From an uncultured Chitinophaga sp. (lineage in GTDB: Bacteria; Bacteroidota; Bacteroidia; Cytophagales; Cyclobacteriaceae), in the NCBI GenBank assembly GCA_902168205.1, contig CABHOK010000007.1, positions 62,001 through 126,000 on the forward strand: a stretch of DNA of 64,000 bases, given 5' to 3'. A program made the translations under genes and the position numbers. The notes below the pieces were generated by a model, which was not told the DNA's origin, made no database searches, and was given only the letters and a program-made list of their open reading frames with translations. Positions 1 through 64,000 of the stretch are shown piece after piece; position 1 is the first letter of the stretch; every line of letters starts with the position of its first letter.

Positions 1-2134
1 TGATGATCTTGTCGTCCACATCGAACTTGCCGATATAGCGACCGCGCTTGTCTTTGTTAAGACGACCGGCATCGCCATCAAACCACAGATCAAGTTTACT
101 CAGTGTAGAGCCACCCGCTTTGAGGAAGTCAACTTTACGAACCGGATACGGTGTAAGTATATTTCCTTTTGAGCTTCTGCCTTTTACTTCGAGTTCGGAA
201 AAGTCGTATGTGAATACCTTCTTGCGTGCGGTACTGGATTGTGAAAGCTTTACTTCAACCTGTTCAGCTTCACCATTCGGGTTTCCGCTCACATAGAGTA
301 TACGCGAATTCGGATTGCCTTGTGTGATATCATACTCCTTATCACGGGTTACGCCTGGCAGACTGAAACGTTTAGAAAAACTCTTCCCTCCTTTTCCATC
401 GGCATAGATCACGTTGTATACCATGCGATCGTCACCTTTCTTCCAGATGCCTACATATAGTATATCCTTACCCATGAACACTTTCTCCTGGATACGTGAC
501 ACCCTTACTTTACCATCCTTGCGGACTACAATAACATCGTCCAGGTCCGAGCAATCGCAGATATACTCATCCTTCTTCAAGCTGTAGCCCACAAAACCAT
601 CAGCACGGTTTACATACAGCTTCTGGTTGTTGGCAATAACTTCAACAGCCGTAACAGACTGGAAGCTCTTGATTTCAGTTTTGCGCTCGCGACCTTTACC
701 ATATTTCTCCAGCAGTTTCTGGAAATACGATATAGCATACTCAACAAGGTTCTTTAAGTGATGCTCGGTCTCTTTCAGCTCTTTCTGAAGATCACGCAGC
801 ATCTCGTCAGCCTTGAACGAGTCAAACTTAGAAATACGTTTGATGCGGATCTCCGTCAATCGAACTATATCGTCCGTTGTGATCTCCCGATAGAATTTTT
901 TCTTGTGCGGCTTGAGTCCTTTATCGATTGTCTCAATTACTTCTTCCCAGCTTTCCGCTTCTTCAATGTCGCGGTAGATACGGTTCTCAATGAAGATCTT
1001 TTCCAGTGATGAGAACAGAATCTTCTCCATTAACTCCTGACGCCTGATCTCCAGTTCCTGCTTCAGCAACTGAACGGTCTGATCCGTATTGTGCTTCAGG
1101 ATCTGGTTAACCGGCATGAACTTCGGCTTGTCATCTACGATCACGCACGCATTCGGCGAGATCGATATTTCGCAATCCGTAAATGCATACAACGCATCAA
1201 TGGCTACTTCCGGAGATTGCCCCGGCTGCAACTGAAGTTGTATCTCTATATTTTGAGCGGTGTTATCAATTACCTGCTTTACCTTGATCTGTCCCTTCTC
1301 ACTCGCTTTCACGATCGACTCCATAAGAGAAGTTGTCGTAGTCGAGAACGGTATATCACGGATAACCAGCGTCTTTTTATCAAGCACTTCAATGCGGGCT
1401 CTTACTTTGATCTTTCCACCGCGCAATCCCTGGTTATAGTCTGTGAAGTCTGCTATACCACCAGTCGGGAAGTCAGGATATATTTTAGGATTCTTTCCTT
1501 TCAGGATATCGATCGAAGCCTTGATGAGCTCAACGAAATTGTGCGGAAGAATTTTTGTTGAAAGACCTACCGCGATACCCTCCACACCCTGCGACAACAG
1601 CAACGGGAATTTTACCGGAAGTGTTACCGGCTCCTTTTTACGACCGTCATAAGAAAGTTGCCACTCTGTAGTCTGCGGATTATATACTACATCGAGCGCG
1701 AACTTGGAGAGACGCGCTTCTATATAACGTGGCGCTGCGGCACCATCACCCGTGCGCACATCACCCCAGTTACCCTGCGTTTCAATGAGCAGATCTTTCT
1801 GCCCTATATTTACTATGGCTTCACCAATGGACGCATCACCGTGCGGGTGATACTGCATGGTGTTACCAATCACGTTTGCTACTTTGTTAAAGCGGCCATC
1901 GTCCATTTCCTTAAGCGAATGCATGATCCTGCGCTGCACGGGTTTGAACCCATCTTCGAGGCGCGGAACTGCGCGCTCAAGAATTACATAGGATGCATAG
2001 TCCAGGAACCAACTCTGGTATAACCCATCAATGGCAACCGAGTGGATAACATCTTCTCCTCCACCGGCACCGTTGTTGTTTTCTTCGTTTGATTCGTTGT
2101 CCTCGTTTGCTTTCGGGTTTTCTTTCTTACTCAT
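1..2134 (-). CDS. parC: DNA topoisomerase IV subunit A, partial (C-terminus off the left edge)
   Basis: Breaking-rejoining subunit of topoisomerase IV, which decatenates daughter chromosomes together with ParE. 711 codons are visible from the ATG at 2134; the end lies outside the window. After an acidic, Asn/Gly-rich N-terminal tail (about 1-27) comes the winged-helix core. The motif AAAPRYIEA holds the likely catalytic tyrosine at residue 137. A coiled-coil region follows at about 380-490 and then the start of the beta-propeller C-terminal domain. The gene lies 85 bp downstream of parE on the same strand. Bacteroidota ParC and GyrA are related; the parE neighbour favours ParC. Confidence 0.93.
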   Translation of the reverse strand, partial: MSKKENPKANEDNESNEENNNGAGGGEDVIHSVAIDGLYQSWFLDYASYVILERAVPRLEDGFKPVQRRIMHSLKEMDDGRFNKVANVIGNTMQYHPHGDASIGEAIVNIGQKDLLIETQGNWGDVRTGDGAAAPRYIEARLSKFALDVVYNPQTTEWQLSYDGRKKEPVTLPVKFPLLLSQGVEGIAVGLSTKILPHNFVELIKASIDILKGKNPKIYPDFPTGGIADFTDYNQGLRGGKIKVRARIEVLDKKTLVIRDIPFSTTTTSLMESIVKASEKGQIKVKQVIDNTAQNIEIQLQLQPGQSPEVAIDALYAFTDCEISISPNACVIVDDKPKFMPVNQILKHNTDQTVQLLKQELEIRRQELMEKILFSSLEKIFIENRIYRDIEEAESWEEVIETIDKGLKPHKKKFYREITTDDIVRLTEIRIKRISKFDSFKADEMLRDLQKELKETEHHLKNLVEYAISYFQKLLEKYGKGRERKTEIKSFQSVTAVEVIANNQKLYVNRADGFVGYSLKKDEYICDCSDLDDVIVVRKDGKVRVSRIQEKVFMGKDILYVGIWKKGDDRMVYNVIYADGKGGKSFSKRFSLPGVTRDKEYDITQGNPNSRILYVSGNPNGEAEQVEVKLSQSSTARKKVFTYDFSELEVKGRSSKGNILTPYPVRKVDFLKAGGSTLSKLDLWFDGDAGRLNKDKRGRYIGKFDVDDKII

Positions 2135-2219
2135 GACCGATTAAAAAATATAAACTTCAAAAATGCTGTTTGTCTTTGTTTCAGGATTCTGCCTATCGCA
2201 AATCCTGCATCGCCATATA

Positions 2220-4124
2220 CTAGGCTTCTACTTCCTCTTCCTGTGCTTTCTCGGCACTTGCTTCAACCTTATCGAGTTCGATGCGAAGGTTTTCAATAAT
2301 AAAATCCTGACGGGTTGGCGTGTTCTTACCCATATAGAATTCAAGTATCTTTTGCAGGTGACTGTCTTTATGAAGCAGAACAGGTTGCAGGCGAATGTTC
2401 TCGCCTATAAACTTTCCGAACTCATCAGGTGAAATTTCTCCCAAACCTTTGAAGCGTGTGATCTCCGGTTTAGCACCGAGTTTTCTCATCGCTGCCTGTT
2501 TCTCTTCTTCGCTATAGCAGTATATAGTTTCCTTTTTATTCCGCACGCGGAACAGTGGCGTTTCGAGTATAAATACGTGACCGGCTTTTACCAGGTCAGG
2601 GAAGAATTGCAGGAAGAACGTCATCAATAACAAGCGAATGTGCATACCATCCACATCGGCATCGGTAGATATAATCACTTTGTTATAGCGTAAGCCATCC
2701 AGACCGTCTTCTATATTCAATGCGTGCTGCAGCAGGTTGAACTCTTCATTCTCATATACAACTTTCTTGGTAAGACCGAAGCAGTTCAACGGTTTACCTC
2801 GAAGACTGAATACGGCTTGCGTTTCAACATCGCGTGACTTTGTGATCGATCCGCTAGCTGAGTCCCCTTCCGTGATGAAGATCATACAATCCTGTCCTTT
2901 GGGATTCTTCTCATCGAAGTGATAGCGGCAGTCGCGAAGCTTACGGTTGTGCAGGTTTGCTTTCTTGGCGCGTTCGTTCGCCAGCTTTTTTATACCGGCA
3001 ATTTCTTTACGTTCACGCTCAGATTGCTGAATGCGTTTCTTTAATGCATCGGCAGCAATCGGATTGGTGTTCAGGTATATCTCAAGTTCCTTGGCAACGA
3101 AGTCGCCTACAAAACTCTTGATCGGCTGCCCTCCTTCCGGAGCTGTTGCCAGCGAACCTAACTTGGTTTTAGTCTGCGACTCGAACACAGGTTCTTGCAC
3201 GCGTACCGCCACAGCACCAATTATACTCGCGCGGATATCCGCAGCATCAAAATCAGTCTTATAAAATTCACGAACACCTTTCACTACACCTTCGCGGAAG
3301 GCTGCGAGGTGGGTACCACCTTGTGTTGTGTTCTGACCATTTACAAATGAATAGTATTCTTCACCATACTGGTTGCCGTGTGTTAACGCAATTTCTATAT
3401 CTTTTCCTTTCAGGTGGATGATCGGGTAACGCAGATCATCGGCATCAGACTTTTGTCTGAGCAGATCGAGCAGACCGTCTTTCGAGAAAAACTTCTGTCC
3501 GTTATAGTTGATGGTAAGACCGGCATTCAGAAACGCATAGTTCCACATCAGGTCATCCAGGTATTCCGGAATGAAGTGATAGTTTTTGAACATCGTGTTG
3601 TCTGGTTCAAACTCAACGTATGTACCGTTCTTCTCGTCACTCTTTCCCGGCTTCGGATCGTTAACCAAAACACCTTTCTTAAACTCCGCCAGTTTCTGCT
3701 GACCTTCGCGGAAAGCCTGTACTTTAAAATAACTGGAGAGCGCGTTCACTGCTTTCGTACCGACACCGTTCAATCCCACCGACTTTTGAAACGCACCGGA
3801 ATCGTACTTGGCACCTGTGTTGATTTTAGAAACTACATCCACGACTTTACCGAGTGGAATACCACGGCCATAGTCGCGCACGGTAACTTTCGATTCGGTG
3901 ATGTGCACATCGATGTTTTTGCCGTATCCCATCATGTGTTCATCGATACAGTTATCGATAACTTCTTTTACGAGTACATATATACCATCATCTTTGGATG
4001 ACCCGTCACCGAGTTTACCGATGTACATACCAGGTCGCAGACGAATGTGCTCACGCCAGTCAAGCGACTTGATGCTGGATTCGTCATACGTGAACATAGA
4101 AGAGTCTTTCTCCGATTTTGCCAT
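2220..4124 (-). CDS. parE: DNA topoisomerase IV subunit B
   Basis: ATPase subunit of topoisomerase IV, 634 residues. The N-terminal GHKL ATPase fold shows RPGMYIG (about 30-36), EVIDNCIDE (Bergerat N box, around 55-63), DYGRGIP and [13 protein letters not shown]. The C-terminal TOPRIM region shows [17 protein letters not shown] and [11 protein letters not shown] (Mg-binding DxD), with RFKGLGEI near the end. The length fits ParE, which lacks the long insert of some GyrB proteins. The start is the ATG at 4124. It is followed by parC, so the pair is probably co-transcribed. The highly charged C-terminus (EEEVEA) is not conserved in the family. Confidence 0.95.
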
Positions 4125-4374
4125 AGCACGAAGTGGATTTAGTGTTCAGAAAATTGAAGACTAAAAAATTCAGTTTCAAAGTTTAAAAAATCTGCTTCGG
4201 GTTCAAGAACGGAAGTTGAAAGAATCAGCTTCCTAAACCCGGCAAAAAATCTATACGCATCTAATAAAATGAATTTTAAAGTCACTTCAATTATTCAACA
4301 AAAACTTTAACTACAAAAATGAATAAGATTAAAACCTTTAAATACTTGATTTCTAAATACTAATGAATAATAAT

Positions 4375-4815
4375 TTAAACTAATTCATTAGATCTTTTAT
4401 TAGCCACCATCTTCACCACCGGCCAGCTTATTGCCCACAAAACCATCAGCCCCAAGCTACCATAAATCACAAAACCGATCCTGCTGAAATCAAAACGTTC
4501 GTCACTATTATAGGCATTGACCAGGAATAATCCCACCACAAAAAAGAGATTGAGGGTAATAATCAAACCACAGAACCATGCTTTGAAAGTCAGGTCGTGC
4601 TTGTAAACACTACCAACAGCATACACCAACGCATTGGCAATGGTAAGCAGAATGAGCACAATGTAGAAGAAAATATCACGACTGATCAGCTTCGATTCGA
4701 TTCCCTCCTGCTGCACAATCACATTCTCCGGCAGGTCTGCGTACACATATAAAAGCGCGCCCAGCACCCCGATCAGCGAGAAAAACCATACCGCTCTGAA
4801 AACCTTGAACATCAT
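4375..4815 (-). CDS. Small four-helix membrane protein, unknown function
   Basis: 146 residues if started at the ATG at 4815 (MMFKVFRAVWFF); the upstream ATG at 4839 would add eight residues. I prefer 4815 because a GAAAGG stretch sits a few bases upstream of it. Four hydrophobic segments are visible: one near the N-terminus, one around IVLILLTIANALVYAVGSVY, one around LIITLNLFFVVGLFLV and one around LGLMVLWAISWPVV. The second and third are joined by a short basic loop. No enzymatic motif was recognised. It lies upstream of parE on the same strand, separated by 250 bp of AT-rich DNA in which I see nothing specific. Confidence 0.7.
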   Translation of the reverse strand: MMFKVFRAVWFFSLIGVLGALLYVYADLPENVIVQQEGIESKLISRDIFFYIVLILLTIANALVYAVGSVYKHDLTFKAWFCGLIITLNLFFVVGLFLVNAYNSDERFDFSRIGFVIYGSLGLMVLWAISWPVVKMVANKRSNELV

Positions 4816-4924
4816 AATGCCTTTCAAATTTGGCCGCAATTAACCACCATCATTTTTAACAAACAAAACTCATTTTTAATTAAAACCTGAAGAATGGCAT
4901 CACGCTAATTTTAATGGAGAGGTC

Positions 4925-4955
4925 TTGCATCGTCCGGTTTTATCACTTTCCTTTG
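4925..4955 (+). promoter_or_regulatory. Candidate promoter for the TPP-controlled operon
   Basis: TTG at 4925-4927, a 20-bp spacer, then TTCCTTTG at 4948-4955. This is one mismatch from the Bacteroidota -7 consensus TAnnTTTG, with the expected spacing to the -33 TTG. It would start transcription just before the riboswitch. Placement rests only on consensus matching. Confidence 0.45.
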
Positions 4956-4965
4956 TCTCATAAGC

Positions 4966-5041
4966 GCATCGGGGTGCTGTGCAAAACGGCTGAGATTATA
5001 CCCGGGGAACCTGATCTGGCTAATACCAGCGAAGGGAATGC
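4966..5041 (+). promoter_or_regulatory. TPP riboswitch (THI element)
   Basis: The conserved TPP aptamer blocks appear in order: GGGGTGC (4971-4977), CTGAGA (4990-4995), ACCC, then ACCTGATCTGG...TAATACCAGCGAAGGGA up to 5037. The closing P1 helix is formed by GCAT (4966-4969) with ATGC (5038-5041). Thiamine pyrophosphate binding normally shuts down downstream expression, here probably through the terminator at 5080-5109. The genes controlled are the methyltransferase, the AIR-synthase-fold protein and the ThiE-like protein, probably with the Trm112-like gene. The identity of the aptamer is very secure. Confidence 0.96.
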
Positions 5042-5079
5042 ACAGCTTCGATTTCACTTTGCGCAGGCATACGATATTG

Positions 5080-5109
5080 AGCCGCATTCCTTTTGGGTGC
5101 GGCTTTTTT
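5080..5109 (+). terminator. Intrinsic terminator of the TPP riboswitch
   Basis: AGCCGCATTC (5080-5089) pairs with GGGTGCGGCT (5095-5104): 10 pairs, of which two are G-U. The loop is CTTTT, and a run of six T (5104-5109) overlaps the end of the stem. It lies 39 bases after the aptamer and 24 bases before the start of the first gene, the normal layout for riboswitch-controlled premature termination. Confidence 0.88.
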
Positions 5110-5132
5110 GTTGGATTTTAAACAAGCAAACA

Positions 5133-5834
5133 ATGTCTTTTAACCTCGTCACGCAAAATCTGAGATCCTGGCAGAACCGGAAAGAATGGTTCTTCAACCG
5201 CGAACATACCGACACGTATGAACTTTGGTACGAAGGACGCTACAAACGAGCCGAGATCTGGCAGAAGAAAATCATTGGCGATCTTCTTAAAAAAGATGAC
5301 CGCATCCACACGCTGCTCGAGTTCGGATGCGGCACGACACGCTTTACCCGCTGGTGGAAAGATATAGGTATAGAAGCCACGGGTGGCGACCTCTCTCCTT
5401 TTATGTTGGGACAAGGCGTGCAGTTGTTCAAAGGTGATTTAGTGTTGGCCGACTCACACCATATGCCCTTCAAAGACAACACGTTCGATGCCGTTGCCTT
5501 CATCACCACTTTCGAATATTATAAAGATCCTGTTAAAGTAATCCGCGAAGCAGCGCGTGTTGGCAAGCACGGCATTGTGTTCGGTATGATGAACCGTAAT
5601 TCACCTAAAGTAGTACGCAGGCGAGTACAGCAACTCTTCGGTAAAAATCCATTCTATGTAACAGCTAACTTCTACACGCCCAATACGTTAACCACGGTCA
5701 TCAAAGAAGCCCTGCAAGGTGAAGAATATACCCTTGAATGGAATTGTACCGGCCTGCCGGAGTGGTTCCCCGTACAACAATGGAAGGTTCCCTACGGAGA
5801 TTTTTTCGGCCTATACGTAAAGCTGAAACGCTAA
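5133..5834 (+). CDS. Class I SAM-dependent methyltransferase in a TPP-controlled operon
   Basis: 233 residues from the ATG at 5133. An in-frame ATG at 4914 is excluded because that extension would read through the riboswitch and its terminator. The SAM-binding motif I is LLEFGCGTTRFT (residues 61-72), followed by an acidic residue at the end of strand 2 (GGDLS, 84-88) and MPFKDNTFDAVAF (111-123). This is the usual methyltransferase_11 fold. The substrate is not evident. As the first gene behind a TPP riboswitch it should be used when thiamine is short, and the Trm112-like gene three positions downstream could encode an activator. Its role in thiamine metabolism is inference. Confidence 0.82.
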   Translation: MSFNLVTQNLRSWQNRKEWFFNREHTDTYELWYEGRYKRAEIWQKKIIGDLLKKDDRIHTLLEFGCGTTRFTRWWKDIGIEATGGDLSPFMLGQGVQLFKGDLVLADSHHMPFKDNTFDAVAFITTFEYYKDPVKVIREAARVGKHGIVFGMMNRNSPKVVRRRVQQLFGKNPFYVTANFYTPNTLTTVIKEALQGEEYTLEWNCTGLPEWFPVQQWKVPYGDFFGLYVKLKR

Positions 5835-5848
5835 GGTATATCCCCCTC

Positions 5849-5870
5849 AACACCAACACATCAACACGCA
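5849..5870 (+). repeat. Short CAACAC-rich intergenic tract resembling repeat arms elsewhere
   Basis: The gap between the methyltransferase and the next gene reads CAACACCAACACATCAACAC. It closely resembles one arm of the inverted repeat at 59989-60063. No matching second arm is present here. It may be a degenerate copy or chance. Confidence 0.3.
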
Positions 5871-5875
5871 CAAAA

Positions 5876-6934
5876 ATGGATTTCCCCGAAACCGGCAAGA
5901 TTCAAAACTCATTTTTCAAGGAAAAGGTGTTCCCGTTCTGCGGTGCCAAGCGAAGCGAAGTAGTTATCGGACCGGAGTATGGTGTAGATGTTTCCATCGT
6001 GAATCTCCCCAATGGACTGGCTATGGCTATGACGAGCGATCCGCTTTCGCTCATACCAACGCTGGGACTTCGTGAATCGGCCTGGCTCTCGGTTCAACTC
6101 ATGGCTAACGATATGGCCACCACCGGCTTTGCTCCACAGTATGCACAGTTTACGTTGAACCTCCCCACAACGCTTGGGGTACACGACTTTGAGCAGTACT
6201 GGCATTATATACATGAGTTCTGCAATCGCCTCGGCATTGCTATTACCGGAGGACACACCGGGCGATTTGAAGGTATAAACTCCACCATTGCCGGAGGTGG
6301 CACGATGATTACCGTAGCTCCGGGAGAACAGATCATTACCAGTAAAGGTGCTGAACCAGGCGATGTACTGATCATGACCAAAGAATGTGCGTTGATCGCT
6401 ACTTCCATCCTCGCGCTAAGCTTTCCGGAGACGGTGATAAAATCCTGTGGTTCTGATATTCAACAACGCGCAGCAAAATTGTTTTACGAAACCAGCGCTG
6501 TCGAAGCTGGTCTGGCCACAGGTGAGTTTCATCGGCATACACAGTCGGTTACAGCCATGCACGATGCTACCGAGGGTGGTGTACTCGGTGCTATATATGA
6601 ACTGGCGCATGCCTCCGGATGTGGTGTGGTAGTGAACGAGCCTGCTATACCTTTGGGTGAACCTCAGCAGAAGATCGGTGCCTTGTTCAACATTGACCCG
6701 CTATACTGTGTCGGAGCAGGCGCAATGATCATCACCGCCAAAGCAGATAAGGCACATCTTCTGGTCGAACATCTGGCAGCGAACAACGTGCGGGCTACTG
6801 TAATTGGTGCGGTCACGGCTCCATCGGAGGGATTGAAAATACATCGCGATCAGGAAGTTGTTGAGCTGCAACATCCGGGAGCCGATCCCTATTGGAGTGC
6901 ATTCTTTGACGCGTTCGGGAAAGGCTGGAAATAA
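5876..6934 (+). CDS. AIR-synthase-fold protein (HypE/ThiL-like) in the TPP operon
   Basis: 352 residues from the ATG at 5876. An earlier in-frame ATG at 5738 lies inside the methyltransferase gene. The PurM/HypE/ThiL superfamily is recognisable from SVQLMANDMATTGFAP (N-terminal domain) and from MHDATEGGVLGAIYELA, a signature of the HypE group. These proteins bind ATP and phosphorylate or activate a substrate. The C-terminus ends GKGWK and lacks the PRIC cysteine tail that HypE uses for cyanide-ligand synthesis, and no hydrogenase genes lie nearby, so HypE function is unlikely. Control by TPP suggests a kinase in thiamine synthesis or salvage, perhaps ThiL-like; this is inference. Confidence 0.75.
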   Translation: MDFPETGKIQNSFFKEKVFPFCGAKRSEVVIGPEYGVDVSIVNLPNGLAMAMTSDPLSLIPTLGLRESAWLSVQLMANDMATTGFAPQYAQFTLNLPTTLGVHDFEQYWHYIHEFCNRLGIAITGGHTGRFEGINSTIAGGGTMITVAPGEQIITSKGAEPGDVLIMTKECALIATSILALSFPETVIKSCGSDIQQRAAKLFYETSAVEAGLATGEFHRHTQSVTAMHDATEGGVLGAIYELAHASGCGVVVNEPAIPLGEPQQKIGALFNIDPLYCVGAGAMIITAKADKAHLLVEHLAANNVRATVIGAVTAPSEGLKIHRDQEVVELQHPGADPYWSAFFDAFGKGWK

Positions 6935-6945
6935 ACCAAAGGTAT

Positions 6946-7617
6946 ATGACAGTAAACGGTAAACTATATACTGAAACAATCGAAGACCTCCGCAGAAAGG
7001 TTAAAGGCGGAGTATACCTGGTGATTGATCCGCATGAAGGCATCGAAACCGTTCTGCCCAAAGTGAAAGCTGCATTGGCAGGTGGTGTAGATGTTCTCCA
7101 GATCTGGAATCATTGGCACAAAGGTCAGGATCAAAAAGCTTTCATTGACAGTATCACTACGCTGGCGCATGCCGTTGATGTGCCCGTACTTATCAACGAA
7201 GAATGGCACTGGCTCGAAAGCACCATGATTGATGGTGTACACTTCGATGCTATACCTGCCGATTGGGATACAAACCGTAATACCATAACAAGACCTTTCC
7301 TCACCGGTATAACCTGTGGCAATGACGAGACTCGCATCGATTGGGCTATACGCTTTGCCGACTATCTTTCTTTCTGTTCCATGTTCCCTTCGGCCTCGGC
7401 TGGTGTTTGTGAAATTGTTCGTCCGGAGGTAGTAGAAGAAACCAGGCGGCAAACCAATCTGCCCATTTTTGTTGCTGGAGGAATTACTCCGGCATCGATC
7501 AACACCCTGTTGCCTTTGGGTATAAACGGCGTTGCCGTGATCTCCGCGATATTAAAAGCAGACGACCCGGCACGCGCTGCACAAGACTTCAAGGAGGCGC
7601 TGACTCGTCCGCGATAA
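6946..7617 (+). CDS. Divergent ThiE-like thiamine-phosphate synthase family protein
   Basis: 223-residue TIM barrel of the ThiE/TenI family, 11 bp after the preceding gene. The frame of the family is preserved: GVDVLQ (47-52), DGVHF (96-100), VAGGIT (176-181), GVAVISAI (195-202). But residues that bind the pyrimidine pyrophosphate in ThiE are replaced. The usual QxREK reads QIWNH (52-56), so Arg and Lys become Trp and His. IND reads INE (83-85), and the PTxTK loop reads PSASA (148-152), losing the Lys. Either the reaction or the substrate probably differs from normal ThiE. The TPP riboswitch upstream ties it to thiamine. Confidence 0.78.
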   Translation: MTVNGKLYTETIEDLRRKVKGGVYLVIDPHEGIETVLPKVKAALAGGVDVLQIWNHWHKGQDQKAFIDSITTLAHAVDVPVLINEEWHWLESTMIDGVHFDAIPADWDTNRNTITRPFLTGITCGNDETRIDWAIRFADYLSFCSMFPSASAGVCEIVRPEVVEETRRQTNLPIFVAGGITPASINTLLPLGINGVAVISAILKADDPARAAQDFKEALTRPR

Positions 7618-7672
7618 AAATGTATTCCTCAGCCACTTATTAAAGCTGTTCAAACACAACAAATGAATCATC

Positions 7673-7948
7673 ATGAAAACTTCACTTCTTCATAAACTGG
7701 CCTGTCCTTTTGATAAGAACGATCTCGATCTGAAGATCATCCGCCAGGAAGGCGATACTATACTGGAAGGTATCTTTACCTGTACACATTGCAAGCGTTA
7801 CTACCCGATCATCTATGGTATACCTATTATGTCGCCTGACGAGTATCGCGAGAAATCGTTGGAACACCCGGTACTGCATCGCTGGGGGTTACAAATCGAC
7901 AACGACTCGCAGACTTTCAAACTTCTTGCCGCTGGTCAGGAAATCTAA
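7673..7948 (+). CDS. Trm112-like small zinc-ribbon protein
   Basis: 91 residues. The pattern LLHKLACPFDKNDL followed by FTCTHCKRYYPIIYGIPIM matches the bacterial Trm112/UPF0434 family. Cysteines are at 11, 37 and 40; the expected partner of Cys11 (CPxC) is Asp or absent, so a classical four-Cys site is not complete. Trm112 proteins in eukaryotes and archaea bind and activate SAM methyltransferases. Its presence 55 bp after the ThiE-like gene, in the same cluster as a methyltransferase, makes a partnership plausible but unproven. The gap holds no clear promoter or terminator. Confidence 0.75.
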   Translation: MKTSLLHKLACPFDKNDLDLKIIRQEGDTILEGIFTCTHCKRYYPIIYGIPIMSPDEYREKSLEHPVLHRWGLQIDNDSQTFKLLAAGQEI

Positions 7949-8017
7949 AAATGAGTGTGGAAACACATCGCGTCTGTAAAAACTTATGATAAATTTACGG
8001 CCTTACTAAAAAAGATC

Positions 8018-9748
8018 ATGAGTGAGTTATTAGAAACCGTACAGGCAAAAGCAGAAACCTGGCTTACCAGTCGCACGATTGACGACAAGACAAAATCAGC
8101 CATCAAAGCGCTGCTATCCAAAGAAGAACCGAAAGAACTGATCGATAGTTTTTATAAAGATCTTGAATTTGGTACCGGTGGATTGCGCGGTATCATGGGC
8201 GTTGGTTCCAACTGTATGAACAAATATACTGTTGGTGTTGCCACGCAGGGACTTTCCAACTACCTGAACAAGACTTTTCCGGGCAAGGAAATAAAAGTTG
8301 CCATTGCTCACGACAGTCGTAACAACAGCCGCGACTTTGCCGAAATCGTAGCAGCCGTTTTCTCTGCCAACGGTATCAAGGTATATATGTTCGATGAACT
8401 TCGCCCCACTCCTCTCCTCTCTTTCGCCATCCGTTATCTCAACTGCGACTCGGGCGTGGTGATCACTGCATCACACAATCCGAAAGAATATAACGGTTAC
8501 AAAGCTTACTGGACCGGTGGTGCACAGGTTGTGCCTCCTCACGATAAAAATATCATTGAAGAAGTAAAGGCCATCACCTCGTTCGACCAGGTTAAGTTTA
8601 AACCAACACTTGCCAACATTAATGTTATAGGCCCTGAGGTTGAGCAAGCTTACTACGAAGAAGTAAAGAAGATCATTCCGAACCACGATGTAATCGCCAA
8701 GCACAAAAATATACCCTTGGTATATTCAAGTCTTCATGGTGCGGGTATCACGATGGTGCCTGAATGTTTACGACAAATCGGGTTCACTAATATCCATGTA
8801 GTAAAAGAACAGGAAGAACCGGATGGTGATTTCCCTACGGTAAAGTCTCCGAACCCGGAAGAACAATCTGCGATGGAGCTTGTGATTCAAAAGGGTAAAG
8901 AAGTGAATGCCACTATGGTTATGGCTACCGACCCGGATACAGATCGCGTGGGGATGGGCGTGCGTAAATCCAACGGAGAATTTATACTCCTCAATGGCAA
9001 CCAGGCTTTCAGTCTGATGATGTACTTCATCATGAAGAACCTGAAAGACAAGAACAACGCTTATATTGCAAAGACCATCGTTACATCAGAGCTCATCGAC
9101 ATGATGGCTGAACGCTTTGGTGTTGAATGCTATAACACACTCACCGGCTTTAAATATATAGCGGAGCTGATGGGCAAGTTCGAAGGCAAGAAAAAATTCG
9201 TAGCCGCCGGAGAAGAAAGTTATGGCTATATGGCGGGTGACTTTGTTCGCGATAAAGATGCTGTTTCATCGTGCGCATTCTTTGCTGCGATGGCCGCGAG
9301 CGCTACCGAAGAAGGCAAGTCTATGTACGACTGGCTTATCGATATGTATGTAGAGTTCGCTTACTATAAAGAAGGACTGCTTAACGTAACGAAAAAAGGT
9401 CAGCAGGGAGAACAGGAGATTAAGGCGATGATGGAGAAGTTCAGAAACAACCCTCCTTCCGAGATTATCGGCAGTCGCGTGGTTCGTTTGCTCGACTATA
9501 AAATCCTGAAAGAAAAAGATCTGTTGACGGGCAAAGAAACCAATCTCGATTTCCCTAAATCAGATGTGCTTCAGTTTTACCTGGAAGACGGCACAAAGGT
9601 TTCTGTTCGTCCGTCCGGCACAGAACCCAAGATCAAGTTTTACATCAGTGTAAACGCTCCATTAGCCTCACGCTCAGAATTTGAAAAGGTCGATGAACAA
9701 CTCGACCTGAAAATAAAAGGCGTAGAAGCATATTTGCAGAGTGTGTAA
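8018..9748 (+). CDS. Phosphoglucomutase/phosphomannomutase (alpha-D-phosphohexomutase)
   Basis: 576 residues from the ATG at 8018 (MSELLETVQ). Starting at 7955 would add 21 poorly conserved residues. All four catalytic loops of the alpha-phosphohexomutase family are present: the phosphoserine loop TASHNP (Ser152), the metal loop DPDTDR (305-310), the sugar loop GEESYGY (398-404) and the phosphate-binding RPSGTEPK (531-538). The EFGTGGLRG motif near the N-terminus is typical of the long PGM2/PMM type. It interconverts hexose 1- and 6-phosphates and so feeds nucleotide-sugar synthesis. It sits 69 bp after the Trm112-like gene and may or may not share its transcript. Confidence 0.92.
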   Translation: MSELLETVQAKAETWLTSRTIDDKTKSAIKALLSKEEPKELIDSFYKDLEFGTGGLRGIMGVGSNCMNKYTVGVATQGLSNYLNKTFPGKEIKVAIAHDSRNNSRDFAEIVAAVFSANGIKVYMFDELRPTPLLSFAIRYLNCDSGVVITASHNPKEYNGYKAYWTGGAQVVPPHDKNIIEEVKAITSFDQVKFKPTLANINVIGPEVEQAYYEEVKKIIPNHDVIAKHKNIPLVYSSLHGAGITMVPECLRQIGFTNIHVVKEQEEPDGDFPTVKSPNPEEQSAMELVIQKGKEVNATMVMATDPDTDRVGMGVRKSNGEFILLNGNQAFSLMMYFIMKNLKDKNNAYIAKTIVTSELIDMMAERFGVECYNTLTGFKYIAELMGKFEGKKKFVAAGEESYGYMAGDFVRDKDAVSSCAFFAAMAASATEEGKSMYDWLIDMYVEFAYYKEGLLNVTKKGQQGEQEIKAMMEKFRNNPPSEIIGSRVVRLLDYKILKEKDLLTGKETNLDFPKSDVLQFYLEDGTKVSVRPSGTEPKIKFYISVNAPLASRSEFEKVDEQLDLKIKGVEAYLQSV

Positions 9749-9750
9749 GT

Positions 9751-9808
9751 GTGTACGTGTGTAGGTGTGTACGTTAACTTAAACACGTAAACACCTACAC
9801 ACCTAAAC
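9751..9808. repeat. Imperfect inverted repeat between the mutase and mtaB genes
   Basis: 24-base arms at 9751-9774 and 9785-9808 are complementary at 21 of 24 positions, separated by ten bases. The arms are built from GTGTGTAGGTGT and its complement. It starts just after the stop codon of the mutase gene and could act as a terminator-like hairpin, with TTTT at 9812-9815. It has the same flavour as the perfect repeat at 59989-60063, suggesting an intergenic repeat family. Confidence 0.7.
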
Positions 9809-9818
9809 ACGTTTTCCC

Positions 9819-9826
9819 TATCTTTG
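9819..9826 (+). promoter_or_regulatory. Candidate -7 promoter element of mtaB
   Basis: TATCTTTG matches the Bacteroidota -7 consensus TAnnTTTG exactly, ten bases before the mtaB start. No clear -33 TTG at the usual distance was seen; the expected position falls inside the inverted repeat. With so short a distance the mRNA would have a very short leader. Confidence 0.4.
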
Positions 9827-9836
9827 CGGCTTCATC

Positions 9837-11156
9837 ATGAAAAAAGTCGCTTTTTATACGCTGGGCTGCAAGCTTAATTATTCAGAGACATCCACCATTT
9901 CACGGATGTTTGAGGAGAAAGGCTATAAGAAAGTAGACTTTACCGATACTCCCGATATCTTCATTATCAATACCTGCTCCGTAACGGAGAATGCCGATAA
10001 GAAATGCCACAAGATCGTGCGCGAAGCACGCGGTATAGCTCCGGATGCATACGTAGCCATTATAGGTTGCTATGCACAGTTAAAACCCAAAGAGATTTCC
10101 GAGATTCCGGGAGTGGATGCTGTGTTGGGAGCTGCCGAAAAATTCCGACTGGTAGAATTACTCGATGGTTTTGTACGCAAGCCTCAGGCTGAAGTATATG
10201 CTTCGGAAGTTGAACAGGCTAATAAATTCAATACCTCCTACTCTATTAACGATCGTACCCGTACTTTTTTAAAAGTACAAGATGGTTGTGATTACTCCTG
10301 CACGTTTTGTACGATACCATTGGCACGCGGCAGCAGCCGAAGTGACAGCATCGAAAATATACTGAAGACTGCTCATGATATTGCGAAGACTGAAGTTCGC
10401 GAAATTGTGCTGACGGGTGTAAACACTGGCGACTTTGGTATTCAACAAGGAGTACGCGTTGAGCGTTTCGTTGATCTGGTAAAGGCCCTGGATGATGTGG
10501 AAGGTATAGATCGCTTTCGTATATCATCAATCGAACCGAATCTTTTATCAGACGATATCATCGAGTTTGTTGCTCAGTCAAAAAGATTTGTTCCTCATTT
10601 CCACATACCCTTACAATCCGGCTCGAACAAAATTCTGAAGCTGATGCGCAGACGCTATATGCGCGAGCTATATGCCGATCGTGTTGCCAAAATCAAATCG
10701 CTGATGCCGCACTGCTGCATTGGTGTTGATGTGATTGTAGGTTTCCCCGGAGAAACACGCGAAGACTTTCTCGATACATACGCGTTTCTCAATGAGTTGG
10801 ACATATCATACCTCCATGTATTTACATACTCGGAGCGCGAGAATACACCTGCTGCAGAAATGACTGGTACAGTACCGGGAAGTCAGCGGGCTGATCGTTC
10901 CAAAATGCTGCATATACTCTCCGATAAAAAACGCAGAAAGTTTTACGAAGAGAATCTCGGCAAAGAAGCCACCGTTCTTTTTGAAAATGACATTGAAAAC
11001 GGAATGATACATGGCTTTACCGAAAACTATATCCGTGTTACAGCGAAATACGATCCTGTATTAGTCAACGAGTTGAAACACGTTAAGCTTCTGGCCATCA
11101 ACGATCACGGCCATGTTGAAGTAGAAGATGCACAAGCGGAAGTATTCATCCATTAA
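9837..11156 (+). CDS. mtaB: tRNA t6A methylthiotransferase MtaB
   Basis: 439-residue radical-SAM methylthiotransferase converting t6A37 of tRNA to ms2t6A. The N-terminal UPF0004 domain carries cysteines 11, 47 and 78 for the auxiliary iron-sulfur cluster (TLGCK, INTCSVT, IIGCYAQ). The radical-SAM motif CDYSCTFCTIP provides Cys151, 155 and 158. GFPGETREDF and the SYLHVFTYSERENTPA block are typical. The opening AFYTLGCKLN distinguishes MtaB from MiaB and RimO. The C-terminal TRAM-like region is at about 370-439. It stands alone, with its own likely promoter. Confidence 0.93.
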   Translation: MKKVAFYTLGCKLNYSETSTISRMFEEKGYKKVDFTDTPDIFIINTCSVTENADKKCHKIVREARGIAPDAYVAIIGCYAQLKPKEISEIPGVDAVLGAAEKFRLVELLDGFVRKPQAEVYASEVEQANKFNTSYSINDRTRTFLKVQDGCDYSCTFCTIPLARGSSRSDSIENILKTAHDIAKTEVREIVLTGVNTGDFGIQQGVRVERFVDLVKALDDVEGIDRFRISSIEPNLLSDDIIEFVAQSKRFVPHFHIPLQSGSNKILKLMRRRYMRELYADRVAKIKSLMPHCCIGVDVIVGFPGETREDFLDTYAFLNELDISYLHVFTYSERENTPAAEMTGTVPGSQRADRSKMLHILSDKKRRKFYEENLGKEATVLFENDIENGMIHGFTENYIRVTAKYDPVLVNELKHVKLLAINDHGHVEVEDAQAEVFIH

Positions 11157-11159
11157 TAT

Positions 11160-11241
11160 ATAGTGCAGGCAATATCGGGTGTAGGTTATCTGTAAGATTG
11201 TTACTACACCTCTCGGATTACTACCACCCTGCGTGCACTAT
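11160..11241 (+). other. Structured stem region after mtaB
   Basis: ATAGTGCA (11160-11167) pairs perfectly with TGCACTAT (11234-11241), followed by TTT. Inside, GGTGTAG pairs with CTACACC. It may be the mtaB transcription end or the first part of a longer structured RNA. The rest of the stretch up to the candidate small RNA (11242-11316) shows no gene; it does contain ATCTTACA (11249-11256), complementary to TGTAAGAT at 11191-11198. Confidence 0.4.
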
Positions 11242-11316
11242 TTTGTAGAAATTAAGATCATCTTACACCTCTACCTTCTCTCCGGTCTCTGCACGAATCA
11301 GGTTCTCAGCGTGCTA

Positions 11317-11324
11317 TATCTTTG
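11317..11324 (+). promoter_or_regulatory. Candidate -7 element for a small RNA
   Basis: TATCTTTG is an exact match to TAnnTTTG in a stretch without coding potential. No TTG was seen at the usual -33 distance. Its value comes mainly from the terminator-ended transcript it would produce. Confidence 0.4.
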
Positions 11325-11330
11325 TATCAT

Positions 11331-11444
11331 CAATCCAGTTAAAAGAAATAAGCAGTCTACTCTAACCTGCCTGCTTTAGGATGAAGGAGGAAGCCACGAA
11401 CTTGGGGGTTTTGGTTTGTGAAGGGCTTTCTTCTTCGTTTTTTT
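11331..11444 (+). ncRNA. Candidate small non-coding RNA, about 110 nt
   Basis: No open frame fits here, but a transcript unit can be seen: an exact TAnnTTTG upstream, a first hairpin (AAGCAG 11350-11355 with CTGCTT 11371-11376), then a long stem. GAAGGAGGAAGC (11383-11394) pairs with GCTTTCTTCTTC (11425-11436) over 12 positions including two G-U. An inner CACGAAC (11395-11401) pairs with GTTTGTG (11414-11420), leaving AAGG unpaired on one side. Seven T (11438-11444) follow after one G. This is a good intrinsic terminator on the plus strand only. It does not show the conserved GGAAGGAAGCAGCC core of signal-recognition RNA, so its identity is unknown. Confidence 0.5.
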
Positions 11445-11471
11445 ATACCTGTCTGTAAAATCAATCAACAA

Positions 11472-12128
11472 CTATCGATTTACAATTCCATCTTTTATTT
11501 CAATTCTTCGATCCGCCATCTTTGAAAGTTCTTCGTTGTGCGTAACGATGATGAACGTCTGCTTCAGTTCTTTCCGCAGTTGAAAGAATAGTCCGTGAAG
11601 CTCCAATGCGTTTTTAGAATCCAGGTTACCGCTTGGTTCATCGGCCAGAATTATAGCCGGTGAGTTAATTAATGCACGGGCTACAGCTGTTCTTTGTTGC
11701 TCACCACCAGACAGTTCGGAAGGTTTATGATGTATACGCGAACTCAGCCCTAACATGCTCAGCAATTCTTCAGCGCGTTTTCGTATAGCCTGTTCGTTGG
11801 TGTTGTTGGCAATCAGGCCCGGTATCAATACATTTTCAAGCGCAGTAAACTCCGGCAAGAGGTTATGGAACTGAAAAACGAAGCCAATGGATTTATTCCG
11901 GAACGCAGCCAGGTTTTTAGGCGACTGTGAGAATACATTTTTATCGTGAATAAAGAGTTGTCCGCGGTCTGGCGTATCCAAAGTACCGAGAATATGCAGT
12001 AAAGTACTTTTGCCGGCACCCGAGGCACCAACAATGGCAACCACCTCACCCTCATTAACTTCTAAGTCTACCCCCTTCAGTACTTTCAACTGACCGTAGG
12101 ATTTTTCAACCTGTGTAGCTCTTAACAT
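11472..12128 (-). CDS. ABC transporter ATP-binding protein, LolD/MacB type
   Basis: 218-residue ATPase. Walker [10 protein letters not shown] (34-42), Q-loop around [17 protein letters not shown], signature LSGGEQQR (139-146), Walker [14 protein letters not shown], and switch His in IIVTHNEEL. The [11 protein letters not shown] block and the NLDS ending are typical of the lipoprotein-releasing LolD and MacB group, which drive extraction of lipoproteins or efflux from the inner membrane. No LolC/E-type permease is adjacent, so its partner is encoded elsewhere. It is divergent from sucC and convergent with the candidate small RNA. Confidence 0.85.
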
Positions 12129-12148
12129 TGCTAATTGTATAGATTCCT

Positions 12149-12179
12149 TTGAAATAAAGCTTTAAATACGCTAGTTTCG
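12149..12179 (+). promoter_or_regulatory. Candidate promoter of sucC
   Basis: TTG at 12149-12151, a 20-base spacer, and TAGTTTCG at 12172-12179 (one mismatch to TAnnTTTG), 18 bases before the sucC start codon. Lies in the 69-bp divergent gap with the LolD-like gene. Confidence 0.5.
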
Positions 12180-12197
12180 CCCAAAACAAAAAATTCA

Positions 12198-13409
12198 ATG
12201 AACATTCACGAATACCAAGGCAAAGAAATTCTGAAGAAATATGGTGTGGCCGTTCAACGGGGCATTGTAGCCGATACTCCAGACAATGCAGTAACTGCAG
12301 CAAAAGAGCTACAGGCAGAGACCGGCACCAAATGGTTTGTTGTTAAATCTCAGATACATGCCGGTGGTCGTGGAAAGGGAACCGTGAAGGAAACCGGATC
12401 GAAAGGTGTTGTTCTGGCGAAAGGAATTAACGAAGTACACGATAAGGTAAAAGCTATTCTGGGCGGTACACTTGTTACTATCCAAACCGGACCTGAAGGT
12501 AAAAAGGTAAATAAAGTTCTGGTCGCTGAAGATGTATACTATCCGGGCGAGACCGAACCGAAAGAATATTATATGAGTATCCTCCTCGACCGCTCGAAGG
12601 GTTGCCCGGTAATTATGGCTTCTACAGAAGGAGGAATGAACATCGAGGAAGTTGCAGAAACTCATCCTGAAAAAATTATTAAAGAATGGATCGATCCACT
12701 TGTTGGTCTTCAGCCATTCCAGGCTCGTAAGGTTGCTTTCTCATTAGGTTGGGAAGGAAATGCTTTCAAAGAAGGTGTGAAATTCATTCACTCGCTTTAC
12801 AATGCTTACCTCGGACTTGATGCTTCAATGTTCGAAATCAATCCGCTGTTAAAAACATCTGACAATAAAATACTCGCTGTTGATGCAAAAGTAAATCTGG
12901 ATGACAACGCCTTGTATCGTCATAAAGATCTTGCTGAACTGCGTGATATAACAGAAGAGGATCCATTGGAAGTTGAAGCTGGTAAAGCCGGACTTAACTA
13001 TGTAAAACTGGATGGTAACGTAGGTTGTATGGTAAACGGAGCCGGCTTGGCGATGGCTACTATGGACATCATCAAGATCTCTGGTGGTGAACCTGCTAAC
13101 TTCCTTGACGTAGGTGGTGGAGCAAATGCTGAAACTGTGGAAGCAGGTTTCCGAATCATTCTGAAAGATCCAAATGTGAAGGCAATCCTGATTAACATTT
13201 TTGGTGGTATTGTTCGTTGCGACCGTGTTGCCAACGGAGTTGTTGAGGCTTACAAGAAGATTGGCGATATCAAGGTTCCGATCATAGTACGTTTACAAGG
13301 TACTAACGCTGAAGAAGGCGCGAAGATCATTGAACAATCCGGCTTGAAAGTGTTCTCCGCAATACTGTTAAAAGACGCAGCACAACGTGTAAAGGAAGTA
13401 TTGGCATAG
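12198..13409 (+). CDS. sucC: Succinate-CoA ligase (ADP-forming) beta subunit
   Basis: 403-residue ATP-grasp subunit of succinyl-CoA synthetase in the TCA cycle. [17 protein letters not shown] at the N-terminus is diagnostic. [12 protein letters not shown] (ATP-grasp), EINPL and [14 protein letters not shown] (Mg/nucleotide site), and the C-terminal CoA-ligase domain with [12 protein letters not shown] and [10 protein letters not shown] are all intact. The alpha-subunit gene sucD is not adjacent, as is common in Bacteroidota. Confidence 0.96.
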
Positions 13410-13459
13410 GAATTTCCTAGACTCACCAAATTTTCTATATTGTACAAACTTTGCTCGTA

Positions 13460-14338
13460 ATGCGATCAATAAAAAGACTCTTAGCTCTATCTGCTTTTTC
13501 TACCTGCGCCCTCTTTCAGGTAGCGGACGCACAAAGTTTTTATGCCGTTCGAAAGAATAGAAACCTGTTGGTTGGATTTGGCTCAGGCACGGCTAATTAT
13601 TATGGCGAAATGGTTAACCCTGGAGAATTTGGTATACTCAAATTCAACATCGCTGCCAACGCTGAGTACTATATCCATAATCGCATTAGCGTGCGCGCCG
13701 GCTTAACATTCTTCCAGATCTCAGGGGACGATGCTAAAGCGGATGATGACAGACAAGAACGAAACCTGTCTTTCACATCTTCCAATATAGAGTTAAGTGC
13801 TCTCGGGGTTGTGAATCTTAGTCCGATGGGACTTCGCTTCTATCAGCGATCGAAGTTGAATCTGCACGCATTTGCCGGTATAGGTTTACTGTACTTCAAT
13901 CCGAAAGCAGAGTATCAGGGTAAAAAGTATGCTCTTCAACCTCTTGAAACAGAAGGTGTGCGTTATAGCCGCATTACTCCGGTAATTCCTTTTGGTTTGG
14001 GAGCAAGAATAAAACTGGATCCATTCTTTAACCTCCTTATCGAAGGAGGCTATCGAATTACCTTTACTGACTATCTGGATGATGTAAGTGTAAGAAGATA
14101 TCCGGAAGCATCAACGCTGAAGAGTGATCTCTCCAGAGCTTTATCTGACAGGCGTGTTGAAATTGGAACGCAACCCGCCAATCCTTCGCAAGCTGGTGTT
14201 CGTGGAAATCCGAAAGAGAACGATGGTTATTTCCTGATGAATGTTACACTTCAATACTATCTTCCTTACGAGTTATTCAACGACTCTCAAAGAAAGCTGT
14301 ACAATAAGAAAAGAAAATACTACTATAGAAGACCGTAG
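13460..14338 (+). CDS. Outer-membrane beta-barrel protein, DUF6089-like
   Basis: 292 residues from the ATG at 13460; a TTG nine bases upstream is in frame but less likely. A signal peptide is clear (MRSIKRLLALSAFSTCALFQVADA, cleavage after ADA). The mature start LLVGFGSGTANYYGEM resembles the DUF6089 family of Bacteroidota outer-membrane proteins. Alternating hydrophobic strands with many aromatic residues follow, and the protein ends in a basic, Tyr-rich tail (YNKKRKYYYRRP). It lies 50 bp after sucC. Function unknown; a porin or a T9SS- or envelope-associated barrel are possibilities. Confidence 0.75.
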   Translation: MRSIKRLLALSAFSTCALFQVADAQSFYAVRKNRNLLVGFGSGTANYYGEMVNPGEFGILKFNIAANAEYYIHNRISVRAGLTFFQISGDDAKADDDRQERNLSFTSSNIELSALGVVNLSPMGLRFYQRSKLNLHAFAGIGLLYFNPKAEYQGKKYALQPLETEGVRYSRITPVIPFGLGARIKLDPFFNLLIEGGYRITFTDYLDDVSVRRYPEASTLKSDLSRALSDRRVEIGTQPANPSQAGVRGNPKENDGYFLMNVTLQYYLPYELFNDSQRKLYNKKRKYYYRRP

Positions 14339-14362
14339 TATATTAAAGTATACAACGCCATA

Positions 14363-14399
14363 AAAGAAAGAGGGATACAAAATGTATCCCTCTTTCTTT
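14363..14399. terminator. Bidirectional intrinsic terminator
   Basis: AAAGAAAGAGGGATAC (14363-14378) pairs perfectly with GTATCCCTCTTTCTTT (14384-14399), loop AAAAT. T-rich DNA follows on the plus side, and the A-rich 5' flank gives U's on the minus strand. It sits between the convergent barrel gene and the 41-kb polysaccharide locus and can end both. Confidence 0.85.
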
Positions 14400-14552
14400 T
14401 TATACTTGACTTTGATTCGTAATCAGTCTTGTATCAGTTCACAAACCATTGGAATTGCCAAGAGCCAGGTTAGTTTTCTAACTATGATACAATACTTATG
14501 ATGGATATACCCTAGCCAGAAATTACTCCTACTCTATATTTTCTTATGCTTC

Positions 14553-16514
14553 TTAATGTGCTACATCCAGCACAGCAAACCTTGAATAATTACTCTTATA
14601 CTCCGGCACAATCTCTTTCATAAGCGTAACCATTTTGTGCTCGTTCTTATCGTTGATGAATTCTTCGAGTAGATCAAGGTTACGGGAAACTTCATCGTAC
14701 AAGTACTCTGATACTTTCGCCTTCAGAATTTTCTCGTGGTGAGTAGGGATAGTGTTTTCCTGATCGTTCAACAACTCTTCGTATAGCTTTTCGCCATCGC
14801 GCAATCCGGTAAAGACAATCTCTATATCTTTATTTAATTCCTTACCAGATAGCTTGATCATCTTGCGGGCCAGATCATAAATCTTCACAGGTTTACCCAT
14901 ATCAAAAATAAAGATCTCTCCCCCCTGACCCATTACTCCGGCTTCAATCACAAGCTCACAAGCTTCCGGTATAGTCATGAAGAATCGGGTGATCTCCGGA
15001 TGTGTTACGGTGATCGGTCCTCCGTTTTTAATCTGCTCCTTGAATACAGGTATAACGGATCCATTGGAACCCAGTACATTTCCGAAGCGCGTTGTTACAA
15101 AGGAAGTCTTTCTGATACCAAGGCGCTCAAGATGTCTGTCGAGAGATTGTACATATATCTCGGCAATACGCTTGGTGCATCCCATCACGTTCGTTGGGTT
15201 CACAGCTTTGTCTGTCGAGATCATTACGAACTTCTTTACTTTGAACTCAACAGAAAGATCCGCCAACGTACGGGTACCGAATATATTTACACTTACAGCT
15301 TCCGATGGATTGCTCTCCATAAGCGGCACGTGCTTGTAGGCAGCCGCGTGGAATAGTATCTCCGGCCTGAACTCTTCAAAGATTCTTCTGATACGTGTCT
15401 TGTTACAAACATCAGCAATGAAAACGAAAATCTTCGTTTGCTTATTCTTACTTCTCAGTTCACGCTCGATCTCATATAATGGAGACTCGGCCTGATCGAT
15501 CAATATTAATGTATTCGGCTTAAAGCTCAGCACCTGGCGCGCCATTTCTGAACCTATAGATCCCGCTCCACCCGTAATGCAAATTACTTTGCCCTGCAGG
15601 TCAGCATCGATAGCTTTATTGTCCAGTTTGATAACCTCTCTGCCCAGAAGATCCTCAATGTTAACATCCCGAATCTCTTTAACATCCCAATCATTCTTCA
15701 GCCACTTGTCAAACGAAGTAACATAACTCACACGGATAAGATGATTCAGTGCATCATCTACAATCTCGTTCTTCCGTTCGATGGAAAGACTGCGCACAGC
15801 TATAATTATCTTCTTGATCTTGTACTTGTCGACAAGCTCTGTCAGTTTATCATAGCTATAGATCTTCGTTCCGTTTATATCCTTACGGTTTTTCTTAACA
15901 TCGTCATCCAGGAAAGCAACCAGTTTATACTGGCCCGTCATATCAGCTTCGATCGCCTGTTTGGTAAGGAAGCCGGCAACACCCGCCCCGAAGATCAACA
16001 CCGGAACTTTGTTCGGGAAGTTGGATTTATAGTGACTGAAGATACTCTTGATAACCAATCTATACTGATATAAGAGCACCGAAGAAATAAAGAACGAAAT
16101 GAATATTACCGAATATGGAACGAAGTTCTTCCCTACGTTATAGAAGTATATCAAATTAATAATAACCAGGAACGCGAGGTTCAACAACTCTGTATGTAGA
16201 ATACGGACGGCATCCTGGATACCGGTATAGCGCACTATACCTGCGTATGACTTTGTTATTAACGTGGAAATTAACGAGATGAAGAGTACTGCGGGAATAC
16301 TGAACGAAGGATTAAATTCATCGATAGAGTTCAGATTGAAATTAAACCGGAAGAAAAAGGCTAGCCCAAACGAGAACGTTATTACCGATAAGTCAATTAA
16401 AATAATGACCCACCGGGGCAGGAATGTGAGCCGGTTTATAACATTCTGAAGCAAGTATTTTCCCTTTAATCGTCTCCGAAGAAGGGCCAATCTTGTCTGA
16501 CTTATTCTTTTCAT
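14553..16514 (-). CDS. CapD/PglF-like nucleotide-sugar 4,6-dehydratase (membrane-bound)
   Basis: 653 residues. Four transmembrane helices at about 35-165, a first Rossmann-like domain (VLIFGAGVAGFL, around 172), then the extended SDR catalytic domain with GKVICITGGAGSIGSEM (around 309-325) and STDKAVNPTNVMGCTKR, where Met replaces the SDR tyrosine as in PglF/WbpM. These enzymes turn UDP-GlcNAc into UDP-4-keto-6-deoxy-GlcNAc, the first step towards bacillosamine. It is the last gene of the large minus-strand locus and overlaps the preceding small gene by 4 bp. With the PglE-, PglD- and PglC-like genes it completes a UDP-diacetylbacillosamine pathway. Confidence 0.9.
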   Translation of the reverse strand: MKRISQTRLALLRRRLKGKYLLQNVINRLTFLPRWVIILIDLSVITFSFGLAFFFRFNFNLNSIDEFNPSFSIPAVLFISLISTLITKSYAGIVRYTGIQDAVRILHTELLNLAFLVIINLIYFYNVGKNFVPYSVIFISFFISSVLLYQYRLVIKSIFSHYKSNFPNKVPVLIFGAGVAGFLTKQAIEADMTGQYKLVAFLDDDVKKNRKDINGTKIYSYDKLTELVDKYKIKKIIIAVRSLSIERKNEIVDDALNHLIRVSYVTSFDKWLKNDWDVKEIRDVNIEDLLGREVIKLDNKAIDADLQGKVICITGGAGSIGSEMARQVLSFKPNTLILIDQAESPLYEIERELRSKNKQTKIFVFIADVCNKTRIRRIFEEFRPEILFHAAAYKHVPLMESNPSEAVSVNIFGTRTLADLSVEFKVKKFVMISTDKAVNPTNVMGCTKRIAEIYVQSLDRHLERLGIRKTSFVTTRFGNVLGSNGSVIPVFKEQIKNGGPITVTHPEITRFFMTIPEACELVIEAGVMGQGGEIFIFDMGKPVKIYDLARKMIKLSGKELNKDIEIVFTGLRDGEKLYEELLNDQENTIPTHHEKILKAKVSEYLYDEVSRNLDLLEEFINDKNEHKMVTLMKEIVPEYKSNYSRFAVLDVAH

Positions 16515-16702
16515 TCTTTTGAAGAAGCCCTTTTAGAAGACAGGAATTTTTTCAATCCTATAGCACACCCACCGGCAATCAACCACTCTATACCCGTGAT
16601 GGGTACTGGCTGATCCGGATCTGTTTCCGGGTTGCCTGGCTGTGCCGATGATGTTAAAGAACTTATAAAAACTATACTAAGTACTAGGAATAATTTGCGC
16701 AT
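16511..16702 (-). CDS. 63-residue exported protein with exosortase-type C-terminal signal
   Basis: Signal peptide 1-20 (ending SSA, then QPGN), a short acidic Pro-rich linker (21-31), PVPITG (32-37), a hydrophobic stretch ending GGCAIGL (38-50) and a basic tail KKFLSSKR. This tripartite tail resembles the small proline-isoleucine sorting-signal proteins (PID-CTERM type) that I associate with Bacteroidota exosortases, although here the sequence is PIT instead of PID. The gene starts directly after the stop of the giant T9SS gene (TAGATG) and overlaps capD by 4 bp, so it is tightly coupled. It is a candidate substrate of the XrtF encoded 6.4 kb upstream. Confidence 0.7.
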   Translation of the reverse strand: MRKLFLVLSIVFISSLTSSAQPGNPETDPDQPVPITGIEWLIAGGCAIGLKKFLSSKRASSKE

Positions 16703-19700
16703 CTACTCTAAACTTAAAACCTTGACTTTCTTAATAGTATTTCCACTTCTCAAAGTTACAAAATAAATCCCTGTCGGAAATTTTCCCAAATCAAACTCGC
16801 CCAAATATCCCTGATCATAAGGTATCATAGCAATTTTTCCGATCTGTACACCAAATGCGTTGGTTATATGCAACTCTTTGCTAGTTAATTGCTTAGATTC
16901 AACCTTTAACAATTTTCCCTTGGCTACAGGATTCGGATAAACCCTATATCCACCGAAATCAAACTGCAAATCTTCTGCGAAAATGTTTTGTTTTGATACC
17001 AGAATGCATGCTCCAGTAACAACTTCGAGCGTGTATTCTCCGGATTCAGCGATATTTACAACCTTTTCTTCCCCTATTATCGTGCCATCGAAGTACCAGG
17101 TGTTCCCGGCCTCATAATTCGATGTTAGTACGTTTTTCTCCCCTACCGTGATCGTAGCCGGTTGAATTTCTTCAACAAAAACGGTGACCTCCACGGACGA
17201 TAGCGATGTGGCACACGAAGCATTTTGTTCCGAGATGGTGAACACGTTCTCGCCAACCAACACCTTGTCGTTTGGTATGGTGAGTTCAAGTATACCTCCA
17301 TTGCTGCGCTGGCGTATAACTTCGTCCGGCTGGCCTCGCATCGTAACAGCATAGTCGTTACCGCCCTGAGAGCCGTTAATCTTTATCACCACGTTTTCAC
17401 CTTTACAAATGCGCGACTCATGCGCCAATGTATATGCAGGTTCGTTCGCTGGGGAGATGGAAATATAGAATCGCTCGGAACCATAACTGTGAACATCCGA
17501 GGTTACATCAAACTCGTAGGAACGCAATTCCTTTATCGATACCTGGGCGTTGGTAAACTTATCGGTCAGCGATAATGCTATACCCTTGGTAAACGACTCC
17601 AGCTCAGAAAAATCAAGTCGGTAGTGGCCTTCTTCAATATTGCTGACATCCAGTTTAATCGTATTCTGACAGCTTAATGCAGGAAGTGAGTTGATGGAAA
17701 GTCTTTTGTCATTACCCAACATTGTGGAGACATTAAAAGAACTGTTCATGAGCTTAAATGCGTCTGCATGATTGTCGAACTGTTCAGTCGCATCTTCACG
17801 GAAGTGAATAACTGTTTCATCGCGATATGCTCCTTGTCGCAACGTAATACGAAGTACGTTTTCAGGCGCAGCCTCTCTGAAAAATATAGTCGCGGAACCT
17901 GGCGACTTCACGGTTTCAGCACAGCTGAAAGTAAACGCTCCGCTATTGGCTTTTACAAAGAAGGCTTGTCCCATCGGTATATATCGGGACCCTCCGTTTG
18001 TACCCAAGGTACCATTAAAGGTTGCGTACACAGGCGGATTGACTGAGTTATCAATCATATATATAGTATTGTCCAAACCGGTCTTCGTCCATCCGGCTGC
18101 TGCGTTCCAATCGATAGTTGAAGGATATGGATTTCCTACCAGGTTCCATCCGTCATTCGCGTCAACTCCTGAGGATGTATAGGACATAAAGGTAGTAAAA
18201 TTGACTGTTCCTGAATTGATAGGATTTCGCACATCCCAGCGGGCGTTTCCGCGTGTTGATATCGGAGGCATATTCCCACGGATGAATAATGTATATCCTC
18301 TCCCGGTAGTAAATGTTTCTGTATTGGCGTTTAATGGAAAATCCTGGTACCCATCGTTAACATCATTGGCTCCGCTGCCATTTATATCCGTGATAACAGA
18401 TTCATTATATAAAAACATGGATTGTGAAGTTCCGCAACCACTACAAACTGAAGTACCGGTAAACGACCCGGTAATCGGTATCTCTGCCTGAATATCCTGC
18501 ACGGTTGCATTCTGAACTGGCGATGATATATATCTATATATTCGACCGTTATTAAACGAGGGGCTGTTATTGCCTCCTTCAATAGACATATACCGTTGAA
18601 CCGTTACGTTACCCGTTACCTGTGATGTACCGGAGAGCGCAGCAATAGCAGCATCGACTGCCGGATCATCGTCTGTGGAAAGTAACGTTAATATACCGGT
18701 ACCTGTTGTTCCATCGGCATCCACCACCGCATTGGCTGTAATTGATAATGTGCCTCGTACGGTATGGCTGTTTTCAAAGCGTACATCGGTAGCAGCGGTA
18801 GAGTTTGCCACAGATATATTGTTGAAGGCTGTAACGCTACTGCCACTTACAACCTGCGTAACCGCGGCCGTTCCTAAAAACGCAACGGTACCAGTACCCG
18901 CATTGAATGTCCCGTTATTTGTAAAAGCGCCATGCACGTTAAATGTTGCCGGCGAAGTAAGCGTACCGCTGATGCTTACATTCTGGAAGGAAGGATTGGA
19001 TGTCCCCAGTATAGAAGACGTTCCGGCAAATATGATTGTTCCATTGTTACGATTAAATGTGCCGCTATTGGTTACATCTCCTGACACCGTCAGCGTTGAA
19101 CTGGGAGCATTAAATGTACCGCCCGATATCGTAAGTGATCCGACATTAACTGTATTGGCTCCGCTTGTAAATGTACCCGATGTAACTGAAAATGTGCCAG
19201 ACGCTGTTATCGCTGCTGCCAGCGTAATTGTTCCGGCGCTGCAGGTAACATTGTTAAGCGAACCTCTTGCCTCTGCCCCGGTAGTCATGGTTCCCCCGGT
19301 AAAGGCAAGGTTATAGGGGCCACCTGCAGGTACTGCACTGGTACCCGTAAAAGATGCCGCAGAATTTCGGGTAACATTGGTTCCATTACCGAAAGTCAGT
19401 CCTGATATATTATCAACTATACCATCGGCAAGGTTGAAGGTAGTTAACACGGTGACACTACTGTTCAATGTAACCAGCGTACCTGTTGTTGCTCTGTTAA
19501 GGGTAAAACTGCCAAGCGTATTACCGGTTGGAGAAAATGCGAGGGTTCCCAATACACCTGCATCAAGAATGCTAAGTGATGACGATGCGTCTGACGATAT
19601 AACACCACCCGTTAGGGTATTATTAAATTGTGAGCGTAACTCAAGCGTCTGCCCTTCTATATATAGTGTTGTACCGGTAGCCAGGTTCAGATCGTCAAAT

Positions 19701-21487
19701 ACTACCAGCGGTGCATTCATATCAACGGCTCCATTGTCGATGGTAATATCCAGTGTAGTAAGGTCCTGTGCAAAGACAATCGTCTCTCCTGCCCGATCAA
19801 CGGTGATTGTCTCAACGGCGGTGGCACCAAAAAGCGGGAAGTCCATACCAAGACTTCCTGATCCGCCAATCTGCAGATTGCAATTATCTCCGTTAAAGAA
19901 TATATAGTTACCACCTGATATCGTACCATTCACGACCAGAATAGCATCAGCATCACCACTGTTTAGATTTATATTTCCGCCAGTAAGGCCTATATCTCCG
20001 TCTACTTGCAATGTTCGTACATTGGTGGTAGTCGTAAGCGAAATATCTCCGCCAGTAAGGTATACATTCCTAGAAATGATCAGATCATCGTTTGCTACAT
20101 TCAGGTTACCGGTGGTGATATAAAGATCTCTCCCTAATGTAAGCGATGTAGGTGTACCCAATTCCAAAGAGACACCGGATGCATTGTTAATCTCGGCATC
20201 AACGTCTGGTGTCGAAGGATGTCCATCTCCTATAAATTGCGGGGCGGCACCACCATAAACAATTCTGGAATCTGTATTGAATATTCTGTCTTCAACGCGT
20301 ACGTTACCCAAACCATCAAAGGCTCCGGTTATTATAGCACCTGTTGAATTTTCTGACTCGACAATGAGCGTTCCGCTCACCGTCAAAGAACTGCTGGTTC
20401 CTCCCAACAATTGAGACTCACCAATCAATCGCAGGGAATGGCCTGCCGGTATAGTATAGTTGAGCAAGCTGACATCGCTGATTGTGCCTGTATTTAAAAA
20501 TGTATGATCGATTCCCGGATCAACAAAGTTGATATCCCCACTACCTATACCGATCTCCGATAACGTTCCGCTGACAAGATCGAAGTTGTTACCTATATTT
20601 AAAACACCGGCACCATTTCTCGAAATAGCAAGAAGTCCACCGGGAGCATTCATACTGAAATCTGTTCCGATATTCAGCGTACATACACCTGATGTTGTAA
20701 CATCCGAACCCGTGGCGTTCGTGGAAGTATATATAAAACTTCCGGTAATATCATATATAGTTCCGGGCGCGCCTCCTGTAGTCGTCAAGCGTACACGTGC
20801 GGTGTTCTCAATAGATAGATCTCCGCCAATAGATATTGTTGGATTTTGAGTAGTTGCCATTTGAAGAACCGCTGTACCGGTATTGATAACCCGGAAATTT
20901 CCGGCAATCGAAGTCAACAAGCCATTCATGTTGAACGTGTTGGTTTGCGCGGTACAATCCCACACAACATTGCCAAAGGACTGCGACCAGTTACCTGCAG
21001 CACTACTGAAAGAGTACGAAGTATATCCTTCAATCTGTACGGTTGAATTTATATTCCATGAGGCCAGCGGTATAGCTCCTTGCGTTGTTGTGAAGAGATG
21101 TCTATAGATCGAGCCTGATTCAAAGACAAGGTTGTTCCCCGTGGTGCCGGTAAGATTGGACAAGTCTTCTCTCACTAACGTTCCATTGATATAATTCTGA
21201 GCAAACCCCGGACTTGCCTCCGATAGAAAATCCAGTGTGCCGCCGGCATTTATCGTTACCTGAGAATTTAATGTTAGACCATCAATTGTAACTGAATACC
21301 CATTGGGTATAGATACATTGTGATTGATGACAATAGCGGAAGAATTGGTATTGGTTGGGATTATACCACCAACCCAAGTTGAAGTGGCGTTCCAGGGACC
21401 ATCTTGATTAGAGGTAATTGTTTGTGCATGTAAATAACCTGTAAACAATATGAACCCGATACTCAGTGCGAGTTTAGTCATATTCAT
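16703..21487 (-). CDS. Giant surface protein with T9SS type A sorting domain
   Basis: 1594 residues. Signal peptide 1-21 (ending LHA, then QT). Residues about 25-1010 are a Gly/Thr/Asn/Ser-rich repetitive region with many short motifs of the form GTxNxxxG, probably a beta-helix. A region starting VTVQRYMSI (around 1010) is of the kind often found before the end in Bacteroidota adhesins. Ig-like stretches follow. The C-terminus has VYPNPVAKGKLL and ends IKKVKVLSLE, the T9SS type A signal that sends the protein across the outer membrane. Being inside the polysaccharide locus suggests a surface or matrix protein attached to the glycan. The start at 21487 lies in a stem (see 21483-21548); ATG at 21481 is an alternative. 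Confidence 0.85.
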   Translation of the reverse strand: MNMTKLALSIGFILFTGYLHAQTITSNQDGPWNATSTWVGGIIPTNTNSSAIVINHNVSIPNGYSVTIDGLTLNSQVTINAGGTLDFLSEASPGFAQNYINGTLVREDLSNLTGTTGNNLVFESGSIYRHLFTTTQGAIPLASWNINSTVQIEGYTSYSFSSAAGNWSQSFGNVVWDCTAQTNTFNMNGLLTSIAGNFRVINTGTAVLQMATTQNPTISIGGDLSIENTARVRLTTTGGAPGTIYDITGSFIYTSTNATGSDVTTSGVCTLNIGTDFSMNAPGGLLAISRNGAGVLNIGNNFDLVSGTLSEIGIGSGDINFVDPGIDHTFLNTGTISDVSLLNYTIPAGHSLRLIGESQLLGGTSSSLTVSGTLIVESENSTGAIITGAFDGLGNVRVEDRIFNTDSRIVYGGAAPQFIGDGHPSTPDVDAEINNASGVSLELGTPTSLTLGRDLYITTGNLNVANDDLIISRNVYLTGGDISLTTTTNVRTLQVDGDIGLTGGNINLNSGDADAILVVNGTISGGNYIFFNGDNCNLQIGGSGSLGMDFPLFGATAVETITVDRAGETIVFAQDLTTLDITIDNGAVDMNAPLVVFDDLNLATGTTLYIEGQTLELRSQFNNTLTGGVISSDASSSLSILDAGVLGTLAFSPTGNTLGSFTLNRATTGTLVTLNSSVTVLTTFNLADGIVDNISGLTFGNGTNVTRNSAASFTGTSAVPAGGPYNLAFTGGTMTTGAEARGSLNNVTCSAGTITLAAAITASGTFSVTSGTFTSGANTVNVGSLTISGGTFNAPSSTLTVSGDVTNSGTFNRNNGTIIFAGTSSILGTSNPSFQNVSISGTLTSPATFNVHGAFTNNGTFNAGTGTVAFLGTAAVTQVVSGSSVTAFNNISVANSTAATDVRFENSHTVRGTLSITANAVVDADGTTGTGILTLLSTDDDPAVDAAIAALSGTSQVTGNVTVQRYMSIEGGNNSPSFNNGRIYRYISSPVQNATVQDIQAEIPITGSFTGTSVCSGCGTSQSMFLYNESVITDINGSGANDVNDGYQDFPLNANTETFTTGRGYTLFIRGNMPPISTRGNARWDVRNPINSGTVNFTTFMSYTSSGVDANDGWNLVGNPYPSTIDWNAAAGWTKTGLDNTIYMIDNSVNPPVYATFNGTLGTNGGSRYIPMGQAFFVKANSGAFTFSCAETVKSPGSATIFFREAAPENVLRITLRQGAYRDETVIHFREDATEQFDNHADAFKLMNSSFNVSTMLGNDKRLSINSLPALSCQNTIKLDVSNIEEGHYRLDFSELESFTKGIALSLTDKFTNAQVSIKELRSYEFDVTSDVHSYGSERFYISISPANEPAYTLAHESRICKGENVVIKINGSQGGNDYAVTMRGQPDEVIRQRSNGGILELTIPNDKVLVGENVFTISEQNASCATSLSSVEVTVFVEEIQPATITVGEKNVLTSNYEAGNTWYFDGTIIGEEKVVNIAESGEYTLEVVTGACILVSKQNIFAEDLQFDFGGYRVYPNPVAKGKLLKVESKQLTSKELHITNAFGVQIGKIAMIPYDQGYLGEFDLGKFPTGIYFVTLRSGNTIKKVKVLSLE

Positions 21488-21548
21488 AGGCAGAAGGACC
21501 GAAGTCCTTATTTAGGGGGATTTGTTTCTTCGGACAACTGCCTATGAA
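21483..21548 (-). promoter_or_regulatory. Leader hairpin that buries the start codon of the giant T9SS gene
   Basis: Read on the minus strand, TTCATAGGCAG (21548-21538) pairs perfectly over 11 bp with CTGCCTATGAA (21493-21483), which contains the start codon ATG at 21487-21485. Inside the loop is AAGGAC-TTCG-GTCCTT, a six-pair stem with a very stable UUCG tetraloop. A competing pairing exists between CCGAAG and CTTCGG. No T-run follows, so it is not a terminator. It could be a translational switch, thermometer or protein-binding site; no known riboswitch class matches. Confidence 0.55.
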
Positions 21549-21580
21549 GCTAGACAATATTTCTATAACATACCAACTAT

Positions 21581-22705
21581 TTAGGTATTCTTAATTATTT
21601 CAACTATACCAGAAAGTTGTTGAGCAGTTAGGTTTGATCCTGACGGTAAACACAGTCCTGTCTCAAAAAGTTTTTCAGATACTCCGGATGTATAGGATGG
21701 ATATTCTTGGAAGACAGGCTGCATGTGCATCGGCTTCCATAACGGTCTGCTCTCGATGTTTTCTTTCTCAAGTGTGAGTCTCAGTTTCTCGCGATCAAAT
21801 CCTGTCTGTGCCGGATCGATCAATATAGTTGTCAACCAACGGTTGGCATAGGCCCCCTCAAACTCACTTTGAAACACGATGCCTTTAATACCTGCCAATT
21901 CTTTTTTGTAGAAGTTAAATACATTTCTGCGTTGACGTACACGCTCATCCAACACACGAAGTTGTCCACGACCTATACCTGCACTGATGTTGCTGAGGCG
22001 ATAGTTATAGCCTATATGTGTATGCTCATAGTGAGGAGCAGCATCACGTGCTTGTGTAGCCAGGAATTTTGCTTTGGCAATCCAGTCTTTGTTCTCCGAT
22101 ACAAGAGCACCACCACCGGAGGTAGTTATGATCTTGTTACCATTGAATGAATAAATACCCATATCGCTCATGGTACCAAGCTTCTTTCCAAAGTAACTTG
22201 AACCAAGTCCTTCAGCAGCATCTTCGATCACCGGTATATCATACTGTTTTGCTACTGCATTTATTTCATTCATTTTGGCAGGCATGCCGTATAAATGAAC
22301 GATAATTATTGCCTTCGGCTTTTTGCCTTTCGCGATACGGTCTTTTATAGCCTTCTCCAGTAAAACAGGATCCATGTTCCAGGAGTCTGTTTCGGAATCA
22401 ACAAACACGGGTATAGCCTGCTGATAACGAATAGGATTGCAAGAACCTGAGAAGGTAAATGATGAACAGATAACCTCATCACCCGGATTTACATTCAACA
22501 AGATTAAAGCAAGGTGAATCGCTGCAGTACCGGATGAAAGCGCTGCACAATATTTTGTTCCATTGTACGTGGCCAACTCTTCTTCAAAAGCATTGATGTT
22601 GGGACCCACCGGAGATATCCAGTTTGCCTCGAAAGCTTCATTAACAAATTTTATTTCTTCCCCACCCATGTGAGGAGACGACAGGTAAATCTTTTCTTTA
22701 GTCAT
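21581..22705 (-). CDS. DegT/DnrJ/EryC1 aminotransferase, PglE-like
   Basis: 374-residue PLP-dependent sugar aminotransferase from the ATG at 22705 (MTKEKIYLSSP). Family features: ALSSGTAAIHLAL for phosphate binding, VIEDAAEGLGSSY with the PLP-binding Asp, and SFNGNKIITTSGGG with the Schiff-base Lys. GGEEIKFVNEAFEANWISPVG is typical of the PglE/perosamine-synthase branch, which adds the 4-amino group to UDP-4-keto-6-deoxy-GlcNAc. The CapD/PglF- and PglD-like genes in the same locus fit this. It might also supply LegC activity, since no separate LegC is seen. Confidence 0.87.
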   Translation of the reverse strand: MTKEKIYLSSPHMGGEEIKFVNEAFEANWISPVGPNINAFEEELATYNGTKYCAALSSGTAAIHLALILLNVNPGDEVICSSFTFSGSCNPIRYQQAIPVFVDSETDSWNMDPVLLEKAIKDRIAKGKKPKAIIIVHLYGMPAKMNEINAVAKQYDIPVIEDAAEGLGSSYFGKKLGTMSDMGIYSFNGNKIITTSGGGALVSENKDWIAKAKFLATQARDAAPHYEHTHIGYNYRLSNISAGIGRGQLRVLDERVRQRRNVFNFYKKELAGIKGIVFQSEFEGAYANRWLTTILIDPAQTGFDREKLRLTLEKENIESRPLWKPMHMQPVFQEYPSYTSGVSEKLFETGLCLPSGSNLTAQQLSGIVEIIKNT

Positions 22706-22726
22706 ATGCAAAAAGGCAAATATACA

Positions 22727-23134
22727 TTAAACAGTTTTTCCGTTAGAGCTTATTTTCTTTTGATAGTAAAATGCAGGGATCAACAGCAGTAATAGCGTTG
22801 GATTGAGAATCAATCTGTGTAAAAACGAAAGTAACGGCCCATTGTATGCAGGATATTGAATTTTCAGTATGAAGTATGGGATCAGAAAAAATACAATCCC
22901 TATCCCCTGAACCCACAGCGCAAATATCACGTACTTTCTTTCCGCAAACAACGCGAAGATCAACCCAATGGTAAGGAAATCATTTAACAGAAAACGGATT
23001 GATCGGTTTATAATGAACTGATGAATCTGATGATCGGACACCTCCATTGCTGCTGCAATATTGATGCGCTGGAACAGGAACACCACGATAAGTCCGGCAA
23101 CCGATACTATCCCAAGGACGATGCGTACTTTCAT
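22727..23134 (-). CDS. Exosortase F system-associated membrane protein
   Basis: 135 residues with four hydrophobic helices (about 5-23, 50-66, 70-95, 112-125). The NRSIRFLLND block and its position, overlapping the xrtF stop by 4 bp (ATGA), match the small partner protein that regularly accompanies XrtF in Bacteroidota. Its biochemical role is unknown; it is assumed to help the exosortase in the inner membrane. Assignment rests on context and general resemblance. Confidence 0.72.
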   Translation of the reverse strand: MKVRIVLGIVSVAGLIVVFLFQRINIAAAMEVSDHQIHQFIINRSIRFLLNDFLTIGLIFALFAERKYVIFALWVQGIGIVFFLIPYFILKIQYPAYNGPLLSFLHRLILNPTLLLLLIPAFYYQKKISSNGKTV

Positions 23135-23673
23135 GATTGTTTCTTATCCGCTGACGAAATGCGCACCCACCACACCCACAAGATCAAGACAGCTACATAA
23201 ATGATGGCTGTGAATAAATACTTATGCGTAAAGTACATATACTTCGGCATGCTATTCGACACCCAGAATAGCAATGATATTCGCCCCAGGTTTATAAGAT
23301 GTATACATAGAATACCCAGCGGTATAAACCACAACATTCTTTTGGTAAAAGGACCAAATGCAATTATAAAAGCCAGGAATACAATGACTACGTTTACTCC
23401 GTTGCAGCCTTCGTAGACCGACACTATATTTTTCCCATCGCACACCAAAGATGTCGTAGGCTTTTTGAGTGAATCAACAGCAACAACATCCGTCCCGAAA
23501 ACTCTCAACACAAATGCAGAATTATTTGATGCTAGTATCGTTATAGGATCAGGATTGGGATGATATGATGTTATATAGAAGCCATACAACAGATTTAATA
23601 CAACATATAGCCCGACAAACTTTACCAGGAAAAATATAGTTGGCTTAAACTCTTTCAATGAAATGGATGCCAT
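23131..23673 (-). CDS. xrtF: Exosortase family protein XrtF
   Basis: 180 residues from the ATG at 23673, two bases after the preceding stop; a TTG at 23679 would add two residues. An integral membrane cysteine transpeptidase-like protein of the exosortase/archaeosortase family. The proposed catalytic triad is present: Cys90 in YEGCNGVNV, Arg131 in NLGRISLLF and His150 in FTHKYLF. The compact size and missing long N-terminal part fit the XrtF type, not the longer XrtA. Exosortases cut C-terminal sorting signals of exported proteins, often linked to exopolysaccharide loci as here. Confidence 0.88.
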   Translation of the reverse strand: MASISLKEFKPTIFFLVKFVGLYVVLNLLYGFYITSYHPNPDPITILASNNSAFVLRVFGTDVVAVDSLKKPTTSLVCDGKNIVSVYEGCNGVNVVIVFLAFIIAFGPFTKRMLWFIPLGILCIHLINLGRISLLFWVSNSMPKYMYFTHKYLFTAIIYVAVLILWVWWVRISSADKKQS

Positions 23674-23675
23674 CT

Positions 23676-24302
23676 TCAAATCTCTTTAGCCGGAACACCT
23701 GCCACAGTAGTGCGTTGTAAAACATCTTTCAATACAACAGCCCCCATCCCTACTGTACACGATTCTCCCAATGATGCCTGGTTCAAAATATTAGCGCCCG
23801 ACCCTATAAATGCAGATCGTGCTATAGTTACCTCTCCTGCTATATTTACTCCACACATAATGGAAGAATAATCTTCAACGCTACAATCGTGACCTATTGT
23901 TGTATTCAGATTAATCAAAACATGTTTACCTATATATATATCGGTGGTCAGGATACAGCCTGCTGTAACAATGCTGCCTGCTCCTATAGTAATCGAAGCG
24001 GAGTCCTGCATAATAACAGAAGGATGAATCAACGTTGGAAAGTATACGGAATATTTCAACAATTGTTCTTCAAGTCGCTGCTTTACCAACGGACTACCTA
24101 CAGCAAGAACAACATTCACGGTTGAAGTCATTGCTTGCATTACGGACACTCCTCCTAACACCTTCAATCCTTTTACCGATGTGCCCGGGGGTACTTTGTC
24201 ATCGATGAAACCTATCGGCTGCCATTCGGGTAAAGCACGAATCATCGTCAGTATTTCACGTCCTAATCCACCGGCTCCATATATGATGAGCTCCTTTTTC
24301 AT
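23676..24302 (-). CDS. NeuD/PglD-family sugar O/N-acetyltransferase (first copy)
   Basis: 208 residues. The N-terminal nucleotide-sugar-binding Rossmann part has IIYGAGGLGREI (5-16). The C-terminal left-handed beta helix (about 95-208) contains hexapeptide repeats and INLNTTIGHDCSVEDYSS, where His is the likely catalytic base, and ends VAGVPAKEI. PglD acetylates the 4-amino sugar to UDP-diacetylbacillosamine with acetyl-CoA; NeuD and LegH proteins share the fold. It overlaps the second copy by 4 bp. Confidence 0.85.
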   Translation of the reverse strand: MKKELIIYGAGGLGREILTMIRALPEWQPIGFIDDKVPPGTSVKGLKVLGGVSVMQAMTSTVNVVLAVGSPLVKQRLEEQLLKYSVYFPTLIHPSVIMQDSASITIGAGSIVTAGCILTTDIYIGKHVLINLNTTIGHDCSVEDYSSIMCGVNIAGEVTIARSAFIGSGANILNQASLGESCTVGMGAVVLKDVLQRTTVAGVPAKEI

Positions 24303-24913
24303 GACTTCTCGTATCGAATGATGCGGGCTGGATTGCCAACCGCTACAGCATAATCAGGCACATCCTGAATTACTACAGCACCGGCTCCCACCGTTGCCCA
24401 GGCACCTACTCGCTTTCCGGGAATAATAACGGAACCTGCTCCTATAAATGATCCTTCCCCTATACTTACACAACCACACAGTACTGCTCCCGGTGCGATA
24501 TGAACAAAATCTTCGATAACACAATCATGATCGATCGTAGCGCCCGTGTTAATAATTACATGGTTTCCCAACTTACATTGTGCCTGAACGATTGAACCTT
24601 GCAGCAACATGTTGCCGGTTCCTAAAGATGCAAAAGAAGAAACTATAGCAGAAGGATGGATAACATTGGTAAACGTATGTTTCGTTACCACTGCTACACG
24701 CTTTCGCACTGCGTTATTACCTATGGCGACTACGGCTTTTGCGTGGGGCTCAAACTCCGGATCATAAGAACCTCGCTGAGGTACACCGAATAAATCGCCC
24801 GAATATTTTGGATCGAAAAGAGCCGTAACCTTATGCCCCAGCGTAAGCAAACTGTCCAACACAACCCGGGCATGTTCACCGCCACCTTGTAAAATGATCT
24901 TATGTGTTTCCAC
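24299..24913 (-). CDS. NeuD/PglD-family sugar acetyltransferase (second copy)
   Basis: 204 residues from a GTG at 24913; no suitable ATG is close, and it overlaps the pglC-like gene by 14 bp. IILQGGGEHARVVLDSLL is the nucleotide-sugar site, and INTGATIDHDCVIEDFVHIAPGA carries the catalytic-base His. The end VAVGNPARIIR is typical. It differs clearly from the neighbouring copy, so the two probably act on different amino sugars. One could be PglD and the other a LegH-like enzyme for the legionaminic precursor. Confidence 0.84.
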   Translation of the reverse strand: METHKIILQGGGEHARVVLDSLLTLGHKVTALFDPKYSGDLFGVPQRGSYDPEFEPHAKAVVAIGNNAVRKRVAVVTKHTFTNVIHPSAIVSSFASLGTGNMLLQGSIVQAQCKLGNHVIINTGATIDHDCVIEDFVHIAPGAVLCGCVSIGEGSFIGAGSVIIPGKRVGAWATVGAGAVVIQDVPDYAVAVGNPARIIRYEKS

Positions 24914-25505
24914 GAAATTTCTCCATTGTTACTGAAGTGCCACTGCTGACGCCTTCAGCTTTAAATACTTTTACAACTGTCAAAAATAAGATTTTAATAT
25001 CTAACGCAAAGGATATGTGATCCACATACCAGACATCGCAGGCAAATCGCTCAGGCCAATCGAGGGCATTGCGACCATTTACCTGTGCCCAGCCTGTTAT
25101 GCCGGGTTTAACTTCGTGTCGCCTTCTTTGTTGATGATTGTAGAGTGGAAGATACTCAACCAACAACGGGCGCGGTCCAACGATAGACATATCGCCCTTC
25201 AGTACATTGATCATCTGCGGCAATTCATCCAGCGAAGTTTTCCGTACGAATTTACCAACGGCCGTCAATCGCTTATCATCAGGCAACAAGTTGCCTTGAG
25301 CATCCCGTTCATCGGTCATCGTTTTAAATTTAAACACTCGGAATATTTTGCCATTCTTACCAGGGCGCTCCTGCAGAAACCATATATTTCCTTTATTGGC
25401 AAACCACAACAGTATAATAGATATTACCAGCAGTGGAGAAGCAACAATCAACACTACAAAAGCAGTGGCTTTGTCGAAAAAAGGTTTTACTATCGATACG
25501 TACAC
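24900..25505 (-). CDS. Initiating phosphoglycosyl transferase, PglC-like
   Basis: 201 residues, GTG start. Small monotopic phosphoglycosyl transferase: one re-entrant hydrophobic helix near the N-terminus (about 15-36), then VFKFKTM, the catalytic RKTSLDELPQ with its Asp-Glu pair, GDMSIVGPRPLL, and KPGITGWAQVNGRNALDW. It transfers a sugar phosphate, probably diacetylbacillosamine-phosphate, to undecaprenyl phosphate and thereby starts the repeat unit. The short form without extra membrane helices is like PglC, not WbaP. Confidence 0.9.
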   Translation of the reverse strand: MYVSIVKPFFDKATAFVVLIVASPLLVISIILLWFANKGNIWFLQERPGKNGKIFRVFKFKTMTDERDAQGNLLPDDKRLTAVGKFVRKTSLDELPQMINVLKGDMSIVGPRPLLVEYLPLYNHQQRRRHEVKPGITGWAQVNGRNALDWPERFACDVWYVDHISFALDIKILFLTVVKVFKAEGVSSGTSVTMEKFRGNT

Positions 25506-25563
25506 ACCTTAAACTTTTATTTGCAAAGATACACGAAGCAATACATGACGAGCGCTTTTCAAT

Positions 25564-26724
25564 TTAAGATCGCTGCAATGTATATTCGTTCAACAACTCT
25601 TTCCATACAAACTGCTGATCGAAATTCGCTACGATATAATTTCTGGCGGCCTCCGAATATGCCTTCCGCAACGTCATATCTTCCAGCAGCGTAACCATGG
25701 CCTGGTACACCGCCTCTGCATTCTTTACCGGTACGACAATACCCGTTTGTTCATGCTGAATGATCTCGTTACATCCGTTGATGTTCGACACTATACAGGG
25801 CACATTGAGACAACACGCCTGCATCACTACATTCGGGAAACCTTCCCTATAGCTCGGAAAAACAAAAATATCGGAAGCTGTAATCCAAGGTTTAACATCT
25901 GATTGAAAACCAGCCAGAATTACATTCTTATTTTCGTGCAGGAATTTATAGTCTTCTTCATGAAGCGGATCCAGCTCTCGTTCAAACGGACCGATTAAGA
26001 GTAAATATACCTTTGCTCCTCCTGATAATGCTGGCAACCGCTTAAAGGCATGAATCAGTTCACCTATGCCCTTATCCTTTACTATTCTTCCTACAAATGA
26101 GAATACAACATCTCCTTGATTTATTCCGTTGCGATTGCGTATTTCAAGTGCCTGCTTTTCTATAGTGTCAGAGCGCTTGAACAAACTCGTATCGATGCCG
26201 TTGCTACTGCCTTTGCCGATGATCTTCAGCTTATCATTACTCACACCCAATGATTGAGTCATGTAGTCCTTTAACCCGACAGAGTTGGGATATACACCCG
26301 TTGCACAGAAGTATGTGATCTTCTCCGTCATTACGAGTATAAATCGTTTCAATCCGGTTGCTTCTACCAAGGGTAAACCTGCCACAGTATGCATACGTAC
26401 CGGCACGCGGCAAATCCACGCTGCCAGCATTCCGATCAGTCCTGCCTTAGGTGTATGTGTATGCACTATATGCGGACGTATTGCCCGCATGATTCGCATC
26501 ATTTTCCAAAGGCAAAGCAGGTCCTGGATCGGTGTAATCTTCCTTGTTAGCGGAACTTCAATGTGTTCTACACCTTCCTTCCGAACTTCCGGTACTTCTT
26601 TACCAGCAGCACTCATGGTATATACTTCGAAGCCCTGCTCGCGCATAAAACGAAACTGTCCCTTTAGCAGAAGGTGCAGAGAGATAGGTACGGTAGTGAT
26701 ACGCAGTAATCTAGTTTTTTCCAT
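25564..26724 (-). CDS. GT4 glycosyltransferase, PglA-like
   Basis: 386 residues from the ATG at 26724, overlapping the deacetylase gene by 14 bp; an upstream start at 26754 is in frame but overlaps more. GT-B fold: N-terminal acceptor domain with HTHTPKAGLIGMLAA and the donor domain with FVGRIVKDKGI, then FVFPSYREGFPNVVMQA (GT4 E-x7-E). VAGLPLVEATGLKRF resembles the PglA group, which adds the second sugar to the bacillosamine lipid. Next to the PglC-like gene, so a similar second step is likely; the sugar is unknown. Confidence 0.85.
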   Translation of the reverse strand: MEKTRLLRITTVPISLHLLLKGQFRFMREQGFEVYTMSAAGKEVPEVRKEGVEHIEVPLTRKITPIQDLLCLWKMMRIMRAIRPHIVHTHTPKAGLIGMLAAWICRVPVRMHTVAGLPLVEATGLKRFILVMTEKITYFCATGVYPNSVGLKDYMTQSLGVSNDKLKIIGKGSSNGIDTSLFKRSDTIEKQALEIRNRNGINQGDVVFSFVGRIVKDKGIGELIHAFKRLPALSGGAKVYLLLIGPFERELDPLHEEDYKFLHENKNVILAGFQSDVKPWITASDIFVFPSYREGFPNVVMQACCLNVPCIVSNINGCNEIIQHEQTGIVVPVKNAEAVYQAMVTLLEDMTLRKAYSEAARNYIVANFDQQFVWKELLNEYTLQRS

Positions 26725-27712
26725 GGAGCTGATAAATACGATCTGCCGTCTCACCCATCGTTAAACTTTCCATTTCATAACGGTTCCGGCAAAAATCATA
26801 GTGTTCAAGAATTTGTTTTAATCCGGCTATACTTTGTTCCGGAAAACTACCAAAGTTGTGTGGATGCCACCAAAGGTGATATACTTCACCACGCTTCGCA
26901 GCTCTTTCAAGTTCGCGCTTGATCCGACCAATCTTCATGGCATTCAAAAAATATTCAGAAGGACGATAGGGCCGCAGCAATCTGCTGGCCGGCAAACACA
27001 GCGGCAGGCCTGCACGCACCTCTACTGTATCCAATGTATAGGTGTTCTTCTTCCCAATTGGTATATATGCATCAGCACCGCGGTTGAGGCGCTTCAACAT
27101 TGATTCATTTTGTGTGCTGCGAATATTCCAGAACCAGTCGCGTGGATTATCGCGAACGGTTACAAAGCCTTCTTCATAACAAACACGAAGGTAGTCTTCA
27201 TTGAATTGATTACGCGGAAATACCAACGATCTCAACTTCTTTCCATATAGCGCTGCTGATTGCTGCGCTGCACGAAGATCAGCACGGAATTGCTCAATCG
27301 TCTGCCCTGCTTCGTTGCAGTAATAGTGAGCGAAAGTATGCGAAGCCAGTTCCTGGTATTGTGTATTCAGAATAACTTTCACCAATGATGCCGCATAATG
27401 AAAAGGATCCTCCTGCTCATCTTTCCCTATACCATACTTGTCAATAAAACTATAGGCCGACAGTTGCTGGTCCTGATACGTTGGTTTCTCTGAAGGTATA
27501 GCGTTACGCAGAGACTCGTTGTTGTTATGAAACAACATTCCTACACTCGCCCAGGTAACATGCACTTCATGTTTTTCAAACAGGGAAAGCATCTGCGGTA
27601 TAACTTTGCGTGTGTTAAAGAAATACTGCTGATACTGCGGTAAATTCCATTTTTCAAAACCTCCCCAGTGGAGTTCAAAATCGAGAGAAATCGTAAATAT
27701 ACCCTTCGTCAT
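26711..27712 (-). CDS. Polysaccharide deacetylase family protein
   Basis: 333 residues with a NodB-type (CE4) fold. ISLDFELHWGGF (8-19) provides the first catalytic Asp, and ELASHTFAHYYCNEA gives the metal His-x3-His. LRSLVFPRNQFNEDYL is the conserved Arg-containing motif, and YHLWWHPHNFGSF lies near the C-terminus. No signal peptide is present, so it may act in the cytoplasm on lipid-linked intermediates or be exported another way. Similar deacetylases are frequent in exosortase-associated polysaccharide loci. It overlaps the Wzy-like gene by 4 bp. Confidence 0.85.
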   Translation of the reverse strand: MTKGIFTISLDFELHWGGFEKWNLPQYQQYFFNTRKVIPQMLSLFEKHEVHVTWASVGMLFHNNNESLRNAIPSEKPTYQDQQLSAYSFIDKYGIGKDEQEDPFHYAASLVKVILNTQYQELASHTFAHYYCNEAGQTIEQFRADLRAAQQSAALYGKKLRSLVFPRNQFNEDYLRVCYEEGFVTVRDNPRDWFWNIRSTQNESMLKRLNRGADAYIPIGKKNTYTLDTVEVRAGLPLCLPASRLLRPYRPSEYFLNAMKIGRIKRELERAAKRGEVYHLWWHPHNFGSFPEQSIAGLKQILEHYDFCRNRYEMESLTMGETADRIYQLHGKN

Positions 27713-28920
27713 GTAGTAGCGTTTGTAGCGTTTGCCTGTGATCGCCTCAGTTTCAATAGCTGCTGATGTTTCCAGGCTTTTAATTTTTCTTCATCCAGAA
27801 ATGCCAGTACAACAAACAAAACCAGAATCATTACCTGACTTTTTTGTCGCATTGCCAAACCCAGATTTCCAGAGATCTGTGCTAAAGCAATTGATATAGT
27901 AATAAAACTTAAGAAGGCCGTTTTCGCCAAGAAGTTACCAGTAACCAGAAATTTCAGTCCCTTTAAATTACCAATGAGCTTTAATGAGATTAACAGATAG
28001 AAAACGTTTTCAAATGAGACAATGATTCCAAGTGCGCCAGGGGCATCAAAGAAAAGCGGGCGATATAAAAAAGTAAAGACCTGCATCGGCAAACTATATT
28101 GTGTAATATCAACACCGGATGATGCTTTGGTAAGTTCTTTTGCACGATGTGTCAAGTCCAATCCCTGCGTTACAAATTCCTCCTCATCAATGCCCACCAT
28201 CGACAGAACGTCTTTGTAGATAAAGAAGAAGGCAATGGAAGCTCCTGCCAGGAACATCACGCGCATTGCAACGCTAACCCCCTTCGATGAAAAAATAAAT
28301 CCCATTGCCGATGATACCAATATAACAAGCATTACGTGGGGCCTCACATGATAAATGATCAACGCTCCCATGGCCAGTGCGAGTATTCTATTTTTAACAT
28401 TGCTAATTCCGTAAAAAAATAACCCGAGTCCCATAAAGATGATGGACCCCTTCCCTAGAGATGTTGACCAGAAGTGAAGATTAGGTAAAAAGAAAATCAG
28501 TGTAAGAAGATCATACCCATAGAACTCATGCCTGAAGCGTATATTTTCCTTAAAGAATATATAGAAGTAAACAAATCCTAAAAAGCCAAAGAACGAAAAC
28601 AAGGCCATCATACCCTCATATGAAAACCCCAGATAGTTGACAAACGGATAAGTAACCCATTCGATAAATGTAGTACTGGTTCCATAGAAATCGCCCCACG
28701 AATCTCCTCTGAAACCCATGGACACTTTTCGATAATAATTTCTTGAGTCTGAAGGATTGAAAAGTATATATGCAAAATATGCGAACGACAATAAGATATG
28801 ATAGAAGTAGAGCCTCTTCAGAAGTGATTCATCTATAATTGGATATCGTTGCTTCACCGTGTTGATTAAGGCAAACGAAATAAATCCTGTTATTATGATG
28901 ACAAGTATTCCTCCCAGCAT
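27709..28920 (-). CDS. Wzy-like O-antigen/polysaccharide polymerase
   Basis: 403 residues with about ten predicted transmembrane helices and a longer non-membrane loop near 230-275. Wzy proteins link lipid-bound repeat units in the periplasm and are recognised mainly by topology and context. NLHFWSTSLGKGSIIFMGLGL (around 147-167) is reminiscent of the EpsG/O-antigen polymerase family. No other polymerase candidate is in the locus. It lies 3 bp after the GNAT gene. Confidence 0.72.
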   Translation of the reverse strand: MLGGILVIIITGFISFALINTVKQRYPIIDESLLKRLYFYHILLSFAYFAYILFNPSDSRNYYRKVSMGFRGDSWGDFYGTSTTFIEWVTYPFVNYLGFSYEGMMALFSFFGFLGFVYFYIFFKENIRFRHEFYGYDLLTLIFFLPNLHFWSTSLGKGSIIFMGLGLFFYGISNVKNRILALAMGALIIYHVRPHVMLVILVSSAMGFIFSSKGVSVAMRVMFLAGASIAFFFIYKDVLSMVGIDEEEFVTQGLDLTHRAKELTKASSGVDITQYSLPMQVFTFLYRPLFFDAPGALGIIVSFENVFYLLISLKLIGNLKGLKFLVTGNFLAKTAFLSFITISIALAQISGNLGLAMRQKSQVMILVLFVVLAFLDEEKLKAWKHQQLLKLRRSQANATNATT

Positions 28921-28923
28921 TTT

Positions 28924-29916
28924 CTAAAATAATTCAAGGTCCCCAAAGGAAGGACTCCACCCTTCGAAGGCTGCAAAGTTGCTTAAATCCGGCAACATAA
29001 TATTATGAATCATTACAGTCGGTCCAACTTTGCGTTTTAAAACTAACATATTTGTCCCTAGAAGATTCGCGATTCCGAAACTTCCTGACGTTACATAATC
29101 AGCGTTGTGCTCCTGAACCTTGCGATCCACTATTTGTTTCAAGTCCCGAACATACTTTCTGTCAGAGAGAAAAACATCTGTGATCCTCAGTTCCTTCCCT
29201 GCAAACGTATGCTTGATACGGTAAAAAAATAATGCTCTCAATTCTGTATCTTCTACTCCACCCGCATAGTATTCTGCCACAGGCACATTTGCGTAACGCC
29301 ACATCAACGTATCAACTGAATGCTCGGTAATTACGTGCGAACCATAGAGTATATTATTTGAAGCTATAAGTTTCGATAGACCCGCGTTGTTTAAATAATA
29401 AGAGATCGACTCATCCTTTTTAGACGCATTGTTCTGCCTGCTCTTTTTCCGCAATACAACATCAAGCATCATTGAAACCGGTTTTACCATTTTCATTTGG
29501 ATAGGCAATTTACCTGCCTCTGCCCATCCTAACTTTGTATAGCCTCGTTTGCTCTTTCTATTAGGCGTACTGAACAATAATCCATATCCATTCTCGCGAC
29601 AATGGTCGATCAATGCCAGCGTCAACTTTCCAAACATACCGTTACCCTGATAATCAGGGTGAACCACTGTATCAACACCTCGCACCGCTTCAATGATATG
29701 ATTACCTGCTCTCCATTTCCAACGCATAAAAGTGCGAACCCCCACAATCTTACTCTTGTCAATAGCCAATAGCACCAGTGATTTTCCAAAAGGATTATCT
29801 ACGTGTTTCCATCGCCAATAAATTTCAGATTTAGGAAGCAGGTTCTCTCCTAATCCTAGTTTCAGTAGGCTTACGATTTCGGGTATGTCACCTTCATGTG
29901 CGAGGCGAATTTCCAT
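28924..29916 (-). CDS. GNAT family N-acetyltransferase (tandem copy 1)
   Basis: 330 residues with an N-terminal GNAT domain: HPDYQGNGMFGKLTLAL is the acetyl-CoA-binding motif A (about 92-108). An unassigned C-terminal half ends with EGWSPSFGDLELF. It is clearly paralogous to the next gene; both share KPSEIYWRWKH-like and DNPFGKS blocks and the same ending. Probably acetylates an amino sugar of the repeat unit or attaches an amino acid; the substrate cannot be told. Confidence 0.8.
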   Translation of the reverse strand: MEIRLAHEGDIPEIVSLLKLGLGENLLPKSEIYWRWKHVDNPFGKSLVLLAIDKSKIVGVRTFMRWKWRAGNHIIEAVRGVDTVVHPDYQGNGMFGKLTLALIDHCRENGYGLLFSTPNRKSKRGYTKLGWAEAGKLPIQMKMVKPVSMMLDVVLRKKSRQNNASKKDESISYYLNNAGLSKLIASNNILYGSHVITEHSVDTLMWRYANVPVAEYYAGGVEDTELRALFFYRIKHTFAGKELRITDVFLSDRKYVRDLKQIVDRKVQEHNADYVTSGSFGIANLLGTNMLVLKRKVGPTVMIHNIMLPDLSNFAAFEGWSPSFGDLELF

Positions 29917-30048
29917 ATAATTGAAAAGGCGGGTAAAGGACCTTTTTTAAATTTTGCTAAACACAGCTAGATAATAGTTTGAACGCTAAACACCTAACAG
30001 TTTACTATATTTTCTTAGCCCAGAATTGTAGTTATCAAAAACGTTAAG

Positions 30049-31032
30049 CTAAAACAATTCCAGATCACCAACGGATGGGCTCCAGCCATTAAAGTTGTGG
30101 AGTGTGTTGGCTGCGTCAAATGTTATATTGCGTACGGTTACAACAGGACCTACGGGTAATTTTCGCAAATATAGTCCTGCTCCGTTCAACCACGAGTTTA
30201 GTCCCGATACTGTTGCATAATCGGCTGCGTGCTGCTTTACCAGATCTTTCACCATAGCGCGCACGTCCGTTTTATACTTGTCAGTATCCATGAAAATGTC
30301 GGTTACTCTCAATTCGTTGCCAGCACTGGATGACTTCAATCTATATACCAGCAAAACCCTCAGCTTTCCCGCTGTTTGCAATCCAGACGTAAAGTATTTA
30401 GCAACTGGTACGTTTTGATATCTCCATTGCAGTGATTTAACAGTATGGGATGTAATGATTTGATCTTTGCAGCGCACTGCATTTTGCTTTAACAGCTCTT
30501 CCAGATTCGGATGCTGAAGAAAGGACTCTTGATTTGTATCATTGGTTTTAACAACCGACTGCTTTAGTCTTGACATGTTTAGTGCGACTGAAACAGGGTG
30601 TAGTATCGGTATGCTGATTGGAAGTTTCCCTGCTTCCTTCCATCCCATCTTCAGGTATCCTGGTTTACTGTTGCTATTCGGAGTATTGAAAACAAAATGC
30701 CATCCTTCATTCGCACAATAATTTAAAAGCTCCAGGGTCAGCTTTTTAAATATACCGCGCCCCTGGTAATCCGGATGCGTTGCTGTATCAACAGCACGAA
30801 CCGATTCAAAGACTTGTCCGGAGGATTTCCATTGCCATCGCATAAAGGCACGGACCCCAACCAGAATGTCATTTTCAAAAGCCAGTATAACGGGAGATTT
30901 TCCGAACGGATTATCGATATGTTTCCACTGCCAATACTCCCGGGATTTCGGCATAAGCTCTTCACCCAGGCTTTTCTTAAGTAACTCTACAATTAACGGT
31001 ACATCATGCTCGGTCGCAGTTCTGATCTCCAT
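30049..31032 (-). CDS. GNAT family N-acetyltransferase (tandem copy 2)
   Basis: 327 residues, homologous over its full length to the next gene downstream. Acetyl-CoA motif HPDYQGRGIFKKLTLEL at about 93-109; end NGWSPSVGDLELF. A 132-bp gap separates it from copy 1. Within the gap AAAAGG and CCTTTT can form a weak hairpin, but no clear promoter was seen. The duplication followed by divergence suggests two related acceptors in the glycan. Confidence 0.8.
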   Translation of the reverse strand: MEIRTATEHDVPLIVELLKKSLGEELMPKSREYWQWKHIDNPFGKSPVILAFENDILVGVRAFMRWQWKSSGQVFESVRAVDTATHPDYQGRGIFKKLTLELLNYCANEGWHFVFNTPNSNSKPGYLKMGWKEAGKLPISIPILHPVSVALNMSRLKQSVVKTNDTNQESFLQHPNLEELLKQNAVRCKDQIITSHTVKSLQWRYQNVPVAKYFTSGLQTAGKLRVLLVYRLKSSSAGNELRVTDIFMDTDKYKTDVRAMVKDLVKQHAADYATVSGLNSWLNGAGLYLRKLPVGPVVTVRNITFDAANTLHNFNGWSPSVGDLELF

Positions 31033-31104
31033 AGCAATTTTTTGTCATGCAATACTCGCTATTTTTCACCACTAATGCTTTCCGCTAATCGAGGTAAATG
31101 CACG

Positions 31105-32229
31105 TTAGTACATTTTTACCTCTTGCCGGTATACATCTTCAAGGGCTTTAACCATTTTCTCCATGCTAAATTCTTCTTTAACCCGCTCTCTTGCCTGCAA
31201 AGCCAGCGCGTTTCTCTTTTTAGCATCGGCTATCAGCTCTGTAGCAAATTCAACCAAACGTTCAGGTTCTTCAACATCACACAACAGGCCATCTACACCG
31301 GGGCGGATTACTTCTTTTATACCGCCTGCATTTGTACTAACCACAGCACATCCCGAAGACATTGCTTCCAGCAGAGCAATAGGAAGGCCTTCGAAAATTG
31401 AAGTCATCATATACAAATCAAAGGTAGACAGGTATGGACGTACTTCCGTTTGTGTACCCGCAAAATGAACTCGGCTTTCAAGACCTTGTTGCTTTTGTTT
31501 TTCTAACAACAGTTCTTTCAATGGTCCATCGCCAACAATTATAAAATGTGTTTCGGGACGATGAGACAAAATCTTTTTAGCCAGCTCAATCCATAAGTCC
31601 AGTCGCTTCTGAAATCTAAATACAGCTATGGTTCCGATCACAGGTGCATCAAGTGGTATATTAAATTTCCCGCGAATCTCTTCACGCTGAAATTGTCCTG
31701 GAGCAAAACGTTCCGTGTTAACACCATTCAGAATGGTGATTAAAGATGCTTTTAAATTGGTTTTATGTTTTCGTATCGATTTCTCAACGTCTTCGGAGAC
31801 TGCTATAATTTTTGTAAGCCAGTTTAGCGTGAACAGATTGGCCAACCGGGTAGCAATATGATAGCGCTCCTGCTTATTATGCTCGGTATAGATTACCGGA
31901 ATACCTGACAGTTTACCTGCAATGCGCGAGGCTATACCGGCCCATGGAAGATGTGCATGAATAAGATTTATACCATGCTTCTTCGCGTACGCTGAAACAG
32001 CCTTCGCTTTGAACAAAAGCTCGATATTATTGCGTGCCGCAATGCAAGTAACTTTACCTCCGTGTTCCAGGATAGAGCTCACCATCGCATCTTTCCAAGA
32101 CAGAAAGTATATATAGTGAAACTCGAACTGATCTTTATTATGCACACGCAGTGTTTCTGGCAGTAACATTTCAGCGCCTCCCCTGCCCAAAGATTTTATT
32201 ACGTGAAGGATTTTTATTTTTTGATTCAT
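31105..32229 (-). CDS. GT4 glycosyltransferase
   Basis: 374 residues, GT-B fold. SLGRGGAEMLLPE near the N-terminus is the acceptor-domain glycine loop. IGTIAVFRFQKRLDL starts the donor domain, and MTSIFEGLPIALLEAMSSGCAVVST gives the E-x7-E nucleotide-sugar motif. It overlaps the next upstream gene by 4 bp and is one of several GT4 enzymes that assemble the repeat unit. Donor and acceptor unknown. Confidence 0.87.
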   Translation of the reverse strand: MNQKIKILHVIKSLGRGGAEMLLPETLRVHNKDQFEFHYIYFLSWKDAMVSSILEHGGKVTCIAARNNIELLFKAKAVSAYAKKHGINLIHAHLPWAGIASRIAGKLSGIPVIYTEHNKQERYHIATRLANLFTLNWLTKIIAVSEDVEKSIRKHKTNLKASLITILNGVNTERFAPGQFQREEIRGKFNIPLDAPVIGTIAVFRFQKRLDLWIELAKKILSHRPETHFIIVGDGPLKELLLEKQKQQGLESRVHFAGTQTEVRPYLSTFDLYMMTSIFEGLPIALLEAMSSGCAVVSTNAGGIKEVIRPGVDGLLCDVEEPERLVEFATELIADAKKRNALALQARERVKEEFSMEKMVKALEDVYRQEVKMY

Positions 32230-33335
32230 ACTGCGCTTTTGCTATTCAGAACTTTTGTATAAGCAGCTGCAAACTTTTTGGCAATGCTGTCATTCATAAA
32301 TTCTCTTGTGACAAACTGATGAGCATTCTTTCTTATTTTGGATGTTTTGTCTGAGTTTAGCAGTGCATCCTTAACAGACACTATAAATCTTTGTTCATCA
32401 TCTTTATCAACGAGCCAACCTGTTTCATCGTTTTTAACAACCTCGCTGATACCGCCAACGTTGTATGCTACAACCGGTACCTCGCAATAAAAAGCTTCTA
32501 ATATCACTCCGGGAAGCCCTTCTATTCTACTCGGTAACGTGAATACATTAGCATTGGAAAGAATCGATAATACATCAGAACGATATCCTAGTAATGCAAC
32601 ATGATTATCAAGCCCCATCGCCATAATTTTCTGCTGCAGACTTTCGCGAAGTTTACCGTCTCCCAGGATTAACACTTTGATGTCGCTATATTCTTTAACT
32701 ACTTCAGTGGCTATACGCAATAACGCTTCGTGATTTTTTTCAGGAACAAGACTGGCAACATTAACAATTACTTTCCCCGAGGTGAAATAGGGAAGTATAT
32801 CTGCTGATAAAGTTTTATTGACAGCTACTGCTTCGATACCAATCGGCACCATTGTGGTTTTTTCAGAAGGAACATTATACGTCTTGATAAAATCAAGTCT
32901 GCACAATTCACTCACTGAAATGATATGTTCGAGTTGCTTAACGAGAAATTTATTAAAGATAAGTTTAGGACGAGATGTAATGAAGTCGCTAACCTTATTG
33001 GCATTTCTATACACTATAGGAGTCTTCCATTGGAAAAACAATTTAGAAAGGACAACAAACTTTAATGTATCTCCTGCATTCGCCTGAATAATATCAGGTT
33101 TATTCTGTTTGATATAGTCAGCAAGTTGCTTCCATCCACCAACATCAAAAAATCGTTTTGACAGTGGTCTTTTCAGATTTACCAGTTTTCCTTTAAAAGG
33201 TAGCTGCGCGTTGCCATCCAGTAAACAAACAACGGTAACATCGTGTCCCATCGCCAACAAGTGATTGGACAATTGGCAGGCAAACATCTCTGCTCCTCTA
33301 AGCTGGGGCTTTTGAATAAGTTGTAAGATCTTCAC
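32226..33335 (-). CDS. GT4 glycosyltransferase
   Basis: 369 residues from a GTG at 33335. KPQLRGAEMFACQLSNHL is the N-terminal glycine-type loop. VNVASLVPEKNHEALLRIA opens the donor domain, and LPSRIEGLPGVILEAFYCEVPVVA holds the E-x7-E motif. Cytoplasmic retaining glycosyltransferase of the surface polysaccharide; sugar specificity cannot be deduced. Confidence 0.87.
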   Translation of the reverse strand: MKILQLIQKPQLRGAEMFACQLSNHLLAMGHDVTVVCLLDGNAQLPFKGKLVNLKRPLSKRFFDVGGWKQLADYIKQNKPDIIQANAGDTLKFVVLSKLFFQWKTPIVYRNANKVSDFITSRPKLIFNKFLVKQLEHIISVSELCRLDFIKTYNVPSEKTTMVPIGIEAVAVNKTLSADILPYFTSGKVIVNVASLVPEKNHEALLRIATEVVKEYSDIKVLILGDGKLRESLQQKIMAMGLDNHVALLGYRSDVLSILSNANVFTLPSRIEGLPGVILEAFYCEVPVVAYNVGGISEVVKNDETGWLVDKDDEQRFIVSVKDALLNSDKTSKIRKNAHQFVTREFMNDSIAKKFAAAYTKVLNSKSAV

Positions 33336-33349
33336 CTGTGCTATGTATT

Positions 33350-34609
33350 TTAATGCTTTGTGTTGGATTCAATCTTTCTCAGTGCCTTCTCCATCTCATA
33401 GTCCCATGTTCCATTTGAAAGAATATAGTTGGCTCCATTCCTACTGAGCCGCTCCCGCAAACTTAAATCCTCCATAAGTGTTATGATTTTAGATGCACTA
33501 TCATCTATATCACCAACCTTGTATAATAGTAAATGATTATTGTCGCTAAACATAACAGGTATTTCACCAGCTTGTGGCGCAAGTGTCGGTTTGCCTGCTG
33601 CTAAATATTCACGCAGCTTTAATGGAGAATAATGAAAATCATCAGCACTCCGTGCACTTACAATAGCTATATCGAAGAGCGATACATACTTGGGAATTTC
33701 AGCGAAGGGTTTCTTTCCCAGGAACATTACTGCTTTTTCAAGATCGAGTTCTTTTACCATGCGGGCAATTCCTTCACGCTCCTGTCCATCTCCTACCAAC
33801 AGCAGTACTGCGTCATTTCGCTGTTGATATACTTTATTAAAAACATTGATCAATATATCCAGGCCATGGAAGCTTCTGAAACTTCCTGTCCAACCGAGAA
33901 CAAATTTGTTGTCCAATCCAAGCGATTGTCTCAATGACAAAGATGAATTATCAGAACCAAACAAGAACGGATCTACAGACATTGGTGAGATCAATACTTT
34001 ACCAGGATCTATTCCCATTTGTATAACCTTCCTGGCAACATCCTCCGAAACGCATGCTACAATATCAGCTTGTTGCAGTGCTTTTCGCTCCTGGTATTTT
34101 TCTAACAACACCCCCCATATCGGACGCTTCACCCCCCATTTTCCAGCCTCCCATACCACGGGTGCATGAACGTATACTATAAGTGGCACACCTAATTGTG
34201 CTGCTATTTTTTTTCCCGGTCCTTCAAACAAATCATGCTGTTGCCATACAAACGCAACGCCAGAGTCTGACCACGGGAACGTTTTGTTTATATTCCATTG
34301 CCTACTTTTTCTCCACAATAAAATATCTTTCAGTAAGGTCTTAATGAATAATGGTACACGCTGACCTAACGTCTTTTTTTTAGAAGTGGAGGCGGGTTTC
34401 TGCTCACCTAAAGGATAATGTATAACCTCCTCGGGTGATGCAACGCGATCAGATGTCAGCACCCATGCGTTTCCAAATTTACGGGCGGCCGCTGCCGACC
34501 AGCCAGCCACTGTAATCCACAACGCTTCTGCTCCCACCCAGGCCTTGCTCGAACGGGGCATAATAAATATGGCAGATTTTTTTGCTACACTATCGGGCTT
34601 TTTAATCAT
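33350..34609 (-). CDS. GT4 glycosyltransferase
   Basis: 419 residues with a basic N-terminal extension. KFVLGWTGSFRSFHGLDIL opens the donor-binding domain, and KLREYLAAGKPTLAP is a version of the distal GT4 motif in which the first Glu region is degenerate. ADIVACVSEDVARKV is the usual linker motif. The weaker E-x7-E suggests a specialised donor. Gap of 14 bp to the next downstream gene. Confidence 0.82.
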   Translation of the reverse strand: MIKKPDSVAKKSAIFIMPRSSKAWVGAEALWITVAGWSAAAARKFGNAWVLTSDRVASPEEVIHYPLGEQKPASTSKKKTLGQRVPLFIKTLLKDILLWRKSRQWNINKTFPWSDSGVAFVWQQHDLFEGPGKKIAAQLGVPLIVYVHAPVVWEAGKWGVKRPIWGVLLEKYQERKALQQADIVACVSEDVARKVIQMGIDPGKVLISPMSVDPFLFGSDNSSLSLRQSLGLDNKFVLGWTGSFRSFHGLDILINVFNKVYQQRNDAVLLLVGDGQEREGIARMVKELDLEKAVMFLGKKPFAEIPKYVSLFDIAIVSARSADDFHYSPLKLREYLAAGKPTLAPQAGEIPVMFSDNNHLLLYKVGDIDDSASKIITLMEDLSLRERLSRNGANYILSNGTWDYEMEKALRKIESNTKH

Positions 34610-34633
34610 ACTTCGTCTGGTGATCTATTCCAA

Positions 34634-35407
34634 TTATACTTCGTCTGGCGCTTCGTTTACGACAATGCCGTCACGCAAGAGAATCTGCTTCAATTCTTTG
34701 TCTACAAATATAGTCTTATGCGGATTTGCCTTCAGCATTACTATAAATTGTTCGTATTCAATATCAGGATTGTGAATATTAGAATCCACTATATATTTCT
34801 TGTTTACGTTCACATCTTTCAATGCATCTCTATATCCATCGCCATACGCTGTTTTAAAAAATGTAAATCCGGTTATAAAGAGCTCTGAGAAATCTGATTC
34901 CATGGCCTCCTTTAGCGCACAAAATCCGGTGGTCGGTCTAAATTTTCCAAACGCACCAATCACTTGTTTATAAGGAGCAGAGGGCAAGTAGTAAACCACC
35001 TGTGAGAGCAAGTATTTTTTATAGAAATTAAAGGTTACCCGCCAGCCAAAATAGGTCGGAATCGGGTTAATCACATAGCGTATCCCTTGTTGATTATATA
35101 AATTAAAATCAAGCGGACCACCGCCACTAAATTCATTTTCAAAGAAACTATGAAACAGAATGTCAATCTTCGAACCTATATCTTTTTTAAACTTACCATC
35201 CCTAACTACTAACGGAGACTTGTTGATTCTAATCACAAAGTCAAAAGCATCGATAAATTCTCCCCGGTTCGTATTCATGGCAGAGCTTGCAGGTCCTACA
35301 ATAGCAATACGTTTTTTTTCCAGTATACTCTTATCAAAACGTTTCGTAAACCGGAGCATCAACACAAAACCTAGCAGAGCCCGATATAGCTTAATCAGAA
35401 ATTTCAT
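34634..35407 (-). CDS. GT29-like sialyltransferase homologue
   Basis: 257 residues. The sialylmotif L can be recognised at 33-64: RIAIVGPASS followed by FIDAFDFVIRINKSP, like the eukaryotic GT29 pattern (VVGNSG...ID..D.V.R.N..P). Sialylmotif S is RPTTGFCALKEAM (157-169), and a His followed by Glu (H212, E217 or E219) fits motif III. An N-terminal hydrophobic stretch (about 6-18) may anchor it. GT29 enzymes transfer sialic or related ulosonic acids from CMP donors. It directly follows the cytidylyltransferase/aldolase/HAD genes, which could make its donor. Confidence 0.78.
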   Translation of the reverse strand: MKFLIKLYRALLGFVLMLRFTKRFDKSILEKKRIAIVGPASSAMNTNRGEFIDAFDFVIRINKSPLVVRDGKFKKDIGSKIDILFHSFFENEFSGGGPLDFNLYNQQGIRYVINPIPTYFGWRVTFNFYKKYLLSQVVYYLPSAPYKQVIGAFGKFRPTTGFCALKEAMESDFSELFITGFTFFKTAYGDGYRDALKDVNVNKKYIVDSNIHNPDIEYEQFIVMLKANPHKTIFVDKELKQILLRDGIVVNEAPDEV

Positions 35408-35410
35408 GAC

Positions 35411-36049
35411 TCACAGATTATAAACACTATCAAAAGCCTGAATATATCCAACACCTATATTTTCAAGGCTGACGTTGTTGTATCCATAGAAATCAATTCC
35501 ATGCAAGGAGGCTGCATCATAGTCATTCATGGAATCACCAATAAAAACAATTTCCTCTGGCGTATATTTATATATATTCAGGACCGAGTTTACCAATTCT
35601 TTTTTGGGTGTCGGCGAACCATGGATAGATTCGAAGTAATCTTTAAGTCCTAAAGCATCACATAAATATCGAAGCTCCGTTTGATCGGAACCCGACACTA
35701 CATGCATCTTGAATTTCTTGTGATTCTCTTTTACGTATGCTACCGATTCTTCAATAAGCAGCGCGCGATTGACAAGCTCTCTCCTCATTACTTCAGAGAA
35801 TTCGGAAGCAAGACTATCTACCTGTGCACTGGTTATCGTTTCATTTCGAATCTGTTCGAAAAAATACTTGAACTTTACGTACCGTGACAGGCCTCCATTC
35901 TGACGATGATATATCAATAGCTTTTCAACTTCATGTTGAGGATAGGATGATAAAACGATTTCAAAGCCCCGATCACGCACGGGCATTGAATCCATCAATA
36001 CACCATCAAAGTCCCACAGAATTACTTTATACTTTGAAAAGTTTATCAT
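35411..36049 (-). CDS. HAD-family phosphatase
   Basis: 212 residues. Motif I WDFDGVLMDS (nucleophile Asp), motif II VVSGSDQ, motif III Lys in PTPKKELV, motif IV FIGDSMNDYDAA. Beta-phosphoglucomutase/phosphatase-like HAD with an alpha-helical cap between motifs I and II. It overlaps the cytidylyltransferase gene by 23 bp. In ulosonic acid pathways a HAD enzyme removes the phosphate from the 8- or 9-phosphate intermediate before CMP activation; that role here is inference from position. Confidence 0.83.
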   Translation of the reverse strand: MINFSKYKVILWDFDGVLMDSMPVRDRGFEIVLSSYPQHEVEKLLIYHRQNGGLSRYVKFKYFFEQIRNETITSAQVDSLASEFSEVMRRELVNRALLIEESVAYVKENHKKFKMHVVSGSDQTELRYLCDALGLKDYFESIHGSPTPKKELVNSVLNIYKYTPEEIVFIGDSMNDYDAASLHGIDFYGYNNVSLENIGVGYIQAFDSVYNL

Positions 36050-36725
36050 ATATGGCTTCTGCTATTAAAAAGTCATCGATCCAGTCAATATCAAACGACT
36101 TGATCTTATCTTGTTCGTATAAATAAGGTTTACTTCCAATTCTGTTTGATTCCTTCAGGTATATATCTCTTGAAGTAATAAACATTGCATGGTTTACTTC
36201 GTAAAGAACAGGAAGGTCTTGTGTACGCGGCCACCGGTTTGCACCGGCATCATAGTTAAAAACATCCCCACGCTGATCGAGTAAAAAGTTTTGAAGCGGC
36301 ATCACGCTGATTAATGAATCATAGCCTTCCTCAAGTTTTGAAAAGTATTTCTCAATGCCTGTGTCATAATCCTCTGCTTTCACGAAAGGAGTTGTGGTGT
36401 GCCCCCAGATGATATGACTTTCCTTTACAATTTCGGGCACATACTTAATGAGATCTGTCAATACAGTTGTATCCAGACATAAATGATCAGGCCTCTGAAT
36501 CACTTTAATCTTTGATTGATGAGGATCTATTTTTGTTGCGATCTCCATCGAAAACTCATCGTTTGTTGACAGCACTACATTTGACAACGTTTTACACTCC
36601 ATCAATTGTCGAAGCTTCAGCTCAAGAATTCCTCCCGATATTCCGGCAAAGGGGCGTGTATTTTTAGACTTAACACGTTGACTTCCTTTCCGGGTTGGCA
36701 GGAAGAAACAAATATCTTTTTTCAT
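36027..36725 (-). CDS. Acylneuraminate (CMP-ulosonic acid) cytidylyltransferase family protein
   Basis: 232 residues. LPTRKGSQRVKSKNTRPF at the N-terminus is the nucleotide-binding signature (variant of R-x-G-S-K/Q-x-x-x-x-K-N). HTTTPFVKAEDYD and DIDWIDDFLIAEAI near the end, with metal-binding acidic residues, fit the CMP-sialate/CMP-Kdo synthetase family. It is not closely similar to the second member at 44675-45361, so the locus appears to activate two different acids. It overlaps the aldolase gene by 4 bp and the HAD gene by 23 bp. Confidence 0.83.
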   Translation of the reverse strand: MKKDICFFLPTRKGSQRVKSKNTRPFAGISGGILELKLRQLMECKTLSNVVLSTNDEFSMEIATKIDPHQSKIKVIQRPDHLCLDTTVLTDLIKYVPEIVKESHIIWGHTTTPFVKAEDYDTGIEKYFSKLEEGYDSLISVMPLQNFLLDQRGDVFNYDAGANRWPRTQDLPVLYEVNHAMFITSRDIYLKESNRIGSKPYLYEQDKIKSFDIDWIDDFLIAEAIYDKLFKV

Positions 36726-38281
36726 TCCAGGTATGAGTAAACAGAGGTTACAGGTAAATTTTTATAGTTGGTTGGTGTAAGTGAACTCAGCGCTATACTA
36801 CTGTGCTTTCTAAATGCTGTGAATAAAAACTCATTTTCATCGGAAAGACTTTTTTCAAGTTGCGTAATCGCCTTCTCCTGATAGCCATCGTATCCTACCA
36901 GGAAAATTTCCTTTGCGTTCAACTGAAGCGCTGTTTGCAAGGCCAGTGCCGAGTGAGAATCTTTTAACGTATTGGTAAAATCAATATTCGAGAGCTCGAA
37001 ACTTTTACCAACCAATGCTTCTGGTATATATGTACCCATCTTCCTTGGATATGGAGGGAGCACACATTGACCTTTAAAGTTAACCAGATTCTTAAATACA
37101 TTTTCCAGTCGGTGCCCTTCATTACCGACTAAGCAGAAATATTGATCGACTTGTATGTCTTCGTAATTTGCAGCATTCTTTGAGCTTGCATGAATTATAC
37201 AAGTATCAGGTTCAAGATTCCGTACAAATTCCTTAATTGCTGTTTTATGCAGGTTGGCGTTTGGTCCACCCCCAATTATAATAACTTTTGAATAATGTTT
37301 GGCGGGACTGAACAACGGCAGCTTCTGATTGTCTTGTACCTTCTCTTTTTGGTTATATAATGCCCGTATGATACTATTGAAAGAATAAAATCTTCGTGTT
37401 ACCCACTCCATTACATCTTTTTGTGGTAACGAGTTAGCTCCTGACACCATGTATGGAAGATTGGTACCCCAGCCGTGATCCTGTTGCAATCTTTCAAAAA
37501 CATCCACAACAGCACTTAATGCATTGAAGTCCGTCTTCAGACCTTGTGATGCATTCAATGCAGTTAACAATAACTCTGTTTTTAAATTACCTGCACCACG
37601 TCCCATACCTGTTACAGTAGCATCAATAATATCAGCGCCATGCTCAAGTGCTGTTAGCGAATTGATCAGGGCCAGCTCCATGTTATTATGTCCATGGAAT
37701 CCAATCTTACACTTCGTGCGCTCTTTTACCAAGTTGATCACTTCCTTAACATCCTGCGGGTATACTCCTCCATATGAATCAACCATGTAAAAATAGTCGG
37801 CTACAGCATCTACCTCCTTAATCTGGTTCAGAAAGTCGCCATACTGTTTCCATTTACTCATATACATTACATTGAAGCCGACCTCAAAACCTAGCTTCTT
37901 TATCTCTTCCGCAAGCCTCAATGCACGTCCTAAATACTCCGGATCCAATGCTATCCGCACCATGTCAATTAAATCTTTGCACGGCTCCAGCAAATCTTTT
38001 ACATGCTCAGGTCGCACATCTTTTTCATTGAGAATGATCACCAGCTTTTTGTTGGATAACGACTTTGCTTCTTGCAGTACGTATATAGGGCAGTAAAAAT
38101 ATTCGCCTAAATATTCTTTCATCGGGCTACTTCTGTAACCTATCTCCAGATAATCTACAGGCAACTCGTTGAAAGACTTAAAATAGGTATGTACCAATTC
38201 CTTGTTGAAGTCCCAGTTGGTATAGTACCCTCCATCACGAAGTGTACAATCCAGTATTTTATAGTTTCTTACTGTATCCAT
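36722..38281 (-). CDS. Pyruvate-type (DRE-TIM) aldolase fused to a Rossmann-like domain
   Basis: 519 residues in two parts. Residues 1-300 are a DRE-TIM metallolyase like 4-hydroxy-2-oxovalerate aldolase: LDCTLRDGG (Arg15, Asp16), FHGHNN (His196, His198 as metal ligands) and ATVTGMGRGAGNLKTE (221-236). Residues about 330-519 start VIIIGGGPNANLH and contain DSHSALALQTAL and EIFLVGYDGY, reminiscent of DUF115/MptE-like domains. The aldolase part could join pyruvate to a sugar aldehyde to make a 2-keto-3-deoxy acid. The next genes, cytidylyltransferase, HAD phosphatase and GT29-like protein, fit such a pathway. Product unknown. Confidence 0.8.
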   Translation of the reverse strand: MDTVRNYKILDCTLRDGGYYTNWDFNKELVHTYFKSFNELPVDYLEIGYRSSPMKEYLGEYFYCPIYVLQEAKSLSNKKLVIILNEKDVRPEHVKDLLEPCKDLIDMVRIALDPEYLGRALRLAEEIKKLGFEVGFNVMYMSKWKQYGDFLNQIKEVDAVADYFYMVDSYGGVYPQDVKEVINLVKERTKCKIGFHGHNNMELALINSLTALEHGADIIDATVTGMGRGAGNLKTELLLTALNASQGLKTDFNALSAVVDVFERLQQDHGWGTNLPYMVSGANSLPQKDVMEWVTRRFYSFNSIIRALYNQKEKVQDNQKLPLFSPAKHYSKVIIIGGGPNANLHKTAIKEFVRNLEPDTCIIHASSKNAANYEDIQVDQYFCLVGNEGHRLENVFKNLVNFKGQCVLPPYPRKMGTYIPEALVGKSFELSNIDFTNTLKDSHSALALQTALQLNAKEIFLVGYDGYQEKAITQLEKSLSDENEFLFTAFRKHSSIALSSLTPTNYKNLPVTSVYSYLE

Positions 38282-39750
38282 TTTAGTTTCATCTTTATGT
38301 TAAAAACACGATGCACTACACTGATAATTTTAGCCAACATCTTTGTACCAAAATCGTAATCGTTCATTTTAATGCCTTTAAAAAGCGGTGTAGATGTAGG
38401 GCCTTTCTGGTCGTAATATTTAGCTTTAACACCACCTTTCAAAGCATAAAACCCATACTTAATACAACCGGTTATATCCTTGCTCAGCAAGTCGGATTGA
38501 AGTAAGCTTAATATTTCTTGTTTGTCCTTGGGTATATAAGCAACATCCAGGTACCAGTAAAAACTCTTACCGAGTAAAATTACCGGTTTTCTCCAGAAAC
38601 TGGATTCAATCCCTATACTGGATCCAAAGACGATAACTTTCTCCGCTATATCCAGCAACGCATAGCTGTCCACTGTGCTTTCAGGCAGAATTACATGTAT
38701 ATTCGGATATACTTTATTCAGCGCTGCTATTCCCGTAGCCTGTACTTCTTTAACACCTTTCAAGTTAGGATGCATGCGGATTATCAAATTAACTTCTGGC
38801 AATTGCTTCCCTACCAGGTCAACGATATAGCGTATACCATCCAACTGATCAAAGAAAAACGGATTCTGATATTCCTTACCAACTGCAGCAAATTCATCGT
38901 CAGAACTTGTAAACAGAACGATGTTTTTTTTACTGTCTTTTACTCCTTCCGGAAGTAATCCCTTCTGTTGACTTGATACATACGATTTATCAACAATTGC
39001 CTTACCCGCTTTCTTACCCTCGTAGAATTGAGCGCCGATTTTCATTTTTTCTTCGAGCGAATAGTCAGGATCACTCCATGCCTTCTCTATCCATTCAGTT
39101 TTTGCCACAATGTTATGTGGTAACGCATTCTTGAATATCTCCAGGTATCCCCCCGGACGAGTTCGCTCATAGTTGTAACAATCTATGCCCAACGTCTCGG
39201 AGGCGCGTAAGATTGCACGCTTATAATCCTGCCTTCCGTTAAAACTTACAACTTTATCGATGTTGTTCTGCTTCAAAAAACGTTTAATCGCAAAATACAG
39301 AGCTAAGGAATTTATCTTAGCTTTTAGAATATAGTTTGACTTGTTTGCCAAAGCTACATCGCGATTCCTTGTGTTGGAAATATAAACCGAAAGCAGTGAC
39401 TCTCCTATCTCGAAGTTATCGTACTTTGTATCAAAGTCTATGGCAGCGTTGTCTTTAAAAAACGCAATCGCCTGCTTCCAGTCTTCTTCAATAAGAATAT
39501 CTTCAAATTTTAATGGAACAAAATCGCCTTCAACAAGATCCAGGCTTCTATTCGCATTGATACGACAGGAGAAGCATACATCTGGTTTACCATCAAAATT
39601 GAAATAGCATGTATCAAAACTATTCGAGCAATTCAAATAGTATATCTTATCTGATGGACTTTTCGATTCAACGTATTGCGCCAATTGATCCAGCATAATG
39701 GATCGCGAATATGTTTTTACATTATAGGCGGAAACTATCAACGTGTTCAT
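38269..39750 (-). CDS. Capsule-synthesis (KpsC/KpsS-like) glycosyltransferase candidate
   Basis: 493 residues. The C-terminal half has the features of capsule Kdo-transferase-like proteins: FTSSDDEF (280-287), IIRMHPN (323-329), YALLDIAEKVIVFGSSIGIES (363-383, split here around the GSS turn) and FWRKPVILLG. The N-terminal half is not recognised. KpsC and KpsS transfer Kdo from CMP-Kdo, so an ulosonic-acid transferase function would suit the neighbouring CMP-sugar genes; this is inference. It overlaps the aldolase gene by 13 bp. Confidence 0.65.
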   Translation of the reverse strand: MNTLIVSAYNVKTYSRSIMLDQLAQYVESKSPSDKIYYLNCSNSFDTCYFNFDGKPDVCFSCRINANRSLDLVEGDFVPLKFEDILIEEDWKQAIAFFKDNAAIDFDTKYDNFEIGESLLSVYISNTRNRDVALANKSNYILKAKINSLALYFAIKRFLKQNNIDKVVSFNGRQDYKRAILRASETLGIDCYNYERTRPGGYLEIFKNALPHNIVAKTEWIEKAWSDPDYSLEEKMKIGAQFYEGKKAGKAIVDKSYVSSQQKGLLPEGVKDSKKNIVLFTSSDDEFAAVGKEYQNPFFFDQLDGIRYIVDLVGKQLPEVNLIIRMHPNLKGVKEVQATGIAALNKVYPNIHVILPESTVDSYALLDIAEKVIVFGSSIGIESSFWRKPVILLGKSFYWYLDVAYIPKDKQEILSLLQSDLLSKDITGCIKYGFYALKGGVKAKYYDQKGPTSTPLFKGIKMNDYDFGTKMLAKIISVVHRVFNIKMKLKWIQ

Positions 39751-39753
39751 GTC

Positions 39754-40830
39754 TCAATTCATTAAAATTTTTTCCCAGCTATCCATAACTTTTTCCTGTG
39801 TGAATCTGTCAAGACCCTTTGTAACGTTTCTCTTCAAATGCATATACAGATCCTTGTTTGCAAGAATCTCCGTCATGATCGCTCCCAGTTTCTCATAATC
39901 TCCTACCGGAAATAAATAGCCGTTATCTCCGTGAAAAATTATCTCCTTGGGTCCTGTTTTGGCTAGAGATGAGATCACAGGAGTTCCTAACGACAAAGCT
40001 TCCACCACTACATTCGGGAAACCTTCACGAAGCGATGCATTAATCAATGCTATAGCATTTACCATATAGGGGTGCGGATCTCCTATAAATCCTTTCAACT
40101 TAACACAATCGGTCAATTCAAGTTTTTCAACCAAAGCCTTTAAGTGAAGCATCTCAGAACCATCTCCTAAGATAATTAAATCCGCTTTTTCAAATATTCG
40201 GAACCGATGATATGTTTCGATCACTTGCGCGACATTCTTTTGTCTGCTCAGGCGCGACACAATCGCAAAATAAGGGCGATTCTCTGGTATATTTTTTATT
40301 AAATCCTCATTCTTACGAGGCAGTGGAACCGGATTATAAATAGTCACCAGCTTATTCTTATTCAGAAAAAAACCGGTTACGTCTTCCTTCAATTCCTCCG
40401 ATGGGCATACTACATATTTAACCCACGGCATATTATAGAAAAACCAAAATTGCCATTGCTTATATTTCTTATACCCTATCAACGGATAGATATCAAACCT
40501 CGTGACAGTACGTCCGAATAAAACGCATGTCGCCAACAGACTACCTATTCTTGACATCGCTATCAATCGTTTCGGCCTAAGCGCTTTAACAAGTTTTCTT
40601 ACCTTGAAGATAACATACAGGGCACTGAGTATTTTATTCTTATATCGCTTGTGGTCTACATGAACAATATTCACCCTGGGGTCTAGTTCAAAAGCGATGT
40701 TGCGAATAAAAAGGGCAATCGTAACTGCATGTCCTCGACTGACCAAATGATTAGCAAGTATAGCAGTATTCCGTTCTGCCCCACCTTTTTTTAAAGAACC
40801 GACAACAAATAAAAACTTATCTTCTCTCAC
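39754..40830 (-). CDS. GT4 glycosyltransferase
   Basis: 358 residues from a GTG at 40830 that overlaps the preceding stop (GTGA). VGSLKKGGAERNTAILANHL is the acceptor loop, FAIVSRLSRQKNVAQVI opens the donor domain, and NASLREGFPNVVVEALSLGTPVIS is the E-x7-E motif. The glycosyltransferase set resembles PglA/PglJ-type enzymes. Specificity unknown. Confidence 0.88.
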   Translation of the reverse strand: MREDKFLFVVGSLKKGGAERNTAILANHLVSRGHAVTIALFIRNIAFELDPRVNIVHVDHKRYKNKILSALYVIFKVRKLVKALRPKRLIAMSRIGSLLATCVLFGRTVTRFDIYPLIGYKKYKQWQFWFFYNMPWVKYVVCPSEELKEDVTGFFLNKNKLVTIYNPVPLPRKNEDLIKNIPENRPYFAIVSRLSRQKNVAQVIETYHRFRIFEKADLIILGDGSEMLHLKALVEKLELTDCVKLKGFIGDPHPYMVNAIALINASLREGFPNVVVEALSLGTPVISSLAKTGPKEIIFHGDNGYLFPVGDYEKLGAIMTEILANKDLYMHLKRNVTKGLDRFTQEKVMDSWEKILMN

Positions 40831-41375
40831 TGGCTCTGTTCGTCTTTTTTGATTTTTACTTTAGCAGGTATACCCATGGCCGTAGAAGATTCAGGAACAT
40901 CGTGGATCACAACGGAATTGGCTCCGATCTTCGCGCTATTTCCGATTGTTATACTTCCCAAAAGCTTTGCTCCGGTACCTAACGTTACATTCATGCCGAC
41001 CTGCGGCATTCCACCTTTTGCTCCAGGATACTTTTTTCCCATCGTTACACCATTAAAAATAACTGTTCCGTATCCAATCGATGCATTCGGGCCAATCACT
41101 ATATCTGAGCAGTGTGCTATCCTAACTCCACCCTGTATTTTTGCACGAGGCGATATATCAACACCATATCGTCTCTTTGAATATTCATACAACAGGAATG
41201 TAATCAAACTCAATCCTTTTCTATCTGTATAGCTGTAAACACGGTACATAAAAATTGCCTTGAATTCCTTTACAAAGAAACTTTTCAGCACCCTGAAGAA
41301 ATTCAATGATACTTTGTGCTGAAAATGCGAACCAGACAAGCTGTGAATGAGATCATGTTTAATGGCTTCAAGCAT
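40827..41375 (-). CDS. Serine O-acetyltransferase-like hexapeptide acetyltransferase
   Basis: 182 residues. After an alpha-helical N-terminal part (1-85) comes the left-handed beta-helix with ISPRAKIQGGVRIAHCSDIVIG, typical of CysE-like acyltransferases with His in the active site. It ends AMGIPAKVKIKKDEQSQ. In polysaccharide loci such enzymes O-acetylate sugars (WcaB/EpsH-type), so sugar acetylation is more likely than cysteine synthesis. Confidence 0.8.
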   Translation of the reverse strand: MLEAIKHDLIHSLSGSHFQHKVSLNFFRVLKSFFVKEFKAIFMYRVYSYTDRKGLSLITFLLYEYSKRRYGVDISPRAKIQGGVRIAHCSDIVIGPNASIGYGTVIFNGVTMGKKYPGAKGGMPQVGMNVTLGTGAKLLGSITIGNSAKIGANSVVIHDVPESSTAMGIPAKVKIKKDEQSQ

Positions 41376-41443
41376 TTTTATACGCTGTTTAAAAGTTTAT
41401 CATTCCGTTATTCAATAAGACTTAGCGAAGAGGTATTCACAAA

Positions 41444-42832
41444 CTAAGAGATTACAAAATAATGCGGATTGTAAAATCTCAGCTTCACTCTCTTACCGGT
41501 GTTATCCTCTATTTTCTTCAAGAGAGATTCGATCTTCTCCTTATCAAATCCTGGAAACTTGTTATTGATATACTTTAAGGAATTCAATTTGGTATGTCTG
41601 TTTAGTACCGTATTGTACGCCACATATACCTTTTCAAAGAGCAGTTTTTTATAGAACAATTTACTGACTTGAAGAGATGAAGGAGATTTAAACTGACCAT
41701 CCTTATTATTCTGCAGATAACTCTGCTCGATCGTTTCAAATTCCTTCAAAAACAATTCTGTCGCAGGCATATTCAGGTTATTGATTACTTCATCACCTTT
41801 TATTGAATATGTATAACCGTGGTCGGATGGATGTTTTTTATCCAGTATCAACTTGACCAAAGCTTCTATTTTTTCAGGATCGTTCAAGATATACCCTATC
41901 TCACTTGCAGGATATATGGTGTGAGCATTTACCTTCTTGATAAAAGTAATTACAGGAATCCCCATAAAATGAGACTCGAATGATGTGGTGCATCCTCCAT
42001 GTATGAGAGCCTTCGCTCCCACTAACCACTCACCCACTGAGCCATCTCTGATAACATGTATATTACTTTTATTGGCAAACACATCTGTATAAAAATTGAG
42101 ATTTTCAGAAGGATGAGGTCTTACCACAAAATTAATATGCTGAAATTTATCTGCCAGTTGAAGAACCAACTCCACCATTGACATCAAATTATCAAAGTCA
42201 TCACTATACCTCGTCAGAAATCCAATTCTCTCCTGTGTATTCATAACAGGATATTTGAAAAAATGTAGCTGCTTGGTAAAATTGTTGTGGTTGTTGGCGG
42301 CACCGTAGTGCGTGTTAATCAACACATAGTCTTTTAATTCCTTCTGATATTTTTCGCCTTTCTCTTTATAAAGAAATTTGTACTTGTTATACAGATCAAA
42401 TCGAACTACACCTACATTCTTCACATTTTCAGGATGCTTTGCTATTTTTGACAAAACCTGCTTTTGACGTTCTCCCCAAACGAAAACATAATCATGCTCA
42501 TCAAAAACTCTTGGATTACAGCTAAACTCTAATCTTTCTTTCCACAGTTCGTCATTCTTAAAGAAGAAGCCACCTTCCTCGTAATAATATATACTATCAA
42601 TGCCACGTTCCTTTTGCTCGTAGTATCCCTTGGGCTTAAATTTTCGCGCGTCATTTCTAAATATATTCTTACCTACATATAGGCCATTTTTAAAATAAGG
42701 CAGGCTTTTATCTAGGAATTGGAAACTACCAAAATGAATACTCCTTCCATTCTTTCCAGCTAATGCTGATGCCAGAAGAAGTTTATAGTCCAGCTCACGG
42801 CTCTGTGTTTCTATTGGAAATAAAATATTCAT
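41444..42832 (-). CDS. Surface carbohydrate biosynthesis protein (glycosyltransferase-like)
   Basis: 462 residues from the ATG at 42832, one base after the ABC exporter stop; the upstream in-frame start at 42901 lies well inside that gene. MNILFPIETQSRELDYKLLL matches the start of the family known as surface carbohydrate biosynthesis proteins. NFVVRPHPSENLNFY and ALIHGGCTTSFESHFMGIP are the GT-B-like donor-site motifs shared with KpsS-type proteins. Probably a glycosyl- or glycerol/phosphate-type transferase; exact reaction unknown. Confidence 0.7.
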   Translation of the reverse strand: MNILFPIETQSRELDYKLLLASALAGKNGRSIHFGSFQFLDKSLPYFKNGLYVGKNIFRNDARKFKPKGYYEQKERGIDSIYYYEEGGFFFKNDELWKERLEFSCNPRVFDEHDYVFVWGERQKQVLSKIAKHPENVKNVGVVRFDLYNKYKFLYKEKGEKYQKELKDYVLINTHYGAANNHNNFTKQLHFFKYPVMNTQERIGFLTRYSDDFDNLMSMVELVLQLADKFQHINFVVRPHPSENLNFYTDVFANKSNIHVIRDGSVGEWLVGAKALIHGGCTTSFESHFMGIPVITFIKKVNAHTIYPASEIGYILNDPEKIEALVKLILDKKHPSDHGYTYSIKGDEVINNLNMPATELFLKEFETIEQSYLQNNKDGQFKSPSSLQVSKLFYKKLLFEKVYVAYNTVLNRHTKLNSLKYINNKFPGFDKEKIESLLKKIEDNTGKRVKLRFYNPHYFVIS

Positions 42833-42833
42833 A

Positions 42834-44633
42834 TTAAAATATTTGCAGTGCGACCATTCTGTTAAAATTATTCGAAGTCGATCGTAAACTTTCGAAATCA
42901 CCTATATCTTCAATGACACCTTTATTCAGGTATATTATCCTGTCGGCATTCTTAACGGTTGATAATCTATGTGCAATGATGATAATTGTAAATTGTCCTT
43001 TAAGCTGATCTATATTTTCCTGAATACTTCTCTCGGTTTCCGAATCAAGCGCTGATGTTGCTTCATCCATAAACAGGAAATCCACTTCTTTATATAACTC
43101 GCGGGCAATTGAAATACGTTGCTTCTGTCCTCCGCTTACCATGATACCATTATTTCCCAACTGCGCCTTTTCCTTATCGGGCAAACCCATTACGAAATCA
43201 TATATTGAAGCCATTCGCATGGCCTTTTCAAATCGCTGAATATTAGCGGGCGTTGGTGCATCCCAAAATGTTATATTGTTAAAAACAGTATCATTGAAAA
43301 TAACGGGCTCTTGCGTGATATACCCTATTCTCTTTTGGAATGATACTATATCAATGGCCTTGCTGTCTTTTCCGTCAATAAAAAACATTCCCTTCTCACT
43401 GCTTAGCAGTCCACTCAACACGTTCATCAACGTTGTTTTGCCAGAGCCGCTTTCTCCGACTAATGCGATCGTTTCGTTCTTTCGTATCTCAAGAGATATA
43501 TCGCGTAGTATCGATTCATTGCCGTACGAGAAAGATAAATTTTTTAGCAAAAGAGATTTCTCAAATGAAGTGACTTTCTCGGTTCCCCGTTCCTCCTGTT
43601 GTTCTCTCAGTTCATTCGTAAATTCTGACATATTTTCCAGCGAACCGGAAACTGATAAAAAAGTGTTCCAGTAATTCTGCAGGGCCATTAAGAAACTGAG
43701 CGACCTATAGAAAAACAATAAGCTCAGAATAATCAATCCGAGATTCTGAGAAAAGAATTTTACCTGAACTAAAATAACTGATACCACAACCAGCATTACG
43801 ATAGGTTCTCGCATAGCTGCCAGAAATGTGGACATCACACCTATTCTACGTTGCGTTTCTTCTATCTTAAGAATTATGCGCTTTAGCTTTTCGCCAAACT
43901 CGTGTATCAGCCCGGTGGCCTTGAGGTATTTAAAGTTTGCAACCTTCTGAATGAGCAATCCCTGAAAAGTATGCGACTCCTTTGTCAATTCACGTGACAA
44001 TGCTTTTGTTATCTGGTATATCTTCTTGAAGATAAGATTTGTTAGCGCTCCCCCAACGGCAACCAGCACGGCAAACTGCGGATTAACCATAAAGGCCATG
44101 AATATATATACCCCTACAAGCACACCATATTGAAATGATGTAAAGTAAGATCGGTAGGCCTGTAATACTTTCTCTACCTCGCCACTAAATGTATTCTGAA
44201 TTCTTCCGGAGTCACTTCCTACGAAAGCCTTATACTTAAAACCGGAAAGCAACGTGATGTTTGAAAATCTAATCGTTCGTATAAACCGTTGTTGTAAAAG
44301 CACTTTATAATAACCTTCTGCAAACTTCACCAATCCTTTCAAGGCGAAAAATGTAAGGATCACCAACAGGACTGTCTGCAGTGTGATACTAAAGCCTAGC
44401 CAACTCAACCCATCGATCAAAAAAGACAAGTTTCCCATTTGTTCTGATTGGACAGTAGCGCCACTGTTGTCTACCATCTGAAGCAAGGGAAGAAACATCG
44501 CAAGTCCAAAACCATCCAGTACACCTACGGTTAAGCTTAACCCGACAGAAATAAAAATTCTGTAACCGAGATAACCATAGAAGTAATAGAAATCTTCAAA
44601 TTGTCTCTTAATCAACTGCTTTAGCCTATTCAC
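42834..44633 (-). CDS. ABC exporter, MsbA/PglK-like flippase candidate
   Basis: 599 residues from a GTG at 44633. Six transmembrane helices (about 20-320) fused to one ATPase: Walker A ALVGESGSGKTTLMN, Q-loop IGYITQEPVIFN, signature VSGGQKQR, Walker B FLFMDEATSALDS, switch AHRLSTV. No Wzx flippase is found in the locus. In the Campylobacter pgl system the ABC protein PglK flips the lipid-linked glycan, so this protein is the best candidate for that job here. Confidence 0.87.
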   Translation of the reverse strand: MNRLKQLIKRQFEDFYYFYGYLGYRIFISVGLSLTVGVLDGFGLAMFLPLLQMVDNSGATVQSEQMGNLSFLIDGLSWLGFSITLQTVLLVILTFFALKGLVKFAEGYYKVLLQQRFIRTIRFSNITLLSGFKYKAFVGSDSGRIQNTFSGEVEKVLQAYRSYFTSFQYGVLVGVYIFMAFMVNPQFAVLVAVGGALTNLIFKKIYQITKALSRELTKESHTFQGLLIQKVANFKYLKATGLIHEFGEKLKRIILKIEETQRRIGVMSTFLAAMREPIVMLVVVSVILVQVKFFSQNLGLIILSLLFFYRSLSFLMALQNYWNTFLSVSGSLENMSEFTNELREQQEERGTEKVTSFEKSLLLKNLSFSYGNESILRDISLEIRKNETIALVGESGSGKTTLMNVLSGLLSSEKGMFFIDGKDSKAIDIVSFQKRIGYITQEPVIFNDTVFNNITFWDAPTPANIQRFEKAMRMASIYDFVMGLPDKEKAQLGNNGIMVSGGQKQRISIARELYKEVDFLFMDEATSALDSETERSIQENIDQLKGQFTIIIIAHRLSTVKNADRIIYLNKGVIEDIGDFESLRSTSNNFNRMVALQIF

Positions 44634-44674
44634 AAATCCAGATTTTACAAATTAATAGTTCCAGGTAAATCAAA

Positions 44675-45361
44675 TTATACTAGTCCCTGATTTAGTATAG
44701 TCTCACATAGCGCCCAGTCTAATGGGGAATCTATATCTTGTGAGTGTAATTCGTCCATCACATACTTTTTCACTTTCTTAAACTCGTGAAGCGGTTGCTT
44801 ACACAATGACGTAGCATTGATCATATATAGCGAACCGTTATAAAAGTAGCTTGATGGAGCATCTTGTCTTCTCTTAAACGGACCTGACTTACTCTTCTGA
44901 AGAAATCCTTCCTGGTCTTCTTCAAAAATATTAAAGTAAGGGCTGTAAGGACTCACCCCCACGGACACAACCATGTCCAAAGAACTATTGTATAGCGCTT
45001 TGATCTCCTGCAAATGTTGTGCTTTGCGAAAAGGTGATGTCGGCTGCATCAATAAAACGGAATCATATTGAATTCCGTTCTTTTCATAAAAATCCAAAGC
45101 ATGCAGCAATACCTCGTAAGTACCTGCTGTGTCAGTAGCCAGCGATTCAGGTCTGACGAAAGGAACCTTCAAACCAGCTTCCTGAACGCATTCTATAATT
45201 TTGTCGGAGTCGGTTGAGATACATATGTTGGCATCATCTGTAAAAGTTCGTGCAACTTTTATACTGTGATGTATCAATGGAACTCCTCCCAATGGTTTAA
45301 TATTTTTAAAGGGTATACCCTTTGAACCACCACGAGCCGGTATAACTACTAAAGTCTTCAT
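44675..45361 (-). CDS. legF: CMP-legionaminic/neuraminic acid synthetase
   Basis: 228 residues. VIPARGGSKGIPFKNIKPL is the classical CMP-sialic acid synthetase P-loop-like signature, LMQPTSPFR the second motif, and DSPLDWALCE near the end provides metal-binding acidic residues. It transfers CMP from CTP to a nonulosonic acid. With LegI- and LegG-like genes just upstream and a bacillosamine pathway in the locus, legionaminic acid is a more likely substrate than neuraminic acid; the symbol reflects this inference. Confidence 0.8.
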   Translation of the reverse strand: MKTLVVIPARGGSKGIPFKNIKPLGGVPLIHHSIKVARTFTDDANICISTDSDKIIECVQEAGLKVPFVRPESLATDTAGTYEVLLHALDFYEKNGIQYDSVLLMQPTSPFRKAQHLQEIKALYNSSLDMVVSVGVSPYSPYFNIFEEDQEGFLQKSKSGPFKRRQDAPSSYFYNGSLYMINATSLCKQPLHEFKKVKKYVMDELHSQDIDSPLDWALCETILNQGLV

Positions 45362-46420
45362 TTATAGCTCAAGGTGTTTGATATCCATCTGTGCTTTGAG
45401 GAAATCCTGCTGATTGCCTATATCCAGCCAATAGTTGAGTATTGGGAAGTTCACAACTTTTCGTTTGTTACGTATCAGATCATCCATCAGATCGGTTGCA
45501 TTATACATACCCGTTTCTGGAATGAGATCCCGAAGTTTCGATCTCAAAAGATAGATACCCGCGTTAGAATAGTATACATAGGTTGGTTTTTCTTTGAGTG
45601 AAGTGACGTGAAGGTCATCACTCAATTCCAGCACACCATACGGTATATTTACATTGTACGGAACACTGGCCACACACATATCTGCATTAATAGCCAGAAA
45701 GTGTTTATAGAAATCTTCAAAATCAAGTGTCGTAAGGATATCAGAATTCATTACGAGGATATGCTCATGACGAATTTGCGGTGCTAGACGAAACGCTCCA
45801 ATTGTACCAAGCGGTTCATCTTCCTCAATATATTTTATATTGACGCCTTTAGACTTTCCATCTCCAAAATAATCCTGGATGTTTTTTCCCAGGTACTTGA
45901 TACTGATGTAAAAATCTTCGACCCCGTACTTGATAAGTCTGTCAATGTTATGCTCAATAATAGGCTTGTCTCCAACTTTCAACATTGGTTTAGGGGTCGC
46001 ATCGGTAAGCGGTCTTAAACGCTCGCCTCGACCACCAGCCATGATAAGCGCAGATATAGGGACAATAGCCTGTACTTGTTTTAAGTCGATCAGTTTAATG
46101 ATGCGCTCCTTTGAATCGAGTACCGGGAGCAAATTGATCTTGAGTCCTTTATATAATTTTACTTCATCTGCATTGATCTGGTCTTCACGAAGGAATCTGA
46201 ATTTCCGATTCATGTAAAGATTTACATTCTCGGATATCTCTCTACCCGACAGCAAGCCTCTGCGTATATCACCATCCGTTATGGTTCCCAAAAGCTTTCC
46301 ATCTTCATTGGTAATAAAGAGCGTGCGACTATCCTTTGAAGAGAGCGCATCTAACTTCTGTAAAGCCTGACGAGCATTGCTTTTGTCGTCTATTATATAT
46401 TCTCTAAAATCAACAAACAT
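45362..46420 (-). CDS. ptmE: CBS-domain nucleotidyltransferase, PtmE-like
   Basis: 352 residues. Two CBS motifs at about 1-120 (RTLFITNEDGKLLGTITDGDIRR-type first repeat), then a sugar-1-phosphate nucleotidyltransferase domain with LIMAGGRGERLRPLT, TPKPMLKVGDKPI and a metal-site MNSDIL. Such fusions, PtmE, make GDP-GlcN in the GDP-based legionaminic acid pathway of Campylobacter. Position between LegG- and LegF-like genes supports this. One base separates it from legF. Confidence 0.82.
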   Translation of the reverse strand: MFVDFREYIIDDKSNARQALQKLDALSSKDSRTLFITNEDGKLLGTITDGDIRRGLLSGREISENVNLYMNRKFRFLREDQINADEVKLYKGLKINLLPVLDSKERIIKLIDLKQVQAIVPISALIMAGGRGERLRPLTDATPKPMLKVGDKPIIEHNIDRLIKYGVEDFYISIKYLGKNIQDYFGDGKSKGVNIKYIEEDEPLGTIGAFRLAPQIRHEHILVMNSDILTTLDFEDFYKHFLAINADMCVASVPYNVNIPYGVLELSDDLHVTSLKEKPTYVYYSNAGIYLLRSKLRDLIPETGMYNATDLMDDLIRNKRKVVNFPILNYWLDIGNQQDFLKAQMDIKHLEL

Positions 46421-46429
46421 AGCCTATGT

Positions 46430-47554
46430 CTAGTAAAATAGTTGTTTTAACGAATTACATATCTTCTCGGCAGAGCCGTTCTGATAGTATATATTTTCAC
46501 CTTTGTAGTCACCTTTTCCAGCAATTTGCCCGACTGCTTTGAGCATTGCCTCACTGGATACAGGAACATTCACTACATTATCCGACTGCATCCGTCCTTT
46601 CTGGCGATCGCCTACATTGATTACGTATTTACCCAATGATGCTGCTTCAATAATTCCGCTGGATGTATTTCCTAATAGAAAAGCACAATGGTGTATCACT
46701 GAAAAATATCCACGCGTTCCCAGATTTTCCACCATTACTATATGGCGCTGACCTGACAGTTTTTCGATAAATATATTTCGGACTGTAGCCCCCAACGTAT
46801 CGGCATTCGGCATTGTAATAACAATCTGAAATTGAGACAATGCAATAAAAGTCTTTACCAATTCATTCGCATATCGGGTATTCTCCGATACATTGACGGT
46901 CTCCGGATGGAATGTTACCAATATAGTCGGTGCCGTCATGTCAATCTTCCATTTGCTTTTAATCTCATTCTTCGATAAGAAAGCAATGTCTGCCAGTGAA
47001 TCGAGGCTTAACGCTCCAACATTGTATATATGTTCTGGTTCGTCAAGCATTTGTCTCAACCTGTCTGCATAGGCAGCGGTTGAAGCAAAGTGACACCATG
47101 CCGCCTGTGAAATGGAGTGTCTGAAAAAGTTATCGATAGCGCCCAGAGTTTTTTCACCACCATGTAAATGGGCAAATTTTACACCGAAGGGAACACCCGC
47201 TGTTACTGCAGCAAACATTTCATAGCGATCGCCCAGGCACAGCACAATATCGTATAGGCTTGCATACGTTCCCCAATACTGAGAGAACTTCATCATGGTT
47301 AACGACATCGCTGTGGCAATTGCCTCAGGAGAATCACCCGTCAACAATGATTCGATCCGGGCATCAACAGCAAAACCCTCCGCTTCAATTGTCTTTAACG
47401 TATAACCATGAAAAGGAGACAAGTGACTTCCGAAGGCAATAATCTTCAAATTAAAGAATGAGTCGTTCTGCATCCTCTTTAGCAAAGGAAGATAGATACC
47501 AAAATCTGCTCTTGAGCTTGTCAGAACGCCTACTCTCAATGGAAGTGTTGCCAT
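46430..47554 (-). CDS. legG: Hydrolysing NDP-sugar 2-epimerase, LegG/NeuC-like
   Basis: 374 residues. RVGVLTSSRADFGIYLPLL is the NeuC/LegG start. CLGDRYEMFAAVTAG and HLHGGEKTLGAIDN carry the catalytic acidic and His residues, and GNTSSGIIEAASLGK is the nucleotide-binding turn. It removes the nucleotide and inverts C2 to give a free mannose-type sugar for the NeuB/LegI step. In a locus with 2,4-diamino sugar genes the LegG reaction is expected. It overlaps legI by 19 bp. Confidence 0.86.
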   Translation of the reverse strand: MATLPLRVGVLTSSRADFGIYLPLLKRMQNDSFFNLKIIAFGSHLSPFHGYTLKTIEAEGFAVDARIESLLTGDSPEAIATAMSLTMMKFSQYWGTYASLYDIVLCLGDRYEMFAAVTAGVPFGVKFAHLHGGEKTLGAIDNFFRHSISQAAWCHFASTAAYADRLRQMLDEPEHIYNVGALSLDSLADIAFLSKNEIKSKWKIDMTAPTILVTFHPETVNVSENTRYANELVKTFIALSQFQIVITMPNADTLGATVRNIFIEKLSGQRHIVMVENLGTRGYFSVIHHCAFLLGNTSSGIIEAASLGKYVINVGDRQKGRMQSDNVVNVPVSSEAMLKAVGQIAGKGDYKGENIYYQNGSAEKICNSLKQLFY

Positions 47555-48558
47555 GTCAATTTTTCGCCTGCCGCTAAATTCTTAGATACTTTCTTTCCGA
47601 TAACAAGGTCAATCAACATCGGAGATATACCATCTCCCGGACGTTTCATAATGAGGTCGCTTTTCGACAACACATCACCTTCCTTCTTATCAGTTGCTAA
47701 GTGTATACTTTTTCTTACCAGATTTTTATTAGGCGCTTCAGATGCTGATGCACGTTTTCTTCCATCGCCTTGCAATGCCAATTCAACATTACGAATTGAA
47801 CTCACCATGTGTGCCAGCTCATTAGGCTCCAACGATGCTTTGTGATCAGGACCCGGTAAATTACGATCCAACGTAAAGTGTTTCTCTATTACAGTGGCTC
47901 CGAGCGCAACTGCTGCTATAGGAATCTCAATGCCCAAGGTATGATCGGAATAACCGACACGAACCTTAAATGCATCTTTGATTGAAAGCATTGCAGCCAG
48001 ATTTACATCTTCAAAAGGTGTAGGGTATTGGGAGTTACAATGAAGTACTGCTATATTATCGATAAGAACACCAGCACCTGTCAAGACATCCAACGCCTGT
48101 TCAATCTCTCCCAGTGACGACATCCCTGTAGATACCAATACAGGTTTCTTTTTTGAAGCTATATGTTGCAGGTACGGATAATTGGTAATTTCCCCGGAAG
48201 GCACTTTGAAGAAATCTATACCTATAGAATCAAGAAAGTCCAAGCTATCTTCATCAAATCCTGTTGACAGGAATTTGATACCTGCCTGCTGTGCATATTT
48301 TTTAAGCGTGTGATGATCTTCTTCGCTTAACTCAAGCTTTTTCAGCATACCATACTGCGAATCATCACCATCATTGATGTTCTTTGCCTGATAAGCCGCT
48401 TTCTTCGCTTCGGTACTTACAAGTTTGTCAGCCTTAAACGTCTGAAACTTTACATAGTCAGCACCCGCTTTCGCTGCTGCATCAATCAATTGCTTTGCCT
48501 TCTCTATCTCGCCATTATGGTTAACTCCGGCTTCTGCTATAATAGTTACTCGACTCAC
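47536..48558 (-). CDS. legI: Nonulosonic acid synthase, LegI/NeuB-like
   Basis: 340 residues from a GTG at 48558 (VTIIAEAGVNHNG). The NeuB TIM barrel shows IEKHFTLDRNLPGPDHKASL, the Mn/PEP-binding block, and LVSTGMSSLGEIEQAL. A SAF/antifreeze-like C-terminal domain covers about 280-340. It condenses PEP with a mannose-type sugar to form a nine-carbon acid. NeuB, LegI and PseI are close relatives. LegB and LegG neighbours favour legionaminic acid. Confidence 0.87.
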   Translation of the reverse strand: MSRVTIIAEAGVNHNGEIEKAKQLIDAAAKAGADYVKFQTFKADKLVSTEAKKAAYQAKNINDGDDSQYGMLKKLELSEEDHHTLKKYAQQAGIKFLSTGFDEDSLDFLDSIGIDFFKVPSGEITNYPYLQHIASKKKPVLVSTGMSSLGEIEQALDVLTGAGVLIDNIAVLHCNSQYPTPFEDVNLAAMLSIKDAFKVRVGYSDHTLGIEIPIAAVALGATVIEKHFTLDRNLPGPDHKASLEPNELAHMVSSIRNVELALQGDGRKRASASEAPNKNLVRKSIHLATDKKEGDVLSKSDLIMKRPGDGISPMLIDLVIGKKVSKNLAAGEKLTWQHFH

Positions 48559-48567
48559 GATATTGGA

Positions 48568-49566
48568 TTAAAGATTGTAAATATCAGATTTATACCCTGC
48601 TATATTTTGAGGCTGACGGAACCACTCGATGGTCTCTTTCAATCCTGCATCTAATGAATACTTGGGCTTCCAGCTTGTGTATTGCATAAGTTTCTGATTG
48701 CTTCCAAACAATCTGAATACTTCACTTTTTTCCGGTCTAAGGCGTTGCTGATCTTCTTGAATCTTGATATCTGATCCAATCTGGCTTACTAATTTACGAG
48801 CCAGATCTCCTACCGAAATCTCAGATTGTGTAGCTATATTGACATCATGGCCTACCAATTCATCACATTTGGCAATTGCTACAAAACCTTCAACAGTATC
48901 TTTTACATAAAGCAGGTCACGTGTTGGTGTAAGATCACCAAGCTTTAAAGACGATGCACCATTTAAAAGCTGCGTTATAATAGTAGGTATAACTGCTCTT
49001 GCAGATTGGCGAGGACCGAACGTATTAAATGGACGAACAATTGTAATCGGCAAATTAAAGCTTCTGTAGAAAGACTCTGCTATACAGTCCGCTCCGATTT
49101 TAGATGCCGAGTACGGAGATTGCGGCTGACGCGGGTGACGCTCATCTATAGGTACATATTGTGCTGTACCATACACTTCTGAAGTAGAAGTAACGAGCAC
49201 ACGCTTGGTATTCAGGTCGCGTGCTGCCTGCACTACATTTAGTGTTCCTTTTACATTCGTATCAACATAGCTATCGGGTGAATGATAACTGAACGGTATA
49301 GCAATCAATGCGGCTAAATGAAATACGACATCAACTCCTTGCATAGCCGTACGCACCCCATTAGGGTCACGTATATCTCCGGAAAAAATTTCAAGTTTGT
49401 TTTTCAGTTCTTTTGGGAAAGTATCAATCCATCCCCAACTATTAAAAGAGTTATAGTAAACAAAGGCCTTTACTTTGCAGCCCTCTTCAAGAAGACGTTG
49501 CGTGAGATGGCTTCCAATAAATCCATCTGCTCCTGTAACTAATACTGTTTTATCTTTCAGTTCCAT
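48568..49566 (-). CDS. legB: NAD-dependent sugar 4,6-dehydratase, LegB-like
   Basis: 332 residues from the ATG at 49566 (MELKDKTVLVTGADGFIGSH); a TTG seven codons upstream is less likely. Extended SDR with GxxGxxG at about 12-18 and the catalytic YSASK in SPYSASKIGADC. STSEVYGTA contains the first catalytic Ser/Thr region. It resembles LegB, which forms a 4-keto-6-deoxy GlcNAc nucleotide. Together with the CapD/PglF-like gene the locus therefore has two 4,6-dehydratases of different type. Confidence 0.84.
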   Translation of the reverse strand: MELKDKTVLVTGADGFIGSHLTQRLLEEGCKVKAFVYYNSFNSWGWIDTFPKELKNKLEIFSGDIRDPNGVRTAMQGVDVVFHLAALIAIPFSYHSPDSYVDTNVKGTLNVVQAARDLNTKRVLVTSTSEVYGTAQYVPIDERHPRQPQSPYSASKIGADCIAESFYRSFNLPITIVRPFNTFGPRQSARAVIPTIITQLLNGASSLKLGDLTPTRDLLYVKDTVEGFVAIAKCDELVGHDVNIATQSEISVGDLARKLVSQIGSDIKIQEDQQRLRPEKSEVFRLFGSNQKLMQYTSWKPKYSLDAGLKETIEWFRQPQNIAGYKSDIYNL

Positions 49567-49594
49567 TTGGTATGTATATATATTCAAATAACCT

Positions 49595-50686
49595 TTAATA
49601 CTTTTCCTCTCTCAGTTCTAATGCATTAGCCGGTGCATTCAATAACTTAAATTGTTCCTGGTCTATATATTTATCCAACCACGGTTCACGTTTACCGAGT
49701 TCCTGAATCAACCTTAGGTACGCAACTTCAGAACCGTGTAATCCATCAATAGCTTCATCATCCTTTGAATCTAAACTATCTAACGAAGAAAAGTTATGCA
49801 CACGCAGGCTGTTTGCGCTAAACGCAGAGTCCAATTTCAATATGTAACCATATTTACCTGAATCTACCATGCGATTATAGATCGATGCAGGATATGGAGG
49901 TAGGAACATTGTCAATTCAATCTTATGATCGGCACAGTAATCAACAAATGATTTCAAAATTCGAATTGCATCTTCATTTACTTCATCTCCCCATTCAAAT
50001 CTGCTTTTACCTCTTTCAATTCTTTTCTCCATATCTTCAAAGGAAATCTTTGTTCCCTTCCTGAAGTCACGAATTATTTTCCCGTAGTAATAGCTTCCAT
50101 CATCTGTTCTGTATCCTGAATTCGTCATCATGGCAGTAAGACCATGACGGCCTTCATACTGAGCAATATTTTTCACTTGGATTTTCCCATCCATCAAGTC
50201 AGAATACACATCAAGTGAAGATTTACTCAGCATGTTCAATCCACTCATCTTAACATTATACTCACATCCTTCTTTCAGGTTATCCCAGTTTCTGTTGAAG
50301 AAGTATTGATCAAGCCCTAGTATAATGACGCGAGGTCTATAATTACTCTTATCCCATTCCTCAATTAAGCACGGTAAATCACCTACCCTGGAAATTACTC
50401 TGCCTCCGTTAAAAAAGGTATCAGGCTTCTTAAAAAAGAAGCTTCTTATCTGAAGCACACGGGAAGTGCCTAACGCGAGAACTTCAGGTTTCCGGGCAAG
50501 TATCTCATTAAGCTTATAGTCCTTTGACTGATCGCTATAGGCCAGCCCGAGCAAACGTCCCTGCCCTACCCGAACATTTGACAAATCTTTTAGCTCGCCC
50601 GAAACTTCCAAAATGATGTAAGGCAAAGCAAAAAAAAGAAGCACAGGCAGCAAATACACCAATACTTTGTATATAAACTTCTTCAT
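49595..50686 (-). CDS. SGNH/AlgX-like acetylation partner of the MBOAT protein
   Basis: 363 residues from the ATG at 50686, whose A is shared with the MBOAT stop (TGATG). One N-terminal transmembrane helix (about 5-27), then a soluble periplasmic domain. LALGTSRVLQ (70-79) looks like the SGNH nucleophile block with GTS, and DGLHGSEVAY near the C-terminus contains the Asp-x-x-His pair. Such proteins pair with MBOATs to put acetyl groups on polysaccharides outside the cytoplasm. Assignment is by motif and context only. Confidence 0.68.
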   Translation of the reverse strand: MKKFIYKVLVYLLPVLLFFALPYIILEVSGELKDLSNVRVGQGRLLGLAYSDQSKDYKLNEILARKPEVLALGTSRVLQIRSFFFKKPDTFFNGGRVISRVGDLPCLIEEWDKSNYRPRVIILGLDQYFFNRNWDNLKEGCEYNVKMSGLNMLSKSSLDVYSDLMDGKIQVKNIAQYEGRHGLTAMMTNSGYRTDDGSYYYGKIIRDFRKGTKISFEDMEKRIERGKSRFEWGDEVNEDAIRILKSFVDYCADHKIELTMFLPPYPASIYNRMVDSGKYGYILKLDSAFSANSLRVHNFSSLDSLDSKDDEAIDGLHGSEVAYLRLIQELGKREPWLDKYIDQEQFKLLNAPANALELREEKY

Positions 50687-52113
50687 CAAAACTGAAAGTA
50701 TATAAATTCCTCACTACCAAAAGCACCAAAGAACACGATAAGTATGACCAGTCCGTAGTATAGAGCTAAACGCAAAGCCGCATGCCTGCTTCTAACAAAT
50801 TCAGGCATACCGTTTCTAAACAACCATTCCAACAGTATAAAAAGGAATAATATTAAAATGAGTGACCGATCTAAAATCACCAGATTATTACTTGGCAACA
50901 ACGGATTCGTCCAGAAGCCCGCTATATACTCGAAGGCATCGCCTATATTTGCAGCTCTGAAGAAAATCCAGGCAAAACACGTCAATGAAAAAGTTACCAG
51001 GATCTGAAATGCCTCTTTAAAGGTTGGCAAGAAACGCCCTTCCGCTACTGTATCGGTGTGAACTCTGTTTTTACCGGATATGAGAAGCGGCAAAAAGTAT
51101 AATCCGTTAAGTGCTCCCCACACAATAAAGGTCCAATTAGCACCATGCCAGAAACCACTGATCAGAAAAACGATCATTGTATTCCGGATTGCTTTCATTG
51201 TACTTACCCTGCTTCCTCCCAGCGGTATATAGATATAGTCGCGGAACCAGGTTGTTAGTGAGATGTGCCAACGTCTCCAGAATTCCGCTATATCTCGTGA
51301 AAAATATGGTGTCCTGAAATTAACAAGTAACTCTATACCAAAAAGCTTCGCTGTTCCTATGGCAATGTCCGAGTACCCCGAAAAGTCACCATAAATCTGG
51401 AAAGCAAAAAATATAGCACCTAATGCCAGCTCAACTTTCGAAGCCGTTGCAGAGTTCTCGAATATCTGGTTGACAAATACTGCACAGTTATCGGCTATTA
51501 CTACCTTCTTAAACAATCCCCAAAGAATAAGTCTCAAACCATCCACGGACTGTGTATAGTTGAATTTCCGATCGGCTGTAATCTGTGGCAACAAGTGCGT
51601 AGCACGTTCAATCGGTCCTGCCACCAATAACGGAAAGAAGCTTACAAATAGAGAGTAATCTACAAAGTTATGAATAGGCTTAGCGTTTCCACGATATATA
51701 TCAATTACATAAGACATACCGTGGAAGGTGTAAAACGAAATTCCAACCGGTAGTACTATATTAATAAACACAGGATTCATCGTGATTCCAAAAAATGAAA
51801 GTGCAGCCTGCGTGGAGTCAGCGAAGAAGTTAAAATATTTAAAGAAGAAAAGTACTGCGAGGTTATTAAATATACTCAACCACAAATATAGCTTCTTTCG
51901 ACTCTCGGAATTATATATTAACAATCCGAACGAATAATCTATAATTGTGGACAACATTAGCAGGAAAACAAAGCGCCAATCCCACCACCCATAGAATATA
52001 TAGCTAACCAACAGCAACAGATTGTTCTGCCAGCGTCTGCTGTCTTTTAACAGCCAGTATAGCACGTATACTATAATTAAAAAAAGAGCAAACTCAATTG
52101 AATTAAATAGCAT
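50686..52113 (-). CDS. MBOAT family O-acyltransferase (AlgI-like)
   Basis: 475 residues with about ten or more membrane helices. Typical AlgI signatures: LPVGISFYTFHGMSYVIDIYRG (around 120-141), AGPIERATHLLPQ, FGYSDIAIG-like block YGDFSGYSDIAIGTAKL, FWRRWHISLTTWFRDYIYIPLGG and FLISGFWHGANWTFIVWGALNG with the catalytic His. It moves acetyl groups across the membrane for polysaccharide O-acetylation. Forms a translationally coupled pair with the SGNH-like gene. Confidence 0.93.
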   Translation of the reverse strand: MLFNSIEFALFLIIVYVLYWLLKDSRRWQNNLLLLVSYIFYGWWDWRFVFLLMLSTIIDYSFGLLIYNSESRKKLYLWLSIFNNLAVLFFFKYFNFFADSTQAALSFFGITMNPVFINIVLPVGISFYTFHGMSYVIDIYRGNAKPIHNFVDYSLFVSFFPLLVAGPIERATHLLPQITADRKFNYTQSVDGLRLILWGLFKKVVIADNCAVFVNQIFENSATASKVELALGAIFFAFQIYGDFSGYSDIAIGTAKLFGIELLVNFRTPYFSRDIAEFWRRWHISLTTWFRDYIYIPLGGSRVSTMKAIRNTMIVFLISGFWHGANWTFIVWGALNGLYFLPLLISGKNRVHTDTVAEGRFLPTFKEAFQILVTFSLTCFAWIFFRAANIGDAFEYIAGFWTNPLLPSNNLVILDRSLILILFLFILLEWLFRNGMPEFVRSRHAALRLALYYGLVILIVFFGAFGSEEFIYFQF

Positions 52114-52157
52114 CTGGTCAAATAAAAGTTATTTCATATAATCAAAAACAGCAATAG

Positions 52158-54578
52158 CTATTCCTGATAATAATCATTACCATTCTTCTTTTTCTTGCGG
52201 CCGTAGTAATATCCTCCATACTGGTAACCGTAACCATATCCATAGCTATAGCCACCATAACCATAACCAAGTCCTGATTTTCGAAGATCGTTGAACAGTA
52301 CACTTACACGAAGCAATCTGCCTGATCTGTAAAACTCATCAAACGATCGTAACGCTTCCTTCGGTGTATAATCCTGACGGATGACAAAGAGTGTATGATT
52401 AACATACTTTGATAAAACAAATGCATCTGTCACCAGACTCAACGGAGGAGTGTCTATAATAACATAATCAAACTTACCCCGTAAATGGTTTATCAGTTCT
52501 TCCATTGCCGGACGAAGAAGCAATTCGCTTGGATTGGGAGGCATCGGTCCACTGGCTATCAGGTACAAGCTATCAATTGAAGAAGCCTGAACGATTTCTT
52601 CTTTGTTTGCCATCCCTGACAAATATTGACTCAATCCGATCGTATTATTCAAACCTAACTCATCGTACAATTTAGGCTTTCGAAGATCCGCCCCAACGAT
52701 TACGGTTCGCTTACCTGCCAAAGCATATACGGTTGCCAGATTAAGAGTAGTAAAGGATTTACCTTCTCCAGGAATGGAAGACGTTACCATGAAAATTTGA
52801 TGGTCTTGATTTCCTGTAAAGTAATTGAGGTTAGACCTGAGTGACCTGAAAGATTCAGCCATGGCAGAACGTGGCTTGTTATAGACAATCAATGCATCAG
52901 ATGCCGGGTTATGCCCCACTGCACCAATTACTGGTGCGGACGTCATATTTTCAATATCGTCCTTCGACTGGATTCTATTGTTAAGAACTTCCAGCAAAAT
53001 AAATATTGATAGCGGCACCAGTAAACCTATACCAAGTCCTGTCATCAGGTTTTGCATGGTTTTAGGAGATATAGCGCCACCCGCCATTGGAGGGTTTACC
53101 ACAACAATATCGGACGTTGTAGATGCCATCGACAGACCAGCTTCTGTTCTTTTCTGCAAGAGAAATATATACAGGTTTTCACGGAGTGAATAATTACGCT
53201 GTATACCAACCAATTCACGCTCAGTACTTGGTAACTTGGCAAGCTGATCCTCTACTATCTTTATCTGATCGTTTATGAATTTGATATTTATCTTTTGAGT
53301 ACTCCGGCTATTTTCGATCGTTTTTAATATATCGGTTTTTAAGAACTGAATTCTTTTAAGTTTTTCCTGGTAATTCGGATTGTCTTCCAGCCGCAAAACT
53401 CCCTTTGTTGAATTGGTTTTATATAAATTAACCTGTCCTTGCTCTTCAATAAGCGATGTTATAAGCTTGGTTATTATTTCATCTGTAATGCCGACACTTT
53501 GAGGGGTAAAGATACCTTCGTACTGATTCTCCTCCAGTAACTGCGATATATAGGTAAAGTAATTATCTAATAACCTGTATTGGAATTTTTGATTTTCATA
53601 GTCCTGAAGTTTCAGGTATAGCCTGTTTGTTTCTTCAGCAAGCTCCGTGATAACGTTCCTGCGCTTGAAGTCTTCAACCTGGTCCTCATAGTGTTCAAGA
53701 GAATCTCCGATAACTCCAAGTTGATTATCGAGGAACTGTATCGCACGTGCCACCATTTTATTCTTCTTCTCAACATCATAGTCCTGGTAGCGTTCTATAA
53801 ACTTGCTAAGAAAATCTACTTCTTTTTGTATAACTGATCCATTGATCTCAAGGTCTACAACAGACGATCCCGTCATAGCCCACCCTATTTTTAACCTGCT
53901 TGAATACGATTTAGCCAATGATAGCGGATCATTGAATCTTACAACCAGCGTCTTGTTGAACAATTCCGATACATCAGCTTTTCTATTCACGCATAGCCGG
54001 TAGCCATTTATTTTAACCGTATCATTAAAATGCAGCGATGAGAATTCTTTGCCTGGCTGGTCATCATCGACTTTATACTGTAATGAATAGGTATTCTGAT
54101 CTACGACTTTAAAATAAAATGATCTGCCATAGGGCCGCTTGCCTTCGTTTGGAACAACTTTAATAGATACCGGAAAGTTAGGCTCGTAATACTCAGTCGT
54201 CTTTATATCTCCTTCTCTGAAATAGGATACATCAAAACCAAGTTCTTCCACTACTTCCTGAAGCAGCGGATATGATTTCATGATGTAAATCTCATTGTAG
54301 AAATTTCGGTATTCAGAAAGCAGCTCGTTGTTATATAAAAACTTTGCACCAACATTTTCCTCGCTTTCCCGAATAATGATAGATGCTTTAACCGGATATA
54401 TACGAGTGCTATAGCGGTTCATCAGGTAAGCAACACTAATACTTACAATAAGGGAAAGCAATATGATATACCAATAGCGTATAGCACGATCGGCTACCCG
54501 TTTAAAATTGATTTGAATCCCTTTGGAAGAGGTTGCAGGGGCTTCAGTAATATCTGGTATAGGAGCCTGGGTATTCAA
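52158..54578 (-). CDS. wzc: Wzc-type polysaccharide co-polymerase/tyrosine autokinase
   Basis: 806 residues; the start appears to be a TTG at 54578, four bases after the wza stop, with no close ATG. Transmembrane helix 1 (about 35-52), a large periplasmic coiled-coil domain, helix 2 (about 510-530), then the cytoplasmic BY-kinase: Walker A SSIPGEGKSFTTLNLA, Walker A' VGADLRKPKL, Walker B YVIIDTPPLSL. The tail is a Tyr/Gly-rich cluster (GYGYGGYSYGYGYGYQYGG) that is the likely autophosphorylation region. Controls chain length and export with Wza. Confidence 0.93.
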   Translation of the reverse strand: MNTQAPIPDITEAPATSSKGIQINFKRVADRAIRYWYIILLSLIVSISVAYLMNRYSTRIYPVKASIIIRESEENVGAKFLYNNELLSEYRNFYNEIYIMKSYPLLQEVVEELGFDVSYFREGDIKTTEYYEPNFPVSIKVVPNEGKRPYGRSFYFKVVDQNTYSLQYKVDDDQPGKEFSSLHFNDTVKINGYRLCVNRKADVSELFNKTLVVRFNDPLSLAKSYSSRLKIGWAMTGSSVVDLEINGSVIQKEVDFLSKFIERYQDYDVEKKNKMVARAIQFLDNQLGVIGDSLEHYEDQVEDFKRRNVITELAEETNRLYLKLQDYENQKFQYRLLDNYFTYISQLLEENQYEGIFTPQSVGITDEIITKLITSLIEEQGQVNLYKTNSTKGVLRLEDNPNYQEKLKRIQFLKTDILKTIENSRSTQKINIKFINDQIKIVEDQLAKLPSTERELVGIQRNYSLRENLYIFLLQKRTEAGLSMASTTSDIVVVNPPMAGGAISPKTMQNLMTGLGIGLLVPLSIFILLEVLNNRIQSKDDIENMTSAPVIGAVGHNPASDALIVYNKPRSAMAESFRSLRSNLNYFTGNQDHQIFMVTSSIPGEGKSFTTLNLATVYALAGKRTVIVGADLRKPKLYDELGLNNTIGLSQYLSGMANKEEIVQASSIDSLYLIASGPMPPNPSELLLRPAMEELINHLRGKFDYVIIDTPPLSLVTDAFVLSKYVNHTLFVIRQDYTPKEALRSFDEFYRSGRLLRVSVLFNDLRKSGLGYGYGGYSYGYGYGYQYGGYYYGRKKKKNGNDYYQE

Positions 54579-54582
54579 AGTC

Positions 54583-55386
54583 TTATCGGGATAAAGTTAC
54601 TATTAGCACTATGAACGAAATCGTGGTAGTTATTATACCCAGGTTATTTGTAAAGTATCTTCTGAAAGGACGTTGTCTTAACGGAGGCACTATAATAACA
54701 TCGTTTTGCTGAACAAAATAGTAGGGAGACTCCACGTATTCTTCCTTCAAGAGATTGACATAAAAAACCTTTGTACTATCTCCACTTTGCCGAAGTACCT
54801 TTACATGACTTCTGTCTGCCAGCTCAGACAAACCTCCGGCCAGACCTATAGCTTCCATCATGGTAAGCCTCGTATTTGTAGACAACACCGTCTGCTCACT
54901 ATTCACTTCGCCCAGTACGGTATATCTGAAATTGAGCATCCTTACTCTTACAACAACATCCGGCAAAAACTGAGAAGCTTTTTTTTGAATTGAATCCTTA
55001 GCTTGAAAAAGTGTCAACCCTCCTACCTTTACTCTTCCCAGTACAGGATAATCTATTTCTCCCTTTGTATCTACCAAAATACCATTCATCATCGCTCCGG
55101 AGCTACCACTACCGCCACCACTACTTCCTGCATTGACATTTAACTTTGACAAGAAATCAAAAGCGTCATTCTCTTTACTTAGTGTCTCAAAGTTGATGCT
55201 TAATATATCGAGTGGCTGAATACGATACTCTCTAATCTTCAGCGTATGCGAACGTAATATAGTATCCTTCGGAATTTCGTCCCGGTGCTTCAGATCGTCC
55301 TTTTGTAGGTAAACTATTTTTCTATTGGGAACACAGGCGCCTAATAACAGAACCAATACGCCTAAAATCAGCCAAATTCGGGTCAT
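54583..55386 (-). CDS. wza: Wza-type outer-membrane polysaccharide export lipoprotein
   Basis: 267 residues. Lipoprotein signal with LLGAC (Cys18). Poly_export domain with YRIQPLDILSINF, GEIDYPVLGRVKVGGLTL and PDVVVRVRMLNFRYTVLGEV, a SLBB domain with NTRLTMMEAIGLAGGL, and a C-terminal helix (about 245-265) like the helix by which Wza crosses the outer membrane, although this may instead lie in the inner membrane. First gene of the locus, with a promoter-like site 30 bases upstream. Confidence 0.92.
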   Translation of the reverse strand: MTRIWLILGVLVLLLGACVPNRKIVYLQKDDLKHRDEIPKDTILRSHTLKIREYRIQPLDILSINFETLSKENDAFDFLSKLNVNAGSSGGGSGSSGAMMNGILVDTKGEIDYPVLGRVKVGGLTLFQAKDSIQKKASQFLPDVVVRVRMLNFRYTVLGEVNSEQTVLSTNTRLTMMEAIGLAGGLSELADRSHVKVLRQSGDSTKVFYVNLLKEEYVESPYYFVQQNDVIIVPPLRQRPFRRYFTNNLGIITTTISFIVLIVTLSR

Positions 55387-55415
55387 TTCTTTGTTTTTGC
55401 CTTCTTTAAGGGGGG

Positions 55416-55445
55416 TAAATATACAGTTATTAAACCCAATTTCAA
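55416..55445 (-). promoter_or_regulatory. Candidate promoter of the polysaccharide locus
   Basis: On the minus strand, TTG (55445-55443), a 19-base spacer and TATATTTA (55423-55416), one mismatch from TAnnTTTG. It lies 30 bases upstream of wza. A nearby alternative TTG is at 55439-55437 with a too-short spacer. It is the best visible candidate for driving the long minus-strand gene series. Confidence 0.45.
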
Positions 55446-55565
55446 TTTCAATTCGTCCATTGCAGCAACAATCTGTCCGTGCATCCCTTCTCTTTATCTT
55501 TAAGCAGGAACATACATAGCTGAAGCTCTGCTGAACGTGAGTAAGAAAATGATTGCGGTAAAATT

Positions 55566-55607
55566 AAAGAGAGTTCAAGGACACTTCTATATCCATGAAC
55601 TCTCTTT
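55566..55607 (-). terminator. Intrinsic terminator after the DUF1573 gene
   Basis: AAAGAGAGTTCA (55566-55577) pairs perfectly with TGAACTCTCTTT (55596-55607), loop 18 bases. On the minus strand the stem is followed by TTAATTTT. It separates the DUF1573 gene from the polysaccharide locus. The rest of 55446-55565 holds no recognised gene. Confidence 0.75.
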
Positions 55608-55641
55608 TAAGAAACTTAAAGTATTGGAAACGTTACCTTAA

Positions 55642-56721
55642 TCAATCCACGTAGGCTGAGAAGGTAATTCTCTGGACCGGATTTCGTGGATCATTGGAAT
55701 AAATAGTAACTGCTTTTTGCTGCGTGCCTTTACGATCTTGAGGCTTGAAATTTAGCTTGATCGTACTGCTCTCTCCGGGCTTGAGTGTCGGCTTGGTTGC
55801 TAATGCTGTTACGCATGTACAGTTACCTTGAAGCGAACGGATGTTAAGTTCTTTCTTCCCGGTATTAGACACAGTTATCTCACGCGTGGCTCCATTTGAT
55901 GACACCGTGCCGAAGTCAAGCGAAGTCATGCCTAATCTGAGCTGAGGCGCTTTCGCGAGATCCTCAGGTTTCAACGGATCAAAGTAATCTTCGAGTGTCG
56001 CATATACCGAGAAAGACTTAACCGGATTCAGTTCATCATCCGTCTGTATCTCGATGTTGTCTGATTGAAATCCATACGCATTCTTCAGTTTACCGTTGTA
56101 GCTGATCTTCACATTGCCCTTTGCACCGGGCGCTAATGTTTTCGGAGTAACATCAACTTTTATATAGTTCGGACCAACAACTTTACCGGTGAATGTAATG
56201 GCTTTACTACCGCCATTCAAAATCTGAAAGTCACGGGAAGTAAATTCGTCTTTGCGATATACTTTGCCGAGGTTGAACGATCCTGCCTTCAGCTTCCAGT
56301 TTCCATTGGCTATATGAAAATCTGAAGCATCAACCGATCCTCCGGAATATACTTGACCTTTAATCTGAAGCACAATCGGAGTTGCCTCGAGGTCGGTTGT
56401 AACGGTGAGTGACTTTGTGAAGAACCCAGGACGTCCTTTCGGATTAAAGCTGGCCTGTATATAGCCGGTCTTTCCCGGACCTACAGATTCTTTCGACCAT
56501 CCGGGTGTGGTACAACCACACGATGCCTGTACCGTTAATATCTTTACCGGGCGGTTACTTCCATTGGTAAAAACAAACTCGTGCGTTACCGGGCCACCTT
56601 CTTCTGCTACATTACCAAAATCAAAAATCTCCTCCTTGAACTGAAGAGGCTTCGATTGTTGTGACCAGGCATGAGCACTGATCATCGTAATCAGAACTAA
56701 AATAAACAACCTAATTTTCAT
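55642..56721 (-). CDS. Exported DUF1573 protein
   Basis: 359 residues. Signal peptide 1-20 (ending AWS, then QQ). Two DUF1573 modules, each an Ig-like fold of the ASPM/MSP type: one around 24-120 with VQASCGCTTPGW, and one around 262-355 with LQGNCTCVTA. Each has a Cys-x-Cys pair. A third, less similar domain lies between (about 130-250). Such proteins are common in the Bacteroidota envelope; function unknown. It is transcribed alone or with gmd (84-bp gap). Confidence 0.85.
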   Translation of the reverse strand: MKIRLFILVLITMISAHAWSQQSKPLQFKEEIFDFGNVAEEGGPVTHEFVFTNGSNRPVKILTVQASCGCTTPGWSKESVGPGKTGYIQASFNPKGRPGFFTKSLTVTTDLEATPIVLQIKGQVYSGGSVDASDFHIANGNWKLKAGSFNLGKVYRKDEFTSRDFQILNGGSKAITFTGKVVGPNYIKVDVTPKTLAPGAKGNVKISYNGKLKNAYGFQSDNIEIQTDDELNPVKSFSVYATLEDYFDPLKPEDLAKAPQLRLGMTSLDFGTVSSNGATREITVSNTGKKELNIRSLQGNCTCVTALATKPTLKPGESSTIKLNFKPQDRKGTQQKAVTIYSNDPRNPVQRITFSAYVD

Positions 56722-56805
56722 ATTGTACTGTATTTACCTACTGCCTCCTGTATGGACAAGTGTATATTTCACAATCAAACTATATTCCCCTGAAATAACG
56801 TATCG

Positions 56806-57924
56806 TTACTCGTGGTAGTTCAACACCTTGAATCCGCCTTGTCTTAAGTGACTTTCCTTGCGCATCAAGGTAACATCGGCATCTACCATTTCCTTCAGCA
56901 ACGAATTGACATCATGCTTGGGTTCCCATCCCAGAATCTTTTTCGCCTTTGAAGGATCGCCATGAAGTAAATCAACTTCAGTTGGTCTGAAGTAACGCTC
57001 ATCAATAGCAATTACTTCTGCACCGGGCTTCAACACAAAATCGTCTGATACGTTTCTCACCTGCTCAACAATACCGACTTCATTAACACCTTTACCTTTA
57101 AATGCAAGGGTAACGCCAACGTGATCGAAAGCTCTTACGAGGAAGTCACGCACCGATGTTGTTGCTCCTGTAGCAATAACATAGTCTTCCGCTACAGGCT
57201 GTTGAAGTATCAGGTGCATTGCTTCAATATAATCACGGGCATGTCCCCAATCGCGTTTAGCTTCCAGGTTACCCATATATAGTTTCTGTTGTAAGCCCAG
57301 CATGATGCGTGCCACACCGCGCGTTATTTTTCTCGATACAAAAGTTTCTCCACGCAATGGTGACTCATGATTGAAAAGTATACCATTACAAGCGTACATG
57401 TTATAGGCCTCACGATAATTAACCGTGATCCAATATCCGTAAAGCTTAGCTACCGCATACGGTGAGCGAGGGTAAAATGGAGTACGCTCCGTTTGTGGGG
57501 TCTCCTGTACTTTGCCATAAAGTTCTGATGTTGATGCCTGGTATATACGGGTCTTCTGACCAAGGCCCAGCAAGCGTACTGCTTCCAAAATCCGCAGTGT
57601 TCCGATAGCGTCTGTGTTGGCAACGTATTCCGGCATATCAAAGCTCACGCGAACGTGACTCATCGCACCCAGGTTGTAAATCTCATCCGGTTGTATTTCC
57701 TGAATAAGACGGATCAGATTCGTTGAATCGGTGAGATCGCCAAAGTGCAATTTCATCCGCGCTCCCTTATCGTGCGGATCCTGATAGATGTGATCAATGC
57801 GATCTGTATTAAAGAGAGAAGACCTTCTCTTTAAGCCATGCACTTCATACCCCTTCTCTAGTAAATACTCTGCGAGGTAAGCTCCATCCTGACCTGTGAT
57901 ACCGGTAATAAACGCTTTTTTCAT
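56806..57924 (-). CDS. gmd: GDP-mannose 4,6-dehydratase
   Basis: 372-residue extended [22 protein letters not shown] (NADP binding, 4-22), [35 protein letters not shown] with Ser/Thr, Glu and the catalytic YxxxK, and the [22 protein letters not shown] block are diagnostic. It makes GDP-4-keto-6-deoxymannose, the substrate of the next gene. 73 bp after fcl, so both form a GDP-L-fucose operon. Confidence 0.96.
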
Positions 57925-57997
57925 TTAAATAAATTGATAATGTTTTTTAGTCATGCCTCAGGGCACGACATTATTTTTGTTTTAAATGTATACTTAC

Positions 57998-58945
57998 TTA
58001 TATAGTTTGACTATACTCAAACTGTTTCGTCAAAAATTCCTGATATGTTTTCTCGATGCCTTCACGCAGCGAAGTCTTATGTCTGAAGCCAAGAGCATGC
58101 AGCTTTGAACTGTCCATCAACTTGCGTGGCGTTCCATCCGGTTTCGAAGTATCAAAGGCAATTTTACCTTTATAGCCAATCACTTCACCAATGAGACTAG
58201 CCAGTTGAAGTATAGACACCTCTTCACCTGTTCCTACATTGATAAGCTCGGGGTCTTCATAGTTTAACATCAGGTAATAACAGGCATCGGCCAGATCATC
58301 TGAGAACATGAACTCACGAAGCGGTCTACCCGATCCCCAGATCACTACTTCAGATTTATTTTCATTTTTCGCTTCATGAAAACGCCTTAAAAGTGCCGGC
58401 AGTACGTGTGAGTTTTGTGGATGATAATTGTCGCCATAGCCATACATATTGGTAGGCATTGCTGAAATGAAGTGTGCACCGTATTGTCTATAGTATGCCT
58501 GGCACAATTTGATACCGGCAATCTTTGCGATAGCATAGGCTTCGTTGGTAGGTTCGAGCGAACCTGTAAGGAGACTCTCCTCATGAATAGGCTGCTCAGC
58601 AAACTTTGGATATATACAGGATGATCCTAAAAACAACAGTTTCTTCACGCCATATTGATAGGCTGCATGAATAACATTGTTCTGAATCATGAGATTATCA
58701 TACAGAAATTCAACGGGATAGATGTTATTGGCAAGGATCCCTCCTACTTTTGCAGCGGCCAGAAAGACATACTCAGGGCGTTCACGCTCAAAAAAACTAT
58801 TTACCTGGTCTGGTTGACGTAGATCGAGTTCCTTACTGGTGGCAAACACGAGGTTGGAATAACCATTTCTCTCCAGACAACGCACAATAGCTGAACCAAC
58901 CATTCCCCGATGACCCGCTACATAAACTTTGGATGATTTTATCAT
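57998..58945 (-). CDS. fcl: GDP-L-fucose synthase
   Basis: 315-residue SDR epimerase/reductase. [16 protein letters not shown] (NADP binding, 8-23), [15 protein letters not shown] with the catalytic Ser and Cys, [15 protein letters not shown] with YxxxK, and [22 protein letters not shown] are typical. Converts GDP-4-keto-6-deoxymannose to GDP-L-fucose. First gene of the pair with gmd. Suggests fucose in the surface glycan although the pair lies outside the main block. Confidence 0.96.
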
Positions 58946-59014
58946 AAATCCGTTTTCCGGTTCAAATTTAAAACTAATTCAGTTCTGCTTTATTTTATTT
59001 TCTTTGCAACCATT

Positions 59015-59986
59015 ATGGCAAGAATTTTAACAGGCATACAAAGTAGTGGTCGTCCGCACCTGGGCAATTTGTTGGGTGCTATTATTCCGGCAATAGAACT
59101 TTCAAAGAAATCGGGTAATGAATCTTTCTTTTTCATTGCTGATCTTCACTCACTTACTACTATTAAAGACGCAGAAACCCGTGTCAACAACGTCCGTGCT
59201 GTAGCTGCCGCATGGCTTGCCTTCGGCTTTGATATCGAGAAGAATTATCTCTACCGGCAATCACGCATTCCGGAAGTGTGTGAACTCACGTGGTACCTGA
59301 ACTGCTTCACGCCTTTTCCGATGCTTGCCAACGCACACTCTTTTAAAGACAAGTCTGAAAGATTAGCGGATGTTAATGCAGGACTCTTCACCTATCCGGT
59401 GTTGATGACGGCTGATATAATATTGTATGATGCACAGTTTGTTCCGGTAGGGAAAGATCAACGCCAGCATGTAGAGATGGCGCGTGATATCGCTACAGCA
59501 TTCAACAATCAGTATGGAGAAACTTTTGTAATTCCGGAAGCGAAAATTGAAGAACAGGTAATGACTATACCGGGCACGAACGGTCAAAAAATGAGTAAGT
59601 CGTACGGAAATATTGTCGACATATTCTTGCCCGAGAAGGAATTACTAAAACAGGTTAAATCGATCGTGAGCGACAGTACACCACTGGAAGCTCCGAAGAA
59701 TCCGGATACAGACAACACCTATAAGATCTATAGTCTGCTTGCCACCGAAGATCAACAAAAACAACTTCGTGATAAATACCTCGCGGGTAATTTTGGTTAC
59801 GGCCACGCCAAGCAAGCGCTATACGAATTGATCATCCAGAAGTTCAGCAAAGAACGCGAAGCCTTCAATTTCTATATGAGCAACCCTGCCGAGCTCGACA
59901 AAAAACTCGAACAAGGCGAAGCCAAGGCCCGCACCATCGCGCTCGAGGTTTTAGAAAGAGTTAGGAAGACGTTGGGATTTCGATGA
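59015..59986 (+). CDS. trpS: Tryptophanyl-tRNA synthetase
   Basis: 323-residue class I synthetase charging tRNA-Trp. SSGRPHLGNLLGAI holds the HIGH-type motif (PHLGN), and the KMSKS loop is intact in NGQKMSKSYGNI (about 188-199). VGKDQRQHVEMARDIA is the specificity block for TrpRS. Length is normal. It is divergent from fcl and followed by a perfect inverted repeat. Confidence 0.96.
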   Translation: MARILTGIQSSGRPHLGNLLGAIIPAIELSKKSGNESFFFIADLHSLTTIKDAETRVNNVRAVAAAWLAFGFDIEKNYLYRQSRIPEVCELTWYLNCFTPFPMLANAHSFKDKSERLADVNAGLFTYPVLMTADIILYDAQFVPVGKDQRQHVEMARDIATAFNNQYGETFVIPEAKIEEQVMTIPGTNGQKMSKSYGNIVDIFLPEKELLKQVKSIVSDSTPLEAPKNPDTDNTYKIYSLLATEDQQKQLRDKYLAGNFGYGHAKQALYELIIQKFSKEREAFNFYMSNPAELDKKLEQGEAKARTIALEVLERVRKTLGFR

Positions 59987-59988
59987 AA

Positions 59989-60063
59989 TGTGTTGATGTG
60001 TTCAGGTGTTGATGTGTTGAAGTACACTGCATTTAAACGTCAACACCTGAACACATCAACACA
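59989..60063. repeat. Perfect 24-bp inverted repeat between convergent genes
   Basis: The arm at 59989-60012 is exactly complementary to 60040-60063, with a 27-base loop. It begins two bases after the trpS stop and ends just before the stop of the convergent gene, so it could end both transcripts. No T-run follows. The arms are made of TGTTGATGTGTT-like units, recalling the element at 9751-9808 and the tract at 5849-5870. Confidence 0.85.
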
Positions 60064-60069
60064 CCAGCA

Positions 60070-60429
60070 CTATTTTGCTGTCCAAACCACTTCTTTCTTC
60101 TTTTCTTTCCCGATGCTCAGGGTGATGCGTGGTGGATTTGCTTCGAGCGTTAATATGGTTTCTTTGCCTGCGTACTTGTCAATTTCTACAGGAACACCTT
60201 TAATATAGGCTGTTGGGAACAGTACATCGTTATCAGGACATAGCTCATCGTGCACATCTTGTAATACATCTTCGAGGTATTCGCCATACTTCACAGAGAA
60301 AGCATCTTCCAGATCGTGCAGTTGCTCCTCCAGATCATCATACTTCGGGTTGTTATAATCAATTTTCTCCAGATCGGTTCTCTTTTTTACAATTTCCTGG
60401 AGCGCCTTATCAAATGCCTGAATATCCAT
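60070..60429 (-). CDS. Conserved hypothetical cytoplasmic protein
   Basis: 119 residues from the ATG at 60429 (MDIQAFDKALQEIV); an upstream start at 60489 adds 20 less likely residues. The first half is strongly acidic and helical, with a coiled-coil look (about 1-60). The second half (LFPTAYIKGVPVEIDKY to the end) has a small beta domain with a basic tail (GKEKKKEVVWTAK). No signal peptide or membrane segment, no known motif. Function unknown. Confidence 0.7.
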   Translation of the reverse strand: MDIQAFDKALQEIVKKRTDLEKIDYNNPKYDDLEEQLHDLEDAFSVKYGEYLEDVLQDVHDELCPDNDVLFPTAYIKGVPVEIDKYAGKETILTLEANPPRITLSIGKEKKKEVVWTAK

Positions 60430-60687
60430 GTTTCTTATTTTACCCCAAAGATTAAAGAAATCATTGAATTTGGAAATAGTTTGATGCACTCACCGGCAAA
60501 CTCAACCGCATTTTCTTCCCTATATTATTTTGCACGTAATACAATTTTCAATAAGTCCAGCCAATAAAAATCGCTCATTTATCATTTTGCCGAATGTCCT
60601 TTGTAATGCTTCCATCCTCTTGCGAGATGCTGTAATTTCACAGGCGAAGTAAATGAATCAGACGGTTTAACTCTTAAATCTCATTTT

Positions 60688-61782
60688 ATGAATCAGGACT
60701 TTTTGCCCATCAATGGCACCGACCATATTGAATTTTATGTTGGCAATGCCAAGCAGTCTGCTCTATATTATCAGCATTGTCTCGGGTTCGAACTCGTAGC
60801 GTATGCTGGTCCGGAAACAGGCGTGCGCGATCGCGCTTCGTATGTACTGCAGCAAAACAAGATCAGATTTGTATTGACAACTGCTTTGCAAAAAGACACT
60901 CCCATCGCTCAACATGTATGCAAGCATGGCGATGGTGTAAAGGTGTTGGCATTATGGGTGGATGATGCCCGTAAATCATTTTATGAGACAACCTCCCGCG
61001 GTGGCGTTGCTGTGCAAGAGCCAACGGTTTTGAAAGATGAGCATGGTGAAGCCGTGGTAGCATCCATCAAAACATACGGTGAGACCATCCATACGTTTGT
61101 AGAGCGTAAGAATTATAAAGGACCATTCCTTCCGGGGTACAAGGCACGCAAGAGTACACTAACGCCATCACCCATCGGATTAAAATATGTAGACCACTGT
61201 GTTGGTAATGTTGAACTCGGCAAGATGAACGAGTGGGTAAGCTTCTATGAAAAAGTAATGGGCTTCAGCCTGCTCGTTACGTTTGATGACAGCGACATCT
61301 CCACGGAATATAGCGCCCTGATGTCCAAAGTTGTATCGAATGGAAACGGGTATATTAAATTCCCGATCAACGAGCCGGCTGAAGGCAAGAAGAAATCACA
61401 GATCGAAGAGTATCTTGACTTCTACTATGGCCCCGGTGTGCAACACATCGCGATCGCGACTGATGACATTGTATATACGGTAAGCGAGTTGAGAAAACGC
61501 GGTGTTGAATTCTTATACGTGCCTGATAATTACTATGAAGATGTACTCGACCGTGTCGGCACCATCAATGAAGATATCAAGGAACTGAAAAAGCAGAACA
61601 TCCTGATTGATCGCGATGAAGAAGGCTACCTGCTGCAGATTTTCACGAAACCTGTTCAAGACCGCCCTACTCTTTTCTTCGAGATCATTGAACGCAACGG
61701 AGCAAAGTCATTCGGCAAAGGAAACTTCAAAGCTCTGTTTGAGTCGATCGAACGCGAACAAGCTCTTCGCGGCAATCTGTAA
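60688..61782 (+). CDS. hppD: 4-hydroxyphenylpyruvate dioxygenase
   Basis: 364-residue Fe(II) enzyme of tyrosine breakdown, making homogentisate. Two VOC domains. The metal ligands of the facial triad can be assigned as His170 (KYVDHCVGN), His253 (GVQHIAIAT) and Glu332 (LFFEIIERNG). The end with GFGKGNFKALF-like sequence KSFGKGNFKALFESIE is typical of the family. Its 258-bp upstream gap, shared with the hypothetical gene, is AT-rich without a certain promoter. A terminator follows. Confidence 0.95.
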   Translation: MNQDFLPINGTDHIEFYVGNAKQSALYYQHCLGFELVAYAGPETGVRDRASYVLQQNKIRFVLTTALQKDTPIAQHVCKHGDGVKVLALWVDDARKSFYETTSRGGVAVQEPTVLKDEHGEAVVASIKTYGETIHTFVERKNYKGPFLPGYKARKSTLTPSPIGLKYVDHCVGNVELGKMNEWVSFYEKVMGFSLLVTFDDSDISTEYSALMSKVVSNGNGYIKFPINEPAEGKKKSQIEEYLDFYYGPGVQHIAIATDDIVYTVSELRKRGVEFLYVPDNYYEDVLDRVGTINEDIKELKKQNILIDRDEEGYLLQIFTKPVQDRPTLFFEIIERNGAKSFGKGNFKALFESIEREQALRGNL

Positions 61783-61805
61783 CACCAGTAAAGTATAAAT
61801 TAAGA

Positions 61806-61845
61806 AAGCCGAAAGTATAGGAGTTACTCCTATTACTTTCGGCTT
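61806..61845. terminator. Bidirectional intrinsic terminator between hppD and the MreB gene
   Basis: AAGCCGAAAGTA plus TAGGAG (61806-61823) pairs with CTCCTA plus TACTTTCGGCTT (61827-61845), with one bulged T at 61833 and a three-base loop. T-rich DNA on both sides can serve the two convergent genes. Confidence 0.8.
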
Positions 61846-61872
61846 ATAATTTTAGAGCGGTATGCCTGAATA

Positions 61873-62898
61873 TTACTCCATCAACACGCTTCTGTATTTC
61901 TTTGGATCCTGTAACGCTTTTGCAGCACCTTTACTTACAGAGTGGAGAGCTTCGTCATCAATGTGAACCGGCAATTTGATTCTGTCTTCAAAGCGCTGAC
62001 GCAAACCGCGCAGGTACGCATTGCCACCGGTGATGTGAATTCCGTTCTGGTAAATATCAGCCGCTAATTCCGGAGGACATGTTTCGAGTGTCTGGATCAC
62101 GGCATGTTCAATAGCTCCAATCGACTTGTCTAATATATGAGCAACTTCCGAGTGATCGATCTTGCGCGTTACCGGTATACCTTCCATCAGGTCTTTACCG
62201 CGAACGATCATCGGCTCGGGCTTATCAACCAACGAATCCACTACTGCTCCTACTTTTATCTTCACCTGCTCGGCAGTCTTCAGGCCAATCGCCATGTTAT
62301 AGTTTCTGCGGAAGTGGTCCTGTATCTCCTGGTCAAATGTATCACCGGCAATCTTCACGGATTGAAATGCAGCAACACCGGAAAGTGAAATGATCACGAT
62401 CTCAGTAATGCCCCCTCCTATATCGATCACCATTTTACCATTCGGCTCCTGTATGTCGAGTCCCATACCCATGGCTGCCGCAAGTGGTTCATACATTAAA
62501 TAAGTATACTTTGCATTGAACTGTCCTAACGCATCGCGAAGCGCTCTGCGCTCAACTTCGGTAGTAGAGAACGGAATACCGGAGATGATATATTCGTATC
62601 CGCTCATGAATGATTTACCATTCACCTGGCGAACCAGCTCATGAATCATACGGCTTGCCGAATCGTAATCAGCAATCACACCACCCTTCAACGGTTTCAC
62701 CGGCTTCAGTTCATCGTGGTGTTTTTCAAACATGCTATAGGCTTTCTCGCCTACAGCTTTCACGGTGTTATTCTCAACATTAAATACAATGTATGATGGC
62801 TGCGATACCAACAGGTTATTCTTGTCACGCACCAATGTATTGTTATTACCCAGATCAATGGCCAGGCTCCGGTTTCTGAAAAAGTTGAAGTTCATCAT
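61873..62898 (-). CDS. mreB: MreB/rod-shape-determining protein homologue
   Basis: 341 residues from the ATG at 62898 (a GTG one codon upstream is in frame). Actin-fold phosphate loops: LAIDLGNNNTLV (13-24), MVIDIGGGITEIVIIS (phosphate 2) and HITGGNAYLRGL (adenosine). The connect motif YEPLAAAMGMGLDI is typical. An N-terminal NFFRNRS would form the membrane-binding part. MreB organises wall synthesis in rods. This copy is somewhat divergent (IDLGNNNT in place of IDLGTANT) and is not next to mreC/mreD, so it may be a paralogue. Confidence 0.85.
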   Translation of the reverse strand: MMNFNFFRNRSLAIDLGNNNTLVRDKNNLLVSQPSYIVFNVENNTVKAVGEKAYSMFEKHHDELKPVKPLKGGVIADYDSASRMIHELVRQVNGKSFMSGYEYIISGIPFSTTEVERRALRDALGQFNAKYTYLMYEPLAAAMGMGLDIQEPNGKMVIDIGGGITEIVIISLSGVAAFQSVKIAGDTFDQEIQDHFRRNYNMAIGLKTAEQVKIKVGAVVDSLVDKPEPMIVRGKDLMEGIPVTRKIDHSEVAHILDKSIGAIEHAVIQTLETCPPELAADIYQNGIHITGGNAYLRGLRQRFEDRIKLPVHIDDEALHSVSKGAAKALQDPKKYRSVLME

Positions 62899-63008
62899 CA
62901 CAAATAAATTTTTCCGCTCGTAATCACTATTCCCCTAAAATCTACCATGCTTTTTGAAAGCTCTCAAATATCGTAACTTCCATAAGTCTAATCAACCAGA
63001 AGTACCTT

Positions 63009-64000
63009 ATGTATAATGAATCAAGAAAATCACGAAGAAGCTTTCTGAAGAAAGCTTTTGGTACTGCTATCATTACGGGAGCAGCACCTTCTTTACTTCA
63101 GGCTTCCAACACAAAAGTTGTAGCGTTGCAGCAACAGAAAGCTCCTGATAAAAAATATACCGCCAACGATCAGGTAAATATCGCTGTTATAGGCATGGGC
63201 ATTATGGGCTTTAGTAATGCAGAGACAAGTGTACAGATACCCGGTGTAAAACTGGTTGGTGTTTGCGACCTATATACCGGCCGACTGGACCGCGCGAAGG
63301 AGGTGTATGGTAATGACATTTTTGTAACAAAAAATTATAAAGAGATACTCGATCGAAAAGATATAGATGCTGTCATCGTAGCTACGTCCGATCACTGGCA
63401 CGACCGCATATCCATAGAAGCGATGAACAAAGGCAAACATGTATACTGCGAGAAGCCGATGGTACACAAACTTGAGGAAGGCGCAGAAGTTATTGCCACG
63501 CAAAAGAAAACCGGCAAAGTATTACAGGTCGGGAGCCAGCGCGTGAGTTCCATCGTAACGCAGAAAGCACAGGAGCTCTTTGAATCCAAAATCATTGGCG
63601 ATCTCGTGGTCGTTGAGACCTATATGGACCGGCACAGTTCCAATGGCGCGTGGCAATACTCCATCCCTACCGATGCAAAAGCCAACACGGTGGATTGGGA
63701 CAGCTTTATAGGAGATGCTCCGAAAATGCCATACGAACCCGTACGTTTCTTCCGCTGGCGAAATTACCAGGACTACGGCACCGGTATGGCAGGCGATCTG
63801 TTTGTCCACTTGTTCTCTGCGCTTCATGCTGTAACCAGCTCAAAAGGTCCGAACCGGATTTTTGCTTCCGGAGGTTTGCGCCATTGGAAAGATGGTCGCG
63901 ATGTGCCCGATGTAATCATGGGTATATATGACTACCCCGAGACGAAACAACATTCGGCATTCAATTTACAGATGCGGGTAAATTTTGTAGACGGAAGTGA
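63009..64000 (+). CDS. Tat-exported Gfo/Idh/MocA family oxidoreductase, partial (3' end off the window)
   Basis: 330 codons are visible from the ATG at 63009. A twin-arginine signal is clear: SRRSFLKKAFGTAIITGAA at about residues 8-26. The Rossmann domain starts with VNIAVIGMGIMGF (55-67), and EKP in VYCEKPMVHK is the conserved family motif with the substrate-site Lys. These exported Bacteroidota proteins are often dehydrogenases or glycosidases acting on sugars in the periplasm. The gene continues past 64000, so its C-terminus is not seen. Confidence 0.9.
   Translation, partial: MYNESRKSRRSFLKKAFGTAIITGAAPSLLQASNTKVVALQQQKAPDKKYTANDQVNIAVIGMGIMGFSNAETSVQIPGVKLVGVCDLYTGRLDRAKEVYGNDIFVTKNYKEILDRKDIDAVIVATSDHWHDRISIEAMNKGKHVYCEKPMVHKLEEGAEVIATQKKTGKVLQVGSQRVSSIVTQKAQELFESKIIGDLVVVETYMDRHSSNGAWQYSIPTDAKANTVDWDSFIGDAPKMPYEPVRFFRWRNYQDYGTGMAGDLFVHLFSALHAVTSSKGPNRIFASGGLRHWKDGRDVPDVIMGIYDYPETKQHSAFNLQMRVNFVDGS

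Follow-up and report, generated by a model that had tools for sequence, protein, structure and literature searches.

A predicted TPP-riboswitch operon of four conserved genes in Bacteroidota points to a not yet described way of obtaining vitamin B1

ThiE, the thiamine phosphate synthase (PF02581), for which the structures 1g4t, 1g67 and 3o16 are available, has a relative in TenI, the thiazole tautomerase (1yad), which does not make thiamine phosphate (TMP). In ThiE itself, the binding of HMP-PP and Mg is presumably the task of R59, K61, D93, D112 and the lysine of the TxTK motif, in the numbering of the Bacillus subtilis enzyme. ThiL and HypE are families of the AIR-synthase fold, and Trm112 is an activating partner of methyltransferases that serve translation. 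An operon in which several of these names come together is the Paenibacillus bacimethrin/thiaminase I operon, which reportedly combines thiE and a gene for a SAM-dependent methyltransferase with a putative TPP riboswitch, and also encodes thymidylate synthase, a nucleoside deoxyribosyltransferase, thiaminase I, ThiD and ThiM (PMC5627462).

The locus described here lies in a window of 64,000 nucleotides, the whole stretch of DNA that was analyzed, and, as read from the sequence, is a tight four-gene operon headed by a TPP aptamer and kept as a unit (Table 1). Its products are a methyltransferase (MT), a protein of the AIR-synthase fold (the cassette AIR protein), a ThiE homologue with an altered active site (the cassette ThiE protein) and a Trm112-like protein. 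These identities had been proposed in the first-pass annotation, together with a TPP aptamer and a terminator ahead of the genes; the Pfam matches confirm the former, and both an aptamer above the gathering score and a terminator-like hairpin are found. The start of MT was set from the conserved N-terminus; the longest open reading frame starts at 4914, upstream of the aptamer. Among the NCBIfam families compared, none of the four proteins reaches a cut-off, with the cassette AIR protein scoring 71 of 184 bits for thiL (TIGR01379) and 73 of 252 for hypE, the cassette ThiE protein 103.7 of 145.1 for thiE (TIGR00693) and the Trm112-like protein 63.8 of 77 for Trm112_arch. By score, the cassette AIR protein is not ThiL, HypE or SelD.

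Table 1. Features of the operon, in positions of the window
Feature	Position	Strand	Evidence
TPP riboswitch aptamer (RF00059)	4960..5054	+	covariance model 76.9 bits, cut-off 54.3, E 2e-13
Terminator-like hairpin, probable expression platform	5079..5110 (hairpin 5079-5105)	+	11-pair stem, then T-rich tail
MT, class I SAM-dependent methyltransferase, 233 aa	5133..5834	+	Methyltransf_11 64.8 bits, E 1e-17
Cassette AIR protein, AIR-synthase fold, 352 aa	5876..6934	+	AIRS 40.2, AIRS_C 71.1 bits (Pfam)
Cassette ThiE protein, ThiE/TenI fold, altered active site, 223 aa	6946..7617	+	TMP-TENI 97.1 bits, E 1e-27
Trm112-like protein, probable MT partner, 91 aa	7673..7948	+	Pfam Trm112p 27.3 bits, gathering score 22

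The cassette is found as a unit whether it is approached through MT or through the AIR protein. A search of one-per-species genomes with MT gave 225 matches, and among the best 80 loci, a selection biased to close relatives, the four genes stand in the same order and on the same strand in 80/80, with a TPP aptamer in front of MT in 80/80; the aptamer search model was built from five cassette aptamers, two of them on contigs that are also among these loci. As a fairer test, 395 Bacteroidota genomes, drawn evenly, were searched for the AIR protein, which is present in 13; all four genes and the aptamer accompany it in 13/13, two of these genomes (the source genome and G010) having been known before the draw. 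The homologues are thus not generally found apart, which the first-pass annotation had named as an outcome that would speak against its reading, and they lie behind a TPP aptamer in every locus of both samples; the exception is one further genome (L040/G044), where the operon is present without an aptamer. In two genomes, G025 and G111, parts of the cassette lie on different contigs. The three junctions span 20 bases or fewer, overlaps included, in 78, 79 and 71 of 83 loci, and the distances of the four proteins correlate (Mantel r 0.57-0.78; 0/500 shuffles).

No neighbor cluster outside the four genes is widely common within 6 kb of the 83 loci, and a hidden fifth gene was rejected on this basis; the largest cluster, with an ABC ATPase-like representative in mixed positions, occurs at 22 loci and the next largest at 13. 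The relatives' loci and the genome draw also led to rejection of the cassette as a local oddity of one genome. It is carried by named strains of Runella, Pontibacter, Mucilaginibacter and Algoriphagus, the orders of carriers being assumed from their genus names. Among plasmids, MT has no relatives at 1e-20, and the cassette ThiE protein has three records at 1e-10 (69-85 bits). In PHROGs, MT matches a methyltransferase family (45 bits) and the AIR protein an unknown family (50.8 bits). The gene set appears in none of the titles and abstract openings listed by a literature search with limited coverage of subscription journals.

No other Rfam match within the window reaches the gathering score, and the aptamer is a candidate TPP-binding element that would lower expression. 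In an alignment of 79 rows, which were fitted to a model of the same aptamer structure and thereby favor it, 279 cells are changed on both sides of a pair, compared with 102.5 in shuffles, 91% of cells are paired and the helices have a covariation score of 0.326 against 0.115 when shuffled; further pair types (44) are not above shuffles (42.9). The Rfam score and the covariation rule out a chance hairpin in place of a riboswitch. Downstream, four terminator-like sites are found where 3.6 are expected, the hairpin of Table 1 having the longest stem, and the leader folds with a z of -2.06 against shuffles, 6/200 of which are equally good. Under strict scanning, 11/82 cassette loci have a terminator, with 0.2 expected under mononucleotide shuffling, and most relatives may therefore use another platform.

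The cassette ThiE protein matches solved ThiE entries by profile over nearly its entire chain (97 bits for the best ThiE entry, as against 53 for TenI) and was compared, in columns set by alignment, between 83 members and nine canonical rows. Q57, H107 and the G187-G188 loop are kept in 83/83 and S209 in 82/83. The residues of the pyrophosphate and metal sites are lost: R59 is replaced by W or Y in 83/83, neither K61, D112 nor the TxTK lysine (the column labeled T158) is kept in any member, and D93 is kept in 2/83, with N or E in 73/83. In contrast, R59, K61, D93 and D112 are present in 7/9 canonical rows, the other two being gapped there, and the lysine in 8/9. In window numbering, C144, C155, D101 and T123 do not vary among the 83 members, so that the earlier description of an altered ThiE can be extended to include two invariant cysteines. 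To our knowledge, neither such a cysteine pair nor the four-gene context occurs with TenI.

The AIR-synthase fold was likewise correctly assigned, and the tree refines its placement. Seventeen cassette rows form a clade (99/99) that is separate from a clade of five ThiL rows (100/99), and three HypE rows also fall outside it. Its sister group (99/97) consists of uncharacterized haloarchaeal proteins from Haloarcula and Halobacterium, annotated as AIR synthase family protein. The deep forks are weak (64/83), long branches are flagged, uncharacterized AIR proteins as a whole do not form one group, and four rows were left out (thiL_L145, other_L016, other_L018 and other_L013). The haloarchaeal sisters have the GGHT and HDATEGG-type motifs in common with the cassette AIR protein, although they are only 30-32% identical to it and the other three cassette genes are not annotated beside them in the records examined. 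ThiL differs in having DDAA and GGDT in place of VDVS and GGHT, and both ThiL and HypE rows lie outside the combined cassette and haloarchaeal clade. In the three Haloarcula plasmid records found, the sister gene lies in divergent orientation beside thiamine-binding and thiamine ABC genes. No thiamine neighbor is found for the AIR homologue in one Halobacterium, two Haloferax and one Acaryochloris records, and the open reading frames around an Acetoanaerobium homologue, judged by eye, appear unrelated.

MT evolves far more slowly than its partners, with a mean identity of 79% compared with 42-54%; 38 relatives are 69-97% identical to the MT of the window. Such slow evolution would suit a macromolecular target, and the weak PDB matches of MT include Bud23-type entries. 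The Trm112-like protein, whose best solved relatives by profile are 6zxw_H and 6f5z_C, resembles archaeal-type Trm112 (NF038101; 6f5z, which we take to be a Haloferax protein) in a 60-residue core match with PxDK and GIP motifs. It differs in falling under the Trm112_arch cut-off, in a CxxC that is absent from 6f5z in the alignment and in a conserved tail, PDEYRE...LE.P..W. It is probably the partner of MT, with which its association is one of genetic linkage in the 80/80 and 13/13 loci.

The first-pass annotation had seen no standard thiC, thiD, thiG or tenA in the window, and this extends to the whole source genome, which is 99.5% complete in 20 contigs. A profile search of it gives no match for ThiC, TenA, ThiM or TPK, one partial match for ThiD below the cut-off (24.3 bits) and three for ThiG (21.5-25.7 bits); two of the latter count as exceeding the cut-off, which is 23, and the stronger of the two is the cassette ThiE gene itself. 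ThiL is encoded elsewhere in the genome (327.6 bits). Among carriers, ThiC, full-length ThiG, full-length ThiD and canonical ThiE (scored as present above 150 bits) are each found in 1/28, and the full standard set thus occurs in a single genome, G128, which has the canonical pathway together with the cassette. TenA and full-length ThiM are found in 0/39 carriers, compared with 4/5 chosen prototroph-like genomes for each, and ThiL lies above the curated cut-off in 28/28. Judged by gene content, most carriers lack any described pathway for making either thiamine half, yet retain ThiL. ThiC is present in 6/31 non-carriers, although these were hand-picked from an order-level draw and the comparison with 1/28 is descriptive only.

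A further TPP aptamer, among those whose surroundings were examined, stands ahead of a gene whose product has TonB-receptor domains in 25/28 carriers, which suggests uptake. The same arrangement is found in 3/3 cassette-free genomes examined, and the gap before ThiL, that is, no known source of TMP, is also seen in many cassette-free genomes, so that neither is special to carriers. Two substitutions by the cassette were considered. Replacement of a missing TPK finds no support, TPK being rare in carriers (3/28) and chosen non-carriers (1/31) alike, and replacement of a missing ThiL by the AIR protein is rejected by the presence of ThiL in every carrier.

The link of the operon to thiamine, as first suggested, is well supported by its conservation as a unit, the TPP aptamers and the missing standard set. 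The explanation we favor, with a probability of a little under one half, is that the operon is a self-contained module for thiamine salvage or repair, repressed by TPP and feeding ThiL. At low TPP, transcription would continue past the terminator-like hairpin of the window, with translation perhaps controlled instead in many relatives. From an imported compound derived from thiamine, the four proteins would produce thiamine phosphate, from which ThiL would form TPP. MT and the Trm112-like protein may act as a heterodimer in methylating the substrate, and the AIR protein may spend ATP on activating an oxygen of a carbonyl or phosphate group, in the manner of PurM, HypE and ThiL. The retained phosphate site of the cassette ThiE protein could hold a phosphorylated thiazole-type ligand, and a joining, exchange or rearrangement step might use its own cysteines with no pyrophosphate leaving group. 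Several observations sit against a salvage or repair module: salvage does not explain why a methyltransferase is present, MT evolves slowly, G128 has both pathways and G044 has no aptamer, some AIR neighborhoods are free of thiamine genes, and the ThiL gap, the TonB receptor and the rarity of ThiC are all met in genomes without the cassette. It can be proposed, more tentatively, that MT, an ATP-using AIR protein and a cysteine-armed ThiE homologue make or rebuild thiamine in apparent auxotrophs by a new route to thiamine phosphate that involves neither HMP-PP nor ThiE chemistry.

Alternatively, the cassette might assemble the two halves of thiamine, or one of them, from ordinary metabolites, the AIR protein closing a ring by ATP-driven cyclization and MT giving a methyl group, so that the carriers would be prototrophs without ThiC and ThiG. 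The absence of ThiC and full-length ThiG from 27/28 carriers, the AIR-synthase fold and an aptamer of the kind found on biosynthetic operons are all consistent with such a de novo route, but two ring systems are much to ask of four genes, inspection by eye of representatives of the 30 largest neighbor clusters revealed no sulfur-carrier or radical enzyme, and the TPP-switched TonB receptor suggests uptake; we regard it as unlikely. Somewhat less probable again is a TPP-sparing response, in which MT and the Trm112-like protein modify a protein or RNA while the AIR and ThiE proteins make or recycle a small partner, allowing the cell to cope with low TPP. The far greater conservation of MT, the role of Trm112 with translation methyltransferases and the Bud23-type entries argue for this, although a stress response would have no need of two genes out of four from superfamilies with thiamine enzymes.

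Two further explanations appear very improbable. That the cassette ThiE and AIR proteins are simply fast-evolving ThiE and ThiL with standard reactions is compatible with their folds and with the TMP-TENI and thiL scores, but ThiL coexists in 28/28 carriers, the AIR protein lies outside the ThiL clade, the ThiE homologue is without the residues that bind HMP-PP, and full-length ThiD, which makes HMP-PP, is not found in 27/28. An operon of the bacimethrin type, which would answer a shortage of TPP by making a methylated pyrimidine and joining it to thiazole as a poison for competitors, has its precedent in the putative TPP riboswitch, thiE and SAM methyltransferase of Paenibacillus, a likeness by name. 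The thymidylate synthase, deoxyribosyltransferase, thiaminase I, ThiD and ThiM named for that operon (PMC5627462) are not among the four genes. Moreover, no neighbor cluster, as judged from representatives, occurs in more than 22/83 loci, full-length ThiD and ThiM are found in 1/28 and 0/39 carriers, and the ThiE homologue has lost its pyrophosphate site.

Thiamine auxotrophy is called from the absence of ThiC, ThiG, ThiD and ThiE, and apparent auxotrophs among the Bacteroidota have a four-gene operon of unassigned enzymes that is strictly conserved and TPP-switched. If the cassette makes or restores thiamine, then the auxotrophy assigned to its carriers in ecological and microbiome studies would be an error, and new enzyme chemistry would be there to be found. 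The small gene set and the named strains make the question directly testable, and the operon, on the strength of its sequence and distribution, points to a not yet described way of obtaining vitamin B1.

The cassette in the window, a TPP aptamer followed by genes for a methyltransferase (MT), an AIR-synthase-fold protein, a ThiE-like protein and a Trm112-like protein, appears from its sequence to be a TPP-riboswitch thiamine operon whose enzyme set is undescribed in the literature searched. That literature, which excluded supplements and most subscription journals, yielded no description of the gene set. Of the known arrangements found there, the bacimethrin/thiaminase I operon of Paenibacillus comes closest: it is reported to combine a putative TPP riboswitch with a ThiE and a methyltransferase, but its other named genes are not among the four of the cassette (PMC5627462). 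Among the NCBIfam families listed, the cut-off is met by none of the four proteins.

Features of the cassette (window positions) and of loci in other carriers where a further TPP aptamer is found
Sequence	Feature	Position	Strand	Remarks
Window	TPP riboswitch aptamer	4960-5054	+	76.9 bits against a gathering score of 54.3; sole Rfam match at gathering score in the window
Window	Terminator-like hairpin, then T-rich tail	5079-5105		after the aptamer
Window	MT, methyltransferase	5133-5834	+	open frame
Window	AIR-synthase-fold protein	5876-6934	+	open frame
Window	ThiE-like protein	6946-7617	+	open frame
Window	Trm112-like protein	7673-7948	+	open frame
L199	Aptamer with PnuT-like / acyl-CoA-dehydrogenase-fold genes	723-2480
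L200	Same	3223-4965
L202	Same	652-2472
L209	Same	7007-8702

The cassette is conserved as a unit. A profile search with MT in one-per-species genomes gave 225 relatives, and in all of the best 80 loci taken further the four genes are present in single copy, with order and strand unchanged, and with an aptamer 5' of MT. These aptamers score 54.9 to 93.5 bits with a covariance model built from five cassette aptamers, two of which came from contigs among the 80 loci. By name, the carriers among these best 80 of 225 include Cytophagales, Sphingobacteriales, Chitinophagales, Flavobacteriales and Sunxiuqinia. Over 83 loci, the three intergenic gaps are 20 bases or less (overlaps counted) in 78, 79 and 71 cases, respectively, and the pairwise distances of the four proteins correlate; covariation is present in the aptamer helices. 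No fifth gene common to many cassettes was found within 6 kb. A fairer test than the MT loci is provided by a search for the AIR-synthase-fold protein in 395 evenly drawn Bacteroidota genomes. It was found in 13, always above 500 bits, and nothing else matched at E 1e-30. All 13 also have the MT, ThiE-like and Trm112-like genes, together with an aptamer (57.7 to 93.4 bits); two of them, the genome holding the window and G010, were already known before the draw. Among 118 genomes of the same order as the window, a strong match was seen in 6, and one more match is interrupted by a contig end. The first-pass annotation suggested testing whether the four-gene set is always behind a TPP riboswitch; this holds at 80/80 and 13/13 loci, with one exception, locus L040 of genome G044, where all four genes are present and no aptamer was detected even at E 10.

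By profile, MT belongs to the class I methyltransferases without further specialisation; its mean identity of 79%, against 54, 42 and 53% for the other three, is much the highest of the four. The nearest family to the Trm112-like protein is an archaeal NCBIfam model, with a score under its cut-off. The AIR-synthase-fold proteins form one clade (support 99/99), whose sister group consists of Haloarcula and Halobacterium proteins of unknown function (99/97); ThiL, HypE and SelD fall outside the clade, and the deepest forks are weak (64/83). In the three Haloarcula plasmid records found, the sister-group gene is adjacent to, and divergently oriented from, genes for a thiamine-binding protein and for the substrate-binding protein of a thiamine ABC system; in the records inspected from Halobacterium (one), Haloferax (two) and Acaryochloris (one), the relative has no thiamine-gene neighbour.

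The genome holding the window (7.3 Mb, 99.5% complete) gave no matches for ThiC, TPK, TenA or ThiM and only partial ones for ThiG and ThiD; the cassette's ThiE-like protein is its sole ThiE-family member, and ThiL is present. Among 28 carriers, ThiC, full-length ThiG, full-length ThiD and canonical ThiE each occur in one, namely G128, where they share a contig, TPK occurs in three and ThiL in all 28. TenA and full-length ThiM are each absent from all of 39 carriers, whereas each is found in four of five chosen prototroph-like genomes; a partial ThiM-family match (29 bits, above the cut-off) was seen in carrier G137. In 31 hand-picked non-carriers, the counts are six for ThiC, six for ThiG, eight for ThiD, eight for canonical ThiE, one for TPK and 30 for ThiL. 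ThiL is thus found in 58 of the 59 genomes examined, most of which are without canonical ThiE and without TPK.

The ThiE-like protein can be aligned to ThiE along nearly its full chain. Across 83 members, R59 is replaced by W in 81 and Y in two, K61 mostly by N or H, D112 mostly by P and D93 mostly by N or E; none retains the lysine of TxTK. Q57, H107 and the GG loop are kept in all 83, and C144, C155, D101 and T123 are invariant. In canonical ThiE, R59, K61, N92, D93 and D112 are kept in seven of nine rows, those seven aligning there. The altered active site fits the absence of ThiD, because the HMP-PP that it would bind has no known source. A second ThiE-family protein outside the cassette, likewise without several canonical active-site residues, occurs in a Pedobacter carrier (G126; L201 3325-3957) and in a Mucilaginibacter carrier (G129; L206 4705-5331).

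In 25 of 28 carriers, namely the genome holding the window and 24 others, an additional TPP aptamer lies 5' of a protein in which a domain scan shows TonB-receptor domains (Plug, barrel or both). The site in G111, cut by a contig end, was left out of the scan, and in G133 and G138 no TonB-receptor gene is present behind the aptamer sites fetched. The same pairing is found in all three non-carriers looked at, and the receptor is therefore not special to carriers. In the genome holding the window, SelD-like and rhodanese/selenouridine-synthase-like genes, named by eye, adjoin the receptor (L005 6617-8736). An NMT1/THI5-like protein, possibly a binder of pyrimidine precursor, lies 3' of the receptor in G062 (L187 3058-3951). 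Carriers from the Sphingobacteriaceae and Chitinophagaceae have yet another TPP aptamer, in front of a PnuT-like protein of about 210 residues (PF04973; L200 scanned) and an acyl-CoA-dehydrogenase-fold protein of about 362 residues (L199 and L200 scanned) that resembles flavin monooxygenases (HsaA-like, DszC-like). A weak TPP-like element (48.1 bits, under the cut-off) in the genome holding the window (L006 12053-12175, minus strand), and also in L192, has no same-strand gene behind it and adjoins a similar gene in that genome and Ohtaekwangia.

A thiamine role for the cassette is likely, because it is under TPP control, two of its members belong to superfamilies that include thiamine enzymes and its carriers mostly are without the known pathway. 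Salvage or repair is preferred over de novo synthesis, since four enzymes are few for the making of two rings and since most carriers also have a receptor gene controlled by another TPP switch; the occurrence of this receptor in non-carriers slightly reduces our confidence. In a salvage or repair scheme, MT with the Trm112-like protein would methylate, the AIR-synthase-fold protein would activate using ATP, the ThiE-like protein would join or rearrange without using pyrophosphate, and ThiL would perform the completing step. Against this scheme stand the methylation, which it does not explain, the full canonical pathway in carrier G128, and the non-carriers, which show the same gap before ThiL, in the supply of thiamine monophosphate. 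Thi genes are missing from many non-carriers too, so their lack is widespread in the group, where some of the thi-poor genomes have the cassette in addition.
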